Origin: Dyella silvae | GTDB taxonomy: Bacteria; Pseudomonadota; Gammaproteobacteria; Xanthomonadales; Rhodanobacteraceae | DNA: 64,000 nt | Assembly (NCBI RefSeq): GCF_026421305.1 | Contig: NZ_JAPJBQ010000006.1 | Coordinates: forward strand, 124,001 to 188,000 | Direction of reading: 5' to 3' | Shown here: positions 1 through 64,000 of the stretch, piece after piece | How the letters are laid out: each line of letters begins with the position of its first letter | Numbering within the stretch: the stretch's first letter is position 1 | Program-made: the position numbers and the translations under genes | The notes under the pieces: model-generated | The model's input: the letters and a program-made list of their open reading frames with translations, nothing else | Told to the model about the DNA's origin: nothing | Databases searched by the model: none

Positions 1-1126
1 GGCCGGTGCCGATGGCGTAGATGGCGTATTCCTCGCGCAGGCGGTCGACCTGAGCCTTGCTCAGACCCGAGTAGGAGAACATACCCGCCTGCTCCTGGAT
101 GAAGCTGAACTGCGGAGCGCCGTCGGAAGCCAGCTTCTCCACCATGCCGGCACGCATGGCGTGGATGCGTTCGCGCATCTCGCCCAGCTCCTGCTCCCAC
201 ATCGCCTTCAGTTCGACGCTGTTGAGCACGCCGGACACCAGCGCACCACCGTGAGTGGCCGGGCTGGAGTAGTTGGAACGGATGGTGCGCTTGACCAGCG
301 ACTGCACGCGCAGCGCTTCGTCGCGATCCTTGCCCACCACGGACAACGCACCCACGCGCTCGCCATACAGCGAGAACGACTTGGAATACGAGTTGGCCAC
401 CACGAATGCGTCGATGCCCGACGCAGCGAACAGGCGCACCGCCGTGGCATCGGCGTCGATGCCCTCGTCGAAGCCCTGGTAAGCCATGTCGATGAAGGGC
501 ATCAGCTTGCGCTCCTTCACCAGATCCACCACCTGCTGCCACTGCCCGGCGTTGAGATCGACACCGGTCGGGTTATGGCAGCACGCGTGCAGCAGCACCA
601 CCGTACCCGGCTCCAGCTTGCCGAGGTCGGCCAGCATGCCGGCGAAATTCAGGCCGTGGGTCTGCGGGTCGTAGTAGGCGTACTCCACCACCTCGAAACC
701 CGCCGCGCTGAACACCACGCGATGGTTTTCCCAGCTCGGGCTGCTGATGGCGACCTTGGCGTTCGGCAGTACTTTCTTCAGCAAGTCGGCGCCAATACGC
801 AGCGCGCCGCTGCCGCCAATGGTCTGCGAGGTAGCCACGCGGCCGGCGGCCAGCAGCGGCGAATCCTCACCGAACACCAGTTTCTGGGTGGCGACGTTGT
901 AAGTGGCCAGACCGTCGATCGGCAGATAACCGCGCGGCTTGGCTTCCAGCGCCAGCGCCTGCTCCACCTCGCGCACGGCGCGCATGAGCGGAATGCGGCC
1001 CTGCTCGTCGTAATAGATACCCACGCCCAGATTGACCTTGCCCGGACGCGGATCGGCCAGATAGGCCTCGGTGAGTCCCAGGATCGGATCGCCCGGGGTC
1101 ATTTCAACGGATGCAAAGTGAGACAC
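1..1126 (-). CDS. tyrB: Aromatic amino acid aminotransferase (class I, PLP-dependent), C-terminus cut by window edge
   Basis: PLP-dependent transaminase of the aspartate/aromatic aminotransferase family, which exchanges amino groups between aromatic amino acids or aspartate and 2-oxoglutarate in the cytoplasm. The reading frame begins VSHFASVEMTPGDPILGL, close to the family start, which supports the GTG at 1126 over an internal ATG at 1102. The PLP lysine motif SYSKSF and the HNPTG segment are visible. About 375 codons are present, so only some 20 C-terminal residues lie beyond base 1. It lies just 4 bases after the ttcA stop, so the two may be co-transcribed. The choice between aromatic and aspartate specificity is not resolved by sequence alone. 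Confidence 0.9.
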   Translation of the reverse strand, partial: MSHFASVEMTPGDPILGLTEAYLADPRPGKVNLGVGIYYDEQGRIPLMRAVREVEQALALEAKPRGYLPIDGLATYNVATQKLVFGEDSPLLAAGRVATSQTIGGSGALRIGADLLKKVLPNAKVAISSPSWENHRVVFSAAGFEVVEYAYYDPQTHGLNFAGMLADLGKLEPGTVVLLHACCHNPTGVDLNAGQWQQVVDLVKERKLMPFIDMAYQGFDEGIDADATAVRLFAASGIDAFVVANSYSKSFSLYGERVGALSVVGKDRDEALRVQSLVKRTIRSNYSSPATHGGALVSGVLNSVELKAMWEQELGEMRERIHAMRAGMVEKLASDGAPQFSFIQEQAGMFSYSGLSKAQVDRLREEYAIYAIGTG

Positions 1127-1130
1127 GGCG

Positions 1131-2018
1131 TTACTCGACTGATTCTTGTTGGAGTGACAGCTCATCGGGCGACCCGGCAAGCCACTGATGCGCATCGGCG
1201 CGTGCAGTACCTTCGCGCGCGCCCAGCGCGGCGAAGTCGAACAGATTGCGATCGGCGAGCTGGGAGGGAGCCACGTTACCCAGCGCGCGGAAAATAGTCT
1301 CGGCGCGGCCGGGCTGGGTCTTCTCCCAATCCTCCATCATGCGCTTAACCGCCTTGCGTTGCAGGTTTTCCTGCGAGCCGCAGAGATTGCACGGAATGAT
1401 CGGAAACTGGTGTTGTTCTGCATAGTCGGCGATATCGCTTTCCTTGCAGTACGCCAGCGGACGAATCACCACGTGACGGCCATCGTCCGAGCGCAGCTTG
1501 GGCGGCATGGCCTTCAGCTGCCCCTGATAGAACAGGTTCAGGAAGAACGTGCCCAGGATGTCGTCGCGATGATGCCCCAGCGCGATCTTGGTGACGCCAT
1601 TGGCTGCCGCCCAGTGGTACAGCGCGCCGCGCCGCAGGCGCGAACACAGGCTGCACATGGTCTTGCCCTCGGGAATGACCCGGGTGACCGTGCTGTAGGT
1701 GTCCTGCTCGATGATGTGGAACGGCACGCCGCGCCCGCTGAGGTAGTCCGGCAGGACATGCTCGGGAAAGCCCGGCTGTTTCTGGTCCAGGTTCACGGCC
1801 ACCAGCTCGAAACGCACCGGCGCCCTGGCCTGCAACGACAGCAGAATATCCAGCAAGGTGTAGGAATCCTTGCCGCCGGACAGGCACACCATCACCTTGT
1901 CGCCGTCTTCGATCATGTTGAAGTCGGCAATGGCCTGGCCTACCTGATGACGCAGGCGCTTGGCCAGCTTGGTGGCCTCGTGATGCTGCTTGCGGGTGGC
2001 GTCGGGCTGGGCGGACAT
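1131..2018 (-). CDS. ttcA: tRNA 2-thiocytidine(32) synthetase TtcA
   Basis: ATP- and iron-sulfur-dependent enzyme that thiolates cytidine 32 of certain tRNAs. The 295-residue product carries the PP-loop SGGKDS at residues 47-52 and two CxxC pairs, C122/C125 (MCSLC) and C210/C213 (PCNLC), expected to hold the 4Fe-4S cluster. The GHHRDD segment is also typical. The open frame extends far upstream, but [15 protein letters not shown] matches the usual family start, so ATG at 2018 is chosen. The C-terminal extension after residue 250 is ordinary for the family. Confidence 0.95.
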
Positions 2019-2162
2019 GGACAGGATCGGGCGGGACGGCCTCCCATTGTAACGGCCTGACCGCCAGGGGTGCCCTGGGGATGCCCTTGCTGAACGAGTC
2101 AGGGCATCCATGGCCCGCCGGCGGTACACTTTCCGGCATTCCCCTTGCCGCCAGCCACCGTC

Positions 2163-2369
2163 ATGCAGGTTCAGGACCAAGCCGACATCGCCCATCTGCT
2201 GGCCGAATTGCGCATCGAACACCGCGACCTGGACGTGGCCATCGAGCATCTGGCCACGTCGCTCAGCCGCGACGAGCTTCAGCTCACCCGGCTCAAGAAG
2301 CGCAAGCTGCTGCTGAAGGACCATATCGCCCGTCTGGAAAGTAAGCTGATTCCCGACCTGGACGCCTGA
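2163..2369 (+). CDS. YdcH-type (DUF465) small coiled-coil protein
   Basis: A 68-residue cytoplasmic protein of the DUF465/YdcH family, of unknown molecular function. The sequence is a single charged helix pair with heptad-like leucines, ending in the family pattern of a basic [15 protein letters not shown] run. ATG at 2163 gives the usual family length; an in-frame upstream ATG at 2145 lies in non-conserved sequence. It is transcribed divergently from ttcA with a gap of about 145 bases, and the acetyltransferase gene follows 21 bases later, probably in one transcript. Confidence 0.8.
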
Positions 2370-2390
2370 GCGTTCGTTCACCGGAGCCCC

Positions 2391-2987
2391 ATGCCTGTGC
2401 TGCCGCCTGTCGTGCTGCAAGACGCCTTTGTCGCGCTTGAACCGCTCACCCTGGAACACGCCCCATCGCTGGAAGCCGCCGCCGCCGATGGCGAGCTGTG
2501 GAAGCTGTGGTTCACCAGCGCGCCGGCGCCGGGTGAAGCGGCGGCTTACATCACCAAGGCACTGGATGGCCACAAGGCCGGGCTGATGCTGCCGTTCGCG
2601 GTGCGAGAAAAGAGCACCGGCGAGATCATTGGCACCACGCGCTTTTACGACATCGTCGCCGACCCGCGCCGCGTGGCCATCGGTTACACGTGGTACGCGA
2701 AGCGCTGGCAGAAGAGTTACGTCAACACCGCCTGCAAGCGCCTGCTACTGCAGCATGCGTTCGAAACGCTGGGCTGTGTGGCGGTGGAATTCCACACCGA
2801 CCACCGCAACCTCGATTCACAGCGCGCGATTGAACGACTGGGCGCACGCCGCGAAGGCGTGCTGCGCAACCACAAGCGCCGTCCGGATGGCACGCTGCGC
2901 GATACGGTGTGCTTCAGTGTGATCGACAGCGAATGGCCGGATGTTTCGCGCTGGCTGGCGCTGCGGTTGGAAAGATTGGCGGGCTGA
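2391..2987 (+). CDS. GNAT family N-acetyltransferase (RimJ/RimL-like)
   Basis: A 198-residue GNAT-fold acetyltransferase that would use acetyl-CoA to modify an amine on a protein N-terminus or small molecule; the substrate cannot be read from the sequence. Features are an N-terminal [14 protein letters not shown] segment, a GTTRFYDI strand, and [18 protein letters not shown] followed by REGVLRNH, which is characteristic of RimJ/RimL-like enzymes. A GGAG ribosome binding site lies about 5 bases before the ATG. It follows the DUF465 gene closely and is followed by a REP-like inverted repeat. Confidence 0.85.
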
Positions 2988-3039
2988 TAGCCCGCTGCGT
3001 TAGCGCCTACTCAAGATCCACGCATAGCGTTACCACTAC

Positions 3040-3167
3040 CCTCACCGTCATCCCCGCGAAAGCGGGAGGCGCTTCACAACAGCCGAAGGCTGGTCATCCA
3101 GTGCCTTTAAACGGTGCGGAAAGGCGAAAGTCGCTGGATCCCCGCTTTCGCGGGGATGACGGTGAGG
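3040..3167. repeat. REP-like element A1: 27-bp perfect inverted repeats
   Basis: Arms at 3040-3066 and 3141-3167 are perfect reverse complements over 27 bases, 74 bases apart. The core reads GTCATCCCCGCGAAAGC, and each arm also contains its own small hairpin around GCGAAAGC. A related copy is at 17393-17479, so this is a dispersed family. It sits between the convergent GNAT and pssA genes and may also act as a terminator. Confidence 0.85.
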
Positions 3168-3205
3168 TAATAACGTGGCGGTACAGAAATCTTGAACCTG
3201 GCCTT

Positions 3206-4600
3206 TTAGAGCAACCGCCCAATCAGTCGATCGAGCCGCACGCGCCGCAACCGCTTCAGCAGCTTGCGCACCTCGGGTGGATAACTGCGCGCTCCCTGCA
3301 ACTCACGGTAGTGGCCAAGCCTCGTCGCGTGCTTGCGCAAGGCCTCCCACTCGGCTGCATGTTGCGCGGCGAGCAGACCTGACGGATCACGCAACAACAA
3401 CCCGTTCTCCAGATCCAGCGCCCAAGCGCGCGGATTGAGGTTGTTGCCGGTAAGCACGGCCACCTCGTTATCCACAAACAGACCCTTGAGGTGATAGCTG
3501 TTGTCGCCATCGCGCCACAACCACAGGTTGAGCTGACCGGTTTCGATGGCACCCTGATGCGCGCGCGCAAACCGGCGCAAATTGGCCTCATACAGATACG
3601 GCAGCAAACCGATTCGCGTGAAAGGCTGATCCGGCGGAATGTAGAAATCGTTGGCTGTCTTGTCGCCCACCATGATGTCGAGCTGGCAACCGCGGCGCAG
3701 CAGATGGCCAATCGCGGTACGTACGGGACGCGGCAGGTTGAAGTAAGGCGTGAGCAGGATCACCCGCTGGCGCGCGCCGCGCAGCAAGTCCATCAGCGCT
3801 TCGTTCAGGGCATTGTCACCGCGACCGAAGCCCACCAACGGAATCACCGCCACCTGGCCTTCGGCTACCGGCTCGTTCGTTCCGGTGTACTGGGCTTGCT
3901 GCAATGACTGGCGTAAGCGCCGGATCGGCTCCTGCAATTCGCGCAGACGCGGCAACGGCAGGCGATCGAAGCGCGGAACGGCGTCGTTGTCGCGAAACTG
4001 GGCATAGACGAAATCGGCCATGCTATCGGCAAGGCCGCCATGGCGAATGAGGTGGTAGCGGTCCAGGCGATAACGGCCATGCCTGTCCAGGTAGACATCG
4101 TTGAGGCTGGCACCGCTGTACAGCACCGCATCGTCGATGATGAAACCCTTCAGATGCAGCACGCCGAACAGCTCGCGGTTCTGCACGGGCACGCCGCGGA
4201 CCACTACGCCTTCGCCGTAGCGCTCGGTGTACTCCCGGTACATCGCAGCGTTGCCTGCGCTGTGGCCTTTGCCGATCAGCCCGCGACGCGCACGATGCCA
4301 GTCGACATAAACCTCCACGCTCAATCCCGGGCGCACCGCGCGTGCGGCGTACAAGGCATCGAGCACTTCGCGGCCGGCGTCGTCGTCCTGCAGGTAGAGC
4401 GCCACCAGCACAATGCGGTGGCGTGCGTTGGCAATCAGCGACAGCAGCGTTTCGCGGAACGCCGCCGGGCCCGCCAGCGTATCGATGGCATCGGCGGGCA
4501 CCGCGAGATTCAGGAAGCCGGAAAGATCCAGCTCGCGGCGGCGACGCAGTGACAGCAGTCGGCGGGCAAGACTACGCGGCGAGGGCAACGGTCGATTCAT
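3206..4600 (-). CDS. pssA: CDP-diacylglycerol-serine O-phosphatidyltransferase, phospholipase D superfamily
   Basis: Makes phosphatidylserine from CDP-diacylglycerol and serine, the first committed step to phosphatidylethanolamine, at the inner membrane surface. The 464-residue protein closely resembles E. coli PssA along its length: FRETLLSLI, VDWHRARRG, an HKD motif HLKGFIIDD followed by YSGASLNDVYLD, then DKTANDFYIP, and a second HKD motif HLKGLFVDN followed by LTGNNLNPRAW. Both HKD motifs (HxKx4D) are intact. ATG at 4600 is chosen because upstream codons overlap the REP-like element and lack conservation. The basic C-terminal tail (KLLKRLRRVRLDRLIGRLL) also matches the family. Confidence 0.95.
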   Translation of the reverse strand: MNRPLPSPRSLARRLLSLRRRRELDLSGFLNLAVPADAIDTLAGPAAFRETLLSLIANARHRIVLVALYLQDDDAGREVLDALYAARAVRPGLSVEVYVDWHRARRGLIGKGHSAGNAAMYREYTERYGEGVVVRGVPVQNRELFGVLHLKGFIIDDAVLYSGASLNDVYLDRHGRYRLDRYHLIRHGGLADSMADFVYAQFRDNDAVPRFDRLPLPRLRELQEPIRRLRQSLQQAQYTGTNEPVAEGQVAVIPLVGFGRGDNALNEALMDLLRGARQRVILLTPYFNLPRPVRTAIGHLLRRGCQLDIMVGDKTANDFYIPPDQPFTRIGLLPYLYEANLRRFARAHQGAIETGQLNLWLWRDGDNSYHLKGLFVDNEVAVLTGNNLNPRAWALDLENGLLLRDPSGLLAAQHAAEWEALRKHATRLGHYRELQGARSYPPEVRKLLKRLRRVRLDRLIGRLL

Positions 4601-4632
4601 AGGGCGCCATGGTATCAACCCGCCACCGGCTA

Positions 4633-4715
4633 ATTGTAGGAGCGCACTGGTGCGCGACCCGGACATGACTGCTGGTGCGCCGCCAGATGGTCGCGCACCA
4701 GTGCGCTTCTACAAT
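4633..4715. repeat. REP-like element B: 27-bp inverted repeats (26/27)
   Basis: Arms at 4633-4659 and 4689-4715 pair with one mismatch around a 29-base spacer. The core, TAGGAGCGCACTGGTGCG, is of a kind often dispersed between genes in pseudomonads and xanthomonads. It lies between the pssA start and the stop of the HlyD-type gene, so it would be at the 3' end of the efflux operon transcript. Confidence 0.85.
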
Positions 4716-4722
4716 CATTTTT

Positions 4723-5754
4723 TCATTGCGGCTGCTCGCGTTCCTTGTCGAGCACGCGGCGCGGCTGCACGTCGATGCTGGCGGTCATGCCAGCAGCGAG
4801 GATCACTCCCTTGGGCACGCTGTCCTCATCGATCTGGATGCGCACCGGCACACGCTGCGCCAGTCGTACCCAGTTGAAGGTCGGGTTGACGTCGGCCAGC
4901 AGGTCGCGGCCCGTCGGGTTGTCGCGATCGGTAATGCCACGCGCCACGCCGGTGATGCGCCCCTTGAGCTCGGTGCCGCCGCTCATCAGACGGATCTGCA
5001 CCGGGTCCCCCACGCGCAGATGCGGCAGTTTGGTTTCCTCGAAATAGCCGTAAATGTAGTAGCTATGGCGATCGATCAGCGCCAGACGCGGGCTGCCGGT
5101 GGCAGCGTAATCACCGACACGCACATCGAGATTGGTCACATAGCCATCCACCGGCGCGCGCACTTCGGTGCGTTCCAGATCCAGCTTGGCACGGTCCACG
5201 GCGACCTGCGCCTGCACCACGGCCGCTTCAGCCTGCTCGCGGGCGGCGCCGGCCTGATGCCCGCTCGCCTGAGCCTGCTGCCAGATGGCCAGTGCCGTAT
5301 CCGCGGAGGATTTGGCATCGGTGCGTTCTTCCTTCGGCACCACGTCGGCCAGCTCCTGCCGGCGCTTGGCCTGGTCCTGACGCATGTCGTATTCGGCCCT
5401 GCGCGCATTGGCGCTGGCCAGCACGGCGTCGACATTGGCGCCGGCGGCCTTCGCACTCGCCTTGGCGGCAGCGAGGTTGGCCTCTGCCTGTTGCAAGGCG
5501 ATGCGGAAGCGCTCTGGGTCGATCTCGAACAACACGTCGCCCTTCTTCACTTCCTGGTTGTCGAGCGCTGGCACTCGCGTCACCAGGCCGGAGATATCCG
5601 GCGCGATGCGGATCACTTCCGCGCGAATGCGGCCATCGCGCGTCCACGGCGAATACATGTAGTGCCGCCACAGCGCGTGGCCGAGCACAAGCGCCACGAT
5701 GACGACGACTGCGGTGATGGAAAAGCGAAGCAGTGCTTGAGGCTGAATTTTCAT
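4723..5754 (-). CDS. HlyD/AaeA-like periplasmic adaptor (membrane fusion) subunit of an efflux system
   Basis: A 343-residue membrane fusion protein linking an inner-membrane pump to the outer membrane. One transmembrane helix (about residues 10-30) is followed by YSPWTRDGRIRAEVIRIAPD, typical of the EmrA/AaeA lipoyl region, a long alanine- and glutamine-rich coiled coil (about 90-190), and the second lipoyl half beginning VRAPVDGYVTNLDVRVGD. The gene follows the DUF1656 gene by 6 bases and is the last of four in a MarR-led operon. By analogy with AaeXAB the substrates may be hydroxylated aromatic acids; that is inference. Confidence 0.88.
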   Translation of the reverse strand: MKIQPQALLRFSITAVVVIVALVLGHALWRHYMYSPWTRDGRIRAEVIRIAPDISGLVTRVPALDNQEVKKGDVLFEIDPERFRIALQQAEANLAAAKASAKAAGANVDAVLASANARRAEYDMRQDQAKRRQELADVVPKEERTDAKSSADTALAIWQQAQASGHQAGAAREQAEAAVVQAQVAVDRAKLDLERTEVRAPVDGYVTNLDVRVGDYAATGSPRLALIDRHSYYIYGYFEETKLPHLRVGDPVQIRLMSGGTELKGRITGVARGITDRDNPTGRDLLADVNPTFNWVRLAQRVPVRIQIDEDSVPKGVILAAGMTASIDVQPRRVLDKEREQPQ

Positions 5755-5760
5755 AGGGGC

Positions 5761-5961
5761 TCAGGGATACAACAACAGGCCAGCCGCGCCAAACAGCACG
5801 AAAAACACGGCCACGCGAAACAGGGATGGATGCCAGACATAGCGATACAGGCCATAGCGGCCGACGATGGTGTCGACCGCCCACAGCACCAGCAGGCAAC
5901 CCAGGTACACCAACAGCATGCCGGGCACCAGTGCGTCGCCGAGTGCGATTTCAAGAGGCAT
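5761..5961 (-). CDS. DUF1656 (AaeX-like) small inner-membrane protein
   Basis: A 66-residue protein with two predicted transmembrane helices, VPGMLLVYLGCLLVLWAVD and FRVAVFFVLFGAAGLLLY, matching the DUF1656/AaeX family that travels with AaeAB-type pumps. ATG at 5961 overlaps the end of the upstream FUSC gene by 11 bases, indicating translational coupling. The molecular role is not established; it is presumed to be a small pump component. Confidence 0.85.
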   Translation of the reverse strand: MPLEIALGDALVPGMLLVYLGCLLVLWAVDTIVGRYGLYRYVWHPSLFRVAVFFVLFGAAGLLLYP

Positions 5962-8092
5962 GCGAGTTCTCCGGTGCCTTGACGATGTAAGGGGCGAGCG
6001 CCGACTCGTCGTCGCGCAACGCTGTGCGCAATTGCAGAAGATGCGCCAGCGCCGGCTGGCAGCTTGCGCGCGCCTGCGGCAGTGTTTGCCGGGTGAGTGT
6101 GAGGGCATGGTCAACGTCGCGGTCGGCCGCCTGCCAGCGCGCCTGGTCGGGCTCATCGTAGAGCCGCGCCAGCGATTGCACGGCGCGCTGCATCGCTTCC
6201 ATGATCGGTGGTGGCAGCTCGGCATGCAGCATGTCCTGACGCAGTTCAATCACCGCGCGGCCGCTGTCATGCACGGCCAATGCCCATGCGATCTGGCCGC
6301 GCGACTCGGCGCTGCCCGGTTTGGTGAACTGCACGATCTGATGAAGCAGGTCGCGATTCTCGCTCTCGAATCGATACACCAGACCTTCCAGCGGCGCAGT
6401 GGCGGCCATCGTTACCTGGCGGCGCAATTGCTGCAGCTGACGCCGGCGCAGCCATTCCGTGCCGATCACGGTAGGGATGATCATGAATGCCACGCCGCAC
6501 ATGATCAGACCGAACAGCGAGGCGATAGCATCGTTGAAAAGCCGCTCCGGCGCGTAAACCATCGGGTTTTTCAACGCCAGAATGGTGGCGAAACCCAGCA
6601 TGTAGCCCGAACCGATGCCCGGCAACGTCGCATTGCGCGTGGTCAGGTACGGGCCGATCATCAGCAAGGGTCCGCTGGTAAGCATCAGCATCAGGAAACC
6701 ATCGCTGCCGGGCAGCAGCCACAGCACGACGATGAATGCTGCGAGCATGCCGAGCGCGACGCCGATCCACATATTGACCGTTGCAGGGATCGGTCGCGGC
6801 GAGGTCGCGAGCAGCCCGCTGAAGACGGTGGCCAGCAGCATCGCCGTGGTTCCCGAGGGCCAGTTCATCGCAATCCAGAACGTGCTGAGCGCAGCCAGGG
6901 TGAGGAAGGTACGGACCACCGCGATGGCGGGAGCGACGAACTCGTTGGCGCGCCTGAAGCTGATCCGCTCTACCGTGCCGCCCAGCGAACCCTGCGTTTC
7001 GCGTAGTGCGGCTTCCAGCGCAGCGAAATCGTGCAGTTCCCTGACGAAGCGGTAGAGCAGCGCGGCGCCGCTATCGAACTCCAGCAGCAGATCGGGATCC
7101 TGGCGCAGCTCTTCGCGCAACCTGGCGGCGAGTGCTGGCAGCTTGGGTTCGCATGCTTCAAGGCGCGTGGCTATCAACCTGGGCACGTACTGTTGGTCGG
7201 CAGGCGGCGACAGCGCCTCGCCTACGGGCGCATAGAGCTTGATCAGCGCGCCGGCCGTTCGCGGATGCTGGTTTCGCTTGAGGCGGTTGATCAGATGATG
7301 CAGCGACTGAAAGCTGGTGGCCGCCGCCATGTAGCGCACATTGAGCAACTGCATGCGACTGCTGCGCGCACGGGCTTCGGGGTCTTCGAAGATCACCGTG
7401 GAACGCAGGTCTTCGATCTCCACGGCCGCGCGCACGAAATGCAGATGCGCCTGCTCCATCTCGTCGCGTGGAATGGCACCACCCAGGCTGCCGCGCGCGA
7501 AATCGATGAAGTGCCCGTAGTGTTCCCGTGCTTTACGCCGCAGCACCTGGCGCAGACGTTCCGGCAGCACCATATCGCTGACCAGACCCGCCACGATGAT
7601 GCCCAGCATCACCTCGCTCACGCGCTGCACGGCCGAGTTGAATACGGCGTAAGGGTTATCGATGGCCGGCAAGATCACGATCACCGCGGTGTAACCCGCG
7701 AGCACGAAGCCGTAGGACATGAAGTTGCGATAAAGCACGGCGCCGCCCGCGCACAAGCCTACCCACAACGACAGGCAGAACAGGAAGAGTTCACGCTGCT
7801 GCGGAAAGGCCGACATCAACACCAACGCGAACAGACTGCCGGTGCAGGTGCCGATGGCGCGGTAAAAGCTCTTGGCCAGCACCATGCCGCTTTGCGGATG
7901 CATCACGATCGACACCGTGATCATGGTGGTGGAAGGCTGCTCCAGCTGGAACACCATGGTCAGCCATGCGGCGAGATAGAACGCCAGCATGCACTTGAAG
8001 ACAAAGATCCATGCCTGGCGCTCGCCCACGAGAAACTCGCGCAGCCACGGCCAGCGTTGCTGGATCGAAAGTTCGGATGGTGCTGCCGACAT
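5951..8092 (-). CDS. FUSC/AaeB-like efflux transporter, inner membrane
   Basis: A 713-residue fusaric acid resistance/AaeB-type transporter. Two blocks of transmembrane helices (about residues 30-190 and 380-540) are each followed by a soluble domain, as usual for the family. It would energise export of aromatic acids through the adjacent HlyD-type adaptor. The start is 3 bases after the stop of the MarR gene and the end overlaps the DUF1656 gene, so all four are one transcript. The natural substrate is unknown; the E. coli relative exports p-hydroxybenzoate. Confidence 0.9.
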   Translation of the reverse strand: MSAAPSELSIQQRWPWLREFLVGERQAWIFVFKCMLAFYLAAWLTMVFQLEQPSTTMITVSIVMHPQSGMVLAKSFYRAIGTCTGSLFALVLMSAFPQQRELFLFCLSLWVGLCAGGAVLYRNFMSYGFVLAGYTAVIVILPAIDNPYAVFNSAVQRVSEVMLGIIVAGLVSDMVLPERLRQVLRRKAREHYGHFIDFARGSLGGAIPRDEMEQAHLHFVRAAVEIEDLRSTVIFEDPEARARSSRMQLLNVRYMAAATSFQSLHHLINRLKRNQHPRTAGALIKLYAPVGEALSPPADQQYVPRLIATRLEACEPKLPALAARLREELRQDPDLLLEFDSGAALLYRFVRELHDFAALEAALRETQGSLGGTVERISFRRANEFVAPAIAVVRTFLTLAALSTFWIAMNWPSGTTAMLLATVFSGLLATSPRPIPATVNMWIGVALGMLAAFIVVLWLLPGSDGFLMLMLTSGPLLMIGPYLTTRNATLPGIGSGYMLGFATILALKNPMVYAPERLFNDAIASLFGLIMCGVAFMIIPTVIGTEWLRRRQLQQLRRQVTMAATAPLEGLVYRFESENRDLLHQIVQFTKPGSAESRGQIAWALAVHDSGRAVIELRQDMLHAELPPPIMEAMQRAVQSLARLYDEPDQARWQAADRDVDHALTLTRQTLPQARASCQPALAHLLQLRTALRDDESALAPYIVKAPENSHAS

Positions 8093-8095
8093 TGC

Positions 8096-8590
8096 TCAGT
8101 CCCGTTCCAGCTGGGTGAGGAACCGCTTGAGCAAACGCTCCAGCTGAATCATCTCGCGTGGCTGCATATCGCCCACCTGCCGTTCCAGCAGGGCGCAGAC
8201 ATCGGGCAGAAAACTTTCGATCAACGCCGTCCCTTCTTTCGTCAGCGTGAGCGCGATCTTGCGGCGGTCTTCGTCGCTGGCGCTGCGCGCAAGCAGCCCT
8301 TTGTCGCAAAGTTCATTGGTGAGCCGGGTGATATTGGCCGACTTTTCACCGGCCGCGTCAGCCAGCTCGGTGGCATGCAAGGTGTAACCCTCGGTGCCGT
8401 AGAGCATCATCAACAGGTTGTACTCCGGGTGATTGATGCCATAAGGCCGCAGCATGGCATTGGCGTCGTCATGCACGTGTTTGTAGATGTGCTTGATCAG
8501 ACGCACCAACACCGCCGGCTCCCGCGGAAACGCGGGATGGCGCTGACGAGTGATCGTCAGTCGTTGTTCGGTGGGAAGAAAGCTGCTCAT
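8096..8590 (-). CDS. MarR family transcriptional regulator of the efflux operon
   Basis: A 164-residue winged-helix MarR protein. The core HTH region (LHATELADAAGEKSANITRLTNELCDKGL) and the wing with DEDRRKIALTLT are both clear. ATG at 8590 is chosen; the frame runs further upstream but into the AT-rich operator region. As first gene of the operon it probably autoregulates and represses the pump until an aromatic ligand binds. E. coli AaeXAB uses a LysR regulator instead, so this control arrangement differs. Confidence 0.9.
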   Translation of the reverse strand: MSSFLPTEQRLTITRQRHPAFPREPAVLVRLIKHIYKHVHDDANAMLRPYGINHPEYNLLMMLYGTEGYTLHATELADAAGEKSANITRLTNELCDKGLLARSASDEDRRKIALTLTKEGTALIESFLPDVCALLERQVGDMQPREMIQLERLLKRFLTQLERD

Positions 8591-8608
8591 GGCACGCGGC
8601 CCAGATAG

Positions 8609-8633
8609 TACATATATGTAATATATACATGTA
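8609..8633. promoter_or_regulatory. Candidate MarR operator: two AT-rich palindromes
   Basis: Just 18 bases upstream of the MarR start, TACATATATGTA (8609-8620) is a perfect 12-bp palindrome, and TACATGTA (8626-8633) is a second. The AT-rich patch is sharply out of line with the surrounding sequence. MarR proteins typically bind short AT-rich palindromes overlapping their own promoters. Confidence 0.6.
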
Positions 8634-8685
8634 AATTTTATGCCTGCCACGACGTTCACGCAACAGCGTCGGCCTACGCATGTGA

Positions 8686-8712
8686 AAAAGGCGCCACGAG
8701 GGCGCCTTTTTC
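8686..8712 (-). terminator. Rho-independent terminator of the lipoprotein gene
   Basis: A GGCGCC...GGCGCC hairpin flanked by A and T runs lies downstream of the minus-strand gene ending at 8756. The flanking runs make it possibly bidirectional. Confidence 0.7.
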
Positions 8713-8755
8713 TTGAACGTTTTTACCGGTATCGCATCGCCCGGTCGACCGCCGG

Positions 8756-9184
8756 TCAGTTGCCCTTGGCCGGATAGGTTTCGAACGCACCCGGTGCGGT
8801 CTGCGGGTTGGGCTGAGCAGCCGGATTGGTGGGCGCAGTGGCCGGACGATGGGCCGGCGCCAGCTGTGCGGTACCGCACTGATAGGCACCCCACGGTTGC
8901 GAGCCGTCCTTCGGATCGGACAGCGGCTTGATGGTGTCGGCATGCATCTTGGCGGCTTCGTTGCGGGCCATCACTTCCAGTTCGTCGCGCACCTTGATGT
9001 CATTGCGGTTCACGGGACCGACGTGATCCATCACCGATACCGTGACCTTGCCCAGATCGTGACAGGAGGACATATCGCCACTCCAGGCCGTGCGGACGTT
9101 CTTGCCGGCATCGTCCAGCGTGATGCCGTAGGTGCAGGCGCCGAGCAACGCGATGGGAACGAGCAACAGCAGTGACTTACGCAT
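8756..9184 (-). CDS. DUF4156-type outer-membrane lipoprotein
   Basis: A 142-residue predicted lipoprotein. The signal MRKSLLLLVPIALLGAC ends in the lipobox LLGAC, giving Cys17 as the lipidation site. The mature part has VRTAWSGDMSSCHDLGKVTV, resembling the DUF4156 family, and a C-terminal proline/alanine-rich tail (about residues 108-140) that is probably disordered. Function unknown. It stands alone between two terminators, so it is probably monocistronic. Confidence 0.75.
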   Translation of the reverse strand: MRKSLLLLVPIALLGACTYGITLDDAGKNVRTAWSGDMSSCHDLGKVTVSVMDHVGPVNRNDIKVRDELEVMARNEAAKMHADTIKPLSDPKDGSQPWGAYQCGTAQLAPAHRPATAPTNPAAQPNPQTAPGAFETYPAKGN

Positions 9185-9206
9185 GAGTAACTCCGCGACA
9201 TGAAAA

Positions 9207-9232
9207 AGGCCGGGCGGCTATCCGCCCGGCCT
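9207..9232 (-). terminator. Rho-independent terminator of the M16 peptidase gene
   Basis: An 11-bp perfect stem (9207-9217 with 9222-9232) and a 4-base loop, followed on the minus strand by a T run. It lies 47 bases downstream of the M16 peptidase stop. Confidence 0.8.
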
Positions 9233-9278
9233 CCATCCTAACCCGGGGACGTGAACAGGTCCCCACACATCAGACGGA

Positions 9279-12152
9279 TTATTTCGACGGCTTCGTCTTA
9301 CCGTCGCCGTCGATCACCTCGACCTCGCCCAGCTTCAGCGCGCGCACGGGCTGCTCAATCTTCTTGAGATCGCCCACGATCACCCAGGTCAGCGCGGTGG
9401 GTTTGATGATCTCCTTGATTGCGCCCTGCGCATCCGGCTGGGTCACGGCCTCGGTGCGGGCCTTCAATGTCTGCACGTAGTTGTCCGGACGACCGTACTG
9501 CACGATCTCGCTCATCGCGCCCAGCACTTCCGCAGCCGTTTCGAAACTGCCCGGCAGGCCACGGACGTTGGAGTCCTTGATCTTGTCCACTTCCTGCCCG
9601 GTCAGCGGACGCGTGCCCACTACTTCGGTGGCCTCCTTGAACACCTCATGCGCAGACTCGGCCGTCTTGTCGGTCTGCACCGGCGCGTACATCAAGAACG
9701 GACGCTGGCCGATCGCATCACGCATGAAGCTGAAAGCGCCATACGCCCAGCGTTTGTCCTCACGCAGATTCATGTTGAGACGCGAGGTGAAGCTGCCACC
9801 GAATGCGCCGTTAGCCACATCGATGGCCAGTTCGTTCGGCGCCTTGCTGGACGGCGCCAGCAGGCCGGCGAGGATCAGCGACTGCGGCGCATCCGGCTTG
9901 TCGATCAGGAACACGCGCGGCTTGGTCTGTGCCGCCACGGTGGCGATGTTCTTTTTCGGCAGCGCGCTGGATGGGGCCTTCCAGTCGCCAAACGCGGCAT
10001 CCAGCTGCGGAATGATCTGCTGCAGCGTGGTGTCGCCGGCGACCATGATCTTCACGTTATCCGGCCGCAGCCAGTCACGCTGGAAGGCCATCAGGTCGGA
10101 CGCCTGCATGGACTTCACCGCGTCCTCGGTGCCGGTGCCGGTGAACGGAATGCCATAGGCGTGATGGGCGCCATACAGCAGCGGCGGCAGCGTGCGCAGC
10201 GCCAGCGCAGTGGGCTGCGTCTTTTCCTGCGCAATACCGGCCAGCCACTGGCCGCGCACACGCTCGATATCGTCGGCCTTGAATGCGGGGTTGCGCACAA
10301 TGTCCGCAAACAGTGCCAGCGACGGCTGCAACTGATCATTCAACGCATTGAGCGACGCCGAGCATGCATCAAGGCCACAACCCAGGCGGGTGATGGCACC
10401 CAGACGCTGCTTGCGCTTGGCCACTTCCACCGAATCGAGATCCTTGGTGCTCTCGTTCATCAGCGTGGTGGTGAAGCTGGCCGTGCCGAGCTTGCGGCCC
10501 TGATCGGCGGCATAACCGGCGTCGAACATCAGCTGCACATGCGTCACCGGAATGGTGTGGCGCTGGGCGAGAATCACTTCAATGCCGTTCTTGAGCTTGC
10601 CGCGCTCCAGCGTGGGAAAGCTCAGATCAGGGAAGTTGTCGACCTTGGGTACGCCCTTGCTGCGATCGACCTGGCTCTTGGCCACGCTGTAGTCGTGCGC
10701 GCCAGGCATTTTGGGCGTCGGCTTGCCTTCGGCGACCGCAAGCGCAGCGACTTTGGCGTCCTCCGCTTCCGGATTGAACTTGTCACCCGCCGGCAGCACG
10801 GTCAGCAGATAGTCGCCGTGGCTGAGCCACTTGTCGGACGCTGCCTTGACGCTGGCCTGCGTGGCCGCATCGGCGCGCTCCAGATCTTTCTTGTAGGCAC
10901 CCGGATCACCGCGATAGACCTGACCCTCGGCAAGAATCACCGCCTTGCCGCCCATGCCGCCGACCTTTTCCAGCCCACGCACAAAGCCCGCGCGGTTGCC
11001 GATCTTGGCGCGCTCCAGCTCGTCCTGCGTCGGACCTTCGGCGAGGAATTTCTTCAGCTCCTCGTTGATCACAGCCTCGACCCTGGCCGGATCCACGCCA
11101 TCCTTCACATCGGCCTGGATCTGGAACTGACTGGCCAGCGCAAACGGCGCGATGCTTGCGGACACATCGTCGACCAGCTTGTCCTGATAGACGAGACGCT
11201 GATACAGACGCGAGGTCTTGCCGCCGCCGAGCACCGTGGAGGCGAGGTCGAGCTGGACGATGTCGTCGGTACCCAGCTGCGGCACCACCCATGTGCGGTA
11301 GATGCGCGGCTGCGCCACGTGATCGTGCTGCACGCCACGCGTGGATTTGCCCAGCGGCGTGATCCACGCCTGCTGACGCGGCACCGGCGGGCCGGCCGGA
11401 ATATCACCGAAGTACTTCTCGGCCTTGGCCTTGGCCTCGGCCACGGTAATGTCGCCTGCCAGCACCAGCGTGGTGTTGGCGGCGCCGTAGTAATCGTGGA
11501 ACCACTGCTTCACGTCCGCCAGCGAGGCCGCGTTGAGATCGTCCATCGAGCCGATGGTGTCGTGCTGGTACGGGTGGTTGCCCGGATAGGTGTTGGACAG
11601 GATGTTCTGGTCCACGCGGCCGTACGGGCGGTTTTCACCCTGGCGCTTTTCGTTCTGCACCACGCCGCGCTGCGTATCGAGTTCCTTCTGGCCAATGGCG
11701 CCCAGCAGGTGGCCCATGCGATCCGATTCCATCCACAGCGCCATATCGAGCGCGGTGGTCGGCACGGTTTCGAAGTAGTTGGTGCGATCGAACCAGGTGG
11801 TGCCGTTCATGTCCGTGGCACCGGCCAGTTCGAACGGCTGGAAGTAGGTGCCCTTGTGGTTCTCCGAACCGGAGAACATCAAGTGTTCGAACAGATGCGC
11901 AAAGCCGGTCTTGCCCTTGGGCTCATCCGCGGAACCGACGTGGTACCAGATGCTGACCGCCACCACCGGCGCCTTGTGGTCTTCATGCACCACCACGGTG
12001 AGGCCGTTGGGCAGGGTGAAGCGGGTGTACGCGATGTCCGGCACGGCCTGGGTGGCTTCACTCGAAGCGACTTCCGGTGCCGCGACGGCGGGCAAGCCGG
12101 CCGACATGCTGAGCAAACCTGCGACGAGCAGGGCGAGGGGCTTTCTTGCCAT
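9279..12152 (-). CDS. M16 family zinc metallopeptidase, periplasmic
   Basis: A 957-residue pitrilysin/processing-peptidase-type protease with an N-terminal signal peptide (MARKPLALLVAGLLSMSAG, cleavage near AVAA). The first half carries the inverted zinc motif HLFEH (H86, E89, H90) inside GKTGFAHLFEHLMFSGS. The second half repeats the fold from about residue 500 but has no HxxEH, so it is the usual inactive lobe. It probably degrades peptides in the periplasm. The open frame continues upstream to 12539, but ATG at 12152 gives the signal peptide. No neighbour shares its strand closely, and it has its own terminator. Confidence 0.92.
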   Translation of the reverse strand: MARKPLALLVAGLLSMSAGLPAVAAPEVASSEATQAVPDIAYTRFTLPNGLTVVVHEDHKAPVVAVSIWYHVGSADEPKGKTGFAHLFEHLMFSGSENHKGTYFQPFELAGATDMNGTTWFDRTNYFETVPTTALDMALWMESDRMGHLLGAIGQKELDTQRGVVQNEKRQGENRPYGRVDQNILSNTYPGNHPYQHDTIGSMDDLNAASLADVKQWFHDYYGAANTTLVLAGDITVAEAKAKAEKYFGDIPAGPPVPRQQAWITPLGKSTRGVQHDHVAQPRIYRTWVVPQLGTDDIVQLDLASTVLGGGKTSRLYQRLVYQDKLVDDVSASIAPFALASQFQIQADVKDGVDPARVEAVINEELKKFLAEGPTQDELERAKIGNRAGFVRGLEKVGGMGGKAVILAEGQVYRGDPGAYKKDLERADAATQASVKAASDKWLSHGDYLLTVLPAGDKFNPEAEDAKVAALAVAEGKPTPKMPGAHDYSVAKSQVDRSKGVPKVDNFPDLSFPTLERGKLKNGIEVILAQRHTIPVTHVQLMFDAGYAADQGRKLGTASFTTTLMNESTKDLDSVEVAKRKQRLGAITRLGCGLDACSASLNALNDQLQPSLALFADIVRNPAFKADDIERVRGQWLAGIAQEKTQPTALALRTLPPLLYGAHHAYGIPFTGTGTEDAVKSMQASDLMAFQRDWLRPDNVKIMVAGDTTLQQIIPQLDAAFGDWKAPSSALPKKNIATVAAQTKPRVFLIDKPDAPQSLILAGLLAPSSKAPNELAIDVANGAFGGSFTSRLNMNLREDKRWAYGAFSFMRDAIGQRPFLMYAPVQTDKTAESAHEVFKEATEVVGTRPLTGQEVDKIKDSNVRGLPGSFETAAEVLGAMSEIVQYGRPDNYVQTLKARTEAVTQPDAQGAIKEIIKPTALTWVIVGDLKKIEQPVRALKLGEVEVIDGDGKTKPSK

Positions 12153-12438
12153 CACGACACTCCTGATTGTTTTACGAATGAACCGCCCGAGGCTATCGAC
12201 GCCCCGAGACCTTGGCAAATGACCAACGGCAGGGGCGTTAGTGCCCACACCTTCGTCAGAGCGACTGTCCGCCCGGCTGTCCGACAGCGCCCGGGCGCTG
12301 TCCGCGGACACCCTAATGCGCCTGCATGCACCAAAGAATTTCCAACAATGACAGTCACTTAAAGGTGAAGAGGCACTTGGCACGGCCCTTGCCATATCTA
12401 CCGTGCAGGACCTACCCAACTTCATCGGAGACATGATC
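12153..12438. other. Intergenic region with a 20-bp perfect palindrome
   Basis: This gap separates the divergent M16 peptidase and the small exported protein, so it should hold both promoters. It contains a perfect 20-bp palindrome at 12283-12302, centred on GCGCCCGGGCGC, and three direct copies of CTGTCCG at 12265, 12277 and 12298. No convincing -35/-10 pair was recognised. A 68-codon open frame reading into the peptidase gene is judged non-coding. Confidence 0.5.
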
Positions 12439-12642
12439 ATGAAATTCGAAGCCTTGATGCTGCGCGGCCTGTTCGTCGCCTGCCTGCTGGTTTGTGGACT
12501 CGTGCTGGGTGCCATGGTGAATGCTTCGCCGGATGCCATTCGCCTCGCCGCTGCCGGTAGCGCCGGTCAACTGATTGCCACCCCCATCGCTTGCGCGCTC
12601 CCGCCGGATGGCGTGGTCTGCCCGCGCGCTTCAAACGGCTGA
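12439..12642 (+). CDS. Small exported or membrane protein, unknown function
   Basis: A 67-residue product with one hydrophobic helix (LFVACLLVCGLVLGAMV) ending near NASP, so either a secreted peptide or a single-pass membrane protein. Two cysteines near the C-terminus (IACALPPDGVVC) could form a disulfide in the periplasm. CGGAG is 8 bases before ATG 12439, which favours that start over the ATG at 12433. I do not recognise a family. Confidence rests on the ribosome binding site and the signal-like segment. Confidence 0.5.
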   Translation: MKFEALMLRGLFVACLLVCGLVLGAMVNASPDAIRLAAAGSAGQLIATPIACALPPDGVVCPRASNG

Positions 12643-12693
12643 GCAAGGACGCTCAACGTTTCGCGGGCCACGGAGAGGCCCGATAATGGTGGG

Positions 12694-13161
12694 ATGTTGC
12701 ATGTCATTCTCTACCGACCGGAAATACCCCCCAACACTGGCAATGTGATCAGGTTGTGCGCCAACACGGGCGCCACGTTGCACCTGATCCGGCCCTTGGG
12801 GTTCGAGCTGGACGATGCCCGCCTGCGCCGCGCAGGCCTGGACTATCACGAATATGCCCAGCTGGCCGTGCACGACGACCTCGCCAGCTGTCTGCAGGGC
12901 ATCGGCCAGCCACGCGTGTTCGCGTTTTCGACCCGTGGCCGCATAGCGCACGTCGACGCCCAGTACTCCAAAGGCGATGCCCTTTTGTTTGGCTGTGAAA
13001 CCGCTGGTCTGCCAGGGGACGTGCTGGATGCCATTCCCGAAGCGCAGCGCCTGCGATTGCCGATGCGTCCTAACAGCCGCAGCCTCAATCTTTCCAACAC
13101 CGTCGCGGTGGCGGTGTATGAGGCGTGGCGTCAGTTTGGCTTTGATGGCGCGGCTGTTTAG
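12694..13161 (+). CDS. trmL: tRNA (cytidine/uridine-34-2'-O)-methyltransferase TrmL
   Basis: SPOUT-class methyltransferase that 2'-O-methylates the wobble nucleotide of leucine tRNAs using S-adenosylmethionine. The 155-residue product has the family start [28 protein letters not shown] and the C-terminal knot segment [21 protein letters not shown], all hallmark TrmL sequences. Its length is normal. The ATG is preceded by GGTGGG. Confidence 0.95.
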
Positions 13162-13241
13162 CTTGCTTTGTGACGAGTGGGGACGCTTGTCCCGCCGTTG
13201 CATCACTATGGCCCTGATTTCATCCGGAAACGCCGCTCTTC

Positions 13242-15038
13242 ATGTCTCCGCATCCTGACGCTCTCGACCACGCCATGCTGCTGTTCTCCCGTGGACAACC
13301 TCGGGAGGCGTTGGCGATCGTGGCTGCGTTGCTCGAGCGAGAACCCGCAAATGCCGATGCGCTGAATATCGCCGGCGCTTGCGCTCGCCGGCTCGGGCAA
13401 TTGGATGCCGCCGAAGCGTACTGGCGTCGTGCACTGAAGGAAGACCCCGACTTTGCTGATGTGCATAGCAATCTGGGTAACCTGCTTCGGGTCACCAGGC
13501 GCTTTCCTGAGGCCGAAGAGCGCTATCGGCGCGCCCTGGCCATCCAGCCCGACCACGCCGAGGCCCAAAATAACCTGGGCGTTTTGCTGCAGGAGATGGA
13601 GCGCCCTGGCGAGGCCGAGGCGGCTTACCGGCAGGCCATCGCGATTCGTCCTGACCATGCCAATGCCCACAACAACCTGGGCAACCTGCTGCGGGTGGCA
13701 AAGCGCTATTCAGCGGCCGAAACAGCCTATCGGCAAGCGCTGGCGATCCGGCCCGATCACGCGGAAGTCCACCACAACCTGGGCATCCTGCTCCGGGACG
13801 CTGATCGCCTCTTCGAGGCCGAAGCGGCCTACCGGCGAGCTCTGACGATCCGCCCTGACTATGCCGAGGCCCATAACCATCTGGGCCATCTGCTGCAGGA
13901 ATTGAAGCGCTTTCCTGAAGCCGAGGCGTCCTACCAGCAGGCGCTGGCCTTGCGGCCCGACTATGCCGAGGCCCACAACAATCTTGGCTATCTGCTGCGG
14001 AAGATGAATCGCTTTGCCGAGGCCGAGGCCGCCTATCGGCAAGCACTCGCCATTCGGCCCGATTACGCCGAGGCCCGCTGGAGCCTTGGGCTGCTGTTGT
14101 TGTACACGGGCCGCTGGCCAGAAGGCTGGCCGTTGTACGAAGCGCGCCACCAAGGGGAAAACCGATCCGGCGCACACCTGATCCAGCCCACATTTGCGTA
14201 TCCGCAGTGGCAGGGCGAATCCCTCGAAGGCCGATCCATCCTCGTCCATTGGGAACAAGGTCTCGGCGATCAGATCCAGTTCGTGCGCTACCTTTCCGAT
14301 CTGAAGGCGAGGGGCGCCCGCCACGTCACCCTGGTCTGCAGCCCGCGCCTTCGATCGCTTTTTGAAGGCATCGATGGTGCCGACGCCGTGCTCACGACCG
14401 ACGAGGCCGCGAATGCGCCCGCCCACGATGTCTGGGCTTTTATGCTCAGCCTTCCGCTGCACCTGGGGACCACCCTCGATACCGTCCCGACCAGGATCCC
14501 CTACCTGCGGCCCACGGCGGAACGCCTCTACACGTGGGAATCGCGACTGCCCACCGCGCGGCCGCGCATCGGTCTGGCCTGGAAAGGTGGCACCGCCTAC
14601 GCAAACGACCGAAACCGCTCCCTGACAAGCCTCAAGGAACTCGCCCCGCTTTGGGACGTTCCCGGCACGCACTTTGTGAGCCTGCAAAAGGGGCAGGGAG
14701 AAGACGAGGGAGCCACCCCACCGCCCGATCAGCCGCTCACGCATCTGGGATCTGATGTCGAAAGCTTCGCCGACGACGCCGCCATCATTGCGCAGCTTGA
14801 TCTGGTGATCAGTGTCGATACGGCCATCGCTCACCTTGCCGGCGCACTGGGCAAGCCTTGCTGGATCTTGCTGCCATCCGTCGATACGGACTGGCGTTGG
14901 CTGGACGAGGGCACCGATTCACCGTGGTATCCAGGAACGACACGTCTCTTCCGCCAGTCCCATCTGGACGACTGGGCTCCCACCATCGGTGAGGTCGCCG
15001 AGGCACTGCGCCGGTTTTGCCAGGATCGCGCGGCATAG
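13242..15038 (+). CDS. Tetratricopeptide-repeat protein with glycosyltransferase-like C-terminal domain
   Basis: A 598-residue protein in two parts. Residues about 10-290 are tandem 34-residue TPRs (NLG at 77, 111, 145 and 179, then HLG, NLG and SLG at the same spacing). Residues about 295-598 look like the GT9/GT41-type Rossmann domain found behind TPRs: RSILVHWEQGLGDQIQFVRY, RIGLAWKGG, then DLVISVDTAIAHLAGALGKP. No signal peptide is visible, so it is probably cytoplasmic and may act on protein or glycan acceptors. The substrate is unknown. The DNA of the repeat section is itself strongly repetitive. It stands alone between trmL and ubiJ. Confidence 0.85.
   Translation: MSPHPDALDHAMLLFSRGQPREALAIVAALLEREPANADALNIAGACARRLGQLDAAEAYWRRALKEDPDFADVHSNLGNLLRVTRRFPEAEERYRRALAIQPDHAEAQNNLGVLLQEMERPGEAEAAYRQAIAIRPDHANAHNNLGNLLRVAKRYSAAETAYRQALAIRPDHAEVHHNLGILLRDADRLFEAEAAYRRALTIRPDYAEAHNHLGHLLQELKRFPEAEASYQQALALRPDYAEAHNNLGYLLRKMNRFAEAEAAYRQALAIRPDYAEARWSLGLLLLYTGRWPEGWPLYEARHQGENRSGAHLIQPTFAYPQWQGESLEGRSILVHWEQGLGDQIQFVRYLSDLKARGARHVTLVCSPRLRSLFEGIDGADAVLTTDEAANAPAHDVWAFMLSLPLHLGTTLDTVPTRIPYLRPTAERLYTWESRLPTARPRIGLAWKGGTAYANDRNRSLTSLKELAPLWDVPGTHFVSLQKGQGEDEGATPPPDQPLTHLGSDVESFADDAAIIAQLDLVISVDTAIAHLAGALGKPCWILLPSVDTDWRWLDEGTDSPWYPGTTRLFRQSHLDDWAPTIGEVAEALRRFCQDRAA
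13420..14095 (+). repeat. 102-bp tandem repeats encoding the TPR array
   Basis: Successive 102-base units encode the consensus AEAAYRQALAIRPDYAEAHN. Units share long near-identical stretches at DNA level (for example GCCGAGGCC and CGGCAAGCGCTGGC), so unit number could change by recombination. Boundaries are approximate. Confidence 0.7.
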
Positions 15039-15080
15039 AGCCCGGGCGGCAGGCGCGTTGCAACCGTTACAATCAACGGC

Positions 15081-15734
15081 ATGACTGCCGCCTCGCCCCT
15101 CTCCCTGCTCCCGCGCCCGCTGCGCGCCCTCGCCGGCCGCGCGCTGGAAACCGCACTGAATCACACCTTGTCGCTCGATCCGGAAACGGTAGCGCGACTG
15201 TCCGCACTCGATGGCCGCAGCGTGCAGCTGCATCTGCGCGGCCCGGAGCTGGCGTTGTCGGTCACCGTGGAAGGCGAACGCCTGAAAGTCGGCCCCGCCC
15301 AGGAAGACAGCCATCTGCGCGTCGCAGCCACGCCGGGCAGCCTGCTGGCGATGCTGGTGAAGCGCGATGACGAAGGCGTGGCGCCGGGCAAGGTAGAGAT
15401 TGCCGGCGACGCCGATCTTGCACGCCGCCTCGAAAAACTCGCCAGCAAGTTCGCTCCCGATTTCGAGGAAGCGTTTGCACGCACCTTTGGCGACGTGTTG
15501 GGCGTGCCGCTGGCCAAGGCCGTGCGCCAGGGGCTGGCCCATGCGAAGGAAACCGCCAGCCATCTCACCACCGATACCGCCGACTGGCTGCGCGACGAAG
15601 CACGCCTTGCCATCGCGCCCGGCGAAGTGGAGGGCTTCCTCGATGGCGTGGACGAATTGCGCGAACGCAGCGAGCGCCTTGAAGCACGCCTCGCCCGCCT
15701 GGAGCAGCGCCTGAAGAAAGGACCCGCCGCGTGA
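15081..15734 (+). CDS. ubiJ: Ubiquinone biosynthesis accessory factor UbiJ (SCP2 domain)
   Basis: A 217-residue lipid-binding accessory protein of the aerobic ubiquinone-synthesis complex. An N-terminal SCP2-like domain (about residues 15-115, with [19 protein letters not shown]) is followed by helices and a C-terminal coiled coil ([19 protein letters not shown]). The stop overlaps the ubiB start by 4 bases (GTGA). This ubiJ-ubiB order is the standard arrangement, although ubiE is not in this window. Confidence 0.9.
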
Positions 15735-17380
15735 GGACTCCTTTGAAGGTCGTACCGCGTGTAATGCGCGTTGCCTCCGTGCTGCTCGCTTACCGGCTCG
15801 ACGAACTGGTCGACGCCGCGCATCTGTTTCGCCCGCTCAAGCTGATCCGCCCGTTTGTGGCGAGGCCGCGTGAAGACGTCCGTGCACTATCGCGCGGCGC
15901 GCGCCTGCGTCTGGCGCTCACCGCGCTTGGCCCGATCTTCGTCAAAGCCGGTCAGGTGCTGTCCACGCGCCGCGATCTGGTGCCCGCCGATATCGCCGAC
16001 GAACTCGCTCAGTTGCAGGATCAGGTGCCGCCTTTCCCCGGCAAAGAAGCACGCGCCATCGTTGAGCAGGAACTGAAAGCGCCGGTAACCACGCACTACG
16101 CGAGCTTCGACGAAACGCCGCTCGCATCGGCGTCCATTGCGCAGGTTCACGCCGCCACGCTGCATGACGGCAGCGCCGTGGTGGTGAAAGTGCTGCGCCC
16201 GGGCATCGACAAGCAGATCGAACGCGACATCAAGCTGCTGCGCTCACTGGGCGAACTCGCCCAACGCTGGCACCCCAACGCCGACAAGATCCGCCCGCTC
16301 GACGTCGTCGCCGAAGTCGAGAAGATGCTGGAGAACGAGCTGGATCTGCAGCGCGAAGGCGCCAGCGCCAGCCTGCTCCGCCGCAACTTCGAAAGCGGCG
16401 TGGACATGTACGTGCCGGCCGTGCACTGGGACCTGACCGCCGCCCGCGTGCTCACGCTGGAGCGCGTTTACGGCGTGAGCTGCGACGACATCGCCGCCCT
16501 CGATGCGGCTGGCGTGGATCGCAAGGCGCTCGCCATCAAGGGCGTACGTCTGTTCTACGAACAGGTATTTCGCGACAACTTTTTCCATGCTGACGCTCAC
16601 CCCGGCAACATCTGGGTAGATACCGCCCGCCCGGGCGAACCGCGCTTCATCGCGCTGGATTTCGGCATCATGGGTTCGCTGCCGGAAGAAGATCAGTACT
16701 GGCTTGCGCAGAACTTCATCGCCCTGTTCGAACGCGACTACGCACGCATTGCGCAGTTGCATGTGGACGCAGGCTGGATGCCTTCCACCGTACGCATCGA
16801 CGAGCTCACCGCCGCCGTGCGCACGGTTTGCGAGCCGTACTTCACCCGCCCGCTGTCGCAGATTTCGCTGGCCGAGCTGGTGGTGAAGCTGTTCCAGACC
16901 GCACGCCGCTACGAGCTGACCCTGCAGCCGCAACTTATCCTGCTGCAGAAGACGCTGCTGAACATCGAAGGTGTCGGCCGCATGCTCGATCCGCAGATCG
17001 ACATCTGGGCCGTGGCGCACCCGGTGCTCAAGCGCATCCTGCGCGAGCGCTATAGCCCGTTGCGCACCTTGCGCACGGTGCGTCGCCACTTGCCCGAGTG
17101 GCTGCACGCCGCGCCGGAATTCCCGGAGCTGATTCGCGATGCATTGCGGCAGGTGGCGCAGGGCGAGCGACGCGAGGTGAGCGACCCGCAAGCGTTGGCG
17201 CAGCAGCGCGAAGAAGCACAGCGCACGCGCCGGGCGATGTCGTTTGGATTGCTGGGCGGCAGTTTGCTGATTGGTAGCGCGGTGTTGTGGACGCAGGCAC
17301 CGAACCATGGTGCTTGGCATGCCGCGGTTGTTGGCGTGGCTGGACTCATTGCCTTTGCGGCGGGCTGGCCTCGTCGTTGA
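15731..17380 (+). CDS. ubiB: Ubiquinone biosynthesis regulatory protein kinase-like UbiB
   Basis: An ABC1/ADCK/COQ8-family atypical kinase/ATPase needed for ubiquinone synthesis at the inner membrane. The 549-residue product has the invariant KxGQ motif ([16 protein letters not shown]), the alanine-rich loop [23 protein letters not shown] and LDFGIMG, and two C-terminal transmembrane helices (about residues 495-515 and 520-545). The GTG start at 15731 overlaps the ubiJ stop. There is no nearby alternative. Confidence 0.95.
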
Positions 17381-17392
17381 TCGCCTCTCACC

Positions 17393-17479
17393 GTCATCCC
17401 AGCGAAAGCTGGGATCCAGCGACTTTCGTTCTTGCCAAGCACGTCAGAGGCACTGGATCCCAACTTTCACTGGGATGAC
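17393..17479. repeat. REP-like element A2: 27-bp inverted repeats (25/27)
   Basis: Arms at 17393-17419 and 17453-17479 pair at 25 of 27 positions across a 33-base spacer. The core GTCATCCCAGCGAAAGC differs from element A1 (3040-3167) by compensating changes within the arm hairpin. It lies just after ubiB. Confidence 0.85.
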
Positions 17480-17526
17480 TACGTTTATGCCGCGCACTGC
17501 GGGCCCGCATCTCCCAGAGCTTTTTT

Positions 17527-18228
17527 ATGCTGGAAATCCTCTACCAAGACGACGCCCTCATCGCGGTAAACAAACCCGCGGGCCTTGCCGTGCACCGCTC
17601 CAAGATGGTCGGCAACGCCGAGGAGTTTCTGATCGACGTGCTGCGCGAGCAGGTAGGCGGCACCACCTACCTTGCGCACCGTCTTGATCGCGCCACCAGC
17701 GGCGTGCTGCTGATCGCCCGGTCCAGCGAGATCGCTGCCGCCCTGGGCGAGCAATTCATGGGCCGCGACGTGCACAAGCAGTACCTCGCCGTGGTGCGTG
17801 GCTGGCCGGAGCCCGAACAGGCGGTGATCGACTATCCCCTGCCCGGCTCGCGCGAAACCGGGCCGCGCCGTGATGCGAGCACCAGTTACCAACGCCTTGC
17901 CACGGTGGAAGTACCGATTGCCCTCGGCCGCTACCCGCAGCAACGCTATGCCCTGGTGCTGGCCGAGCCGCATACCGGCCGCTTTCGCCAGATTCGCAAG
18001 CACATGGCGCATATCCACCACCCGATCATCGGCGACTGCCAGCACGGCCGCGGCGATCACAATCGTCTGTACAAGCAGTACTTCAGCTGCCATCGCATGC
18101 TGCTGCACGCCTGGCGCCTGAGTTTCAGGCATCCGGTGACCGGCGAGCCCATGCGTCTTGAAGCCCCGCTGGATGCCGCCTACCGTGCCCTGCTCGACCG
18201 CTTCGGCTGGACGTTGCCCATCCGCTGA
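17527..18228 (+). CDS. truC: tRNA pseudouridine(65) synthase TruC
   Basis: RluA-family pseudouridine synthase acting on tRNA position 65. The 233-residue product begins MLEILYQDDALIAVNKPAGL as in E. coli TruC. It carries the catalytic HRLDRATSG with Asp54, VHKQYLAVVRGW, and HPIIGDCQHGRGDHNR, a TruC-specific stretch. There is no S4 domain, as expected for TruC. A weak ribosome binding site precedes the ATG. Confidence 0.93.
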   Translation: MLEILYQDDALIAVNKPAGLAVHRSKMVGNAEEFLIDVLREQVGGTTYLAHRLDRATSGVLLIARSSEIAAALGEQFMGRDVHKQYLAVVRGWPEPEQAVIDYPLPGSRETGPRRDASTSYQRLATVEVPIALGRYPQQRYALVLAEPHTGRFRQIRKHMAHIHHPIIGDCQHGRGDHNRLYKQYFSCHRMLLHAWRLSFRHPVTGEPMRLEAPLDAAYRALLDRFGWTLPIR

Positions 18229-18280
18229 TGTGGCGGTGCGCCATGGCAGCGTGTCATGCGCCCCCGCTAAACTTCGCGCC

Positions 18281-18703
18281 ATGCTCACTGTCAGCCGATC
18301 CATCACCCTGCCCGAGGCCGAGCTGACCGAGCGCTTTCTGCGTGCGGACGGTCCCGGCGGCCAGCACGTCAACCGCACCGAAAGTGCGGTGGAACTGCGT
18401 TTCGACGTAGCGAACTCGCCTTCGCTGCCCGAACCGGTGCGCGCACGCCTGCTCGCCCGCCGCGACCGGCGCCTGACCGATGACGGTGTGCTGGTGATCC
18501 AGGCACGGCGCTTTCGCGATCAGGGCCGCAACCGCGAGGATGCACGCGAGCGATTGGTCGAGATCATTCGAGGCGCGCTGGTCGCTCCCAAGGCACGGAT
18601 TGCCACCAAACCCACCCGTGCCTCGAAAGAGCGCCGCCTCGTCGGCAAGCAGCAGCGAGGCAAGATCAAGCAAACGCGTTCGCGTGACTGGAGTCGTGAA
18701 TGA
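18281..18703 (+). CDS. arfB: Alternative ribosome-rescue factor ArfB
   Basis: A peptidyl-tRNA hydrolase (YaeJ type) that releases nascent chains from stalled ribosomes. The 140-residue product has the GGQ motif in RADGPGGQHVNRTES and a basic C-terminal tail (KPTRASKERRLVGKQQRGKIKQ) that enters the mRNA channel. ATG at 18281 gives the family length; the frame extends upstream into truC. The stop overlaps the next gene by 4 bases (ATGA), so the two are translationally coupled. Confidence 0.93.
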   Translation: MLTVSRSITLPEAELTERFLRADGPGGQHVNRTESAVELRFDVANSPSLPEPVRARLLARRDRRLTDDGVLVIQARRFRDQGRNREDARERLVEIIRGALVAPKARIATKPTRASKERRLVGKQQRGKIKQTRSRDWSRE

Positions 18704-19296
18704 GCACGCCGTTGCTCCCCCCTACACCGCCTGAAGCTCCCAAACTCAACAGCCGCTTTTGGCCGTGGGCGGCACGCTTCATATTGCGTCTTTCCGGTTG
18801 GCGCCTGCTCGGCGAACTGCCGAACGTGCCCAAGCTGATCCTGATTGGCGCGCCACATTCGTCCTACTGGGACGGCGTGTGGGGCTTGCTGATGAAGATC
18901 GGCCTGGGGGCCGACATCAAGGTCATGATCAAGCGAGAGGTGGTCGATGGCCCGCTGGGCATCATTCTTCGCCCCATCGGCATGATCCCCATCAACCGCA
19001 GCGCGGCGCTCAACGTCGTCGGCCAGATGGTGAAGCGATTCACCGAGAGCGAACGCATGTGGCTGGGCATCACGCCCGAAGGCACGCGTAAAAAGGTCAG
19101 GCACTGGAAATCCGGCTTCCTGCGTATCGCACTGGAAGCCAACGTGCCGATCCAGACGATCTTTATCGATTACCCGACCAAGACATTCACGTTTGGTCCA
19201 GTGGTGCACGCCACGACAGACCATGATGCCGACATGGTGAAAATCCGCGAGCTGTTCACGCCGTATCGCGGCAAGCACCGCAACGCCAACGACTGA
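18700..19296 (+). CDS. PlsC-like 1-acyl-glycerol-phosphate acyltransferase family protein
   Basis: A 198-residue acyltransferase. It has the catalytic HxxxxD motif in GAPHSSYWDG and the substrate motif TPEGTRKKVRHWKSGF, so it is expected to transfer an acyl group to a glycerophosphate or related lipid at the inner membrane. It is shorter than PlsC itself and lacks clear transmembrane helices, so its substrate may differ. The start overlaps arfB (ATGA), and the LysE-type gene begins 5 bases after its stop. Confidence 0.88.
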   Translation: MSTPLLPPTPPEAPKLNSRFWPWAARFILRLSGWRLLGELPNVPKLILIGAPHSSYWDGVWGLLMKIGLGADIKVMIKREVVDGPLGIILRPIGMIPINRSAALNVVGQMVKRFTESERMWLGITPEGTRKKVRHWKSGFLRIALEANVPIQTIFIDYPTKTFTFGPVVHATTDHDADMVKIRELFTPYRGKHRNAND

Positions 19297-19301
19297 CGGC
19301 C

Positions 19302-19937
19302 ATGACCTCACTAGGTATCCAGCACTTCGGCGCGTTCCTGCTCGCCTGCATTGCGCTCAACCTGACGCCGGGGCTGGATACGTTCTACATCCTCACGCGC
19401 AGTGGCCGCGAAGGCCGCGCGGTGGGTGTCATGGCGGCGCTGGGCATCAATGCCGGCTGCATCGTGCACACGCTCGCGGCCGTGCTAGGCATTTCGGCCA
19501 TTCTGATGACTTCAGCCATGGCTTTCAGCGTGCTCAAGTATCTGGGCGCGGCTTATCTGGTGTGGATCGGCCTGCGCATGCTGCTGACGCGCGGCGGCGC
19601 ACGCCAGCCCACGGTAACGCGTGGCCGCGGGCTCGCGGCAGCTTTCCGGCAGGGCATGCTGACCAATGTGCTCAATCCGAAAGTCGCGTTGTTCTTTCTC
19701 GCCTTTCTGCCGCAGTTCGTGTCCATGCAGGCGGAGCACCCGCAGCTGGGTCTGCTGGTGCTGGGGCTGAGTTTCATCGGCACCGGCACCACGTGGTCCA
19801 TGGTGTTGGCGCTGCTCGGTGGGCACGTTCACCACCTGCTCAACACACGCCCGCGTTTCGGGCAATGGATGGATCGCGTGTGCGGCACGGTGTTGCTTGG
19901 TTTCGGCGTGAAACTCGCACTGCAGCGCCAGTCCTGA
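19302..19937 (+). CDS. LysE/RhtB family amino acid exporter
   Basis: A 211-residue inner-membrane exporter with about six helices. The N-terminal motif LNLTPGLDTFYILTRSGREG is the RhtB signature, followed by GAAYLVWIGLRMLL and GMLTNVLNPKVALFFLAFLPQF. Substrates of the family are amino acids such as homoserine, threonine or leucine; which one is exported here cannot be told. It ends the arfB-acyltransferase cluster and converges on the LysR gene. Confidence 0.9.
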   Translation: MTSLGIQHFGAFLLACIALNLTPGLDTFYILTRSGREGRAVGVMAALGINAGCIVHTLAAVLGISAILMTSAMAFSVLKYLGAAYLVWIGLRMLLTRGGARQPTVTRGRGLAAAFRQGMLTNVLNPKVALFFLAFLPQFVSMQAEHPQLGLLVLGLSFIGTGTTWSMVLALLGGHVHHLLNTRPRFGQWMDRVCGTVLLGFGVKLALQRQS

Positions 19938-19958
19938 CGCTCCCACAGCAGGCCACAG

Positions 19959-20999
19959 TCAGCGCTCAGAATGTCCCGACTCGTCGTAATCACGATGCGT
20001 CAGCAATCCCGGCCTCACCAGATCCACAAACGCACGCGCTTCCGCGGTAAGGAATTTGCCCTTGCGCATCACCACCCCGTAACTGCGCTGCGGGAAGTAC
20101 TGCTTCATGTTCCGGACGGCCAAACGCGAACGGTCGGCCTCGGTAATGCAGATGCCGGTGACGATGGAAATACCCATCCCCATCGCCACGTATTCCTTGA
20201 TCACATCCCATCCGCCCACTTCGATCGCAACGCGGTAAGGCACCTGGCGTTGCTGGAACACCATGTCCACTAACCGATACGTGGATAAGCGCTGCGGCGG
20301 CAGGATCAATCCGTAGGGTGACAGATCCTGCAAGGTCACCGTGGTCATCGAGGCCAGCGGATGATTCAACGGCATGATCAGCATCGGGTCGTAGTGGTAC
20401 ACGGGCGCCCAGGCGATGTCGTTGGGCACGTCGAGCATGGAGCCCACCGCGAAATCCGCCTCGTCGGCACGCAACAACGCCAGACCATCCTTGCCAGTGA
20501 CGTTGGCCAGCTGAAGCTGCACCTCAGGGAACTGCTCGCGGTAGCGCCGCACCAGCTCGGGCAACAGGTACTGGATGGTGGAACTGCCGGCGGCAATGGT
20601 CAGGCGCCCGCCCTGTAGTCCTTTGACCTTGGCCTGGAAATCCCGGTCCAGGTTTTCCCACCCCTCGACCAGCGGCCGGGCCAGCTCGTAAAGCGCCTCG
20701 CCCGCATCGGTAAGGTTGATCCGTCGCCGGCGGCGCTCGAGCAGGCTGATCCCGAGCTCCCGCTCGAGCGCCTGTAGCTGCAGGCTCACCGTGGGCTGAG
20801 ACAGAAAAAGCGCCTCGGCGGCACGCGTCAGCGTGCCCAGCTTCACCGTGTACACGAACGCTCGCATCTGCTTCTGGCGGTTCCCCTTGTAATAGAACCG
20901 GCCCACCTCGTCCGCCGCCGTCCGATCCCCTTTTCGCCGCCTCAAAGCCTTGGATCGGCCTTTTTTTCGCACCTGCAGCATTTTTTCAGGGTCTTTCAT
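19959..20999 (-). CDS. CysB-like LysR-type regulator, divergent from aceBA
   Basis: A 346-residue LysR-type regulator. The HTH (LTRAAEALFLSQPTVSLQLQALERELG) begins near residue 58, followed by the CysB-like substrate-binding domain. An N-terminal stretch of about 40 residues, rich in K and R (MLQVRKKGRSKALRRRKGDR), precedes the conserved YYKGNRQKQMRAF. The true start may therefore be internal, for example the GTG of DEVGRFYYKG. It is transcribed away from the glyoxylate-shunt genes and probably controls them. Confidence 0.85.
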   Translation of the reverse strand: MKDPEKMLQVRKKGRSKALRRRKGDRTAADEVGRFYYKGNRQKQMRAFVYTVKLGTLTRAAEALFLSQPTVSLQLQALERELGISLLERRRRRINLTDAGEALYELARPLVEGWENLDRDFQAKVKGLQGGRLTIAAGSSTIQYLLPELVRRYREQFPEVQLQLANVTGKDGLALLRADEADFAVGSMLDVPNDIAWAPVYHYDPMLIMPLNHPLASMTTVTLQDLSPYGLILPPQRLSTYRLVDMVFQQRQVPYRVAIEVGGWDVIKEYVAMGMGISIVTGICITEADRSRLAVRNMKQYFPQRSYGVVMRKGKFLTAEARAFVDLVRPGLLTHRDYDESGHSER

Positions 21000-21030
21000 G
21001 GCTTTTTACTCAATGAGTTGCCGGATGTAT

Positions 21031-21047
21031 TGATAAAGACAATATCA
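21031..21047. promoter_or_regulatory. Second short inverted repeat (TGATA-N7-TATCA) in the aceB/LysR intergenic region
   Basis: TGATA (21031-21035) and TATCA (21043-21047) form a T-N11-A-compatible dyad 12 bases upstream of the larger palindrome. It is a plausible second LysR-type half site in the 127-base divergent promoter region. Confidence 0.35.
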
Positions 21048-21058
21048 AAAATTGAAAC

Positions 21059-21079
21059 ATTTGCTTTGTCAAAGCAAAT
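21059..21079. promoter_or_regulatory. Perfect 21-bp palindrome: candidate LysR operator for aceBA
   Basis: ATTTGCTTTG and CAAAGCAAAT flank a single central T, giving ten perfect base pairs. It lies 47 bases before the aceB start and 59 bases before the regulator start, where a LysR-type protein would bind. It is AT-rich against a GC-rich background. Confidence 0.7.
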
Positions 21080-21126
21080 CTCGGTGACCTAGTGTCATCC
21101 CATCGTCATCACCGAGGTTTGCCCCC

Positions 21127-22722
21127 ATGGCCGTCCCCAAGGAACGCGTTGTTCTCTCGCCGGCACAGGTCCACGGCGCCACCATGCCGGTCCACGACGC
21201 CATCCTCACCGTCGAGGCCCTGGCCTTTCTGGCCAGCCTGCATCGCCTGTTCGATGCCCGCCGCCGTGAACTGCTGACCGCCCGCCACGACCGCCAGGCC
21301 CGCTACGACGCCGGCGTCCTGCCCGACTTCCGCCCGGATACCCTCGCCATCCGCGAGGGCAACTGGACCGTTGCCCCGATACCGGCCGCGCTGCGCGACC
21401 GCCGCGTGGAGATCACCGGCCCGGTCGAGCGCAAGATGATCATCAACGCGCTCAATTCCGGCGCGAAGGTGTTCATGGCGGACTTCGAGGACTCCTCCGC
21501 CCCCACGTTCGCCAACCAGATCGATGGCCAGATCAACCTGCGCGATGCGGTGAACGGCTCGATCGACTACACCTCGCCGGAGGGCAAGCACTACCGCGTG
21601 AACGCCAACCCGGCCGTGCTGGTGGTGCGCCCGCGCGGCTGGCACCTGCCGGAGCGCCACATCACCGTCGATGGCGAGCCGATGGCCGGTGCCCTGGTCG
21701 ATTTCGGCCTGTTCGCTTTCCACAACGCCCGCGCGCTGCAGGCACGCGATCGCGGCCCCTATTTCTACCTGCCCAAGCTGCAGGCGATGGAAGAAGCCGC
21801 GCTGTGGGATGAGGTCATGGCGGCTGCCGAAGTGGCGTTGGATCTGCCGGTCAATTGCATGAAGGCCACCGTGCTGATCGAAACGCTGCCGGCAGTGTTC
21901 CAGATGCACGAGATCCTGCACGCGCTGCGTGGCCGCATCGTCGGCCTCAATTGCGGCCGCTGGGATTACATCTTTTCCTACCTGAAGACCTTCCGCGCGC
22001 ATCGCGATCGCCTGTTGCCGGTTCGCGGCCAGGTGCAGATGACCGTGCCGTTCCTCAAGGCGTACTCGGAACTGCTCATCCAGACCTGCCATCGACGCGG
22101 CGCCTTCGCGATGGGCGGCATGGCCGCGCAGATTCCGATCAAGGGCGACGAAACGGCCAACGACGCCGCGCTGGCCAAGGTACGCGCCGACAAACTGCGC
22201 GAAGTGCAGGCCGGCCATGACGGCACCTGGGTGGCACATCCTGCGCTGGTGCCAGTGGCACAGGAAATCTTCGATCAGTACATGCCATCACCGAACCAGC
22301 TCAGCGTGGTTCGCGCCGATGTAAACGTGACGCGCAACCAGCTCATTGCACCGTGCAGCGGCACCATCACCCGCGAAGGTTTCAACAACAACGTGGAAGT
22401 AGCGCTGCGCTACACGGCCTCGTGGTTGGACGGGCAGGGCTGCGTGCCGATCCATCATCTGATGGAGGACGCCGCCACCGCCGAAATCGCACGCGCGCAG
22501 CTATGGCAGTGGCTGCATCTGGGGCCGCTGGAATTCACTGATCACGCGCCGATCGACTTTGCGCTGTTCGATCACTCGCTCGCTACGCAAGTGCATCGCT
22601 TGCGGCATACCGACCTGCCTTATGCCAAGCGCGCCGACGAAGCCGCGGCACTGCTCAGGCAACTCACTCATGCCGATGAACTCGGCGATTTTCTCACCCT
22701 GGCGGCCTACGAGCAGCTCTAA
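21127..22722 (+). CDS. aceB: Malate synthase A
   Basis: Condenses glyoxylate with acetyl-CoA to malate, the second step of the glyoxylate shunt, in the cytoplasm. The 531-residue product has the isoform A length and the motifs VFMADFEDSSAPTF, FYLPKLQAMEEA, RIVGLNCGRWDYIFSY and AFAMGGMAAQIPIK. An inverted repeat (8-bp arms at 21080-21087 and 21109-21116) sits just before the start. It is followed by aceA after 51 bases. Together they allow growth on acetate or fatty acids. Confidence 0.97.
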   Translation: MAVPKERVVLSPAQVHGATMPVHDAILTVEALAFLASLHRLFDARRRELLTARHDRQARYDAGVLPDFRPDTLAIREGNWTVAPIPAALRDRRVEITGPVERKMIINALNSGAKVFMADFEDSSAPTFANQIDGQINLRDAVNGSIDYTSPEGKHYRVNANPAVLVVRPRGWHLPERHITVDGEPMAGALVDFGLFAFHNARALQARDRGPYFYLPKLQAMEEAALWDEVMAAAEVALDLPVNCMKATVLIETLPAVFQMHEILHALRGRIVGLNCGRWDYIFSYLKTFRAHRDRLLPVRGQVQMTVPFLKAYSELLIQTCHRRGAFAMGGMAAQIPIKGDETANDAALAKVRADKLREVQAGHDGTWVAHPALVPVAQEIFDQYMPSPNQLSVVRADVNVTRNQLIAPCSGTITREGFNNNVEVALRYTASWLDGQGCVPIHHLMEDAATAEIARAQLWQWLHLGPLEFTDHAPIDFALFDHSLATQVHRLRHTDLPYAKRADEAAALLRQLTHADELGDFLTLAAYEQL

Positions 22723-22773
22723 GCCTCACCAGTTTTGCCATCACGCATTACACGGATACGCAGGAGACTCACC

Positions 22774-24078
22774 ATGAAGACCACGCTGCCCACTGCCGAA
22801 CAGATTGCGCTCGACTGGACCAACAACCCGCGCTGGACGGGTATCCAGCGCAACTACAGCGCCGATGACGTTGCACGCCTTCGCGGCACCGTGGCGGTGG
22901 AACACTCGCTCGCGCGCCGCGGCGCCGAACGCTTGTGGAAATCGCTGCACAAAGAAGAGTTCGTCAACGCGCTGGGCGCGCTCACCGGCAATCAGGCGAT
23001 GCAGCAGGTGAAGGCCGGATTGCAGGCCATCTATCTCAGCGGTTGGCAGGTGGCGGCTGACGCTAACCTCGCCGGCGAGATGTATCCCGACCAATCGCTA
23101 TATCCGGCCAACTCGGTGCCGCAGGTGGTCAAGCGCATCAACAACACGTTATTGCGCGCCGACCAGCTGCATCACGCCGAAGGTGCCGATGACATCGACT
23201 GGATGGTGCCGATCGTGGCGGATGCCGAAGCCGGTTTCGGCGGCGTGCTCAACGCGTTCGAGCTGATGAAGGCGATGATTGAAGCGGGTGCCGCCGCGGT
23301 GCATTTCGAAGACCAGCTGGCATCGGTGAAGAAGTGCGGCCACATGGGCGGCAAGGTGTTGGTGCCAACGCGCGAAGCTGTCGACAAGCTCAACGCTGCG
23401 CGTCTCGCCGCTGACGTGCTGGGTGTGCCAACACTGATCGTGGCCCGCACCGATGCCGATGCAGCGGACCTGTTGACCTCCGACATCGACGAAAACGACC
23501 AACCGTTCGTCACCGGCGAGCGCACCGTCGAGGGCTTCTTCCGTGTTCGCCCGGGCCTGGACCAGGCCATCAGTCGCGGTCTTGCCTACGCGCCCTATGC
23601 CGATCTCGTGTGGTGCGAGACCAGTAAGCCTAATCTGGAAGAAGCGCGCAAGTTCGCCGAGGCGATCCATGCGAAGTATCCGGGCAAGCTGCTGGCTTAC
23701 AACTGCTCGCCCAGCTTCAACTGGAAGAAGAATCTCGACGACGCCACCATCGCCAGGTTCCAGAAGGAGCTGGGCGCCATGGGTTACAAGTTCCAGTTCA
23801 TCACCCTGGCCGGCTTCCACAGCCTCAATTACGGCATGTTCGACCTCGCTTACGGGTATGCTCGCCGACAGATGAGCGCCTTCGTGGAGCTGCAGGAGAA
23901 GGAGTTCGCCGCCGCCGAACGCGGCTTCACCGCGGTGAAGCACCAGCGTGAAGTGGGTACGGGCTACTTCGATGCCGTGACGCAGGCCATTCAGCAGGGC
24001 CAGTCATCCACCACCGCGCTCAAGGGTTCCACTGAAGAGGCACAGTTCCACGCCTCCCGTCAGGCCAGCGCGGCCTGA
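22774..24078 (+). CDS. aceA: Isocitrate lyase
   Basis: Cleaves isocitrate to glyoxylate and succinate, the first glyoxylate-shunt step. The 434-residue product shows the catalytic motif KKCGHMGGK with its active-site cysteine, the metal-site segment ADAEAGFGG, and [19 protein letters not shown] at 22774 has CAGGAGA upstream; the frame extends 13 codons further without support. Second gene of the aceBA operon. No isocitrate dehydrogenase kinase (aceK) is present here. Confidence 0.97.
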
Positions 24079-24183
24079 CGAAGTGATCCTGGCGTAGGCC
24101 GGCAAGGACGCCGGCGCGTGCGCGGGGAGCGCGGCCCTGTCCTGCGCTCTCCGCGTGCGCCACGCAGGGAGTCGGCCGCCTGG

Positions 24184-25971
24184 TTACAGGCTTTCAGGCG
24201 GCACCAGCGTAATAATCATCCAGCCCGGCCTCGGCTCCAGCTCGCGCTTCACCGATGCCACGCGCAACGCGCCTTTTTCCTCGACGCCAAACAACAGCAC
24301 CGTCATCGAACCGTACTGCTCAATGAAGTGGGGCCAGTCGTAGGTGGCGGTCAATCGCGTCGACTTGATGCGCCAGCCTTCTGCCAGACGCTCCGCAAAA
24401 CGTTCATGCGTCATCTCGGCATCGAACAGCCGCGGCGCCTGCAACGGCTCACCGAGTTGTGAGCGGCCACCCGCCTCATTAGGAGCCTCGGTTGGCAATC
24501 GATAGATCTTGGTGCGGCCAAATTCCTGCAGGTAATACACACAGGCCAGAGCATTGCGTTCGCGATTGAACGACATGGCCAGCAGGCGGCCGATACCGGT
24601 GAGGTCGAGATGACGCTCAGCGTAGGCCGTGGCAGGAAACCCGTAGAAGGTCGTTAGACCTTCCATGCGCGCCAGCCGGATACCGTCCCACTGCTCGTCC
24701 GCCACAATGACACGAAAGCCGGCATCGGCGAGCGCACGCGCCACCGCGCGCGCTACGGCATCCGAACCATAAATCAGCACACCGGTCGCGTCGGGTTCGG
24801 CCACTTTCAGCCATAGCGCCAGCGGGCGCGCGGTAGCACTCTGCAACACCACGGTGCCAATAATCAGGATGAACACCAACGGCACCAGCTCTTGCGCGCC
24901 CGGCATGCCCAACGCATCCAGCTTCAACGCAAACAGCGCAGAAACGGCCGCCGCCACGATGCCACGCGGTGCCACCCATGCAATCAGCGCGCGTTCGCGC
25001 CAGCTCAGGGCGCTGCTCATGGTGGCTACTGCCACCGTCACCGGCCGCACCACCAGTTGCGCGGCGATGAAGATCGCCACACCCGACCACAACACGCCAT
25101 CTGGCAGCGGCCACGTGAGGCGCGCCGCCAGCAGAATGAACAACACCGACACCAGCAGCGTGGTGAGGTTCTCCTTGAAGTCGAGAATGTCGTCGATGTG
25201 TACGCCACGCATATTGCCCAGCGCGATACCCATCACCGTCACCGCCAGCAGACCCGATTCGTGCGCCATGGTGTTGGACAGCGTGAACGCCGCCAGCACC
25301 GCCACCAATGAGCCGTAATTCTGCAGGTACTCGGGAATCATCTGCCGCCGCAGCAGAGATGCGAGCAACCACGCTGCAAGCAAACCCACGGCAGTGCCGC
25401 ACGCAACGATGGCGAGGAACACGCCGATGGTGCGCCCCTGGTGGTGCGACACCACCGCCTCGTACACCAGCACACCGAACAATGCGCCGAGCGGATCGAT
25501 CACGATGCCTTCCCAACGCAGTGTGTTGGCAATGCGCGCATTCGGACGCACGGTACGCAACATCGGCGCGATCACGGTCGGCCCAGTGACACAGGTGAGT
25601 GCGCCGAACAGCAAGGCGACTTCCCAGCTGAGTCCTGCGAGGTAATGCGCAGCGACGCCCAGCAACAGCACGGCAATCACCGCACCGTAAGTCACCAGGC
25701 CGCGCACAACCCGTCCGATGCCACGCAACTCGCTGAAGCGCAGCGTCAGGCTGCCTTCGAACAAGATCAACGCGACCGACAGCGAGACCACTGGGATCTC
25801 GAGCTTACCGAGCAGCTTGTCGGGAACCACCCAGCTGCTCACCGGGCCCAGCGCAATGCCCGCCAGCAACAAGAAAAGTATTGCGGGCAACTTCACCCGC
25901 CAGGCCAGCCACTGCGCCAGAAAACCGATGCCCAGCACGAGCACCAGCAACAGTCCGAGATCGAGCGTCAT
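24184..25971 (-). CDS. CPA1-type cation:proton antiporter with C-terminal nucleotide-binding domain
   Basis: A 595-residue Na+(K+)/H+ antiporter. Residues about 1-400 give 11-12 helices with LILFEGSLTLRFSELR, FGALTCVTGPTVIAPMLR and EGIVIDPLGALFGVLVYE, typical NhaP/CPA1 segments. The C-terminal part (about 410-595) resembles a TrkA-N regulatory fold (VLIYGSDAVARAVARALADAG). It probably helps pH and cation homeostasis. ATG at 25971 has AAGGA upstream. It converges on aceA. Confidence 0.9.
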   Translation of the reverse strand: MTLDLGLLLVLVLGIGFLAQWLAWRVKLPAILFLLLAGIALGPVSSWVVPDKLLGKLEIPVVSLSVALILFEGSLTLRFSELRGIGRVVRGLVTYGAVIAVLLLGVAAHYLAGLSWEVALLFGALTCVTGPTVIAPMLRTVRPNARIANTLRWEGIVIDPLGALFGVLVYEAVVSHHQGRTIGVFLAIVACGTAVGLLAAWLLASLLRRQMIPEYLQNYGSLVAVLAAFTLSNTMAHESGLLAVTVMGIALGNMRGVHIDDILDFKENLTTLLVSVLFILLAARLTWPLPDGVLWSGVAIFIAAQLVVRPVTVAVATMSSALSWRERALIAWVAPRGIVAAAVSALFALKLDALGMPGAQELVPLVFILIIGTVVLQSATARPLALWLKVAEPDATGVLIYGSDAVARAVARALADAGFRVIVADEQWDGIRLARMEGLTTFYGFPATAYAERHLDLTGIGRLLAMSFNRERNALACVYYLQEFGRTKIYRLPTEAPNEAGGRSQLGEPLQAPRLFDAEMTHERFAERLAEGWRIKSTRLTATYDWPHFIEQYGSMTVLLFGVEEKGALRVASVKRELEPRPGWMIITLVPPESL

Positions 25972-26258
25972 GCACGGTCCTTCGAGCGTGGTCGATAAAA
26001 GTATCGGAACACGCTCGTGACAACGCCGTCCATCGGCTGACGGACTCAAACACTGAAAGGAAAGGCAGAAGAGAAAGCCAAGCCCCGGTATCGGACGGGG
26101 GAGGGGGGAGGGGGTACCGATACCGGGGTGGCGGGCTGAGTTCTTTAGAGAACTAGCGGGTACAGATAATACGCCTGCGCCGAGGCAAGTCAATACCCGT
26201 CAGTTCAAAAATTAGTCGCAGCGGATTTCCCCCAAGCCACGCCAGCCGCCCGGAGGGG
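25972..26258. other. Intergenic region with a G-tract hairpin
   Basis: No gene is supported here. The region separates the antiporter start from the end of comM; both genes are on the minus strand. It holds a 12-bp perfect stem (26083-26094 with 26117-26128) whose 22-base loop is mostly G, plus a small hairpin (26139-26144 with 26149-26154, TTAG loop). One or both could terminate comM. Confidence 0.6.
26083..26128. repeat. Inverted repeat enclosing G tracts (possible G-quadruplex)
   Basis: CCCCGGTATCGG and its perfect complement enclose a loop with runs of 5, 6 and 5 G separated by single A residues. The right arm ends in a fourth G run (26125-26128). The plus strand could therefore fold either as a hairpin or as a G-quadruplex. 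Confidence 0.75.
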
Positions 26259-27758
26259 TCAGAAACGCCGGTAGGTCAATGCTTCAGCCAGGTGCGAGCG
26301 GTCCAGCAGTGCCGTGCCGCCATCGAGGTCGGCGATGGTGCGGGCAACCCTCAGGGTGCGGTGATACGCACGGGCTGACAGGCCTAGCCGCTCGAGCGCG
26401 GCGTCGAACCAGCGCCGCTCCGCGGGGCCGAGGGCGCAATCACGCTCCAGTTCCCGCGTGCTGATTTCGGCGTTGGGCCGCCCTGCTCGCATCAGCGCGT
26501 GATGACGCGCCTTGATCACGCGCGCACGCACGGTGGCCGAATCTTCGTCATGGACACCTCGTGGTGCCCCGAGCTCGCCCAGCGGTACCCGGGGTACTTC
26601 CACGCTGAGGTCGATGCGGTCGAGCAGCGGCCCGGAAATGCGAGAGCGATAACGTTGTATCTGATCGGGTGTGCACTGGCACCGCTGCCGGGGATCGCCC
26701 GCGTAGCCACAGGGGCACGGATTCATGGCCGCGGCCAGCTGGAACTGGGCGGGAAACGTCGACTGCCGGGCGGCGCGCGAGATCACGATGTGACCCGACT
26801 CCAGCGGTTCGCGCAGCACATCCAGCACGTGCCGGCCGAATTCCGGCAGTTCGTCCAGGAACAGTACGCCATTGTGGGCCAGGGAGATTTCTCCGGGCCG
26901 AGGCACGGCACCCCCGCCTACCAGTGCCACCGCTGAGCTGGTGTGGTGCGGCGCGCGGAACGGTCGCCGCCGCCAATGCATCGGGTCCACCGTCTGACCG
27001 GCCACCGATAGCACCGCACAGGTTTCCAGCGCCTCCGACTCGGTCATCGGCGGCAAAATGCCGGGCAGGCGTTCGGCCAGCATCGTTTTACCGGTACCCG
27101 GGGGACCGACAAACAACAGGTGATGACCGCCGGTGGCGGCAATTTCGAGCGCACGACGCGCTTGAAGCTGGCCGCGCACATCGGCGAGATCGGGCCCGTT
27201 GGCATCGGCGGAAACGCCCGGCGCCTCCGCCGGCAGTCCCAACTCCTGCGCACCGCGCAGCCACCCACAAACCTCGGCCAGGGTGTCTGCCACCAGCACA
27301 TCGGCATCCGATACCAGGGCAGCCTCCGCCGCGTTGGCCCGGGGCACTACCACCCGGCGCCCGCGGGCCCGTGCGCGCAGCAGCGCAGGCAACACCCCCG
27401 ACACCCCGCGCAGCGCACCTGACAGCGCCAGCTCGCCCAGAAACTCGCAATCGTCCAGCTTCTCCCTTGGCACCTGCCCACCCGCAGCGAGGATGCCCAA
27501 GGCGATGGCCAGATCGAAACGGCCACCATCCTTAGGGAGCTCTGCCGGAGCCAGATTCACCGTGACCTTGCGGTTGGGATATTCAAAGGCGGTGTTCTGG
27601 ATCGCCACGCGAACCCGATCACGCGCCTCGCGCACGGCCGCCTCAGGCAAACCCACGATATTGGTGCCGGGCAGCCCACCGGAAAGGTGGACTTCCACCA
27701 TGACCTGCGGCGCCGCCACGCCTTCCTGGGCACGGCTGAGCGTAACGGCAAGACTCAT
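26259..27758 (-). CDS. comM: ComM/YifB family Mg-chelatase-like AAA+ ATPase
   Basis: An AAA+ hexameric helicase that promotes branch migration during natural transformation in studied species. The 499-residue product has the N-terminal Lon-like domain (PQVMVEVHLSGGLPGTNIVGLPEAAVRE), Walker A GPPGTGKTM, Walker B HNGVLFLDELPEF, and a zinc-like segment MNPCPCGYAGDPRQRCQC. ATG at 27758 gives the family start MSLAVTLSRA; the open frame runs a further 53 codons upstream. It lies downstream of ubiK. Confidence 0.93.
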   Translation of the reverse strand: MSLAVTLSRAQEGVAAPQVMVEVHLSGGLPGTNIVGLPEAAVREARDRVRVAIQNTAFEYPNRKVTVNLAPAELPKDGGRFDLAIALGILAAGGQVPREKLDDCEFLGELALSGALRGVSGVLPALLRARARGRRVVVPRANAAEAALVSDADVLVADTLAEVCGWLRGAQELGLPAEAPGVSADANGPDLADVRGQLQARRALEIAATGGHHLLFVGPPGTGKTMLAERLPGILPPMTESEALETCAVLSVAGQTVDPMHWRRRPFRAPHHTSSAVALVGGGAVPRPGEISLAHNGVLFLDELPEFGRHVLDVLREPLESGHIVISRAARQSTFPAQFQLAAAMNPCPCGYAGDPRQRCQCTPDQIQRYRSRISGPLLDRIDLSVEVPRVPLGELGAPRGVHDEDSATVRARVIKARHHALMRAGRPNAEISTRELERDCALGPAERRWFDAALERLGLSARAYHRTLRVARTIADLDGGTALLDRSHLAEALTYRRF

Positions 27759-27920
27759 GAAGTCGGCGAGAGACGTCGGGCCGGGGAGTGGCTGCCAGGT
27801 TGAAACACGGAGCGACTCCCACACGCGGCTTAAAGAGAAAATAGCCGCCCCCGATCGTTCTCGGGGTGAGGGTGACGGATCGGGGGCGGCTCCCGGGACA
27901 TGGGCCCGCGCCCCCAATAC

Positions 27921-28169
27921 TTAGTTGGCGGCGCCAGCCTCGAGATCTGCGATTCGCTTCTCCAGAGCCTCGACCTTGGCGCGGGTGCGCGCCAACAGCT
28001 GGCTCTGGACCTCAAACTCCTCGCGGGTGACTAGATCAAGGCGGCGCAATCCCTGCGCCAAGACATCGCCGAAGTTGGTGCGCAAATCCTGATGCGCCTG
28101 AGCCAATCCTGATGGAACCAACGAAACTAGACGCTGGGCAAGTTGATCGATGTCTTGCCTATCCATCAT
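27921..28169 (-). CDS. ubiK: Ubiquinone biosynthesis accessory factor UbiK (BMFP/YqiC)
   Basis: A small partner of UbiJ in the aerobic ubiquinone-synthesis complex. The 82-residue product begins MMDRQDIDQLAQRLVSLVP and ends in a coiled coil (QSQLLARTRAKVEALEKRIADLE), as in the family. The frame opens 24 codons earlier, but GAGG lies about 8 bases before ATG 28169 and the earlier residues are not conserved, so the shorter form is preferred. It is divergent from the PII gene. Confidence 0.9.
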   Translation of the reverse strand: MMDRQDIDQLAQRLVSLVPSGLAQAHQDLRTNFGDVLAQGLRRLDLVTREEFEVQSQLLARTRAKVEALEKRIADLEAGAAN

Positions 28170-28240
28170 GGATAGCACCTCGAGCTCGTCGTAAGAAAGT
28201 GTAAATTCATGGCTTTGGTTACCACTATCAGTTTGCTCCA

Positions 28241-28266
28241 CTACAACTTGTAGGGATTTTCCTACA
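28241..28266. promoter_or_regulatory. Interleaved palindromes between ubiK and the PII gene
   Basis: CTACAA-C-TTGTAG (28241-28253) is a perfect palindrome, and TGTAGG-N6-CCTACA (28249-28266) reuses its right half. The two are mutually exclusive foldings or two overlapping binding sites, in the only promoter region available to both divergent genes. Confidence 0.5.
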
Positions 28267-28276
28267 GAGTAGTTAA

Positions 28277-28696
<420 letters not shown>

Positions 28697-28703
28697 ACAG
28701 CGC

Positions 28704-29225
28704 TCAGGCCGCCGCCTGCGTCCGTTCAAAACGCCGGTGATGCACCAGCAGACCGGCGTAGTAGCAGATGTAGTAGCCGATCATCAGCCCCAGGATGGCC
28801 ATGGTCAGAGGGCTATTCCCCATGGCCGGCGCGGAGTGCGCCATGGTAGGGTCCTGCAGTTGGGGCATCACCACCAGGAATCGCCACGCCAACCGGGCGA
28901 CCAGCACCGTCGTCAGCACGCCGCCGATCCAGGCGTTGGGGATATAGCGGTCGGCGCCGCTGGCGTCACGTTCGAACCGGGTCAACCGCAGCCCGACGGT
29001 GCCCAGTGCGGCCCCGGTGAGGGCTCCACCGAGCAAGCCTTCCAACAGTCGCAGGTTGTGCAGACTGCCCCACACAACCAGGGCACCAAGCAAGGTGAAA
29101 GTGACCATGCGCACCATCATCTGCTTGCGGCGTATCGGTTGCCGCCCGAAGCTGCGACGCACACGGCGCCACACCATAAAAACCATCAGCGGAATCATGA
29201 TGGCGTACATCATGTTCGGAGTCAT
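28704..29225 (-). CDS. Multi-pass membrane protein, DUF1453/CcdC-like
   Basis: A 173-residue inner-membrane protein with about four or five helices. It begins MTPNMMYAIMIPLMVFMVWR, followed by a basic loop (RRVRRSFGRQPIRRKQ), and resembles the DUF1453/CcdC-like family. AAGGGA is 6 bases before ATG 29225, which supports that start over the longer open frame. It converges on the PII gene and lies downstream of gpmA. Function unknown. Confidence 0.7.
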   Translation of the reverse strand: MTPNMMYAIMIPLMVFMVWRRVRRSFGRQPIRRKQMMVRMVTFTLLGALVVWGSLHNLRLLEGLLGGALTGAALGTVGLRLTRFERDASGADRYIPNAWIGGVLTTVLVARLAWRFLVVMPQLQDPTMAHSAPAMGNSPLTMAILGLMIGYYICYYAGLLVHHRRFERTQAAA

Positions 29226-29296
29226 GGCAGTCCCTTGCGTGGAGAGATAGCGGCAGCTTAGTGCCCGTCCATGACGTTCGCGATTGACTCGGAACA

Positions 29297-29330
29297 ACCA
29301 TGGCAGGTGACGGTTGTCACCCGCCATGGT
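29297..29330 (-). terminator. Hairpin after gpmA, probable terminator
   Basis: A 15-bp stem with one non-Watson-Crick pair (29297-29311 with 29316-29330) and a 4-base loop, starting 10 bases after the gpmA stop. No strong T run follows, so it may instead protect the 3' end. Confidence 0.55.
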
Positions 29331-29339
29331 CAAACACGA

Positions 29340-30083
29340 TTACTTGGCTTTGCCTTGATTGGCTACCGCAGCCATCTTCGCGGCAATGGCGTCGGCATCG
29401 CCCAGGTAGTAGTGGCGGATCGGCTTGAGATTGGCATCGAACTCATACACCAGCGGCACACCGTTGGGGATGTTGAGCTCGGTGATCTCCTCATCGGAGA
29501 TGTTGTCCAGGTACTTCACCAACGCGCGCAGCGAGTTGCCGTGGGCAGCCACCACCACGCGCTGACCGGAACGAATGGCCGGGGCCAGCACGTCGTGCCA
29601 GTAGGGCATTACGCGGTCGACCGTGTCCTTCAGGCACTCCGTATCCGGGATCATGGACGGGTCGAGGTTGGCGTAGCGCGGGTCATTCACCGACTCATTG
29701 CTGGCGCGGTCGAGCGGCGGCGGCGGAATGTCGTAGCTGCGGCGCCAGACCTTGACCTGGTCCTCGCCGTACTTGGCCGCGGTCTCGGCCTTGTTGAGGC
29801 CGGTGAGGCCGCCGTAGTGGCGCTCATTGAGGCGCCAGTCGGTGACCACGGGCAGCCACATCTGGTCCACGCCATCGAGCACGCCCCACAGGGTGCGCAC
29901 GGCGCGCTTGAGCACGGACGTGTGCGCAACGTCGAAAGCGTAGCCCTCGGCCTTGAGCAGGCGACCCGCCTCGGCGGCTTCGGCCTTGCCCTGTTCGGTG
30001 AGGTCCACATCGGCCCAGCCGCTGAAGCGGTTATCGAGGTTCCACTGGGACTGGCCGTGACGGATGAGAACGAGCTTGTACAT
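29340..30083 (-). CDS. gpmA: 2,3-bisphosphoglycerate-dependent phosphoglycerate mutase
   Basis: Interconverts 3- and 2-phosphoglycerate in glycolysis and gluconeogenesis. The 247-residue product has the phospho-histidine motif [10 protein letters not shown] (His9), the [15 protein letters not shown] signature and [15 protein letters not shown] with the second catalytic histidine. ATG at 30083 gives the normal family start [10 protein letters not shown]. It faces away from the repeat-protein gene. Confidence 0.96.
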
Positions 30084-30230
30084 GGCTGGAATTCGCGGCG
30101 GGAAACCTGAAATGGTGAGGCTCCGCCCCGGGCGCGTCAAATCCGGTGCCGCCCCTGTCAAAGGTCACGCTAAACCCCTGAGCCCATCCGTGCATCCTAG
30201 AGAGGTCAAACAACGCCAATGGAGCTCGTC

Positions 30231-30887
30231 ATGCGTCTACACCACCTCGCCTTCACCCTTGCCCTGATTCTGCCGCTGGCTGCGCAGGCCGACGACCTCA
30301 GCAAGGTCAACGGCGCCGTGCGCCTGGAGGCCGGCCAGCATGCCGGCAAGGTCAGTACCGTCAACGGCGCGATTCATATCGGTGACAACGCCGTGGCCGA
30401 GAAGGCAAGCACGGTCAACGGCTCGGTGGACATGGGAGATCACGCGCAGGTCGGCACGATCGACACCACCAACGGTGGCGTGACGGTCGGACAGGGCGGC
30501 CGCGTGACCGGTGGCATCGATAGCACCAACGGCACCATTCGCCTGGGCAAGGGTGCGGACGTCAGCGGCAAGGCTGGCAACGTCAATGGCAGCATCTTCA
30601 TGGACGCCGCCCACGTCGGCGGTGGTCTGCACACGACCAACGGCGATATCCATGTGGGCGCCAATTCCCGCGTCGAAGGCGGCATCCTGGTCGACAAGCC
30701 CGGCGGCTGGTTCAACTTCAACAGCAACAGCCGCCTGCCGCATGTGGTGATCGGTCCGCACGCCGTGGTGCAGGGCACGCTGGAGTTCCGCCGCGAAGTG
30801 GTGCTGCAGGTCAGCGATTCCGCGCAGATCGGCCCCGTGAAGGGCGCGACGCCGGTGAAGTTCAGTGGCGACGCGCCGACGGAATGA
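30231..30887 (+). CDS. Secreted protein built of seven 17-19-residue NG repeats, bactofilin-like solenoid
   Basis: A 218-residue exported protein with a signal peptide (MRLHHLAFTLALILPLAAQADD). Residues about 25-150 hold seven repeats of 17-19 residues, each with an invariant NG, such as STVNGSVDMGDHAQVG and DSTNGTIRLGKGADVSG. This is a pattern expected of a right-handed beta solenoid like bactofilins, but outside the cytoplasm. ATG 30231 has GGAG 6 bases upstream; an in-frame ATG at 30219 would place that site inside the gene. Function unknown. Confidence 0.75.
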   Translation: MRLHHLAFTLALILPLAAQADDLSKVNGAVRLEAGQHAGKVSTVNGAIHIGDNAVAEKASTVNGSVDMGDHAQVGTIDTTNGGVTVGQGGRVTGGIDSTNGTIRLGKGADVSGKAGNVNGSIFMDAAHVGGGLHTTNGDIHVGANSRVEGGILVDKPGGWFNFNSNSRLPHVVIGPHAVVQGTLEFRREVVLQVSDSAQIGPVKGATPVKFSGDAPTE

Positions 30888-30892
30888 GAAAT

Positions 30893-30959
30893 GAGTGAAG
30901 AGGAGTGAGAGAAGAGCCGCTACTGCTTTCTCTCACTTCTCACATCTGACTCTTCACTC
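30893..30959. terminator. Bidirectional terminator between the repeat protein and hemF
   Basis: GAGTGAAGA (30893-30901) and GTGAGAGAA (30905-30913) pair with TCTTCACTC (30951-30959) and TTCTCTCAC (30928-30936), giving a two-part stem between two convergent genes. Confidence 0.6.
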
Positions 30960-30967
30960 CTCGCCTT

Positions 30968-31975
<1,008 letters not shown>

Positions 31976-32758
31976 TCAGCTGACGCGGGCAGTCATGCGT
32001 CGATGACCAATGAAGGCCGCCCAACGCAAGCCCACATCGATCCACATCAGATAACCCGACTCGGTCAGTAAGCGCGCCAGATAGCGGCGACTGAGCACCA
32101 ACGTGGGCTCGGCTGCCACCGGCACGCTGTCGAAACCCAAACGGCGGGCCAGCAGCTGGCAACGCGCCAGGTGATAGCGGCTGGACACCAGCGCTACCGG
32201 AGGCAACACACGCGCGACCGGCCCGTCTTCCTGCAACAAGCTGCGCGCGTGGCGGAGATTCTCCAGCGAATCGACCGACGCCTGTTCCAGCTGCAAGATC
32301 ACGCCCGGCGGCAGCTCGTGGTTCAACAGCCAGCGTCGCCCGGCCGCCGCCTCGCTGAGGCCACTACTGTTGCTGCGGCCGCCCAGCAGCAACACGTGCT
32401 CGGTATGGTTGGCGCGCATCAGCGCCAGGGCGCGTTGCAGGCGCTGTTGGTAATCCTTTTCCGGTTGGTCGTGAACCAGCCGGCGGCCGAATACCAACAC
32501 CGTCATGGGCCGGGCCGGCGCCAGGGGACTACGCGCCGCCACGCGCCACACGTGAACCAGATAGGCCACCCACAACAGTCCCAGGCTCAGCGCCAGTGCG
32601 ACAACGGTCACCAGTGCGGCATGCAGCACGTCGCGATCGCTCAGATAGCGCCAGGGACCACGTTTGAGCGGGGCAGTGATCGGAGGCACGACGCGGAGCA
32701 GGGCAGGTAGGTTGGCTGGCTGGCTGGCTGGCTTCCCAGTGTGCGCAGGCGCTGGCAT
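31976..32758 (-). CDS. DUF218/YdcF-ElyC family membrane-anchored protein
   Basis: A 260-residue protein with one N-terminal transmembrane helix (about residues 45-70, ALVTVVALALSLGLLWVAYL) and a DUF218 domain (VLVFGRRLVHDQP, HVLLLGGRSNSSGLSEA, ALVSSRYHLAR). Relatives include ElyC, linked to envelope biogenesis. ATG at 32758 precedes a (GGCT)5 tetranucleotide repeat that falls at codons 9-15, so slippage would shift the frame. The start could be farther upstream at 32839. It is divergent from the ketosynthase operon. Confidence 0.8.
   Translation of the reverse strand: MPAPAHTGKPASQPANLPALLRVVPPITAPLKRGPWRYLSDRDVLHAALVTVVALALSLGLLWVAYLVHVWRVAARSPLAPARPMTVLVFGRRLVHDQPEKDYQQRLQRALALMRANHTEHVLLLGGRSNSSGLSEAAAGRRWLLNHELPPGVILQLEQASVDSLENLRHARSLLQEDGPVARVLPPVALVSSRYHLARCQLLARRLGFDSVPVAAEPTLVLSRRYLARLLTESGYLMWIDVGLRWAAFIGHRRMTARVS
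32714..32733. repeat. Tetranucleotide repeat (GGCT)5 inside the start of the DUF218 gene
   Basis: Five uninterrupted GGCT units on the plus strand (AGCC on the coding strand) lie about 25-45 bases into the gene. Each unit gained or lost shifts the reading frame. Confidence 0.8.
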
Positions 32759-32861
32759 GGGCGCAATCCGCCAGCTGGCGAACTTTGACAAAGATGAACG
32801 CCACCTCCCGCCCAGGTTGTCCAGACTAGGCAATGTCACGGGGGGTGGTTACGCTGGCGTG

Positions 32862-34061
32862 ATGCCCGTACCGATTCAACCCCTTGCCGTCCGCGCGTAC
32901 ACGGCCACATCGGCGCTCGGCCAAGGTCTCGCAAGTCACTTTGCCGCCCTTTCGAGCCACCGCGGCGGCCTACGCGAAAACGACTTCAGCAGCGCCCCGC
33001 TGGCGTGCTGGATTGGCCGCGTCGCGGGCGTCGAAGATGCCTCGCTGCCGGCTGCCCACGCCGTGTGGGAATGCCGCAACAACCGCCTGGCCTGGCTGGG
33101 CCTGCATCAAGACCAGTTCCTGGATCAGGCGCTGGATGCACGCCAGCGCTACGGCGCCGCGCGCGTCGCGTTAATACTGGGTACGTCCACGGCAAGTATC
33201 GGCGCCACCGAGGAGGCTTACCGCCATCTCGATAGCGCAGGCCTGATGCCACCGGAATTGCGGCGCCCGCTGATTCACGCCCCCCATTCGCTGGCCGGCT
33301 TCGTTGCAGAAGCGCTGGGTCTGGAAGGCCCCTGCCTGACGGTTTCCACCGCTTGCTCCTCCAGCGCCAAGGTTTTTGCGAATGCCGAGCGGTTGATCCG
33401 CCTTGGACTAGCCGATGCCGCCGTGGTCGGTGGCGTGGACACCCTGTGCGACAGCGTGCTGTTTGGCTTTAACGCGCTGGAGCTGGTGTCGCCCGATCCT
33501 TGCCGCCCGTTCGATCAGACGCGTCACGGCATCTCCATTGGCGAGGCGGCCGGCTTTGCGTTGCTGGAGCGCGCCGACGCGGCACCGCATGCGCCGCGGC
33601 TGTTGGGTTATGGCGAATCGAGCGATGCGCACCATATGTCGACCCCGCATCCGGAAGGCCTGGGCGCCGAGCTCGCGCTGCACGATGCGTTGACGAGGGC
33701 CGGCCTTCGTCCGGAGCAGGTGGACTACATCAACCTGCACGGCACCGCGAGCCTCAAGAATGACGAAGTGGAAGCGGCGCTGATCGCGCGTGCCTTCCCC
33801 GCCAGCACGCGTGCCAGTTCGACCAAGGGATTCACCGGCCACACGCTGGGCGCCGCCGGCATTCTCGAAGCGGTCGTCGCGCTGGAGGCGATCCGCCACG
33901 GCCTGGTGCCGGGCAATCTCGGCTGCACGTCGCCGGACGCGGCCTGTGGCCCCCAACTCGCCCTGCAGAGCGAACAGCGGCGCGTCGATATCGCGCTGAG
34001 CAATTCCTTCGGTTTCGGCGGCAATAACGCCTGTCTCGCTTTCGGGAGGGCGCCGGCATGA
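32862..34061 (+). CDS. Beta-ketoacyl-ACP synthase of the aryl-polyene/xanthomonadin-like locus
   Basis: A 399-residue FabF-type ketosynthase that would elongate an aryl-primed chain. The catalytic triad is intact: Cys165 (STACSSS), His293 (NLHGTAS) and His327 (KGFTGHTLGAAG). ATG at 32862 is preferred over the adjacent in-frame GTG at 32859; the open frame extends to 32664 but crosses the divergent gene. The stop overlaps the chain-length-factor-like gene (ATGA). By analogy with aryl polyene systems the two may act as a heterodimer. Confidence 0.92.
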   Translation: MPVPIQPLAVRAYTATSALGQGLASHFAALSSHRGGLRENDFSSAPLACWIGRVAGVEDASLPAAHAVWECRNNRLAWLGLHQDQFLDQALDARQRYGAARVALILGTSTASIGATEEAYRHLDSAGLMPPELRRPLIHAPHSLAGFVAEALGLEGPCLTVSTACSSSAKVFANAERLIRLGLADAAVVGGVDTLCDSVLFGFNALELVSPDPCRPFDQTRHGISIGEAAGFALLERADAAPHAPRLLGYGESSDAHHMSTPHPEGLGAELALHDALTRAGLRPEQVDYINLHGTASLKNDEVEAALIARAFPASTRASSTKGFTGHTLGAAGILEAVVALEAIRHGLVPGNLGCTSPDAACGPQLALQSEQRRVDIALSNSFGFGGNNACLAFGRAPA

Positions 34062-34855
34062 CGACGTTGCAGGTCCATCTGCAAGGCATCGGCTTGTGGT
34101 CGGCCACGCTCGGCGACTTCGCTGCATTTCAGGCGCAGGAGCGGGGCGAGTCCGTACCGGCGCCGGCCGCGCGCCCACCCGCGGCGACGCTGCCGGCCAA
34201 CGAACGCCGCCGTGTACCGGAAAGTGTGTTGCTGGCCGTGGAAGTGGCGGGTCAGGCGGTGGCGATGAGCGGCCACGCTGCGAGCGAAATGCTGTGCGTG
34301 TTCAGCTCCGCCTATGGCGATCAGCTGATCTCCGATTACATGTGCGCGACGCTCGCCCTGGCGCCTGCGGAGCTTTCGCCCACGCGCTTCCACAATTCCG
34401 TACACAACGCGCCAGCGGGTTACTGGACCATGGCCACCGGCTGCCACGCGGCCTCCAGCGCCATCAGCGCCGGCCATGCGAGCTTCGGCGCCGGCCTGCT
34501 GGAAGCGGCCACGCTTTGCGTCGCGGAAGAACGCCCGGTGCTGCTGGTTTGCAGCGACATCGCCGGCAGCGGCCCGCTGGGCGAGATGAGCGGCACGCAT
34601 GCCTCGTTCGGATGCGCCCTGGTCCTGTCGCCCCAGGCCGAAACCGGCAGCCTCGGCCGCCTCGAGCTCACCCTGATGCCTCACGCCGACAAGTCGCTGC
34701 GGCCCGCATTGACCGGTGACACGTGGTACGAAACCAATCCCATTGCCGCATCCGCCTGGCCGCTGATGCAAAATCTTGCAAGAGGCCAGGGAAAGTGCAT
34801 CCTTGCCGCCGCTGAAACCCTGGCTCTGTGCGCCGTCCTGGAGACGCCTGTTTGA
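34058..34855 (+). CDS. Beta-ketoacyl synthase-like protein (chain length factor type)
   Basis: A 265-residue partial ketosynthase fold (N-terminal synthase-like domain, PF13723 type) of the kind paired with a full ketosynthase in aryl polyene clusters. The position of the active-site motif reads MATGCHAASSAISAG, so a cysteine (Cys129) is retained, although the downstream catalytic histidine region of a full enzyme is absent. It probably sets chain length. It is coupled on both sides: ATGA with the ketosynthase and TTGA with the glycosyltransferase. Confidence 0.85.
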   Translation: MTTLQVHLQGIGLWSATLGDFAAFQAQERGESVPAPAARPPAATLPANERRRVPESVLLAVEVAGQAVAMSGHAASEMLCVFSSAYGDQLISDYMCATLALAPAELSPTRFHNSVHNAPAGYWTMATGCHAASSAISAGHASFGAGLLEAATLCVAEERPVLLVCSDIAGSGPLGEMSGTHASFGCALVLSPQAETGSLGRLELTLMPHADKSLRPALTGDTWYETNPIAASAWPLMQNLARGQGKCILAAAETLALCAVLETPV

Positions 34856-35610
34856 ATACGTCCGATACCCGCTGGTGTGTTTTGATCCCCTGCCTCAATG
34901 AGGAAGCGGCGATCGGCGAGGTGGTGCAGTCCGTGCTCGCGCTCGGCGTCCCCGTGATTGTGGTGGACGACGGCTCGGACGACCGCACGCCCGACATTGT
35001 CAGCGCGCTGCCGGTCACCCTGCTTCGCCACCCGCAGCGCCGCGGCAAGGGCGAAGGCCTGCGCACCGGCTTCCGCGAAGCGCTGCGCCAGGGTTTCGAC
35101 GCCGTGCTCACCATGGATGGCGACGGCCAACATCTGGCCAGCGATATCCCGCGCATCGCCGCGGCAGCGCAGCGTTATCCCAACCACATCGTAATCGGCG
35201 CCCGCCTGCTCGACCGCGAGCAGCAGCCCAAGGCCCGGCGCCGCGCCAACGCTGTGGCGGACTGGGGCATTTCCTGGGCTTGCGCTCAACCGGTGATCGA
35301 CACCCAGAGCGGACAGCGCTGGTATCCACGCGCCGCGCTGGATCTGGTGGACCTGCCGGCCGAAAACTTCGTCTTTGAAGCGGCGATCTTGATCGCCGCC
35401 TCGCGCGACAAGGGTTTGGGCGTGGTTTCGGTGCCGATTGCCTCGCGATACCACGGCGAGTTCCGCATCAGCCATTTCAGCCCCGTGCGCGATGTCACGC
35501 GCATCACCACGTACACCGTCAGGCAGATCATCCACCATGGCGACGTCATGGCGAGCTACCGGCGTTCGCGTGCGAGCCGCCCCGTGGTCTTCGACACCGC
35601 CACGACGTAA
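34852..35610 (+). CDS. Glycosyltransferase family 2
   Basis: A 252-residue GT-A enzyme. It has VLIPCLNEEAAIGEVV near the start, the nucleotide-binding DDGSDDRTPD and the acceptor-side TMDGDGQHLASD. There is no clear transmembrane helix, so it is cytoplasmic or peripheral. TTG at 34852 is chosen because it overlaps the preceding stop (TTGA), as do the other junctions of this operon, and ATG further upstream at 34828 lies inside the previous gene. It may glycosylate the pigment or its lipid carrier. Confidence 0.88.
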   Translation: MNTSDTRWCVLIPCLNEEAAIGEVVQSVLALGVPVIVVDDGSDDRTPDIVSALPVTLLRHPQRRGKGEGLRTGFREALRQGFDAVLTMDGDGQHLASDIPRIAAAAQRYPNHIVIGARLLDREQQPKARRRANAVADWGISWACAQPVIDTQSGQRWYPRAALDLVDLPAENFVFEAAILIAASRDKGLGVVSVPIASRYHGEFRISHFSPVRDVTRITTYTVRQIIHHGDVMASYRRSRASRPVVFDTATT

Positions 35611-35635
35611 CCCTTGATGATGCGTGTGCCTGAGA

Positions 35636-35680
35636 GCCTGTTCACGATCTCCGCGTAGCCCGCGTTGTTCGTGAACAGGC
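35636..35680. terminator. Bidirectional terminator between the two pigment operons
   Basis: GCCTGTTCACGA (35636-35647) pairs perfectly with TCGTGAACAGGC (35669-35680) around a 21-base loop, between convergent genes. A second small hairpin, TAAGAG-CGT-CTCTTA (35683-35697), runs into the stop of the minus-strand gene. Confidence 0.65.
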
Positions 35681-35694
35681 GCTAAGAGCGTCTC

Positions 35695-36201
35695 TTAATC
35701 GAGATCGCCCAGCATGGCGTCCATTTTCGGCTGTCCCAACCACTTGGCAATGTCTTCGCCAAGTTCCTTGGACGTGCGATCGAGCACGGAGCAGTTGCCC
35801 TTAAAGCCGGCAAATGCACCACCCATGGAATTGCGCTTGGCTTTGAAACTCGCGACCAGCTGACCACCGTCGTACAGCTTGCCTTTCACCGACATCGACT
35901 TATGGTGGCCCATGAAGGCGTTGCCATCCGAAACAGCGCCGGTAATTTCCATCACCAGCACGCGGTTGGCGCTGCTGGGAGAAACATCTGCCGCGGTTTC
36001 AATCTTGAGTCCGCCATCGTTGCCGAACTTGGCCACGTATTCGGAAAGATGCTCCTCCAACTGACATTCGCGCTTCACCGCTCCGGCGACTTCCGCGTCT
36101 TCGTTGAACGGAATCTTTTGTTGGATGGTGACGACATCCGCGGCGTAAGCCGACTGCCACAGACCAAGCGTGGCAACGGCCACGTACAACAACTTGCGCA
36201 T
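35695..36201 (-). CDS. Unknown periplasmic protein at the end of the pigment operon
   Basis: A 168-residue protein with a signal peptide (MRKLLYVAVATLGLWQSAYA, cleavage near AYA-AD). The mature part contains two cysteines (KRECQLEEHL and FKGNCSVLD) that may pair, and predicted alternating strands. No family is recognised. It starts 56 bases after the dehydratase stop on the same strand. ATG 36201 is preceded by GGAG. It may have its own promoter and no pigment role. Confidence 0.7.
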   Translation of the reverse strand: MRKLLYVAVATLGLWQSAYAADVVTIQQKIPFNEDAEVAGAVKRECQLEEHLSEYVAKFGNDGGLKIETAADVSPSSANRVLVMEITGAVSDGNAFMGHHKSMSVKGKLYDGGQLVASFKAKRNSMGGAFAGFKGNCSVLDRTSKELGEDIAKWLGQPKMDAMLGDLD

Positions 36202-36257
36202 ATCTTGCTCCCTAAGATACGGACCGAACGGTTTCCGGTCGCGAGTATGTAGCAAAG

Positions 36258-36695
36258 TCAGTCCTGCGTGTAGAGCACCGCCGCTCGCCCGCTGACCAGC
36301 AAACGCGCTGCCTGCAGAATACGAAACGCATATTGCGCCCCGCTGTCATCTGCATAGAGACGTTCCGCATAAACGTCCAACCGGCCCCGTGAGTCATCGA
36401 TGTATTCGACATCGATCTGTACATCCCGAAGGCTTACCAAACGCCCTCCCGACCGCTCAACGTCGATGCCTTGAAGACGCGCCAGCAGAGCGCCGTGCAC
36501 CGCAATGGCCTGCGCACCGTGCTCGGCCAAATGCACGGCATGCAAGCCGTTCTCCGAGCGCAGCGGGTGATTGCGCAGTGTGCTCACGTCGGTAATGGCA
36601 TGAATGGTTGCATCGTCCCACGTCACCACGGCATCCAGCAGTGCCATGGCACCCTGATGGGGAATGAGGTGAGCCCAGTCAGTCTTGGCGAGCAT
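36258..36695 (-). CDS. Hotdog-fold 3-hydroxyacyl-ACP dehydratase (ApeP-like)
   Basis: A 145-residue hotdog protein that would dehydrate beta-hydroxyacyl-ACP intermediates of a polyene chain. The N-terminal LIPHQGAMALLDAVVTWDD and NHPLRSENGLHAVHLAEHGAQAIAVH stretches match the dehydratase family of aryl polyene clusters. It overlaps the MMPL gene by 17 bases. A second dehydratase is encoded at 40521-40820, so two enzymes are available for the polyene steps. Confidence 0.85.
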   Translation of the reverse strand: MLAKTDWAHLIPHQGAMALLDAVVTWDDATIHAITDVSTLRNHPLRSENGLHAVHLAEHGAQAIAVHGALLARLQGIDVERSGGRLVSLRDVQIDVEYIDDSRGRLDVYAERLYADDSGAQYAFRILQAARLLVSGRAAVLYTQD

Positions 36696-38997
36696 GCGGA
36701 GCCATCAGGATGGAAAGACAGAAATGGAAAGCGACACCCAGGCTCACCGTGAGGCCAATGGCCCGAAGTACCGGAATCGAACTCCAGGCCAGCATGCCGA
36801 ACACAAGCAGCGCCGAAAGCACGCACACCAGCGTTGCGTGTAGCGTGCGCCGTTGTTCGGCGGCATCGCCCGTATCGCGCTCAAAAAACAGCGCGTAATG
36901 CAGCCCGAGGCCGGCCGCCAGAATCAATGCCACCAGATGGAACAGTGAGACTTCCACTCCGGCAACTCGCTCCACGGCCAGCACCAGAAACGTTGCCAGC
37001 GTCATCGGTGCCAACACGTGCCAGGCACGGCGCAGGCTGCGCAATGCGACCGTAATGGCCACCACCAGCAAGAGCGTCGCCGCGAGCAAGGCATGCAGGA
37101 TGCGTGCTCGGTAATCGACCACCAGCGACTCGGCCGCCCCCTTCAGGTCGAGCAGGCGGACGGCGCCACCGCTCTGCTGTGCAAGCGATTGCAATGCCGC
37201 CACGTCATGCACACCACTCAGCGTGCCCAGGCCGAGCCAATGAGTGTCGCGCTGCACCAGCATGGCGGACAGGCGCTGTCCCAGTGGCGACACGGCGAAG
37301 CGCGCCGGCGTGAGCAATGGCAGCGTGCGCGCCCTCTCCACATCGTCCAGGAATGGAACAAACAGATCGTGCTGGAACGGCATGTCCTGTTGCGCTTGCG
37401 CCAGCGCTTTGTTGAGGGCTGCAGGTTCCGGCAGGCGCTCCTGCCGCGCACGCTGCACGGACGCGCTCGGGAGATAGCGCGAAGGCAGCTCAATGGCGTC
37501 TGCTGCATGTCGGGCCACCAATGCATCCACGGCGGGCTCCAGGCGCTCTGACAGCTCCAGTACACCCTGTTCGCTGGGGGCGTCCAGCACGAGCAGGTAG
37601 CGCACATCCGGTGCGCCGAGTGCCTCTCGCAAGCTCGCGTCACGCTGCAGCAAATCCTTCGGCAGCGGCGTCAGCGCCGACAGGTCGTTTTGCCAGAACG
37701 GGCCTTGTGCGAAAGCGAGCATCACCACAGTGGCGACCGCAACGACCATTGGAATCCACCGTGGCCGGGGCAATGCATCCACCCACTGCCGGGCACGAAT
37801 CAGCCAGCGCATGTCGGCGACATCGTGCACACGCACGGGTAACAGGTACGGCAGGAGGTAGCGCGTACTAAAGCCTGCAACCAGAAGGCCCGTCACGGTG
37901 AAGACTGCCAGCTGCTTCAGCCCGTTCACGCCGGAGGCATAGAACGCCAGATAGGCGATGCACGCCGAGGCAATGGCGGTGAGTAGCAGTGGCCAGAGGT
38001 CGCGAACGCTCTGCACGGCGTCTTCGCCTGCGCGCCGATGGCTGAGTACGCGAATAGGGTATTCCTGTGCGACACCCAGCAAGGTGAAGCCAAACGCGAG
38101 CGTGATGCCATGCACCTGCGGAAACAGCATCACCAGCGCTGCAATACCGGCGAGTGCCGAGCTGGCGATGGGCAAAGCGGAAAGCAGCAACGATCCGATG
38201 CTGCGGTAGGCCAGCAACAACAGCACAACAAAGCCGATCGTGGAGATGCGACCGATCCATTCCGCCTGCCCACGCGTCTGCGCGTTCGCCACGACACTGA
38301 AGTAACCGGGACCACTGAAGGCCAGCGTCGCTCCCTCGTGCCCCGGCAAGGCGTCGAACATGCGCTGGATGCCACTGATCGCTGCGTTCTGCGCATCGGG
38401 ATCAAAGCCTGGCGCACGCGTCATGACCAGCAACAAAGCTTCGTGATTCTTGGAAAACCACACGCCTTCGATCAATTCGGGTGACCTGGCCGGCGCCCAA
38501 CGCTCAGCCAGTTTCAGCACCTCGAGGGTGGGATCTCGCGGCAACAGCCCCTTCAGCAGACTGCCGGCAGGCGAAGAGAGATCCTCCAGTCGCTGCTGTA
38601 GCTCGTCGCGCAAATAGGGCGCATCCAGGCGCTGGTGATCCAGCGTCGGCGAAAGCAGGTATCGGTACGGCAGCAAGCTGCTATCCAATGCCGTGATATC
38701 GAAGCTGCCGTTGAGTACCTGCGTATAACTGTCGTCCTTGCGAAGCGACGCCGCCAGTTGCTGGCTGAGCGATGCCAGCTGTTCATCCGGCTTGCCTGAG
38801 ATGGCGAGCAACAGCAGGCGCGAGCCAGGGCCTTCGCCCACTTGCTCCATCAACAGCTGCTGATCCGGCGTCGTGGGCGCGGGCATGAAGCTGCGCAGAT
38901 CCGTGCTGACGCGCAGGTTCTGGAGCACGAACACAGCGAGCAGCGCCAGCGTCGCCAGCCACAGCACCAGCAGCGTCAGACGACCGCCGCGCTGCAT
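36679..38997 (-). CDS. MMPL/RND-type exporter of the pigment operon
   Basis: A 772-residue transporter with two repeats of a transmembrane block, each with a large periplasmic loop: one helix near the N-terminus (LLVLWLATLALLAVFVLQNL), helices about 255-420, a second start near 445, and helices about 640-770. MMPL exporters move lipid-linked products across the inner membrane. Here the cargo is probably the acylated or ACP-released polyene. The ATG lies 2 bases after the LolA-like stop. Start 38997 is preferred; the frame opens further upstream. Confidence 0.88.
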   Translation of the reverse strand: MQRGGRLTLLVLWLATLALLAVFVLQNLRVSTDLRSFMPAPTTPDQQLLMEQVGEGPGSRLLLLAISGKPDEQLASLSQQLAASLRKDDSYTQVLNGSFDITALDSSLLPYRYLLSPTLDHQRLDAPYLRDELQQRLEDLSSPAGSLLKGLLPRDPTLEVLKLAERWAPARSPELIEGVWFSKNHEALLLVMTRAPGFDPDAQNAAISGIQRMFDALPGHEGATLAFSGPGYFSVVANAQTRGQAEWIGRISTIGFVVLLLLAYRSIGSLLLSALPIASSALAGIAALVMLFPQVHGITLAFGFTLLGVAQEYPIRVLSHRRAGEDAVQSVRDLWPLLLTAIASACIAYLAFYASGVNGLKQLAVFTVTGLLVAGFSTRYLLPYLLPVRVHDVADMRWLIRARQWVDALPRPRWIPMVVAVATVVMLAFAQGPFWQNDLSALTPLPKDLLQRDASLREALGAPDVRYLLVLDAPSEQGVLELSERLEPAVDALVARHAADAIELPSRYLPSASVQRARQERLPEPAALNKALAQAQQDMPFQHDLFVPFLDDVERARTLPLLTPARFAVSPLGQRLSAMLVQRDTHWLGLGTLSGVHDVAALQSLAQQSGGAVRLLDLKGAAESLVVDYRARILHALLAATLLLVVAITVALRSLRRAWHVLAPMTLATFLVLAVERVAGVEVSLFHLVALILAAGLGLHYALFFERDTGDAAEQRRTLHATLVCVLSALLVFGMLAWSSIPVLRAIGLTVSLGVAFHFCLSILMAPHARQD

Positions 38998-38999
38998 GC

Positions 39000-39647
39000 T
39001 CAACCGCCCTGACAGAGCGCTACCAGCGCCTCTCGGGTGGGCGCTGCAGGCATCTTCGCCGCCAGCTCGCCCAACAGGTCGATAGACAAATCGCCATCCG
39101 CTTCTTGCATGCGCATACAACGAGGCTCGTTGCCACTACCGTCGATCTCGATGTGACTGACCGAGCGCGCGAGCTTCGCATCGCGCGGCGTGAGCGTCAG
39201 TGTCCAACGCTTCGCATTGTTGGCGCTGTGTTGCACGGTGAATGCCTGCTCCAGCCGCGAAGCATCGCCGCCCAGCAAGGCGACAAAACTATCCAGAAGT
39301 ATCTGCAACTGCGGTGCGCGCTTGAGCGAGAAGGTCCGTGGCTCACGTCCTTCGCGTTGCTGTGTCACTTCGCCATTGGCAATGGTCGACACTTCGCGAT
39401 TGGGGTGCTCGACCCGTCGCTCCAGCCGATCGTCCCCAAGCCAGGCAAGCTGACCGGAAACCACCAGCGGCTCATCCAACATTTTCATGAAACGCGCTTC
39501 CGCAAACGGCGTGCGCGCGGGCGCCGGGCGCCCCAGCGAGCTCACCAATGCGCGCGCTGTGACCGCGTCTTCAGGCGCCGACGCGTTCGCGCACAGCGAC
39601 AGGATCAACCCGCCCAGGAGCATCCACGTCTTGCTGCCAGAAATCAT
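39000..39647 (-). CDS. LolA-like outer-membrane lipid carrier protein
   Basis: A 215-residue exported protein (signal about MISGSKTWMLLGGLILSLCANA) with the LolA/LolB-type fold expected from RFMKMLDEPLVVSGQLAWLGDD and the following antiparallel strands. It probably shuttles the hydrophobic product or its lipid conjugate across the periplasm, working with the MMPL protein. It overlaps the end of the acyltransferase by 77 bases if ATG 39647 is used; ATG 39623 would reduce the overlap to 53. Confidence 0.78.
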   Translation of the reverse strand: MISGSKTWMLLGGLILSLCANASAPEDAVTARALVSSLGRPAPARTPFAEARFMKMLDEPLVVSGQLAWLGDDRLERRVEHPNREVSTIANGEVTQQREGREPRTFSLKRAPQLQILLDSFVALLGGDASRLEQAFTVQHSANNAKRWTLTLTPRDAKLARSVSHIEIDGSGNEPRCMRMQEADGDLSIDLLGELAAKMPAAPTREALVALCQGG

Positions 39648-40524
39648 AGAAATTGAACCAGTTGTAGGGGGCCACGTGGACGTAGTGTTCCATGCGGCGG
39701 GCAAAGCGGGCGAGCACATCATCCAGTGCTTGCGCACGCTCGTTGCGTGGGATTTCCACACGGTCGGCGAACGGTTCGAAGATCAGGCGGTACCGGTTGC
39801 CGCCCTCGTACAGCCCAAAGCACAGCATCACCGGTACGCGCAGCGAATGCGCGAGCAGCCAGGGGCCCACCGGGAACGGGGCAGGCTCGCCCAGGAAAGG
39901 CGTGCGGCGAAGCACTTCGTGCTCACGGCCGCGATCGGCGAGCAGGGCCACCATCGCGCCCTGTTCACACGCCTCGGACATGGCCAGCGTGATGGACGCG
40001 CCGCCCATCGAGGCATCGATCACCGCGGCGCCGATGTCGGGCGCCAGCGCTTCGAGCAGCTCTGTCATGGCCGGGGTCTTCTGCTTGTCCAGCACCACGC
40101 GCAGGGGAATATCCGGACGGCGCGAACTGATGGCGCGCAGCGCTTCAAAACTGCCCTGGTGCGAACCCAGCAAGAGCAGGCCACGTCCTTGATCGAGGGA
40201 GGCTTCGAGTTCGTCGAGGCCTTCTACGGTGATGTCGAAGCCCTTCTCACCATGGGCCAGCAGAAAAATGCGGTCCAGCGTGATCGCAGCAAAACTGTAG
40301 ATGTGCTTCATCACCTGCCGTGTCGTCGCCGGCTTGCCGAGCACGCGCTCGAGGAAGCGGCGCGAGGCCGTACGCTCCGGGCGTCGACGCAAGTAGAAGT
40401 AGAGCGTGACCGGATACAGCACCAGCCGTCCCAACGGGCGGCCGCCCACCAGCGCGATGGTGCGGATCAGCCACAGCGCAAAATGCCCACCGCCTTCGGG
40501 CCGGCTCTGCCAGTGCTCGCTCAT
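39571..40524 (-). CDS. Lipid A biosynthesis-type (LPLAT/LpxL-like) acyltransferase
   Basis: A 317-residue inner-membrane acyltransferase. The catalytic HX4E motif is in LLLGSHQGSFEALRA, followed by ALLADRGREHEVLRRTPFLGEPAPFP. In aryl polyene and xanthomonadin clusters such enzymes are thought to attach the polyene to a lipid anchor. The start overlaps the dehydratase stop (ATGA). Confidence 0.88.
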   Translation of the reverse strand: MSEHWQSRPEGGGHFALWLIRTIALVGGRPLGRLVLYPVTLYFYLRRRPERTASRRFLERVLGKPATTRQVMKHIYSFAAITLDRIFLLAHGEKGFDITVEGLDELEASLDQGRGLLLLGSHQGSFEALRAISSRRPDIPLRVVLDKQKTPAMTELLEALAPDIGAAVIDASMGGASITLAMSEACEQGAMVALLADRGREHEVLRRTPFLGEPAPFPVGPWLLAHSLRVPVMLCFGLYEGGNRYRLIFEPFADRVEIPRNERAQALDDVLARFARRMEHYVHVAPYNWFNFYDFWQQDVDAPGRVDPVAVRERVGA

Positions 40525-40820
40525 GCGGCGCCCTCGACCGTGCCTCGCGCAATCGCGACATCGTTCCGGCGAATCTCGAAACGCACACGCCCGTTCACAT
40601 CGGTCAACACGACTTCGGCGACCTGCTGCGGCAACAGCGGCGCCACAAACTTTGCTTCCACGATGCGCGCCAGACGCTCGCCTCGCCACAGACGCAACGC
40701 GTTTGCCACGTGCTCCAGCAACAGCACGCCGGGCACCAGCGGCGAGCCGGGGAAATGGCCAGGCAGGCAAGGATGGTCGCCCGCTACCTGGAACGCGTGA
40801 TGAAAGCTCGCCGAGGTCAT
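40521..40820 (-). CDS. FabA/FabZ-like hotdog dehydratase (ApeI-like)
   Basis: A 99-residue hotdog protein with DHPCLPGHFPGSPLVPGVLLLEHV, the FabZ signature including His22. It is shorter than FabZ (about 150), as is typical of the ApeI class. ATG 40820 overlaps the stop of the upstream membrane-protein gene (ATGA), and its stop overlaps the acyltransferase start, so it is tightly coupled on both sides. Confidence 0.87.
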   Translation of the reverse strand: MTSASFHHAFQVAGDHPCLPGHFPGSPLVPGVLLLEHVANALRLWRGERLARIVEAKFVAPLLPQQVAEVVLTDVNGRVRFEIRRNDVAIARGTVEGAA

Positions 40821-41539
40821 TTCGAAGCGGGATCTTCGCCACGCACCAGTTGCGGCCAGCGCGCCGCAACGCCCAGTGCCAGCGCATGCAGGCGGGGGTG
40901 CTCGATGTGTCGCAGATGCCAACGACGGAACACGTTTTCCAGCAGAAACGCCGCGGCAATCAACCCATAGCCGCCCAGATGCATGTACGACTGCGCCAGT
41001 GCCGCAGGCACCGGCCACGGCGAGGCGATGCCTAGCGCATACAGCAAGCCGCCCGGCTCGGCGCACAGCAACAGCACGGCAAGCACCCCTGCCTGCGCGG
41101 CGGTAAGCAGCGTCCAGAACCATGTGAGCTGGCGGGCATAGCGCGCCACGCCCGGAACCTGCAGCTGGCCGGCGCCTTCCACCGCCGCGATGAAGCGCGC
41201 GATCAAAGGCGTCGATCCGGCGCGCAGACTGCGCCCGAACAGCGAAGCCAGCAGCACGTTGATCGCAATAGGCACGCACTCGAGCAGCAAACCCACCATG
41301 CCATGCAGCCACAACACCGCCACCACGGCCAGGGTGAGCGTCCAGCCAATCCAGGACCGCGGCCGGCGCGCGGCAAGACCCGGCAGCATCAGCAAGGTAA
41401 GCAGCAGCACACAGGCGGCAAGCGAGAAACCCTCGCGATGGGTGAGCACACCGGCCATCGCCAGCACCGGATAGGCGAACATCAACGGCAGCCAGCGCCG
41501 TGATACCGATCGCAGTGGGGAGACGGGTGATTGCGACAT
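40817..41539 (-). CDS. COG4648-type integral membrane protein of the pigment operon
   Basis: A 240-residue protein with about six predicted helices (for example FSLAACVLLLTLLMLPGL, LTLAVVAVLWLHGMVGLL, LLTAAQAGVLAVLLLCAEPGG). Members of this class are known mainly from aryl polyene and xanthomonadin clusters; the role is undefined. It follows the ACP gene by 79 bases and is coupled to the dehydratase gene by a 4-base overlap. Confidence 0.75.
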   Translation of the reverse strand: MSQSPVSPLRSVSRRWLPLMFAYPVLAMAGVLTHREGFSLAACVLLLTLLMLPGLAARRPRSWIGWTLTLAVVAVLWLHGMVGLLLECVPIAINVLLASLFGRSLRAGSTPLIARFIAAVEGAGQLQVPGVARYARQLTWFWTLLTAAQAGVLAVLLLCAEPGGLLYALGIASPWPVPAALAQSYMHLGGYGLIAAAFLLENVFRRWHLRHIEHPRLHALALGVAARWPQLVRGEDPASK

Positions 41540-41618
41540 AGGTGGCTCAGCCTGCCTGGTCTCGAACGGGACGCGGCGAAAGTCTGCCGTGTGCGAGCCG
41601 CATCATGCCCGATCTTGC

Positions 41619-41909
41619 TTAAACGGCACGATGCCGTTCGATGTGCTCGGACAACGTGCGCAGGCTATTGAAGATCTTGCGGTTCTCAGGATTGTCCGAC
41701 CGCAGCTGGAACCCGTACCGCTTGGACACGGCCAGCGCGACTTCCAGCGCATCAATGGAATCCAGGCCGAGATCGCCGCCGAACAAGGGGGCATCGGGGT
41801 CGATCTGGTCGGCCGTCACCGTTTCCAGATTGAGGCTTTCCACGATCAAAGTGGCCAGTTCGTGTTGTGCGGTGCTCTGCTCGACCATGCTGGTCCATAC
41901 CTGATACAT
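41619..41909 (-). CDS. Acyl carrier protein of the pigment operon
   Basis: A 96-residue dedicated acyl carrier protein that would hold the growing aryl polyene as a thioester. The phosphopantetheine serine lies in GGDLGLDSIDALEVAL. GGGAGAGGGGC immediately before ATG 41909 supports that start over ATG 41888. It is the first gene of the minus-strand operon and is divergent from xanB2, 68 bases away. Confidence 0.93.
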   Translation of the reverse strand: MYQVWTSMVEQSTAQHELATLIVESLNLETVTADQIDPDAPLFGGDLGLDSIDALEVALAVSKRYGFQLRSDNPENRKIFNSLRTLSEHIERHRAV

Positions 41910-41977
41910 GCCCCTCTCCCCCAGAGGCGACGGCCTACAAGTGTAACATAGCGACCCCTACCCCCATTTCTAATGCC

Positions 41978-42964
41978 ATGGTTCTGGGTTGTGAAAACGT
42001 CAGGCTGGCGGAGCGCCGGGCCCCTCAGGTGTCCTACCGGCACGGTGCTCCGGAATCGGTATTGAAGGAACCTGGCACCCTCGCCGTGTTCGGGTTTGGC
42101 ACCGGCGCGGTCCTCAGCGACGATCCACGCTGGCTGAGGGTGGACCTGGAGAGCTTCGACGCCCCTGCAACGCTGGAGCTCTGGCAGGTCGACGGGCCAG
42201 TGACTCACGGAAGGGTGGGCGACCTGCAGTGGTCAGCGGGCGAGGGTTGGCTGTTTGCGGCCATGACCCTTAACGAAGAGGTGCATGGCGGGCCCGGCAA
42301 CACCGCCGCCTCGGTCTACGCCCAGTTGCGCGAGTTCCTCGCGACCCGGCATGAACGCTACGTGCAGCGCATCTGGAATTACCTGGGTGACATTAACCGG
42401 GGCGAAGGCGACATCGAGCGCTACAAGCAGTTCTGCGAGGGCCGTGCCGAGGGCATGGGCAACTTCTTCGCCGACGGCTTTCCGGCCGCTACCGCCATCG
42501 GACACCACGCATCCGAACCGCGCCTGCAGGTCTACGTGCTGGCTTGCGATGAACCCGGCGTGCGTGTGGAGAATCCCCGCCAGGTCAGCGCGTGGCGCTA
42601 CCCACGCCAGTACGGCCGGACGCCACCCAGCTTTGCGCGCGCGATGGCCCTGCCCGGACAGGACGCGCTGGCCATCTCAGGCACAGCCGCCGTGGTCGGC
42701 CACGCCTCGACCCATGAGGACGACCTGCTGGCTCAGCTGGACGAAACCCTGGTGAACCTCGAAGCGTTGCTGGCGAACGCCGGCATGGCCGCGGGATTCG
42801 ACACGCAGTCGCCGCTCAAGGCGTACGTGAGGCATCCCACCGACGCGCCCATCGTGCGCGACTTCATGCAGCGCCGCCTGCCCGGCGTTCCGGTGCTACT
42901 GCTGCACGGTGACATCTGCCGCCAGGAACTGCTCGTCGAGATCGACGGCTGGCGTTACGCGTAA
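41978..42964 (+). CDS. xanB2: XanB2-type chorismatase (chorismate to 3- and 4-hydroxybenzoate)
   Basis: A 328-residue chorismatase. In Xanthomonas, XanB2 turns chorismate into 3-hydroxybenzoate for xanthomonadin and 4-hydroxybenzoate for ubiquinone. Family segments seen are RYVQRIWNYLGDINRGEGDIERYKQFCEGRAEG split across the middle domain, and the C-terminal LLHGDICRQELLVEIDG. ATG 41978 gives the expected size; the preceding frame runs through the divergent promoter, and no strong ribosome binding site is seen. It is divergent from the acyl carrier protein gene. Confidence 0.92.
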   Translation: MVLGCENVRLAERRAPQVSYRHGAPESVLKEPGTLAVFGFGTGAVLSDDPRWLRVDLESFDAPATLELWQVDGPVTHGRVGDLQWSAGEGWLFAAMTLNEEVHGGPGNTAASVYAQLREFLATRHERYVQRIWNYLGDINRGEGDIERYKQFCEGRAEGMGNFFADGFPAATAIGHHASEPRLQVYVLACDEPGVRVENPRQVSAWRYPRQYGRTPPSFARAMALPGQDALAISGTAAVVGHASTHEDDLLAQLDETLVNLEALLANAGMAAGFDTQSPLKAYVRHPTDAPIVRDFMQRRLPGVPVLLLHGDICRQELLVEIDGWRYA

Positions 42965-43462
42965 GCGCAGGATCGGCGCCCATGCGGGGCACGCGAAAAT
43001 TAAGAACTCTCTGATGTTGCCTGGCGCCTCCGTGGCCTACTGTGGCGGTCCATTCCCGGGACGTGGACGTTCACGGACACGCGATCGCGTGTAACGAGCT
43101 CGCGTATCGACGCCTGCCGGAATCTTTTTTCTATGCCTAGGGAAGCCGCCGGATACGCGCCTTGCTTGGCATCTACACGCATGGTGTCACGTGAGTTGCC
43201 TGGCTATCTCCGAGCTCCCCTCTCCACTTCGCGAACGACTCTATAAGCGCCTCTGTCAGGAGGCTGGCATAGCGCGTTCTCTGCGGATCAAGGAGAAAGC
43301 CAGCCAATCTGCACGCCTGATTCACGCATCCGCTCAACACAGCGAGATTCCTGAAGGTACCGCGTCAGACCAAAGAGAACTGCTTCAGGCGACTATCCAT
43401 GGCCATGAACCAGGATGACGCTTGATCCACGCATTGGCGTGATGACCTGGTTTCGGAGGGTA
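42965..43462. other. Gene-poor 498-bp gap between xanB2 and glmU
   Basis: No convincing gene. A 16-bp perfect palindrome (ACACGCGATCGCGTGT) lies at 43077-43092. A 75-codon GTG-start frame at 43191-43418 has no ribosome binding site and no recognisable family, so it is not called. The gap is unusually long for this window and may be a remnant of a lost gene. Confidence 0.5.
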
Positions 43463-44836
43463 CTACGCCTTTTTCTCCGGGCGCTGCCATCCGTTGAGCG
43501 TCACCTGGCGAGCGCGCGCGAGCGTCAGCTCGCCTGCAGGCGCGTCCTTGCCAATCACCGAACCTGCGCCAATGGTGGCCTTTTCGCCAATCGTGACCGG
43601 TGCAACGAGCGCACTGTTCGAACCAATGAAAGCACCGTCACCGATGGTCGTCAGGTGTTTGTTGACGCCGTCGTAGTTGCACGTGATGGTGCCGGCACCG
43701 ATGTTCACGCCACTACCGATAACGGTATCGCCGAGATAGCTCAAGTGATTGGCCTTGCTACCCTGGCCGATGCGCGCTTTCTTGGTCTCGACAAAGTTGC
43801 CGATATGCACGCCGGTGGCCAGTTCCGTGCCGGGGCGAAGACGCGCAAATGGGCCGATGATGCAGGGGCCATGCGTGATCACACCTTCCAGATCGCAATG
43901 CGGATGCACCACCGTTCCCGTGGCAAGCTGTACATCCTTCAAGCGAGTGAAGGCACCCACGCGCACGTCATCACCAAGCGTGACCTCGCCTTCGAAGATG
44001 ACACTAATGTCGATTTCTACATCCATGCCAGCGCTCACCTTGCCACGCACGTCGATGCGTGACGGATCGGCGATGCGCACGCCCTCCAGCGCTAGTGCCT
44101 TGGCCGCACGCAGACGGTACTGCGCCTCCAGTTCAGCAAGCTGCCAGGGATTGTTGGCGCCGGCCGCTTCGTATTCGTCGTCGCACTCCACGCATGTAGC
44201 GGCACGATTTTCCCCCGCTGCCATGGCGAAGATATCGGTGAGGTAGTACTCACCCTGCACATTGTTGCGGTCGAGTTTGGACGTCCAACGCTTAAGCGCC
44301 ACTGCGTCAGCAGCAACGATGCCGGTATTGATGAGATTGATCGTGCGTTGCGCGTCGTCCGCGTCCTTCTCCTCCACCACCTCGCGCACCAAACCGTTGC
44401 CATCGCGCAGCACACGGCCGTAGCCAAGCGGATCGGTAACCCGCGTCGCCAGCAGGCTGACCGTACCTTCCGCGGATACCAGCCGCTGCAAGGTCTGCGC
44501 ACGGGTGAGCGGCACATCGCCGTAGAGCACCAGTACAGTCGCGTCATCCGGCACATCAAGCAATGCTTCGCGTACCGCGTGACCGGTGCCCAGGCGCTGG
44601 GACTGAAGCACCCAGTTCAGATCAGCCTGTCCTTCGAACGCCGCGCGGACCTGCTCACCGCAATGACCATAGACCAGATGGATCTTCTGGGGCTGCAGCG
44701 CTCGCGCTGCTTCCAGCACATGCGCAAGCAATGGCCGGCCGGCCAGCGGCATCAGCACCTTGGCCTTTCTCGATTTCATGCGTTTGCCTTCACCGGCGGC
44801 GAGGACAATCACGTGCAAGGGAGCGTTCTTGGTCAT
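43463..44836 (-). CDS. glmU: Bifunctional N-acetylglucosamine-1-phosphate uridyltransferase/acetyltransferase
   Basis: Makes UDP-GlcNAc for peptidoglycan and LPS. The 457-residue product has the uridyltransferase [17 protein letters not shown] at the N-terminus, LYGDVPL, and [11 protein letters not shown], then a left-handed beta-helix acetyltransferase domain (from about residue 255) with the hexapeptide pattern and [10 protein letters not shown]. Length and order are normal. In many proteobacteria glmU lies near the atp operon, as here. Confidence 0.97.
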
Positions 44837-44916
44837 AAGCGGGCCTTTTCAGACTAGCGACGCAGCATAGCAGCGCCCGAAGGCACCCCGCGGGAAGCGC
44901 GGTGACCGAACGCGGG

Positions 44917-45456
44917 CTAGTGCTCTGTGGCGGCCGATGCGCGCGCCCCTGTCACCGGTTTGCCGTCCTTCCACGCAAAGCGGAAGACGTATTCAAGGCT
45001 GAATGCGCGAGCCTGGCTTCCCACGTCATGCGTGTTGCCATTGGCGTCGGCCGCCCATTGGCTTACGCGCAATGGCTCGAAGGTCCATTGCATCGCTGCA
45101 GCGCGAACCGCCTCGTCAAACTGGCGCTGTTGCGGAGCTGCCTGGTCCTCGCCTTCGATAAGCACCTCGCTGACCTTACCTTCGGTATCAACGATGAGTC
45201 GCGCCGCCACCTCCTGCGGCGCCAACCTCCCTTGCAGCAAAGCCGGCGGGTAGATCGGCATGGGTTGCGTACGTGGCGTGGCGCCCGTGGTGATCTCGCC
45301 CAGGGCCAATGGGTAATGCTGCAAGGGGCCTCGGGTCACCGGGCGGTAATCGGCGACTCCCGGTGACACGCTGGCGCAGGCAGCCAACAAGGTACAGACG
45401 ATGGCGCACAGGAGAAGCCTGTGCTGGCACCCATGGCGATGACGCAGCGCGTCCAT
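44917..45456 (-). CDS. TonB C-terminal-domain lipoprotein
   Basis: A 179-residue predicted lipoprotein. The first 25 residues (MDALRHRHGCQHRLLLCAIVCTLLAAC) end in the lipobox LLAAC, although the n-region is long. The C-terminal domain (PMPIYPPALLQGRLAPQEVAARLIVDTEGKVSEVLIEGE...) resembles TonB_C. There is no ExbB/ExbD nearby. The usual N-terminal anchor and proline region of TonB are missing, so this is likely an envelope protein borrowing the fold. ATG 45456 is chosen; the frame extends further upstream. Confidence 0.7.
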   Translation of the reverse strand: MDALRHRHGCQHRLLLCAIVCTLLAACASVSPGVADYRPVTRGPLQHYPLALGEITTGATPRTQPMPIYPPALLQGRLAPQEVAARLIVDTEGKVSEVLIEGEDQAAPQQRQFDEAVRAAAMQWTFEPLRVSQWAADANGNTHDVGSQARAFSLEYVFRFAWKDGKPVTGARASAATEH

Positions 45457-45523
45457 ATCGGCTTTGGGAGTTCTCTGTAATGCATCCGGACCACGGATGG
45501 GTGACGCCAGATCAGCATAAACA

Positions 45524-45551
45524 AAAACGCCGGCCTGAAGGCCGGCGTTTT
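45524..45551 (-). terminator. Terminator of the atp operon
   Basis: A perfect 12-bp stem with a 4-base loop (AAAACGCCGGCC...GGCCGGCGTTTT) about 23 bases after the atpC stop, with T-rich flanks on both strands. Confidence 0.85.
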
Positions 45552-45573
45552 GAGGGCGTACCCGAAGCTGCAC

Positions 45574-45999
45574 TTAGTGCTTGAGCGTCTTGCGCAGTCG
45601 CTCCAGCGCCTGCAGCTGGGTGATGGCCTGCGCCAGCTTGGCCTGGGCCTCGGCGATCTCAACGGCGTCGGTGCGGTTGGCCAGGGCGTCCTCGGCTTCC
45701 TGCTTGGCGCGCTGGGCGGCGGCCTCGTCCAGGTCGGCGGCGCGCGCGGCCGTATCGGCCAGCACGGTGACGACCTGCGGCTGCACTTCCAGGATGCCGC
45801 CGGACACCCAGAACTGCTGGCGCTCGCCGTTGCTCAGCACCACGTCTACGTGGCCTGCCTTCAGGCGGGTGATGAGCGGCGCGTGGCGGGGCGCGATGCC
45901 CAGCTCGCCCATCTCGCCGGTGGCCACCACCAGCTGCGCATCACCCGAGAAGATCTCGGCTTCGGCGCTGACGATGTCGACACGGAGGGTATGAGTCAT
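45574..45999 (-). CDS. atpC: ATP synthase epsilon subunit
   Basis: The inhibitory/rotor subunit of F1. The 141-residue product starts [21 protein letters not shown], a conserved epsilon start, with an N-terminal beta sandwich and a C-terminal helical pair ([14 protein letters not shown]). It is the last gene of the operon, 94 bases after atpD, with a hairpin in the gap. Confidence 0.97.
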
Positions 46000-46047
46000 G
46001 ACGGTATTCCGGTGCGTTCGGTAAAAAGCAGACGATGCTGTGTGGAA

Positions 46048-46078
46048 GCGGTGAGGCGCGAGGGACGCGCTTCACCGC
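46048..46078. repeat. Hairpin in the atpD-atpC gap
   Basis: 13-base arms (46048-46060 and 46066-46078) pair at 12 of 13 positions with a 5-base loop. Confidence 0.5.
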
Positions 46079-46093
46079 GATGCCTCACACCGA

Positions 46094-47569
<1,476 letters not shown>

Positions 47570-47574
47570 TTAGT

Positions 47575-47592
47575 GCAACCATCGATGGTTGC
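47575..47592. repeat. Palindrome in the atpG-atpD gap
   Basis: GCAACCATCGATGGTTGC is an 18-bp perfect palindrome within the 118-base gap between atpG and atpD. Confidence 0.65.
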
Positions 47593-47624
47593 TTTTTGAC
47601 TCTAGCGATCAGCGACGATCGCAC

Positions 47625-48551
47625 TTACACCGCGGCGGCGCCGCCGACGATTTCCGAGATTTCCTGGGTGATCGCCGCCTGACGCGCCTTGTTGTAGACC
47701 AGCGTCAGTTCGCCGATCACCTTGGTCGCGTTGTCCGACGCGCTCTTCATCGCGACCATGCGCGCGGCATGTTCACTGGCGAGGTTTTCCAGCACACCCT
47801 GGTACACCACCGATTCGATGTAACGCGACAGCACGTGCTCGAGCACAGTCGCCGCATCCGGTTCGTAGATGTAATCCCAGTCGTGCTTCTGCTCGAGCTT
47901 CAGGCCTGCCACCGGGTAATCCGGCGAGGTCGGACCACCCTGGGCCGCAGCCAGCTCTTCGGCCACGACCGGAAGCGGCAGCAGTGCACGCACGGCTGGC
48001 GTCTGCGTCATGGTGTTGACGAAGTCGTTGTGCGCGATAAACACGCGATCAAGACGGCCGCCCATGTAGGAGTCCAGCGCGACCTTAAGTACGCCGATCA
48101 AATCTTCCAGCTTCGGACGCTCGCCAAGGTGGCCCACGGTACCGACCAGGTTGATGCCCTTGATGCGGCGGAAGAACTGGGTGGCCTTCTGACCGATCGC
48201 CACCACGTCCACTTCCACGCCCTGCTCGGTCCACGCCTGGATCGCCGGCAACAGACGGCGGAACAGGTTGGCATTGAGGCCGCCGCACAGGCCGCGATCG
48301 GTGGAGATGATCACGTAGCCGACGCGCTTGACCGATTCGCGCTCCTGCAGGAACGGATGGTTGAGGTCGGTGCTGGCCTGGGCGATGTGCGCGATCACCT
48401 TGCGCATGGAGCGCGCATAGGGACGCGACGCCTTCATCAGATCCTGCGCTTTGCGGATCTTCGAGGCCGAGACCATTTCGAGCGCGCGCGTCACCTTGCG
48501 CATGTTCTGCGTGCTCTTGATCTTGGTTTTGATTTCGCGTCCGCTTGCCAC
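47625..48551 (-). CDS. atpG: ATP synthase gamma subunit
   Basis: The central rotor shaft of F1. The 308-residue product begins [31 protein letters not shown] and ends [22 protein letters not shown], both conserved gamma ends; [16 protein letters not shown] is also present. It is slightly longer than E. coli AtpG because of internal loop residues near 195-230. Confidence 0.97.
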
Positions 48552-48605
48552 GTTTGCCTCAACCTGATGGGTTATTGCGATCCCGGCCGCCTCGGCCGGA
48601 GTGCG

Positions 48606-48629
48606 GTACGGCCGTATGGACGGCCGTAC
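48606..48629. repeat. Hairpin in the atpA-atpG gap
   Basis: GTACGGCCGT and ACGGCCGTAC pair perfectly (10 bp) around an ATGG loop in the 91-base gap. Confidence 0.65.
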
Positions 48630-48642
48630 ACCCTGTTACTAC

Positions 48643-50193
<1,551 letters not shown>

Positions 50194-50232
50194 GGGGTCG
50201 ATATCCTGAAATTTGAGCCTTTTTTGAAGAGT

Positions 50233-50250
50233 TCAGCCATGGATGGCTGA
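50233..50250. repeat. Hairpin in the atpH-atpA gap
   Basis: TCAGCCAT and ATGGCTGA pair perfectly around GG in the 93-base gap. Confidence 0.55.
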
Positions 50251-50286
50251 TTTCTGCTCTTCGCGAAATGGACTTCGCTTAAATAC

Positions 50287-50820
50287 TTAAATCGTCAGCG
50301 CGCGGGTCATGCGCGCCAGACGTCCACGGGCGGAGCCGTCGATCACTTCGTTGCCGGTGTCGATCACCACCCCGCCAAGCAGCGACGGATCAACCTGGGT
50401 ATCCAGCTCGATCTCGCGCTTGAAGCGGCGCTTCAACGACGCCTTGAGTTGTTCGGCCTGCGCGGCATCCAGTGCGAATGCACTGGTCACCTTCACCAGC
50501 AACTGCGACTCCGATTCGCGCTTGTACTGCTCGTACAGCGCAGCGATTTCCGGCAACAGCGGCAGACGGCGATTGTCAGCCAGCTCGCCAAGGAACTTCG
50601 CGAACGGCGTATCGGCGGCCATGCCCTGTGGCAGATGGAGTGCCACCAGCTGCTCCGGCTGTACGCGCGGATCGTTGCAGAAGCTAGCCACGCGCGGGTC
50701 CTTCGCCACTTCAGCAGCGAAAGCCAGCGCCTGCGACCATACGCCAAGCGAGCCGGCCCCATGGGCCAGCTCGAAAGCTGCACGTGCGTAGGGGCGGGCG
50801 AGAGTGATTGCCTGCGCCAT
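50287..50820 (-). CDS. atpH: ATP synthase delta subunit
   Basis: The F1 stalk/OSCP subunit. The 177-residue product begins MAQAITLARPYARAAFELA, and the C-terminal VDPSLLGGVVIDTGNEVIDGSARGRL is the delta signature. It starts 3 bases after atpF. Confidence 0.96.
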   Translation of the reverse strand: MAQAITLARPYARAAFELAHGAGSLGVWSQALAFAAEVAKDPRVASFCNDPRVQPEQLVALHLPQGMAADTPFAKFLGELADNRRLPLLPEIAALYEQYKRESESQLLVKVTSAFALDAAQAEQLKASLKRRFKREIELDTQVDPSLLGGVVIDTGNEVIDGSARGRLARMTRALTI

Positions 50821-50823
50821 GAC

Positions 50824-51294
50824 TTAGATCTCGGCTACGAGCTGGTCGAGCATCGCCTTGTGGGCGTTGGCGTCGACTTCGCGCTGCACGATCTTTTCCG
50901 CGCCCTGGACGGCCAGACGGCCGACCCAGCCACGCAGTTCTTCACGCGCACGCTGCTGCATGCTGACGATTTCATCGGCAGCGGCAGCCTTCAGGCGATT
51001 CGCCTCGGTCGTAGCTTCGGCGCGAGCCTTGTCCACGATCTGGTTGGCCTGCTGCTGTGCGCGTTCGATGATCTCGTTGGCCTGCTGACGGGCCTGCTTG
51101 ATCTCGTTGGCGACTTTGGCGTCGGCATCCTTCAGTTCGGCGCGCGCCTTTTCGGCGGCAGCCAGACCATCGGCAACCTTTTTCTGACGCTCTTCAATCG
51201 CGTGATTGAGCTGCGGCCAGATGAACTTGGTGGTGAACCAGACCAGGATGGCGAAAGAAACCATCTGGCCCAGGAAAGTCAGATTGATATCCAT
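50824..51294 (-). CDS. atpF: ATP synthase b subunit
   Basis: The peripheral stalk of F0. The 156-residue product begins [29 protein letters not shown], a single membrane helix, followed by a long charged coiled coil as in the family. It is separated from atpE by 83 bases that hold a small hairpin. Confidence 0.96.
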
Positions 51295-51338
51295 GAGCTT
51301 TCCAATTAACTCCGGTAACGCGTTAAACCGCCAATCGC

Positions 51339-51358
51339 CGCAGCGCTTTCACGCTGCG
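51339..51358. repeat. Small hairpin in the atpE-atpF gap
   Basis: CGCAGCG (51339-51345) and CGCTGCG (51352-51358) pair around CTTTCA. Confidence 0.4.
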
Positions 51359-51377
51359 ACGACTCAAGTCGCGACGA

Positions 51378-51686
<309 letters not shown>

Positions 51687-51741
51687 CTAAAAGAGTGATT
51701 GAAGCGAAGCGGATTAAAGCGAAACCGGATGAAACAAAACC

Positions 51742-52578
<837 letters not shown>

Positions 52579-52980
52579 TTAGCCCTTGAATCTGAATGCC
52601 AGCAAATTTATTGCGTAAGCAGCCACCAGCCCCGTGATGGCGGCTAGCGGCGGTAATTTCCATTGACCCAGGATCGCGACCAACCCTCCGAAGATCACGA
52701 TCCACTTCAAAACCATGCCTGACATTACGCGCCACATGGTCATGCCGCCACCACCCAACCCAGCAAAAGCACGCCACGCCAGAAGCGCCGTACCCAGTGC
52801 CACGACAGTGGCACCCGAAGCTGCCGCCAATGCATCGCGGAGCCCCAGCGTAAGGAAGGTGAGACCTACGATCACCGCCACGGCCAGCTGCAGCAAGATA
52901 ATGCGCAGCGCCAGGCGACGACCGGAAGCAAGACTGTTAAGCACGTGACGTTCCCGCTCGGTTTCGCTCTGAAGCGGCAC
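52579..52980 (-). CDS. atpI: ATP synthase assembly protein AtpI
   Basis: A 133-residue membrane protein with four predicted helices (for example IILLQLAVAVIVGLTFLTLGL and MVLKWIVIFGGLVAILG), matching AtpI, which assists c-ring assembly. It is the first gene of the operon, with the promoter just upstream. AtpI sequences are variable, so assignment rests partly on position. Confidence 0.88.
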   Translation of the reverse strand: MPLQSETERERHVLNSLASGRRLALRIILLQLAVAVIVGLTFLTLGLRDALAAASGATVVALGTALLAWRAFAGLGGGGMTMWRVMSGMVLKWIVIFGGLVAILGQWKLPPLAAITGLVAAYAINLLAFRFKG

Positions 52981-53014
52981 CGAACCAGCTACGGGCCACG
53001 GTCCAATCTCAAAA

Positions 53015-53044
53015 AGTATATCAGCGAGGCATTTACAGCGACAA
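53015..53044 (-). promoter_or_regulatory. Sigma-70-like promoter of the atp operon
   Basis: On the minus strand, TTGTCG (53039-53044) and TATACT (53015-53020) are separated by 18 bases, giving -35 and -10 elements of reasonable fit, about 35 bases before the atpI start. Confidence 0.6.
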
Positions 53045-53116
53045 GCCGCACTTGCTGCGACATCTTGTCAGAAGCTGATTCGTTCACACTTCGGGCGTGA
53101 GATTTCACGCATAGAA

Positions 53117-53144
53117 AAAGGGCCGGATATCCATCCGGCCCTTT
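53117..53144 (-). terminator. Terminator of the phasin gene
   Basis: A perfect 12-bp stem (53117-53128 with 53133-53144), ATCC loop, with a T run on the minus strand after the hairpin. Confidence 0.8.
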
Positions 53145-53186
53145 GACGCAACAGGGGGAAGTGAGGCGCTGCGTCGGTAAGCGGTA

Positions 53187-53582
53187 TTACTTGGCGCCCG
53201 TAGCGGCTTTCTTGACGGCGGCCACCGGGGCGGCAACGGCGTCGTTCGCAGCCTGCTGCTGTTCCTGCACCAGAGCACCCAGCGACTCGGCGGTCTTCTG
53301 GGTGACGGCGATGATTTCCTGGGTCACGGCCACGGCGCGCTCAGCGTTTTCACGGCTGGCAGCAGTACCCTTTTCCCACAGCGTACGCAGACCATCGATA
53401 TCGCGGGTTTCGAAGGCTTCGCTGATGAACGCGGCGCTGGATTCCGCCTGCTTCTCGAGCGCCTTGATCTGCAGCTCGGCGATCTTTTCCAGACCCTTCA
53501 GGGCCACCGACTGAGCCTTGAAGGCGCTATCGGCCAGCTGCTTGGCGTAGGCGAAAACCTGGGTGTTCAGTTGCTGCGTCAT
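53187..53582 (-). CDS. Phasin family protein
   Basis: A 131-residue helical protein (QVFAYAKQLADSAFKAQSVALKGLEKIAELQIKALEK) of the phasin type, usually associated with polyhydroxyalkanoate granules or storage of similar polymers. Its C-terminus is alanine-rich (AVAAPVAAVKKAATGAK). ATG 53582 gives the family start MTQQLNTQ; the open frame runs 16 codons upstream. No PHA synthase is in this window. Confidence 0.85.
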   Translation of the reverse strand: MTQQLNTQVFAYAKQLADSAFKAQSVALKGLEKIAELQIKALEKQAESSAAFISEAFETRDIDGLRTLWEKGTAASRENAERAVAVTQEIIAVTQKTAESLGALVQEQQQAANDAVAAPVAAVKKAATGAK

Positions 53583-53735
53583 GGCTTGATCCCTCGACGG
53601 GAGTAGGGGTAGTGGCATGCACTCTACCAAGCCATTTTGTGCGCTGCAATATATTTTTCCTGAACAAGCCGCCGTGTCACAAAAAATTCAAGATTCTCGA
53701 GGGATTACGGCAGGGCCATGAATTTTTGCGACGCG

Positions 53736-54098
53736 TCAAAAGCTGTCGCGGCTACAACTGGCACCCGACGTACAGGTTTCGTGCACCACCACCTTGTCCA
53801 GCCCCGGCAGGGCCGGCTCGAGGCGACGGAAGATCCAACGGGCCAGCATTTCGCTGGTCGGGTTCTCCAGGCCTTCGATGTCATTGAGGTAGTGATGATC
53901 CAGCTGGTCGAACAGCGGAGCGAAGGCGGATTTCACGTCAGCAAAATCCATCACCCAGCCCATGGCGGGATCAGGCTCGCCGGCCACGTGGATCTCAATC
54001 TTGAAGGAATGCCCGTGCAGGCGCGCGCACTTGTGGCCCGGCGGCACGTTGGGCAGGCGGTGCGCCGCTTCGATATGGAAGACTTTGAAGATATGCAT
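53736..54098 (-). CDS. queD: 6-carboxy-5,6,7,8-tetrahydropterin synthase QueD
   Basis: Acts in queuosine synthesis (7-carboxy-7-deazaguanine pathway), turning dihydroneopterin triphosphate into 6-carboxytetrahydropterin. The 120-residue product has Cys24 and zinc-site histidines in [11 protein letters not shown] (His28, His30) and His13 (EAAHRLP), plus VMDFADVK. Ends [11 protein letters not shown] as in the family. Confidence 0.94.
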
Positions 54099-54274
54099 GA
54101 CGACATTCTACCGCCTTGGGGTGAACCGCTTCCCGAGGGCGGCGAAAGGAATGACACGTGACGCGCACCGGCGAGTGGCAAGGGCCCGCCGCTCACTCAA
54201 CCGGCGGAGGCAATCACACGGCGCCTCGCAACATGACATCACCCATTCGGCTCCCAAACGGGAGCACCCCAGGG

Positions 54275-54529
54275 TCAAGGCATGTACTGCCCGATGATCA
54301 TGGCGTTGAGCTCGCGCCCCTTCCAAAACATGTGATGTATCCGTTCGCTGAGCTTCTCCAGTGCATTTGAACTGATGCCACCGAAGCTGAGCATCACGGC
54401 GGGCCGCGATCCATCCCCAGGGACGTGCTCGATGGCTTCCCACGCCGGGAAGCCATACTTGGCCAGAAACTCTCCGATTTCTTCATCCGAGGTTCCCGGC
54501 TCGATGTTGCCCAGCAATAGACGCAACAT
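54275..54529 (-). CDS. RRM-like small RNA-binding protein
   Basis: An 84-residue protein whose N-terminus MLRLLLGNIEPGTSDEEIGEFLAKYGF resembles an RRM beta1-alpha1 segment (RNP2-like LLLGNI). The second half lacks a clear RNP1, so RNA binding is uncertain. ATG 54529 has GGAG 8 bases upstream. It ends 60 bases upstream of the ppk2 stop region and shares its strand. A hairpin (54250-54265) follows the stop. Confidence 0.6.
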   Translation of the reverse strand: MLRLLLGNIEPGTSDEEIGEFLAKYGFPAWEAIEHVPGDGSRPAVMLSFGGISSNALEKLSERIHHMFWKGRELNAMIIGQYMP

Positions 54530-54589
54530 GGTCGTTTCTCCAGCCATGGCACCGAACAGCATCACTGTCGGCGGCAGCCCTGTCGATCG

Positions 54590-55411
54590 TCAGTACTTCT
54601 GCGGGATGAACCGGAAGGGGTAATCCGGCTCGCGGTAGTCGCCCCTCTTCTGCCGCTTGGGCAGCACGACCTTGGGTCGATCCAGCTCCTCATACGGAAT
54701 GCGGCTGAGCAGGTCGGCAATGATGTTGAGGCGGGCGCGGCGCTTGTCGTTGGAATCCACCACCGACCATGGCGCGAACTGAGTGTCGGTCGCCTTAAAC
54801 ATGTCATCGCGGGCACGCGAGTAGTCATACCAGCGGCTGTACGACTTGAGGTCCATGGGCGACAGTTTCCATATCTTTCGTCCGTCGTGAATGCGCCCCT
54901 TCAGCCGGCGGGTCTGCTCTTCCTCGCTCACCTCCAGCCAGTATTTCAGGAGGGTGATGCCGGAGGTCACGATGCCTCGCTCCACCAGCGGCGCCACGCG
55001 CAGGAAGCTTTCGACCTGCTCTTCCGTGCAAAAGCCCATCACCCGCTCCACGCCCGCGCGGTTGTACCAGCTGCGGTCGAAGATCACGATTTCGCCAGCC
55101 GCCGGCAGAAGCGGCAGGTAGCGCTGGACGTACATCTGACTCTTTTCCCGGTCGGTGGGCGCCGGTAACGCCATCACGCGAAACACGCGCGGACTGACGC
55201 GCTCGGTGATGGCCTTGATGGCGCCGCCCTTGCCAGCACCATCGCGCCCCTCGAAGACGATGCAAATCTTCGCACCCGTCTTCTGCACCCACAGTTGCAG
55301 CTTCACCAGCTCGATGTGGAGCTTCTCCAGTTCCTTGGCGTACTCCTTGCCCGTCAGCCGGGCGTCTTCGACTGGGGCGGCCTGCTCCGCCTGCTTCTTG
55401 CCCTTTGCCAT
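54590..55411 (-). CDS. ppk2: Polyphosphate kinase 2
   Basis: Transfers phosphate between polyphosphate and nucleoside diphosphates (class I PPK2 type, mainly ADP or GDP). The 273-residue product has Walker A FEGRDGAGKGGAIK, Walker B FDRSWYNRAGVE, and WKLSPMDLKSYSRWYDYSRA with RDDMFKATD, typical PPK2 segments. ATG 55411 follows GGGAGG. Upstream codons up to 55525 are not conserved. Confidence 0.92.
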   Translation of the reverse strand: MAKGKKQAEQAAPVEDARLTGKEYAKELEKLHIELVKLQLWVQKTGAKICIVFEGRDGAGKGGAIKAITERVSPRVFRVMALPAPTDREKSQMYVQRYLPLLPAAGEIVIFDRSWYNRAGVERVMGFCTEEQVESFLRVAPLVERGIVTSGITLLKYWLEVSEEEQTRRLKGRIHDGRKIWKLSPMDLKSYSRWYDYSRARDDMFKATDTQFAPWSVVDSNDKRRARLNIIADLLSRIPYEELDRPKVVLPKRQKRGDYREPDYPFRFIPQKY

Positions 55412-55845
55412 GGCATCGCGCCTCCCACGGTTAGAGAGTTCACCTGCAACGACTCCGGTAAACCACCCGGCGAAAGAACACGTACAAAGGCGACGCCCTG
55501 TGCACGGCATCGCCTCGGCTGCCACGACAGCCGGTCAGTCCATACCCAACGGAATGCAGCGTGACAGCAAGGTCATCAAGCCTTCGTCAAACGACGACCT
55601 TGTCGGGGCGGGTGACTCGCGAGGTGTCCAGACGCCCATCCGTATCAAGCAGGAGGGTTTTAGCCCATCGATCCGAACCGATCCCAAAGTGAAGCTGCCC
55701 CGAGACGATGGTGACCAGACTGGGCTTGAAGGCATCGGCGGGAGCGGTGCTCTTGCCAGTCGCAGCACAGGCCGCCGCTACTGGATGCAGAGACGTGGCC
55801 AAACTATGATCGGGCTGTCCCGGCTCGCCAGGGTGTGATGTCATC
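55412..55845. other. 434-bp gap between ppk2 and the SulP gene, no clear gene
   Basis: The gap separates divergent genes. An 86-codon minus-strand frame from 55847 (MMTSHPGEPGQPDHS...) has a possible ribosome binding site GGAAAG but no recognisable family, and it abuts the SulP start. It is left uncalled. No repeats or strong hairpins were seen. Confidence 0.4.
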
Positions 55846-57573
55846 ATGCTTTCCGACGGACCCACTTCTCGTGTTGAGCCTGCGACGAACAAGACGCAGG
55901 CCTGGTTACGCTGGCTGCCGGGCCTGGTGACGCTGCGAAGTTATCAGGCCAGCTGGCTGCCGAAAGACGTGGTCGCCGGGCTGGTCGTGACGACCATGCT
56001 GGTGCCTGTCGGTATCGCTTACGCCGAGGCCTCAGGCGTCCCTGGTGTCTACGGCCTTTACGCCACGATCGTGCCGCTGTTGGCGTATGCCATCTTCGGC
56101 CCTAGCCGCATTCTGGTGCTTGGTCCCGACTCTGCACTGGCGGCGCCGATTCTCGCTGTCGTGGTTTCCGTCGCTGCAGGCGATCCTTCGCGCGCCGTTA
56201 CCGTCGCCGGCATGATGGCGGTCGTGTCAGGCCTACTCTGCATCGTGCTGGGATTGGCGCGACTGGGTTTCATCACCGAGCTGCTTTCCAAGCCGATTCG
56301 ATACGGCTACATGAATGGCATTGCGCTGACGGTGCTGGTTAGCCAGTTGCCCAAGCTCTTTGCCATTTCCGTCGAAGACCAGGGTCCGCTGCGCGAGCTA
56401 TGGAGCCTGGGAAAAGCGATAGCCGCCGGGCAAGCCAATGGGTACACCTTTGCCGTCGGCGCAGGCACCCTCGTTCTCATCCTGTTTCTTAAACGCTACG
56501 AGCGGCTGCCGGGCATTCTTATCGCCGTGGTCCTGGCCATGCTGTGCGTCATCGCATTCAAGCTAGACAGCCTCGGCGTCAAAGTTCTCGGCAAGATTCC
56601 GCAGGGGTTGCCGCGGTTTGCGATCCCCTGGGCGAACGGTGCTGATCTGGTGGAGATCATCCTTGGCGGCTGCGCGGTAGGGCTGATTGCGTTCGCGGAT
56701 ACCAGCGTGCTGTCTCGCACCTATGCCGCGCGTCTGCATACCCGCGTCGATCCCAATCAGGAGATGGTCGGACTGGGTGTGGCCAACCTCGCGGCTGGAT
56801 TTTTCCAGGGCTTTCCGATCAGCAGCAGCTCGTCGCGTACACCCGTGGCCGAAGCGGCTGGCGCGAAAACCCAGATGACCGCGGTCGTTGGCGCAGTGGT
56901 CGTGGCGCTGTTGCTGATGGTGGCGCCGAACCTGATGCGCTACTTGCCAAATAGCGCACTCGCCGCCGTTGTCATCGCCGCGGCGATCAGTTTGTTCGAA
57001 TTCGCGGACCTCAAGCGGATATTCCGGGTCCAGCAGTGGGAGTTCTGGCTCTCTATGGCCTGCTTCGTCGGCGTGGCGGTATTCGGCACCATCCCGGGCA
57101 TCTGCCTGGCAGTGGCGATGGCCGTCATCGAGTTCCTGTGGGATGGATGGCGGCCGCATTTCGCCGTGCTCGGCCGCGTGGAGGGCCTGCGCGGATACCA
57201 CGATACCAAACGCTATCCGCACGCCACACGGATTCCGGGCCTGGTGCTGTTTCGTTGGGATGCGCCTCTCTTCTTCGCCAACGCCGAGCTCTTCCAGCAA
57301 CGCTTGCTCGAGGCCACCGATTCGGCGCCGACGGCCGTGCAACGCGTGGTCGTGGCGGCCGAACCCGTCACCAGTATTGATGTCACGTCTGCCGACATGC
57401 TGCGTGACCTGAGCCAGACCCTGCGCGATCGCGGCATTGCCCTTCATTTCGCCGAAATGAAGGATCCGGTACGCGACAAGCTAAGACGCTTCGAGCTGAC
57501 GGACATCATCGGCGACGAGAGCTTTCATCCGACCGTGGGCGCCGCCGTGGATAACTATCTGCAGAAATCCTGA
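55846..57573 (+). CDS. SulP family anion transporter with STAS domain
   Basis: A 575-residue transporter with 10-12 helices and a C-terminal STAS domain (about residues 440-560). Motifs are VVTTMLVPVGIAYAEASGVPGVYGLY and FGPSRILVLGPDSALAAPI, with VVIAAAISLFEFADLKR before the STAS part. Substrates in the family include sulfate, bicarbonate and dicarboxylates; none can be chosen here. The ATG follows a short gap from the divergent minus frame. Confidence 0.92.
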   Translation: MLSDGPTSRVEPATNKTQAWLRWLPGLVTLRSYQASWLPKDVVAGLVVTTMLVPVGIAYAEASGVPGVYGLYATIVPLLAYAIFGPSRILVLGPDSALAAPILAVVVSVAAGDPSRAVTVAGMMAVVSGLLCIVLGLARLGFITELLSKPIRYGYMNGIALTVLVSQLPKLFAISVEDQGPLRELWSLGKAIAAGQANGYTFAVGAGTLVLILFLKRYERLPGILIAVVLAMLCVIAFKLDSLGVKVLGKIPQGLPRFAIPWANGADLVEIILGGCAVGLIAFADTSVLSRTYAARLHTRVDPNQEMVGLGVANLAAGFFQGFPISSSSSRTPVAEAAGAKTQMTAVVGAVVVALLLMVAPNLMRYLPNSALAAVVIAAAISLFEFADLKRIFRVQQWEFWLSMACFVGVAVFGTIPGICLAVAMAVIEFLWDGWRPHFAVLGRVEGLRGYHDTKRYPHATRIPGLVLFRWDAPLFFANAELFQQRLLEATDSAPTAVQRVVVAAEPVTSIDVTSADMLRDLSQTLRDRGIALHFAEMKDPVRDKLRRFELTDIIGDESFHPTVGAAVDNYLQKS

Positions 57574-57698
57574 CGGCTATTGAGGGCTGCGCTATCCCGC
57601 GGGATTTTCAGCCCGAGACGCGCCAAGCGCGGTAGCGCTGCGGCCAAACGGTGCGGAAATGGAGGGTAGGCTTGCCGTCCCAGAGACCTGGAGACGCA

Positions 57699-57775
57699 TG
57701 GTGGCTATGGGTGGACTCGAACCACCGACCCCAGCATTATGAGTGCTGTGCTCTAACCGGCTGAGCTACATAGCC
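57699..57775 (-). tRNA. tRNA-Met (CAT), elongator
   Basis: 77 bases on the minus strand with a full cloverleaf: acceptor GGCTATG...CATAGCC, anticodon CAT inside CACTCATAATGC, T-arm GGTTCGAGTCC, and encoded CCA. The first base pairs normally with its partner, and the sequence resembles the E. coli elongator tRNA, not the initiator. Confidence 0.95.
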
Positions 57776-57829
57776 TTGGGTGCCGCCCGCCGCGGGTGTC
57801 GACGTGGTGTCGATCAGGCGGGGCGCGGC

Positions 57830-57858
57830 AGTTTAGTCGTCTCTGCTTCTACGTTCAA
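57830..57858 (-). promoter_or_regulatory. Promoter of tRNA-Met
   Basis: TTGAAC (57853-57858) and TAAACT (57830-57835) on the minus strand, 17 bases apart, about 55 bases before the tRNA. A GC-rich discriminator follows, as is usual for stringently controlled stable-RNA promoters. Confidence 0.6.
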
Positions 57859-57947
57859 GTGTTTTGCTTGCCGCGCCTTCCTGCGCTGTGATTGAATCGG
57901 TCCAGGGCAGGGTTTCCGCCGCACAGAGGCCAGCCTCAGGAGGCAAC

Positions 57948-58505
57948 ATGATCGACGTCGATGGCTATCGTCCAAATGTGGGCATCGTGCTGCTGAATGC
58001 AGATGGCCGACTGTTCTGGGCGCGCCGCGTCAATCGTGATGGCTGGCAGTTTCCCCAGGGCGGCATGCACAGTGATGAGACGCCGCTGGAAGCGATGTAT
58101 CGCGAGCTGGAAGAGGAAACCGGCCTGGCGCCGCACCATGTGGAAGTGATCGGGGCCACCCGCGGGTGGCTGCGCTACCGCTTGCCCAGCCGCTATGTCC
58201 GTCATAACCAGCGCCCGACATGCATCGGCCAGAAGCAGGTCTGGTTTCTGTTGCGCCTGGTCAGCAGCGAAGACGCACTGCGCCTCGACGCCAGCGAAAA
58301 GCCCGAGTTTGATCATTGGCGCTGGGTGGATTTCTGGTATCCGGCCGCGCACGTGGTCAACTTCAAGCGTCAGGTGTACGAGCGGGCGCTGCGCCACTTT
58401 GCACCGCTGGTGGAGTCGCTGCTCAGCGTCCAGCTAGGCAATTTGCCCCAGCGCAGCGGCCAGGATGCCGGCGACACGCCCCGCAAAGGCCGCGCCGCCG
58501 CCTGA
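57948..58505 (+). CDS. rppH: RNA pyrophosphohydrolase
   Basis: Removes pyrophosphate from 5'-triphosphorylated RNA and so starts mRNA decay. The 185-residue product starts [27 protein letters not shown], with the Nudix box [20 protein letters not shown] followed by TGL, all typical RppH. ATG 57948 follows AGGAGG; the open frame extends upstream but lacks conservation. Confidence 0.95.
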
Positions 58506-58545
58506 ACGGCCTCCGACAGGGCGGCCAGGTCGGCCAAATTCTGAG

Positions 58546-58570
58546 TTGACAATCATTCGCATTTGCGTTC
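58546..58570 (+). promoter_or_regulatory. Fur box and -35 region for bfd
   Basis: TTGACA (58546-58551) overlaps ACAATCATTCGCATTTGC, whose reverse complement GCAAATGCGAATGATTGT resembles known Fur boxes of gammaproteobacteria. It lies 13-37 bases before bfd, so iron-bound Fur would block transcription. Confidence 0.6.
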
Positions 58571-58582
58571 CCATATGCAGCC

Positions 58583-58783
58583 ATGTATATCTGCATGTGC
58601 AACGCCGTTACCGATAGCGACATCCGCCGCGCCGTGGCCGAGGGTGTTCATCAGTTCGCCGATCTGCAGGCACGTACCGGCTGTTCCGACTGCTGTGGTT
58701 GTTGCGAGGAGGAAGCTCGCGCCACGCTCGACAAGGCCATCCAGCAGACACTGGTGAACTTGCCCGTAGTCGCCATCGCCTGA
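58583..58783 (+). CDS. bfd: Bacterioferritin-associated ferredoxin
   Basis: A 66-residue 2Fe-2S protein that binds bacterioferritin and reduces its iron core for release. It starts MYICMCNAVTDSDIRRAV with Cys4 and Cys6; Cys38 and Cys41 complete the cluster in GCSDCCGCCEEE, which has seven cysteines in all. Paired with bfr 140 bases downstream. Confidence 0.93.
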   Translation: MYICMCNAVTDSDIRRAVAEGVHQFADLQARTGCSDCCGCCEEEARATLDKAIQQTLVNLPVVAIA

Positions 58784-58808
58784 GCATCTCCAGCTCCGAA
58801 TTGCCCTG

Positions 58809-58836
58809 AACGCGCAGCCCTGGCTGCGCGTTTTTC
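58809..58836 (+). terminator. Terminator of bfd
   Basis: AACGCGCAGC...GCTGCGCGTT hairpin followed by TTTTT, 25 bases after the bfd stop. Confidence 0.8.
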
Positions 58837-58923
58837 GTTGGGCCATTCCTAAGTCATTCTCGTTACGTCATGCCGCATGTGTACGACGTATAGTCGGCTG
58901 CTGTAGCTGCAAGGAGACTTCCC

Positions 58924-59394
58924 ATGAAGGGCGACGCCAAGGTCATCGAGTTCCTCAACAAGGTGCTCTACAACGAGCTGACTGCGATCAACCAGTACTG
59001 GCTGCATTACCGCATGTACAAGGATTGGGGCTACAACGAGCTCGCCGAGCATGAACAGAAGGAATCCATCGAGGAGATGAAGCACGCCGATCACCTGATC
59101 GAGCGCATCCTGTTCCTCGAGGGCCTGCCCAACCTGCAACACCTGGGCAAGCTGCGTATCGGCGAAAACCCGGTGGAATGCCTGCAAGGCGATCTGGACC
59201 TGGAAATGGCTGCGGTAAAGGATCTGCGCGCAGCGATCGCACACAGCGAAAGCATTGCCGATTTCGTCAGCCGCGACCTGTTCAAGACCATCCTCCACGA
59301 CGAGGAAGGGCACATCGATTGGCTGGAAACGCAATTCAGCCTGATCAAGGACCTGAGCGCCGAGCGCTACCTGCAGTCCAAGATCGACAGCTAA
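58924..59394 (+). CDS. bfr: Bacterioferritin
   Basis: A 156-residue ferritin subunit that oxidises and stores iron in a 24-subunit shell. The di-iron ligands Glu18, Glu51, His54, Glu94, Glu127 and His130 are all present, and Met52 is the heme ligand. Start [20 protein letters not shown] is the normal one. It has its own start region after the bfd terminator, so control may differ from bfd. Confidence 0.97.
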
Positions 59395-59494
59395 CCTTGA
59401 CGGCTCCGGAACGGGCGGCACAAAGCGTGCCGCCGTTCCTTGACGCTCTCGCCACGGCACGGCTATACCTTGGTTTTCGCTGGGAAAACCACGC

Positions 59495-60247
59495 ATGGCT
59501 TCACGTCCACCACCGCGCTTCGTGGTACGCGCGCACGATGCTGTCGGCTCGCGCCGTCGCGCGTTGTGGGTGGCCGTTGCGTGGGTGGTCAGCGTGGTGC
59601 TGGTGGCGCTTATCGCGGGCGGACTTGCCCGCCGCTCCACGCCGGCGGCCGTTGAGCAACGCCAGGTCAAGGCACTCACTCAGCAGAACACCGACCTCCA
59701 GCAGCAGGTGGCTAACCTGCAGCGCGCGACTCAGGTGGCCGATATCGCGACCAGCTCGCTGCGCAAGACGCTGGCCGAGCGTGAGGAAGAAATCAGCGGC
59801 CTGCGTGCCGACCTGGGCTTCTATTCGCGCCTGACCGGTGGCGACGCCCAGCGCGAAGGCCTGAAGGTGCAGGAAGTACGCCTGCAGCCGGTAGCAAATT
59901 CGCACGCGTGGGATCTCACACTGAGCCTCACGCAAAATGCCAAGCGCGGTGAGGACGTGACCGGCAATGCCTCCGTCAGCGTGCAAGGCCTGCGCGGCGA
60001 CAAGGTGGTTCAGCTCGACTGGACATCGTTGGGCGGCACCTCACAGAGCAACGGCATGCCGTTCCGCTTCAAATACTTCCAACAGTTGCACAGCACCATC
60101 GTGCTGCCCGCCGATTTCCGGCCCACGCGCCTGCTGATCAAAGCCCAGGCGACGGGGGACGATGCCATCACTCGCGCAGTGGCCTGGAGCGATGCGCTGT
60201 CCGGCCATCTCACACCGACGCAAGGGGAACAAGATGCTCAACCGTAA
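59495..60247 (+). CDS. DUF6776-type membrane protein with coiled coil
   Basis: A 250-residue protein with one transmembrane helix (about residues 24-44) and a coiled coil (about 55-100), then a C-terminal beta-rich domain (LQPVANSHAWDLTLSLTQNAKRGE). It resembles the DUF6776 family found next to bactofilin in xanthomonads. It overlaps the bactofilin gene by 14 bases. Function unknown; a partner or anchor for the bactofilin filament is plausible. Confidence 0.75.
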   Translation: MASRPPPRFVVRAHDAVGSRRRALWVAVAWVVSVVLVALIAGGLARRSTPAAVEQRQVKALTQQNTDLQQQVANLQRATQVADIATSSLRKTLAEREEEISGLRADLGFYSRLTGGDAQREGLKVQEVRLQPVANSHAWDLTLSLTQNAKRGEDVTGNASVSVQGLRGDKVVQLDWTSLGGTSQSNGMPFRFKYFQQLHSTIVLPADFRPTRLLIKAQATGDDAITRAVAWSDALSGHLTPTQGEQDAQP

Positions 60248-60656
60248 GCGCCATGAGCGCGCACCCGCCAGCCGCGACACCAGCTTGATTGCGCGCGGCA
60301 CCTTCATTCAGGGGGACGTCCGCTTCAGTGGCGCGCTGCATCTGGAAGGCCGGATCGCGGGTTCCATCCACGCGGAAGAGCAGGGGGCGGTCTTCACGCT
60401 GAGCGAAAGCGGTATGGTCGAGGGCGAGATTCGCGTGCCGCACGCGATCATCAACGGCCAGGTGCGGGGCGATATTCACGCAGCGGAGCGCCTGGAGCTG
60501 GCTGCCGAAGCGCGCATTACGGGCGACGTGCACTACCAGTCGCTCGAGATGGCCGCGGGCGCCCAGGTGAACGGCCGTATGAGCCACCGGGCGGTCGAGG
60601 CTGCGCGGGAGCTGCCTTCCCCCTCGATGATGGACGCAGAAGCCGTACCCGCCTGA
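60234..60656 (+). CDS. Bactofilin (polymer-forming cytoskeletal protein)
   Basis: A 140-residue bactofilin. The central beta-helix (about residues 20-110, TFIQGDVRFSGALHLEGRIAGSI, then repeated short strands) self-assembles into nucleotide-free filaments near the membrane. ATG 60234 follows AGGGGAAC and lies within the end of the preceding gene, so the two are translationally coupled. Confidence 0.92.
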   Translation: MLNRKRHERAPASRDTSLIARGTFIQGDVRFSGALHLEGRIAGSIHAEEQGAVFTLSESGMVEGEIRVPHAIINGQVRGDIHAAERLELAAEARITGDVHYQSLEMAAGAQVNGRMSHRAVEAARELPSPSMMDAEAVPA

Positions 60657-60703
60657 TCGCGGTATCCTTGCGTCCTAGCCGCTGCACCCCCACTTGAGCA
60701 TCA

Positions 60704-61081
60704 ATGGATACCGTCGTCCCCCTCCCCATCGTTCCCGACTACCGCAGCGCCGGCGCGCCGCTGGTGTTCACCGAGGCTGCCGCCCGCAAGGTGCACGAAC
60801 TGATCCAGGAGGAAGGCAACCCGGAGCTGAAGCTGCGGGTGTACATCTCCGGCGGTGGCTGCTCGGGCTTCCAGTACGGCTTCACGTTCGATGAAGCGCA
60901 GGCCGAAGACGACTTCGCGCTCGACCGCGAAGGCGTCACGCTGCTGGTGGATCCGCTGTCGCTGCAGTACCTCACGGGCGCCGAGATCGACTACTCGGAA
61001 AGCCTGAGCGGTTCGCAGTTCGTCATCCGCAACCCCAACGCCAAGACCACCTGCGGCTGCGGCTCCTCCTTCTCTACCTGA
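60704..61081 (+). CDS. erpA: Iron-sulfur cluster insertion protein ErpA
   Basis: An A-type carrier that delivers iron-sulfur clusters to apoproteins such as IspG. The 125-residue product has [31 protein letters not shown] and the C-terminal CGCGSSFST with the paired cysteines. Confidence 0.95.
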
Positions 61082-61094
61082 GCGCCATCACGGC

Positions 61095-62066
61095 ATGGAA
61101 CGCACCCCCTTGCCGCGACCCAACACCTTCGCGGGACTGAGCCTGATCCTCGACCGGGTCGCCGAGCGGCGCGACGAGTCCATGTGGGTCAACGAACAAG
61201 CGGCCTCCCAGCACGCGCGTTATTTGCTGCTTGATGGCCTGGGTCAAACCTATCTGCTCCCCGGTAGCGACACGCTGCGCTGGCTCGACAGCGGCGAACG
61301 CGAGCAACTGCTGGGCGAACTCAAGGCCACCTTCCTCGGCTTTGCCGGCGAGCATCCGCATTTCCTGCTGGCGCTCGAAGACAGCCAGCGTGCCGCCGAC
61401 CTGGAGCACTCGCTGGGTGCGCGCCGGGCAGGGCTGCGCGATGTCGGCCTGCTGCTGGCCGCCGATGAGGCGGGCCTGTTTGCCTACGCCAAAGGCCTGG
61501 CCCACTGGCAGCGTGAAACGCGCTTCTGCGCCTTCTGCGGATCGCCCGTGGTATTGGTGGCCTCGGGCCACCGCGCGCAATGCAGCAACAACGCGTGTGG
61601 CCGCATGCATTTCCCGCGCACCGACGCGGCTGTCATCGTCATCGTGGAGCACGAAGGCGCCTGCCTGCTGGGCCGGCAGACGGGTTGGCCCAAGGGCCGC
61701 TATTCGACCCTGGCCGGCTTTGTCGAGCCCGGCGAAGCGCTGGAAGACGCCGTGCGCCGCGAGGTGGCCGAAGAGTCGGGCGTCATCGTGGGCGACGTGC
61801 ACTACCACTCGTCGCAGCCATGGCCACTGCCGCAATCGTTGATGGTCGGCTTCACTGCCACGGCGGTGTCACGCACCATTCGCCTGCGTGACCGCGAGCT
61901 CGAAGAGGCACGCTGGTTCACCCCGCAGGACATCGTCAATGGCCTCGCCGACGGTAGCTTCCTGCCCTCGCTGCCGCTGTCCGTGTCCTACCGCCTGCTG
62001 GAGCACTGGCTGAAGCAGCGTGCAGGGCTGGATCTCGATGCGCTGGTAGCGCAGTACAAGCGCTAA
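61095..62066 (+). CDS. nudC: NAD+ pyrophosphatase/decapping NudC
   Basis: A Nudix hydrolase that cleaves NADH and NAD-capped RNA. The 323-residue product has the zinc site CAFCGSPVV...CSNNACGRMHFPRTDAAVIV and the Nudix box GFVEPGEALEDAVRREVAEE followed by SGVIVGDVHYHSSQPWPLPQSLM, both diagnostic of NudC. Starts 13 bases after erpA. Confidence 0.95.
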   Translation: MERTPLPRPNTFAGLSLILDRVAERRDESMWVNEQAASQHARYLLLDGLGQTYLLPGSDTLRWLDSGEREQLLGELKATFLGFAGEHPHFLLALEDSQRAADLEHSLGARRAGLRDVGLLLAADEAGLFAYAKGLAHWQRETRFCAFCGSPVVLVASGHRAQCSNNACGRMHFPRTDAAVIVIVEHEGACLLGRQTGWPKGRYSTLAGFVEPGEALEDAVRREVAEESGVIVGDVHYHSSQPWPLPQSLMVGFTATAVSRTIRLRDRELEEARWFTPQDIVNGLADGSFLPSLPLSVSYRLLEHWLKQRAGLDLDALVAQYKR

Positions 62067-62189
62067 GCCGTCACCCCCTGTCATTCCGGGGAAAGAGCAA
62101 ACCGCGCTGTTGCAAAACGGAAGGCATTCCAACGCAAGCCGTCACAGCCCTTGCCCTACAATGCAGCCATCGACAGGAGAACCGCGTCC

Positions 62190-63059
62190 ATGGCTGTCAG
62201 TTTGCTCACTGCCCTTATCGCTCTTGGCCTGCTCCACGTGATGCCGCAACTCGCGCATTGGCGTGGCGATGGTGGCTTTCGCCGCTGGGTGGCGCAGCTC
62301 GGCGATACCAGCGGGCCCGCCCGCGTGGCGGTGACGCTGGGCGTACCGGTGGTGCTGTGCCTGGTTGCGATCTGGCTGATCACCCTGCTGCCCGGCCATG
62401 ATCTGTTCCGGCTGATCTTCTCGCTGGTGGTGCTGCTGTACTGCTTCGGCCCGCATGCGTTCGAGGCCGATCTCGAAGCCATCCTCAAGGCACCGGACCA
62501 GCCTTCCCGCGAAACCGCCGCACAAGCGCTGTCGGACGATGGCGACGCGGTCGCCTGGAATGCCGTCGCGCTTGGCGAAGCCACGGCCTATGCCGCGCTG
62601 CGCCGTCGCTTCGGCGTGCTGCTGTGGTTCTTCGTGCTGGGCCCCGCTGGCGCCCTGCTTTACCGCCTTGCGCAAACGCTGGGACGCGACCCCAGCCTGC
62701 GCCTGGATCCGCAGGCGCGTAACGCGGCACACGCATTCGCCAACGTTGCCGACTGGCTGCCCGCGCAACTGATGGTGTTCACCCTGGCTCTGGTCGGCCA
62801 TTGGGATGCCGTGATCGGTGCCTGGAAGCGCTGGCACCAGCAGCAGTCACCCAACAGCTGGTATGTGGAAGGCCCGGGCTTTCTGGGTGCCGCTGCGCGC
62901 GCCGACGTGCAGGTAGATATCGAAGCGGGTGACGGCTACGCCGAAGAACGTATCGACACGCTCGCCGAACTGATTCGCCTGCGCAGCGCGCTGTTGCGTG
63001 CCCTGCTCGCGTGGCTGAGCGTGGTCGCCGTCATCGTGCTGGCAGGCTGGATGTCCTGA
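62190..63059 (+). CDS. ampE: AmpE-like inner-membrane protein
   Basis: A 289-residue membrane protein of the AmpE/CobD-like class. In some species AmpE sits beside ampD and affects beta-lactamase induction; no ampD is next to it here. Helices are seen near residues 1-20, 55-80, 145-165 and 265-285, with PHAFEADLEAIL and NSWYVEGPGFLGAAARADVQ. ATG 62190 has CAGGAGA upstream. Confidence 0.85.
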   Translation: MAVSLLTALIALGLLHVMPQLAHWRGDGGFRRWVAQLGDTSGPARVAVTLGVPVVLCLVAIWLITLLPGHDLFRLIFSLVVLLYCFGPHAFEADLEAILKAPDQPSRETAAQALSDDGDAVAWNAVALGEATAYAALRRRFGVLLWFFVLGPAGALLYRLAQTLGRDPSLRLDPQARNAAHAFANVADWLPAQLMVFTLALVGHWDAVIGAWKRWHQQQSPNSWYVEGPGFLGAAARADVQVDIEAGDGYAEERIDTLAELIRLRSALLRALLAWLSVVAVIVLAGWMS

Positions 63060-63094
63060 GCATCACGGCCTGAACATCGCGTCTCTCGCGAGGT

Positions 63095-64000
63095 TCAGGC
63101 GAAATCCCCGCGCAACTCGCGCACCCGCGCCTCCAACGCCGGCATACGCGCATCCGTCGGCGCCATAGGTGCGCCTGCCACCAGCTCGACGCGTGCACGA
63201 AAGCGTCGCGGCAAACGCGCACGATGCAGCATCGAGTCGCGACGGCTCCACACGCTACCCCACAAGCCACGCAACGCCAGCGGCACCACCGGCACCGGAC
63301 GACGTTCAAGAATGCGCGCCACGCCGGGCCGGAAAGGAGCGATGTCGCCATCGCGCGTCAGTCCGCCTTCCGGAAAAATGCACACGAGCTCGCCATCGGC
63401 GAGTGCCGCATCCACGTCTTCATACGCACGCTGCAATACGGCAGGGTCTTCCTTCTGCCCGGCGATGGGGATGGCCTTGGCCGTGTGGAACACGAACTTC
63501 AACACCGGGATGTTGAAGATCTTGTAGTACATGACGAAACGCGCGGGCCGGCGCAAATTCGCCATCAGCACCAACGGATCCATGAAGCTCACGTGGTTGC
63601 ATACCAGCAGCGCCGGACCCTCCTGCGGAATCTGCTCCAATCCATCCACGCGTACGCGATACAAGGTATTCACCAGCACCCAGGTGATGAATCGCATCAG
63701 GAATTCGGGCACCAGCGTGAAGATGTAAACCGCCACCACCACGTTGAGCACTGCCGCCGCCAGGAAAATCTGCACCGCGGTGAGACCCGCCATGCCGAGC
63801 GCCAGGCCGAAACCCGAAGCGAGGCAGATAAACAGCGCATTGAGGATGTTGTTGCCGGCGATGACACGCGACAGGCGATCACGCGGCGTGCGCGACTGCA
63901 CATAGGCAAACAACGGCACCACGTAGAAGCCGCTGAAAACTCCGATCAGCGTGAGGTCGAGCACTACGCGCCATGTGCCAGCACTGCGCAGGAAGCCCAG
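63095..64000 (-). CDS. MFS-acyltransferase fusion, N-terminus cut by window edge
   Basis: The frame is open through base 64000, so the N-terminal part is missing. The visible portion ends an MFS-like block (FSGFYVVPLFAYVQSRTPRDRLSRVIAGNN and following helices to about residue 105), followed by a PlsC-like acyltransferase domain with NHVSFMDPLVL (HX4D) and FPEGGLTRDGDI. No AMP-ligase domain follows before the stop. It is likely a lysophospholipid flippase-acyltransferase type protein. Confidence 0.82.
   Translation of the reverse strand: MGFLRSAGTWRVVLDLTLIGVFSGFYVVPLFAYVQSRTPRDRLSRVIAGNNILNALFICLASGFGLALGMAGLTAVQIFLAAAVLNVVVAVYIFTLVPEFLMRFITWVLVNTLYRVRVDGLEQIPQEGPALLVCNHVSFMDPLVLMANLRRPARFVMYYKIFNIPVLKFVFHTAKAIPIAGQKEDPAVLQRAYEDVDAALADGELVCIFPEGGLTRDGDIAPFRPGVARILERRPVPVVPLALRGLWGSVWSRRDSMLHRARLPRRFRARVELVAGAPMAPTDARMPALEARVRELRGDFA

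Follow-up and report, generated by a model that had tools for sequence, protein, structure and literature searches.

A xanthomonadin-type aryl polyene locus of Dyella silvae that very probably takes its ketoreductase from a second, unlinked cluster

The window analyzed here, 64,000 nucleotides of the Dyella silvae genome, carries a pigment-like gene set (positions 32862-42964) that raises a simple question: how could a locus with a ketosynthase (KS) but neither a ketoreductase (KR) nor an aryl ligase make a polyene? The original prediction was that of a lineage-specific, xanthomonadin-like locus whose missing steps are encoded elsewhere or supplied by primary fatty acid synthesis.

Gene content of the locus and its lost ketoreductase

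Every gene originally listed was recovered, at the same position and in the same order. On the forward strand, the KS (32862..34061; NF006618, 499.6 bits against a cut-off of 407; Cys-His-His motifs TACSS, HGT and GHT) adjoins a chain-length-factor (CLF)-like partner (34058..34855; PF13723) and then a GT2 glycosyltransferase (34828..35610, start uncertain; PF00535), an arrangement of the xanthomonadin (xan) type. The reverse strand encodes an ApeP-like hotdog dehydratase (36258..36695; PF22817, a weak match of 21.8 bits, under the cut-off of 27), an MMPL-family exporter (36679..38997, start approximate), a LolA-like carrier (39000..39620, start approximate; LolA_3), an LPLAT acyltransferase (39571..40524), a FabA-like dehydratase (40521..40820; 24.9 bits against a cut-off of 23), a membrane protein (40817..41539; no Pfam or NCBIfam match) and an acyl carrier protein (ACP; 41619..41909; NF006617, motif DSI). 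A putative XanB2-type chorismatase follows on the forward strand (41978..42964, start inferred, longest ORF from 41867), assigned by homology to TIGR04444 at 192.6 bits, under the cut-off of 325. The original gene list lacked one reverse-strand gene, for a small secreted protein without known family (35695..36201, start read by eye).

The best solved relatives of the KS and CLF were 6qsp A and B, and judged by sequence the pair is of the aryl polyene kind. The locus as a whole is by its gene content a xanthomonadin-type aryl polyene locus with a predicted product, as was originally proposed, and the view of its arrangement as lineage-specific was judged right.

The reported lack of a KR was borne out. 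Three KR queries, run against the window together with 20 kb of preceding and 15 kb of following sequence, had no match at E<=1, which ruled out a KR hidden in the window or its flanks. In relatives, and in Xanthomonas, Lysobacter and Stenotrophomonas loci, a xan-type KR sits between the GT2 gene and the first dehydratase gene, where the window has the gene for the small secreted protein; a search of positions 35401-36400 detected no KR remnant. The comparison with relatives carrying a xan-type KR at this very spot indicates that the window locus lost its own, and it is because of this loss that the cluster looks incomplete. A congener (G013) retains a broken xan KR alongside a KR of another type, the ApeQ type.

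A displaced ligase and a second cluster

The aryl:ACP ligase had also been described as missing. That statement holds for the cluster itself, since ligase queries gave only short matches within the window (E 0.1), but not for the genome: the downstream flank holds a full-length gene, identified by homology as that of a XanA2-like aryl ligase (C19:194183-195568), 27 kb from xanB2 and just beyond the window end. Calling a cluster incomplete from its neighborhood alone can mislead. This was the only plausible aryl ligase found in the genome for either this locus or the second one described below. In one relative with both loci (G020), no xan-type ligase was found at E<=1e-50, and 30 AMP-binding matches were present.

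The rest of the genome also yielded a KR. On contig C15, a second cluster, of aryl polyene (APE) type, encodes an ApeQ-type KR (C15:799696-800421), whose best solved relative is 7caw (324.4 bits) and which keeps, as read by eye, the equivalents of ApeQ Arg148, Arg174 and Leu185. Both missing steps are thus encoded elsewhere. No ApeH-type ligase was found in the C15 cluster, which, as its sequence indicates, has lost the ligase core; only a C-lobe stub is left, on the ApeI-type dehydratase (39.8% across 83 aa; it scored 39.7 bits, where the best of 500 shuffles reached 28.9). The FabA-like dehydratase and the membrane protein of the window bear weak likeness to the ApeI-type dehydratase and the membrane protein of C15, respectively; no homologue of the C15 methyltransferase was found in the window or its flanks. 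In this genome, each of the two loci has dehydratase genes as well as MMPL/LolA-type export genes.

Based on these observations and on the genome comparisons below, we consider it very likely that two loci form one aryl polyene system and pool their enzymes, the window locus being its xanthomonadin-type half and C15 providing the KR. The activities of the enzymes, their shared use in the cell and the product are here predicted by comparison. XanB2 would form 3-/4-hydroxybenzoate from chorismate, the displaced ligase would load it onto the ACP, and the window KS-CLF would extend the ACP-bound starter. Reduction of the beta-keto groups would need the ApeQ-type KR of C15 because the window locus lost its own, and the C15 cluster would in turn depend on the displaced ligase for starter activation because it lost its ligase core.

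Ketoreductases and pruning across genomes

Among 121 genomes chosen for having the window-type KS, 42 had only an ApeQ-type KR, 75 only a xan-type KR, none had both and four had neither. Within the genus (n=20) the division was six ApeQ-type to 14 xan-type, with no exceptions. A reverse control took the 35 family genomes with a match to an APE-type KS, of which 34 had an ApeQ-type KR by our own reading of the search output; in the sole exception (G017) the ApeQ-type KR is broken and the window-type KS is absent. Three contigs (L047, L049 and L093) lack a xan KR and carry the xan-type KS-CLF and ligase joined to a KR of the ApeQ type. Because the genomes had been selected for having the xan KS, an earlier claim of its never being lost was withdrawn.

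The four genomes with neither KR were searched for another KR of either type, and the best matches were of 43-46%. In one of these (G106) the APE site is at the edge of its contig, where LeuDH sits at base 44; another (G114) is 87% complete and in 830 contigs; and in a third (G025) the locus was read over 7.6 kb only. Therefore only G022, which retains an otherwise complementary set, is a clean exception. A kinship-corrected test, based on a rapidly built tree of which many branches were weak, gave six independent pairs, four in the expected direction, two with no difference and none opposite (p=0.125, not significant); an earlier 80-row tree had given three, two and none (p=0.25).

The APE locus itself has been pruned in some relatives. 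Its ApeO-type KS and CLF were lost in nine of 41 two-locus genomes, with the KR kept open and full length, and in three of the nine the KR alone is left. LeuDH lies in the same stretch as in full clusters in eight of the nine. As the APE loci were located through their KR, remnants without one are under-sampled in these counts. Exporter genes were found at both loci in 10 of the 41 genomes, at the xan locus only in 10, at the APE locus only in 21 and at neither in none; dehydratase complementarity between the loci was no different from chance (Fisher p=1).

Alternative explanations and known systems

Could the two loci instead make separate polyenes with separate roles, the orphan ApeQ-type KR being kept for an unrelated job? 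Indeed, this genome has both KS-CLF pairs, as do 32 of the 41 two-locus genomes. We think this unlikely, however, as only one plausible ligase was found for both loci and none of the nine genomes whose APE locus is reduced has a xan KR; moreover, two products made with one common KR and ligase would still amount to enzyme pooling.

It is somewhat less probable again that housekeeping FabG performs the reduction, so that the missing KR needs no special source. Further FabG-like reductases occur in the genome, among the matches listed, and G022 retains its xan KS-CLF with no dedicated KR. Nevertheless, when Acinetobacter baumannii FabG replaced ApeQ in vitro, hardly any product formed (PMC8041823). 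In the FabG of this genome (P0005), compared with ApeQ by eye, Phe stands at the position of Leu185 and Pro at that of Arg148. This explanation also leaves unaccounted for the survival of an ApeQ-type KR in genomes that have lost the remainder of its cluster. Because FabG failed in vitro, a second-cluster ApeQ-type KR exists and the comparative pattern tracks that KR, primary fatty acid synthesis, which the original prediction had allowed for, is an unlikely source.

Least probable of all is that the KR-less locus is a decaying remnant and pigment comes from C15 only: three relatives (G007, G041 and G082) have lost further xan-locus genes and the G106 CLF matches lie in two pieces on opposite strands, but the window-type KS is still present in 42 of 46 genomes with an ApeQ-type KR whereas the APE KS-CLF was lost in nine of 41, the C15 cluster has no ligase, and the window genes are open, with active-site motifs in the KS and ACP.

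We return to the pooling of enzymes by the two loci, and speculate that it probably arose when two aryl polyene clusters, unlinked and of different type, merged by reciprocal gene loss into one distributed and mutually dependent pathway. The xan locus would have given up its KR, along with exporter genes in many relatives and dehydratases in a few; from the APE locus the ligase would have gone and, in some genomes, the KS-CLF as well. Relatives may represent the stages: some have nothing but an intact xan locus, some have two loci with overlapping gene sets, in some the pair is pruned in part, and in some a single KR is all that is left of the second cluster. Among the matches listed, no report of such a two-cluster merger was found in the open-access literature. 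If correct, the merger would show a route to split biosynthetic pathways, in which two clusters with similar products grow redundant one step after another, and a step is then kept at one locus only. The natural losses suggest that parts are exchangeable between cluster types, the KR and exporter being best supported and the dehydratases perhaps so.

The window locus resembles the Xanthomonas xanthomonadin (pig) cluster and the yellow locus of Lysobacter enzymogenes, as described in PMC3691225, in its KS with adjoining CLF-like protein, GT2, two dehydratases, acyltransferase, LolA, exporter and ACP, and gene order around the missing KR is the same as in the Xanthomonas and Lysobacter contigs. 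There, however, the KR lies inside the cluster (in L. enzymogenes it is ORF13, whose mutant is without pigment), whereas the window locus has lost it and has its ligase at a distance of 27 kb. The C15 cluster is like the APE clusters of E. coli and Acinetobacter, as described in PMC8041823, PMC8253772 and PMC8358021, in its row of ApeO/ApeP/ApeQ-like genes, CLF, two further KSs, methyltransferase and MMPL-like exporter, and differs in having only the C-lobe stub of an ApeH-type ligase, on its ApeI-type dehydratase. Arcuflavin (arc) of Azoarcus, as presented in PMC3949708, is likewise a single pigment from two unlinked loci, with a XanB2-type enzyme and a ligase, and it requires both loci, since arcK and arcT mutants are colorless; the arc loci are halves of one set, whereas those of D. 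silvae are two overlapping cluster types from which different genes were lost.

The window locus and its candidate ligase

All of the genes listed in the original prediction were found at 32862-42964 of the window (C19:124001-188000 of a 4.45 Mb genome, G000), between hemF and glmU. The ketosynthase (KS) had 69-79% identity to its named close matches (Rhodanobacter, Frateuria, Dyella and Luteibacter), which assigns the genome to the Rhodanobacteraceae. The nearest solved structures to the KS and its chain-length-factor-like (CLF) partner were chains A and B of 6qsp, which we take to be ApeO-ApeC. Judged by these structural relatives, the pair is of the aryl polyene kind. An additional gene at 35695-36201, absent from the original prediction, encodes a small secreted protein without a Pfam match. 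Homologues of this protein occur within the pigment stretches of genomes G014, G039, G059 and G098, and also in those of loci L039, L061 and L096.

The suggestion that an aryl ligase be sought in the rest of the genome led to a candidate. Eight PF00501 matches were identified genome-wide: three in C21 frames of 2175-2432 aa, NRPS-like as judged from frame length; three that are acetate, propionate and 3-(methylthio)propionyl-CoA ligases by similarity; one that is FadD-like by eye; and a protein of 461 aa (C19:194183-195568), which lies 6.2 kb beyond the end of the window and is separated from xanB2 by 27 kb. A homologue of this last protein was present in 112 of 117 family genomes (E<=1e-50) and was not found at that threshold in G004, G020, G023, G097 and G099; G020 has both loci. 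Displacement of the ligase is common across the family, because its homologues are often separated from the KS by tens of kb or placed on a different contig. The ligase adjoins xanB2 in L072, L078, L082 and L087 (three Stenotrophomonas and one Xanthomonas massiliensis). The very long C21 frames (L003, L004, L007 and L016; C21:2196-14455), with AMP-binding and ketosynthase matches, likely represent an NRPS/PKS cluster. In G028, the ligase homologue (C217:16508-17761) matched as two pieces, indicating a broken gene or an assembly error.

The missing ketoreductase and the second cluster

In many named relatives a ketoreductase (KR) separates GT2 from the first dehydratase. The best 80 of 564 named loci included 45 with a xanthomonadin (xan)-type KR, four with an ApeQ-type KR and 31 with none; of these 31, some lie on short or truncated contigs, and others are full-length Rhodanobacteraceae loci that are KR-less as in the window. 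On its gene content, the window locus is a KR-less xanthomonadin-type cluster. G013, from the same genus, has an ApeQ-type KR; at the ancestral position it also carries a disrupted xan KR in two pieces, with a TGA counted inside one and the central part gone. In genus g6 (L113, L116, L117, L118 and L123) the xan locus is split, with KS-CLF-GT2 beside hemF; its xan-type KR is at another site, some 30 kb away from the ligase.

A second aryl polyene (APE) cluster in G000, on C15 (L018/L019), contains a KR, ApeP-like dehydratase, KS, methyltransferase, LPLAT, ApeI-like dehydratase, membrane protein, PlsC, CLF, two more KS, MMPL-like exporter, LolA, GT2 and ACP. The N-terminus of its ApeI-like dehydratase is a stub resembling a ligase C-lobe (39.8% over 83 aa for the stub alone), which we read as a trace of reciprocal loss; on visual inspection, 17 of 34 listed relatives have a comparable stub and the other 17 lack one. 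The APE-only genome G004 encodes a full ligase-dehydratase fusion in a single frame, and in G099 the fusion is scattered over several frames. No ligase was found at any other APE locus among those read in 47 genomes, the G015 locus being cut by a contig end.

Distribution across the family

We searched 128 genomes (117 family and 20 genus, nine common to both sets) for ApeQ-type (E<=1e-75) and xan-type (E<=1e-65) KRs, setting aside seven with no window-type KS (G002, G004, G017, G023, G028, G056 and G099). Of the remaining 121, 42 had the ApeQ-type alone, 75 the xan-type alone, none both and four neither (Fisher p=2.5e-28, kinship ignored). On a quick 90-genome tree, in which 31 of 87 inner branches were well supported, the two labels changed 8 and 6 times. 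After kinship correction the case for exclusion is thinner: of six independent pairs, four were opposite, two showed no difference and none went the same way (p=0.125). Both KR types do occur in the set-aside G002 and G028, where the xan-type match has just 56-57% identity and adjoins a different KS (43%; C5:365402-368582 and C88:20943-24123, respectively). These genomes also have a full APE cluster, and the extra site may represent a third type of aryl-polyene-like locus.

As APE loci were located via their KR, sampling favours loci retaining it. In a control by KS, independent of the KR, 35 of 117 genomes by our reading had an APE-type KS match (E<=1e-60) and 34 of these had an ApeQ-type KR; only G017 departs from this, its KR being broken and a window-type KS absent. 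KR-less APE remnants do occur, as in G022. In seven xan-KR genomes, drawn from 28 whose LeuDH was sought, the ACAD-LeuDH stretch had no APE match at E<=0.01.

Among 41 judgeable genomes with both loci, a set that leaves out G015 because of its contig end, nine (G003, G006, G011, G033, G053, G062, G068, G112 and G117) had lost the APE ApeO-type KS and CLF while the ApeQ-type KR was open and full-length, with six changes on the tree. The KR was the sole APE gene left within the 20 kb read in G003, G006 and G062; other APE genes, KS2 and KS3 included, remain in G011, G033 and G112. LeuDH shares the stretch in 41 of 47 APE loci and in eight of the nine pruned loci (six within 8 kb), and therefore the APE clusters were trimmed in place. 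G006, without LeuDH in its stretch, has a KR of 66% identity.

Exporter and LolA genes were present at both loci in 10 genomes, at the xan locus only in 10, at the APE locus only in 21 and at neither in none (n=41; Fisher p=0.00016, kinship ignored); without G069 and G095, whose xan loci possibly lie partly outside the fetched stretch, the counts were 10, 10, 19 and 0 (n=39). The dehydratases, at 32, 5, 5 and 0 (n=42) and 30, 6, 5 and 0 (n=41), were distributed no differently from chance. At its APE site, G022 keeps LolA, MMPL, a membrane protein and two dehydratases, all missing from its xan stretch, and has no KR there; it fits a merger of the loci, yet is the single clean KR exception.

Probable enzyme sharing and comparison with other clusters

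Most likely, the xan locus borrows the KR of the second cluster and lends its ligase in return. The polyene product, the enzyme activities and the actual sharing are what we infer from sequence; no report of such KR/ligase sharing was seen among the open-literature papers listed.

In L049, L047 and L093, one stretch holds a xan-type KS-CLF, ligase and ApeQ-type KR (64-75%) with no xan KR, and L089 has a shorter stretch with a partial KR. A separate APE KS-CLF pair was not seen in these stretches; KS3 was present. The L034 and L049 contigs, assigned to Eremiobacteraeota and Candidatus Planktophila, have pigment loci of proteobacterial appearance and are probably mis-binned. L091 (Aquabacterium) has two xan-type KS-CLF pairs and a single KR in one stretch.

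Among solved structures, 7caw is the closest to the C15 KR (324.4 bits), which by eye retains equivalents of Arg148, Arg174 and Leu185 of Acinetobacter baumannii ApeQ. By the same inspection, a xan-type KR (P0002) retains both arginines with Val at 185, and the G000 FabG (P0005) has Pro at 148 and Phe at 185. All three residues are important in A. baumannii ApeQ. In that species, almost no product formed when FabG stood in for ApeQ (PMC8041823).

What the first reader, a model, noticed from the sequence alone, without database searches (positions are those of the whole stretch)
32862..42964. Split aryl-polyene/xanthomonadin-like pigment locus lacking ligase and ketoreductase
Two convergent operons and a divergent xanB2 hold a ketosynthase, chain-length-factor-like partner, GT2, ACP, membrane protein, two hotdog dehydratases, LPLAT acyltransferase, LolA-like carrier, MMPL exporter and chorismatase. 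Known aryl polyene and xanthomonadin clusters also need an aryl:ACP ligase and a ketoreductase, and often a methyltransferase; none is visible here. The product is likely a xanthomonadin-like polyene with missing steps supplied elsewhere or by primary fatty acid synthesis. The arrangement may be a lineage-specific variant.
Basis: partly seen in the sequence, partly recalled or inferred. Interest (0 to 1): 0.7.

Follow-up and report, generated by a model that had tools for sequence, protein, structure and literature searches.

The report
Pigment pathway shared between two loci
A yellow-pigment gene cluster that looks incomplete has its two missing enzymes elsewhere in the genome, one of them inside a second pigment cluster, and in related bacteria the two clusters tend to lose genes in a complementary way, as if they worked as one system.

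Summary
Window 32862-42964 carries a xanthomonadin-type aryl polyene locus (KS, CLF-like, GT2, secreted protein, two hotdog dehydratases, MMPL, LolA, acyltransferase, membrane protein, ACP, XanB2) with no aryl ligase and no ketoreductase (KR).

Both are in the genome. A XanA2-like ligase lies 27 kb beyond xanB2 (C19:194186-195568), beside tsaC/topA, as in all 30 loci checked (this genome and 29 relatives). The only KR over the TIGR01831 cut-off lies in a second, ape-type cluster on contig C15, which has no ligase.

Of 195 genomes of the family, 110 show only the xan-type KR, 74 only the ape-type, 3 both, 8 neither. In five genomes the ape site is reduced to KR alone (2) or KR plus the membrane gene (3): exactly what the xan locus there lacks. 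In 47 genomes, MMPL/LolA are missing from the xan stretch in 21 and from the ape stretch in 13, never from both. A genome of the same genus carries an internally deleted xan-KR.

Best reading: the ape-type KR, and often other ape genes, serve the xan pathway in trans. Chemistry and pigment are untested, kinship-aware tests are underpowered, and missing genes were not sought elsewhere in each genome.

The parts
32862..34061 (+). ketosynthase (KS)
   Evidence: NF006618 499.6 bits, over cut-off; best solved match 6qsp chain A
34058..34855 (+). chain-length-factor-like partner of the KS
   Evidence: PF13723; best solved match 6qsp chain B
34828..35610 (+). family-2 glycosyltransferase-like protein (start uncertain, 34828 or 34852)
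   Evidence: PF00535 88.5 bits
35695..36201 (-). 168-aa secreted protein of unknown function; in relative G038 (L171) the KR gene lies between this gene and the dehydratase
   Evidence: no family hit; order in L171
36201..36258 (-). junction where relatives carry the xan-type KR; no trace of it here
   Evidence: KR between GT2 and DH1 in L163-L166 and L171; no KR remnant in the window
36258..36695 (-). hotdog dehydratase DH1, ApeP-like
   Evidence: PF22817 E 1.6e-4, below cut-off
36679..38997 (-). MMPL-family exporter
   Evidence: PF03176
39000..39623 (-). LolA-like carrier
   Evidence: PF19574 140.4 bits
39571..40524 (-). lipid A acyltransferase-type (LPLAT) acyltransferase
   Evidence: PF03279
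40521..40820 (-). hotdog dehydratase DH2, FabA/FabZ-like
   Evidence: PF07977
40817..41539 (-). membrane protein (MEM), equivalent in position to ApeG/COG4648
   Evidence: no family hit; position only
41619..41909 (-). acyl carrier protein
   Evidence: NF006617 135 bits, over cut-off
41978..42964 (+). XanB2-type chorismatase
   Evidence: PF21168; TIGR04444 193 bits, below its cut-off 325; homologues at this place in relatives

Best explanation
The locus is a xanthomonadin-type aryl polyene assembly line that depends on enzymes encoded elsewhere. XanB2 makes 3-hydroxybenzoate from chorismate; the relocated ligase (C19:194186-195568) loads it on the ACP; KS-CLF extends it with malonyl units; the ketoreduction in each cycle is done in trans by the ape-type KR (C15:799696-800421); DH1/DH2 dehydrate; GT2/acyltransferase attach the product to a lipid; LolA/MMPL move it to the outer membrane. 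In this lineage the xan-KR was lost where the ape cluster is present, and each cluster can shed functions the other keeps. Shown here: gene content, positions, complementary distribution, an internally deleted KR in a genome of the same genus, lone KRs at reduced ape sites. Inferred: the chemistry, the cross-use of enzymes, and the pigment.
For: Ligase: one match in this genome; 75 of 78 family genomes have a match, single in 74 and in two pieces in G028; beside tsaC and topA in 30 of 30 loci held (this genome and 29 relatives, the best-scoring of the 75); 61-63% identical to ligases next to XanB2 in L073, L079, L082, L083. KR: C15 KR 389 bits, the only one of 35 hits over the TIGR01831 cut-off 338.85. 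Of 195 family genomes: xan-KR only 110, ape-KR only 74, both 3 (G002, G028, G168), neither 8 (tallied by hand). In 16 xan-KR genomes examined no ape gene was matched near leuDH: 14 have leuDH close to the FUSC/acyl-CoA dehydrogenase genes, G066 has about 9 kb of other DNA between, G059 is cut by a contig end. Lone ape-KR in that neighbourhood in G067, G052, G061, G003 and G128, with the membrane gene kept in exactly the three whose xan locus lacks it. MMPL and LolA: missing from the xan stretch in 21, from the ape stretch in 13, from both in 0 of 47 (expected 5.8; P 7e-5 ignoring kinship). G022 keeps at the ape site only MMPL, LolA, membrane protein and two dehydratases, all missing from its xan stretch. 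G013 has an internal deletion in its xan-KR. Lone KRs keep the catalytic motif and look to be under purifying selection (dN/dS 0.07-0.14).
Against: No biochemistry or pigment data. Losses of genes other than KR were scored in stretches of at most 20 kb; whether the missing ape or xan genes lie elsewhere in those genomes was not searched. G168 keeps both KRs and two complete clusters, so the two are not incompatible. G022 has neither KR although it keeps the xan core; G181 has the xan KS and no KR match. G006 lacks the membrane gene in both stretches, its lone KR (66%) is not at the usual site, and no XanB2 is in its xan stretch; nor in those of G015, G021 and G068. On well-supported branches there are only 5 independent pairs for KR (opposite in all five in 192 of 200 draws; p 0.0625) and 4 for MMPL (2.7 opposite on average, 0 same; p 0.25). 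Dehydratase losses are too few to test (expected double losses 0.5-0.6, seen 0). The 47 genomes were chosen for having the ape-KR (all but G022). In one search only 14 candidates per genome were scored and the ape query was not run on the 66 xan-KR genomes outside the first 78, so a few 'both' could be missed there.
Confidence: 0.8

Rival explanations
1. A fatty-acid FabG or another general SDR does the ketoreduction; the ape-KR serves only the ape cluster, and the exclusivity reflects something else.
For: Several SDRs are about as close to the xan-KR (41%) as the ape-KR is (43%); G022 and G181 have the xan KS but neither KR.
Against: It does not explain why ape-KR alone, or with the membrane gene, is found at the reduced ape site in five genomes that lack a xan-KR, nor the 110/74/3/8 split in 195 genomes.
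Confidence: 0.14
2. The xan locus is decaying because the ape cluster has replaced it, and KR loss is its first sign.
For: Some xan stretches lack six genes (KR, membrane gene, MMPL, LolA, both dehydratases) while the ape cluster is complete: G007 and G040.
Against: KS, CLF and GT2 were found in all 48 tabulated xan loci and ACP and acyltransferase in 47 (all but G068), and the KS has no internal stop in any listed match; in five genomes it is the ape site that is reduced, down to what the xan locus lacks.
Confidence: 0.06

Closest known systems
Xanthomonadin (xan/pig) clusters of Xanthomonas and the Lysobacter enzymogenes OH11 yellow-pigment cluster (PMC3691225: abstract and first part of Results read)
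   Same: KS with a CLF-like partner, two dehydratases, ACP, acyltransferase, LolA-like carrier, exporter, XanB2-type enzyme; KR essential in Lysobacter
   Different: the KR is part of those clusters (KR homologues beside DH1 in such loci); here the locus has none and the genome's TIGR01831 KR is in a second cluster
Arcuflavin (arc) loci of Azoarcus sp. BH72 (PMC3949708: abstract, first part of Results, Discussion read)
   Same: a xanthomonadin-like pathway over two unlinked loci, both needed for pigment
   Different: there one gene set is divided between two loci; here two clusters of different types overlap in function and lose parts reciprocally
Aryl polyene (ape) cluster of E. coli CFT073 (PMC8253772: abstract and first part of Results read)
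   Same: the C15 cluster has KS/CLF, ACPs, membrane protein, two dehydratases, acyltransferases, thioesterase, LolA, MMPL, methyltransferase and KR of the same kinds (by reading of the ORFs)
   Different: C15 has no ligase: there is no room for one between the apeG-like and apeI-like genes, where E. coli has apeH

Membership tests
Xanthomonadin-type aryl polyene cluster | KS plus CLF-like partner | tested here: met
Xanthomonadin-type aryl polyene cluster | XanB2-type chorismatase beside the ACP | tested here: met
   PF21168 and position; below the TIGR04444 cut-off; reaction type not testable from sequence
Xanthomonadin-type aryl polyene cluster | ACP, dehydratases, acyltransferase, LolA, MMPL | tested here: met
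   ApeP-like hit is below its cut-off
Xanthomonadin-type aryl polyene cluster | KR within the locus | tested here: not met
   none in locus; supplied elsewhere by my reading. The locus alone is therefore not filed as a complete member
Xanthomonadin-type aryl polyene cluster | aryl ligase within the locus | tested here: not met
   ligase 27 kb away
Xanthomonadin-type aryl polyene cluster | halogenase (Xanthomonas) and methyltransferase | not tested
   no methyltransferase seen in the locus; one SAM methyltransferase-like gene in the C15 cluster by reading of its sequence; halogenase not searched
Xanthomonadin-type aryl polyene cluster | yellow aryl polyene product | not testable with these tools
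   strain and pigment unknown
TIGR01831 (fabG_rel) ketoreductase, C15 | score over curated cut-off | tested here: met
   389.1 vs 338.85 bits
Ape-type cluster, C15 | dedicated aryl ligase in cluster | tested here: not met
   none of 8 PF00501 hits is on C15; no hit of the XanA2-like ligase query in the 48 ape stretches (reduced ones included; two end at contig ends). G004, outside that set and without a xan KS, does have a 30% ligase hit in its ape cluster

The most novel reading that the evidence does not exclude
Two unlinked aryl polyene clusters of different types have fused functionally into one network: each keeps its own elongating core (KS, CLF, ACP), while one ligase, one ketoreductase, one exporter pair and one membrane protein serve both. 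Reciprocal gene loss then turns the arrangement into either a xan locus plus a captured lone ape KR, or a xan core that depends wholly on the ape cluster. Cluster-by-cluster annotation would wrongly call both clusters incomplete.
Probability: 0.55. Interest if true: 0.75.

Novelty: new variant of a known kind. Interest (0 to 1): 0.6.

Why it matters
It shows, within one bacterial family and even within one genus, how two biosynthetic gene clusters can come to share enzymes and trim each other. It gives natural variants (xan locus plus lone KR; xan core plus full ape cluster; both complete in G168) for testing whether type II polyene enzymes are interchangeable, and warns that cluster-by-cluster annotation may misread such pathways as broken.

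Tried and rejected
Primary-FAS supply of the KR was considered and ranked second (see rivals). A relocated xan-KR in the same genome was looked for with the L024 KR: the best hit is the ape-KR at 43%, then other SDRs at 41%; no orthologue. A KR remnant in the window was looked for at E up to 10: none; of the 27 fetched loci and the window searched, only G013 has one. In one search a weak 28% SDR hit was scored as xan-KR in G021; it is not one and was set to absent. G015 was dropped from the loss counts because its ape contig ends; G068 counts as xan-lost although only KS-CLF-GT2 were in its stretch and the rest was not sought elsewhere. Kinship-aware tests were underpowered (5 pairs). Literature searches in open-licence papers (listings capped) listed, apart from the Azoarcus two-locus paper, no title or abstract start that describes shared or complementary aryl polyene clusters; one Rhodanobacter paper reports two predicted aryl polyene clusters per genome and, in the passages seen, does not link them (PMC11596576). 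No structure prediction was run.
Full report
What is there. The window is G000:C19:124001-188000 of a 4.45 Mb genome in 22 contigs. The reported locus is real and ordered as described, with one more gene, for a 168-aa secreted protein. It has no AMP-ligase and no ketoreductase. The KS and CLF-like proteins both find 6qsp, chains A and B, as their best solved match; that 6qsp is the Xenorhabdus ApeO:ApeC pair is recalled, not read.

The ligase. The genome has eight AMP-binding hits; one, 461 aa, lies on the same contig at 194186-195568, 27 kb past xanB2 and 6 kb past the window. It is 61-63% identical to ligases that sit next to XanB2 in L073, L079, L083 (Stenotrophomonas) and L082. In the family, 75 of 78 genomes have a match, single in 74 and in two pieces in G028. 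In all 30 loci held (this genome and 29 relatives, the best-scoring of the 75) tsaC and topA are beside it, and purD in 27 of 30. So its separation from the xan locus looks like an old feature of these bacteria, not a peculiarity of this genome.

The ketoreductase. Of 35 TIGR01831 hits in the genome only C15:799699-800409 passes the cut-off. It lies in a second aryl polyene cluster of ape type (17 genes, named by reading the ORFs and used as queries): KR, ApeP-like DH, KS, methyltransferase, thioesterase, acyltransferase, ApeI-like DH, membrane protein, ACP, LPLAT, CLF, two KS, MMPL, LolA, GT2, ACP. It has no ligase: there is no room for one between the membrane-protein and ApeI-like genes, where E. 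coli has apeH (PMC8253772, first part of Results). Relatives such as L024, L025, Stenotrophomonas and Xanthomonas carry a different KR (42-46% identical to the ape-KR) in the xan locus itself.

Distribution. In 78 family genomes the xan-KR (56% identity or more to L024's) is in 46 and the ape-KR (66% or more) in 30; both are in two only, G002 and G028, whose xan-type KR is 56-57% identical and stands beside a divergent KS (42-43%) rather than in a normal xan locus. Over all 195 held genomes of the family at 90% completeness or more: xan-KR only 110, ape-KR only 74, both 3 (adding G168), neither 8 (G017, G022, G023, G025, G087, G142, G143, G181; G023 has only an ambiguous 45% hit) (tallied by hand from best E-values and match counts; the ape type was checked with the ape query for the 46 such genomes outside the first 78 and for G168, 79-92% identity). 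For the 66 xan-KR genomes outside the first 78 the ape query was not run, and one search scored only 14 candidates per genome, so the count of 'both' is a lower bound; in the first 78 the xan query had found all 30 ape-KRs. In the window's own genus, 19 genomes: 6 ape-KR, 13 xan-KR. On a 94-row KS+CLF+GT2 tree (quick search) the xan-KR state needs at least 10 changes and the ape-KR 12; well-supported branches force 6. Independent pairs on such branches: 5, all opposite in 192 of 200 draws and 4 of 5 in the other 8, none the same way; p 0.0625, the minimum for five.

Loss in progress. G013, in the same genus and grouped with xan-KR genomes G063, G102 and G109, has a complete ape cluster and a xan-KR gene with an internal deletion covering residues 113-187, by motif reading the stretch with the catalytic Tyr and Lys; the length is not a multiple of three. 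The window has no trace of a xan-KR; in relative L171 the KR lies between the secreted-protein gene and DH1, which are adjacent here.

The ape site. Of the 29 ape-KR stretches (L177-L205), leuDH is in 19, and leuDH, the FUSC gene or the acyl-CoA dehydrogenase gene in 24; FUSC lies on either side of the cluster. G020, G006, G004, G002 and G028 show none of the three. In 16 xan-KR genomes examined no ape gene was matched between these flanks (at least 30% of a query): 14 have a short interval, G066 has about 9 kb of other DNA, G059 is cut by the contig end. In G067, G052, G061, G003 and G128 the neighbourhood holds only KR (G061, G003) or KR plus membrane gene (G067, G052, G128). Among the six shared functions their xan loci lack exactly KR, or KR plus membrane gene. 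A further genome, G006, has a lone KR (66%) elsewhere. G099, in the window's genus, shows a half-deleted ape cluster: KR, DHP, membrane gene and one ACP kept, others absent or in fragments; its xan locus lacks KR and membrane gene. G022 keeps at the site only LolA, MMPL, membrane gene and both dehydratases, all missing from its xan stretch, but has no KR of either type. Whether the rest of the ape cluster lies elsewhere in these genomes was not searched.

Complementarity in numbers. Of 47 genomes with both stretches held (27 first seen, this genome and G022 among them, and 20 held out; G015 dropped for a contig end), MMPL and LolA are missing from the xan stretch in 21, from the ape stretch in 13, from both in 0 (5.8 expected; hypergeometric P 7.4e-5, kinship ignored). 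Membrane gene: 36, 4, 1 (G006; 3.1 expected; P 0.035). Dehydratases: no double loss, but 0.5-0.6 expected, so uninformative. Independent pairs for MMPL on well-supported branches: 4, of which 2.7 on average go the other way and none the same way, p 0.25. In the held-out 20 no function is missing from both. All 47 except G022 were picked for having ape-KR, so the KR itself is judged on the 195-genome counts only. XanB2 was not in the xan stretch of G006, G015, G021 and G068.

Selection. All 15 ape-KR genes compared (9 in full clusters, 5 lone, 1 in the half-deleted cluster of G099) keep the Ser...YxxxK motif. dN/dS is 0.067 between two lone copies, 0.075-0.139 between lone and cluster copies, 0.057-0.081 among the rest (13 chosen pairs). 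The lone genes seem maintained, perhaps slightly relaxed.

Interpretation. The simplest account is that the ape-type KR serves the xan assembly line. Where both KRs were present one was lost, and when the ape cluster was later deleted, the genes that the xan locus had come to need stayed behind. Reaction steps (3-hydroxybenzoate from chorismate, activation by the AMP-ligase, extension, export) follow from work on XanB2, ArcB and ArcT (PMC3949708) and the Lysobacter and E. coli clusters (PMC3691225, PMC8253772); they are not shown here. Whether the ape cluster was ancestral and often lost, or spread by recombination at its conserved site, is open; G168, with both clusters complete, is sister to G051, which has no ape gene at that site and no ape-KR.

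Limits. Yellow colonies and predicted aryl polyene clusters are reported for Luteibacter flocculans (PMC9965599, passages) and two Rhodanobacter species (PMC11596576, passages).

Noticed in passing
L252 (G168, C6) and L232 (G168, C7): A complete xan locus including its KR and a complete ape cluster in one genome, the only such case found among 195; sister to a genome without the ape cluster.
   Followed up: partly
L221 and L173 (G022): Xan core plus an ape site reduced to LolA, MMPL, membrane gene and two dehydratases, but no KR match of either type at E 1e-50 in the genome.
   Followed up: partly
G005 C9 and C12, genus g6: The xan locus itself is split: KS-CLF-GT2 on one contig, KR and ligase about 30 kb apart on another; the other four g6 genomes likewise have KR and KS far apart or on different contigs.
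   Followed up: no
L206 and L207 (G002, G028): A third, divergent aryl-polyene-like cluster with KS at 42-43% and KR at 56-58% identity.
   Followed up: no
window 35695-36201: Secreted 168-aa protein at the end of the minus-strand operon, matched in few of the loci compared (L039, L059, L094, L171); function unknown.
   Followed up: no
L213 (G017): No xan KS match and a decayed ape site (partial KR, KS, membrane gene, CLF, MMPL, LolA) although the ligase is kept.
   Followed up: no
L203 (G004): Ape-type cluster with its own ligase-like gene (30% identity) in a genome without a xan KS match.
   Followed up: no
G000:C21:2196-14455: Three AMP-binding hits in very long open frames (over 2100 aa), probably an NRPS cluster.
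   Followed up: no
L153:10400-16000 (G021): KS and SDR genes (28% hits) just beyond the xan locus, probably another fatty-acid or polyketide cluster.
   Followed up: no
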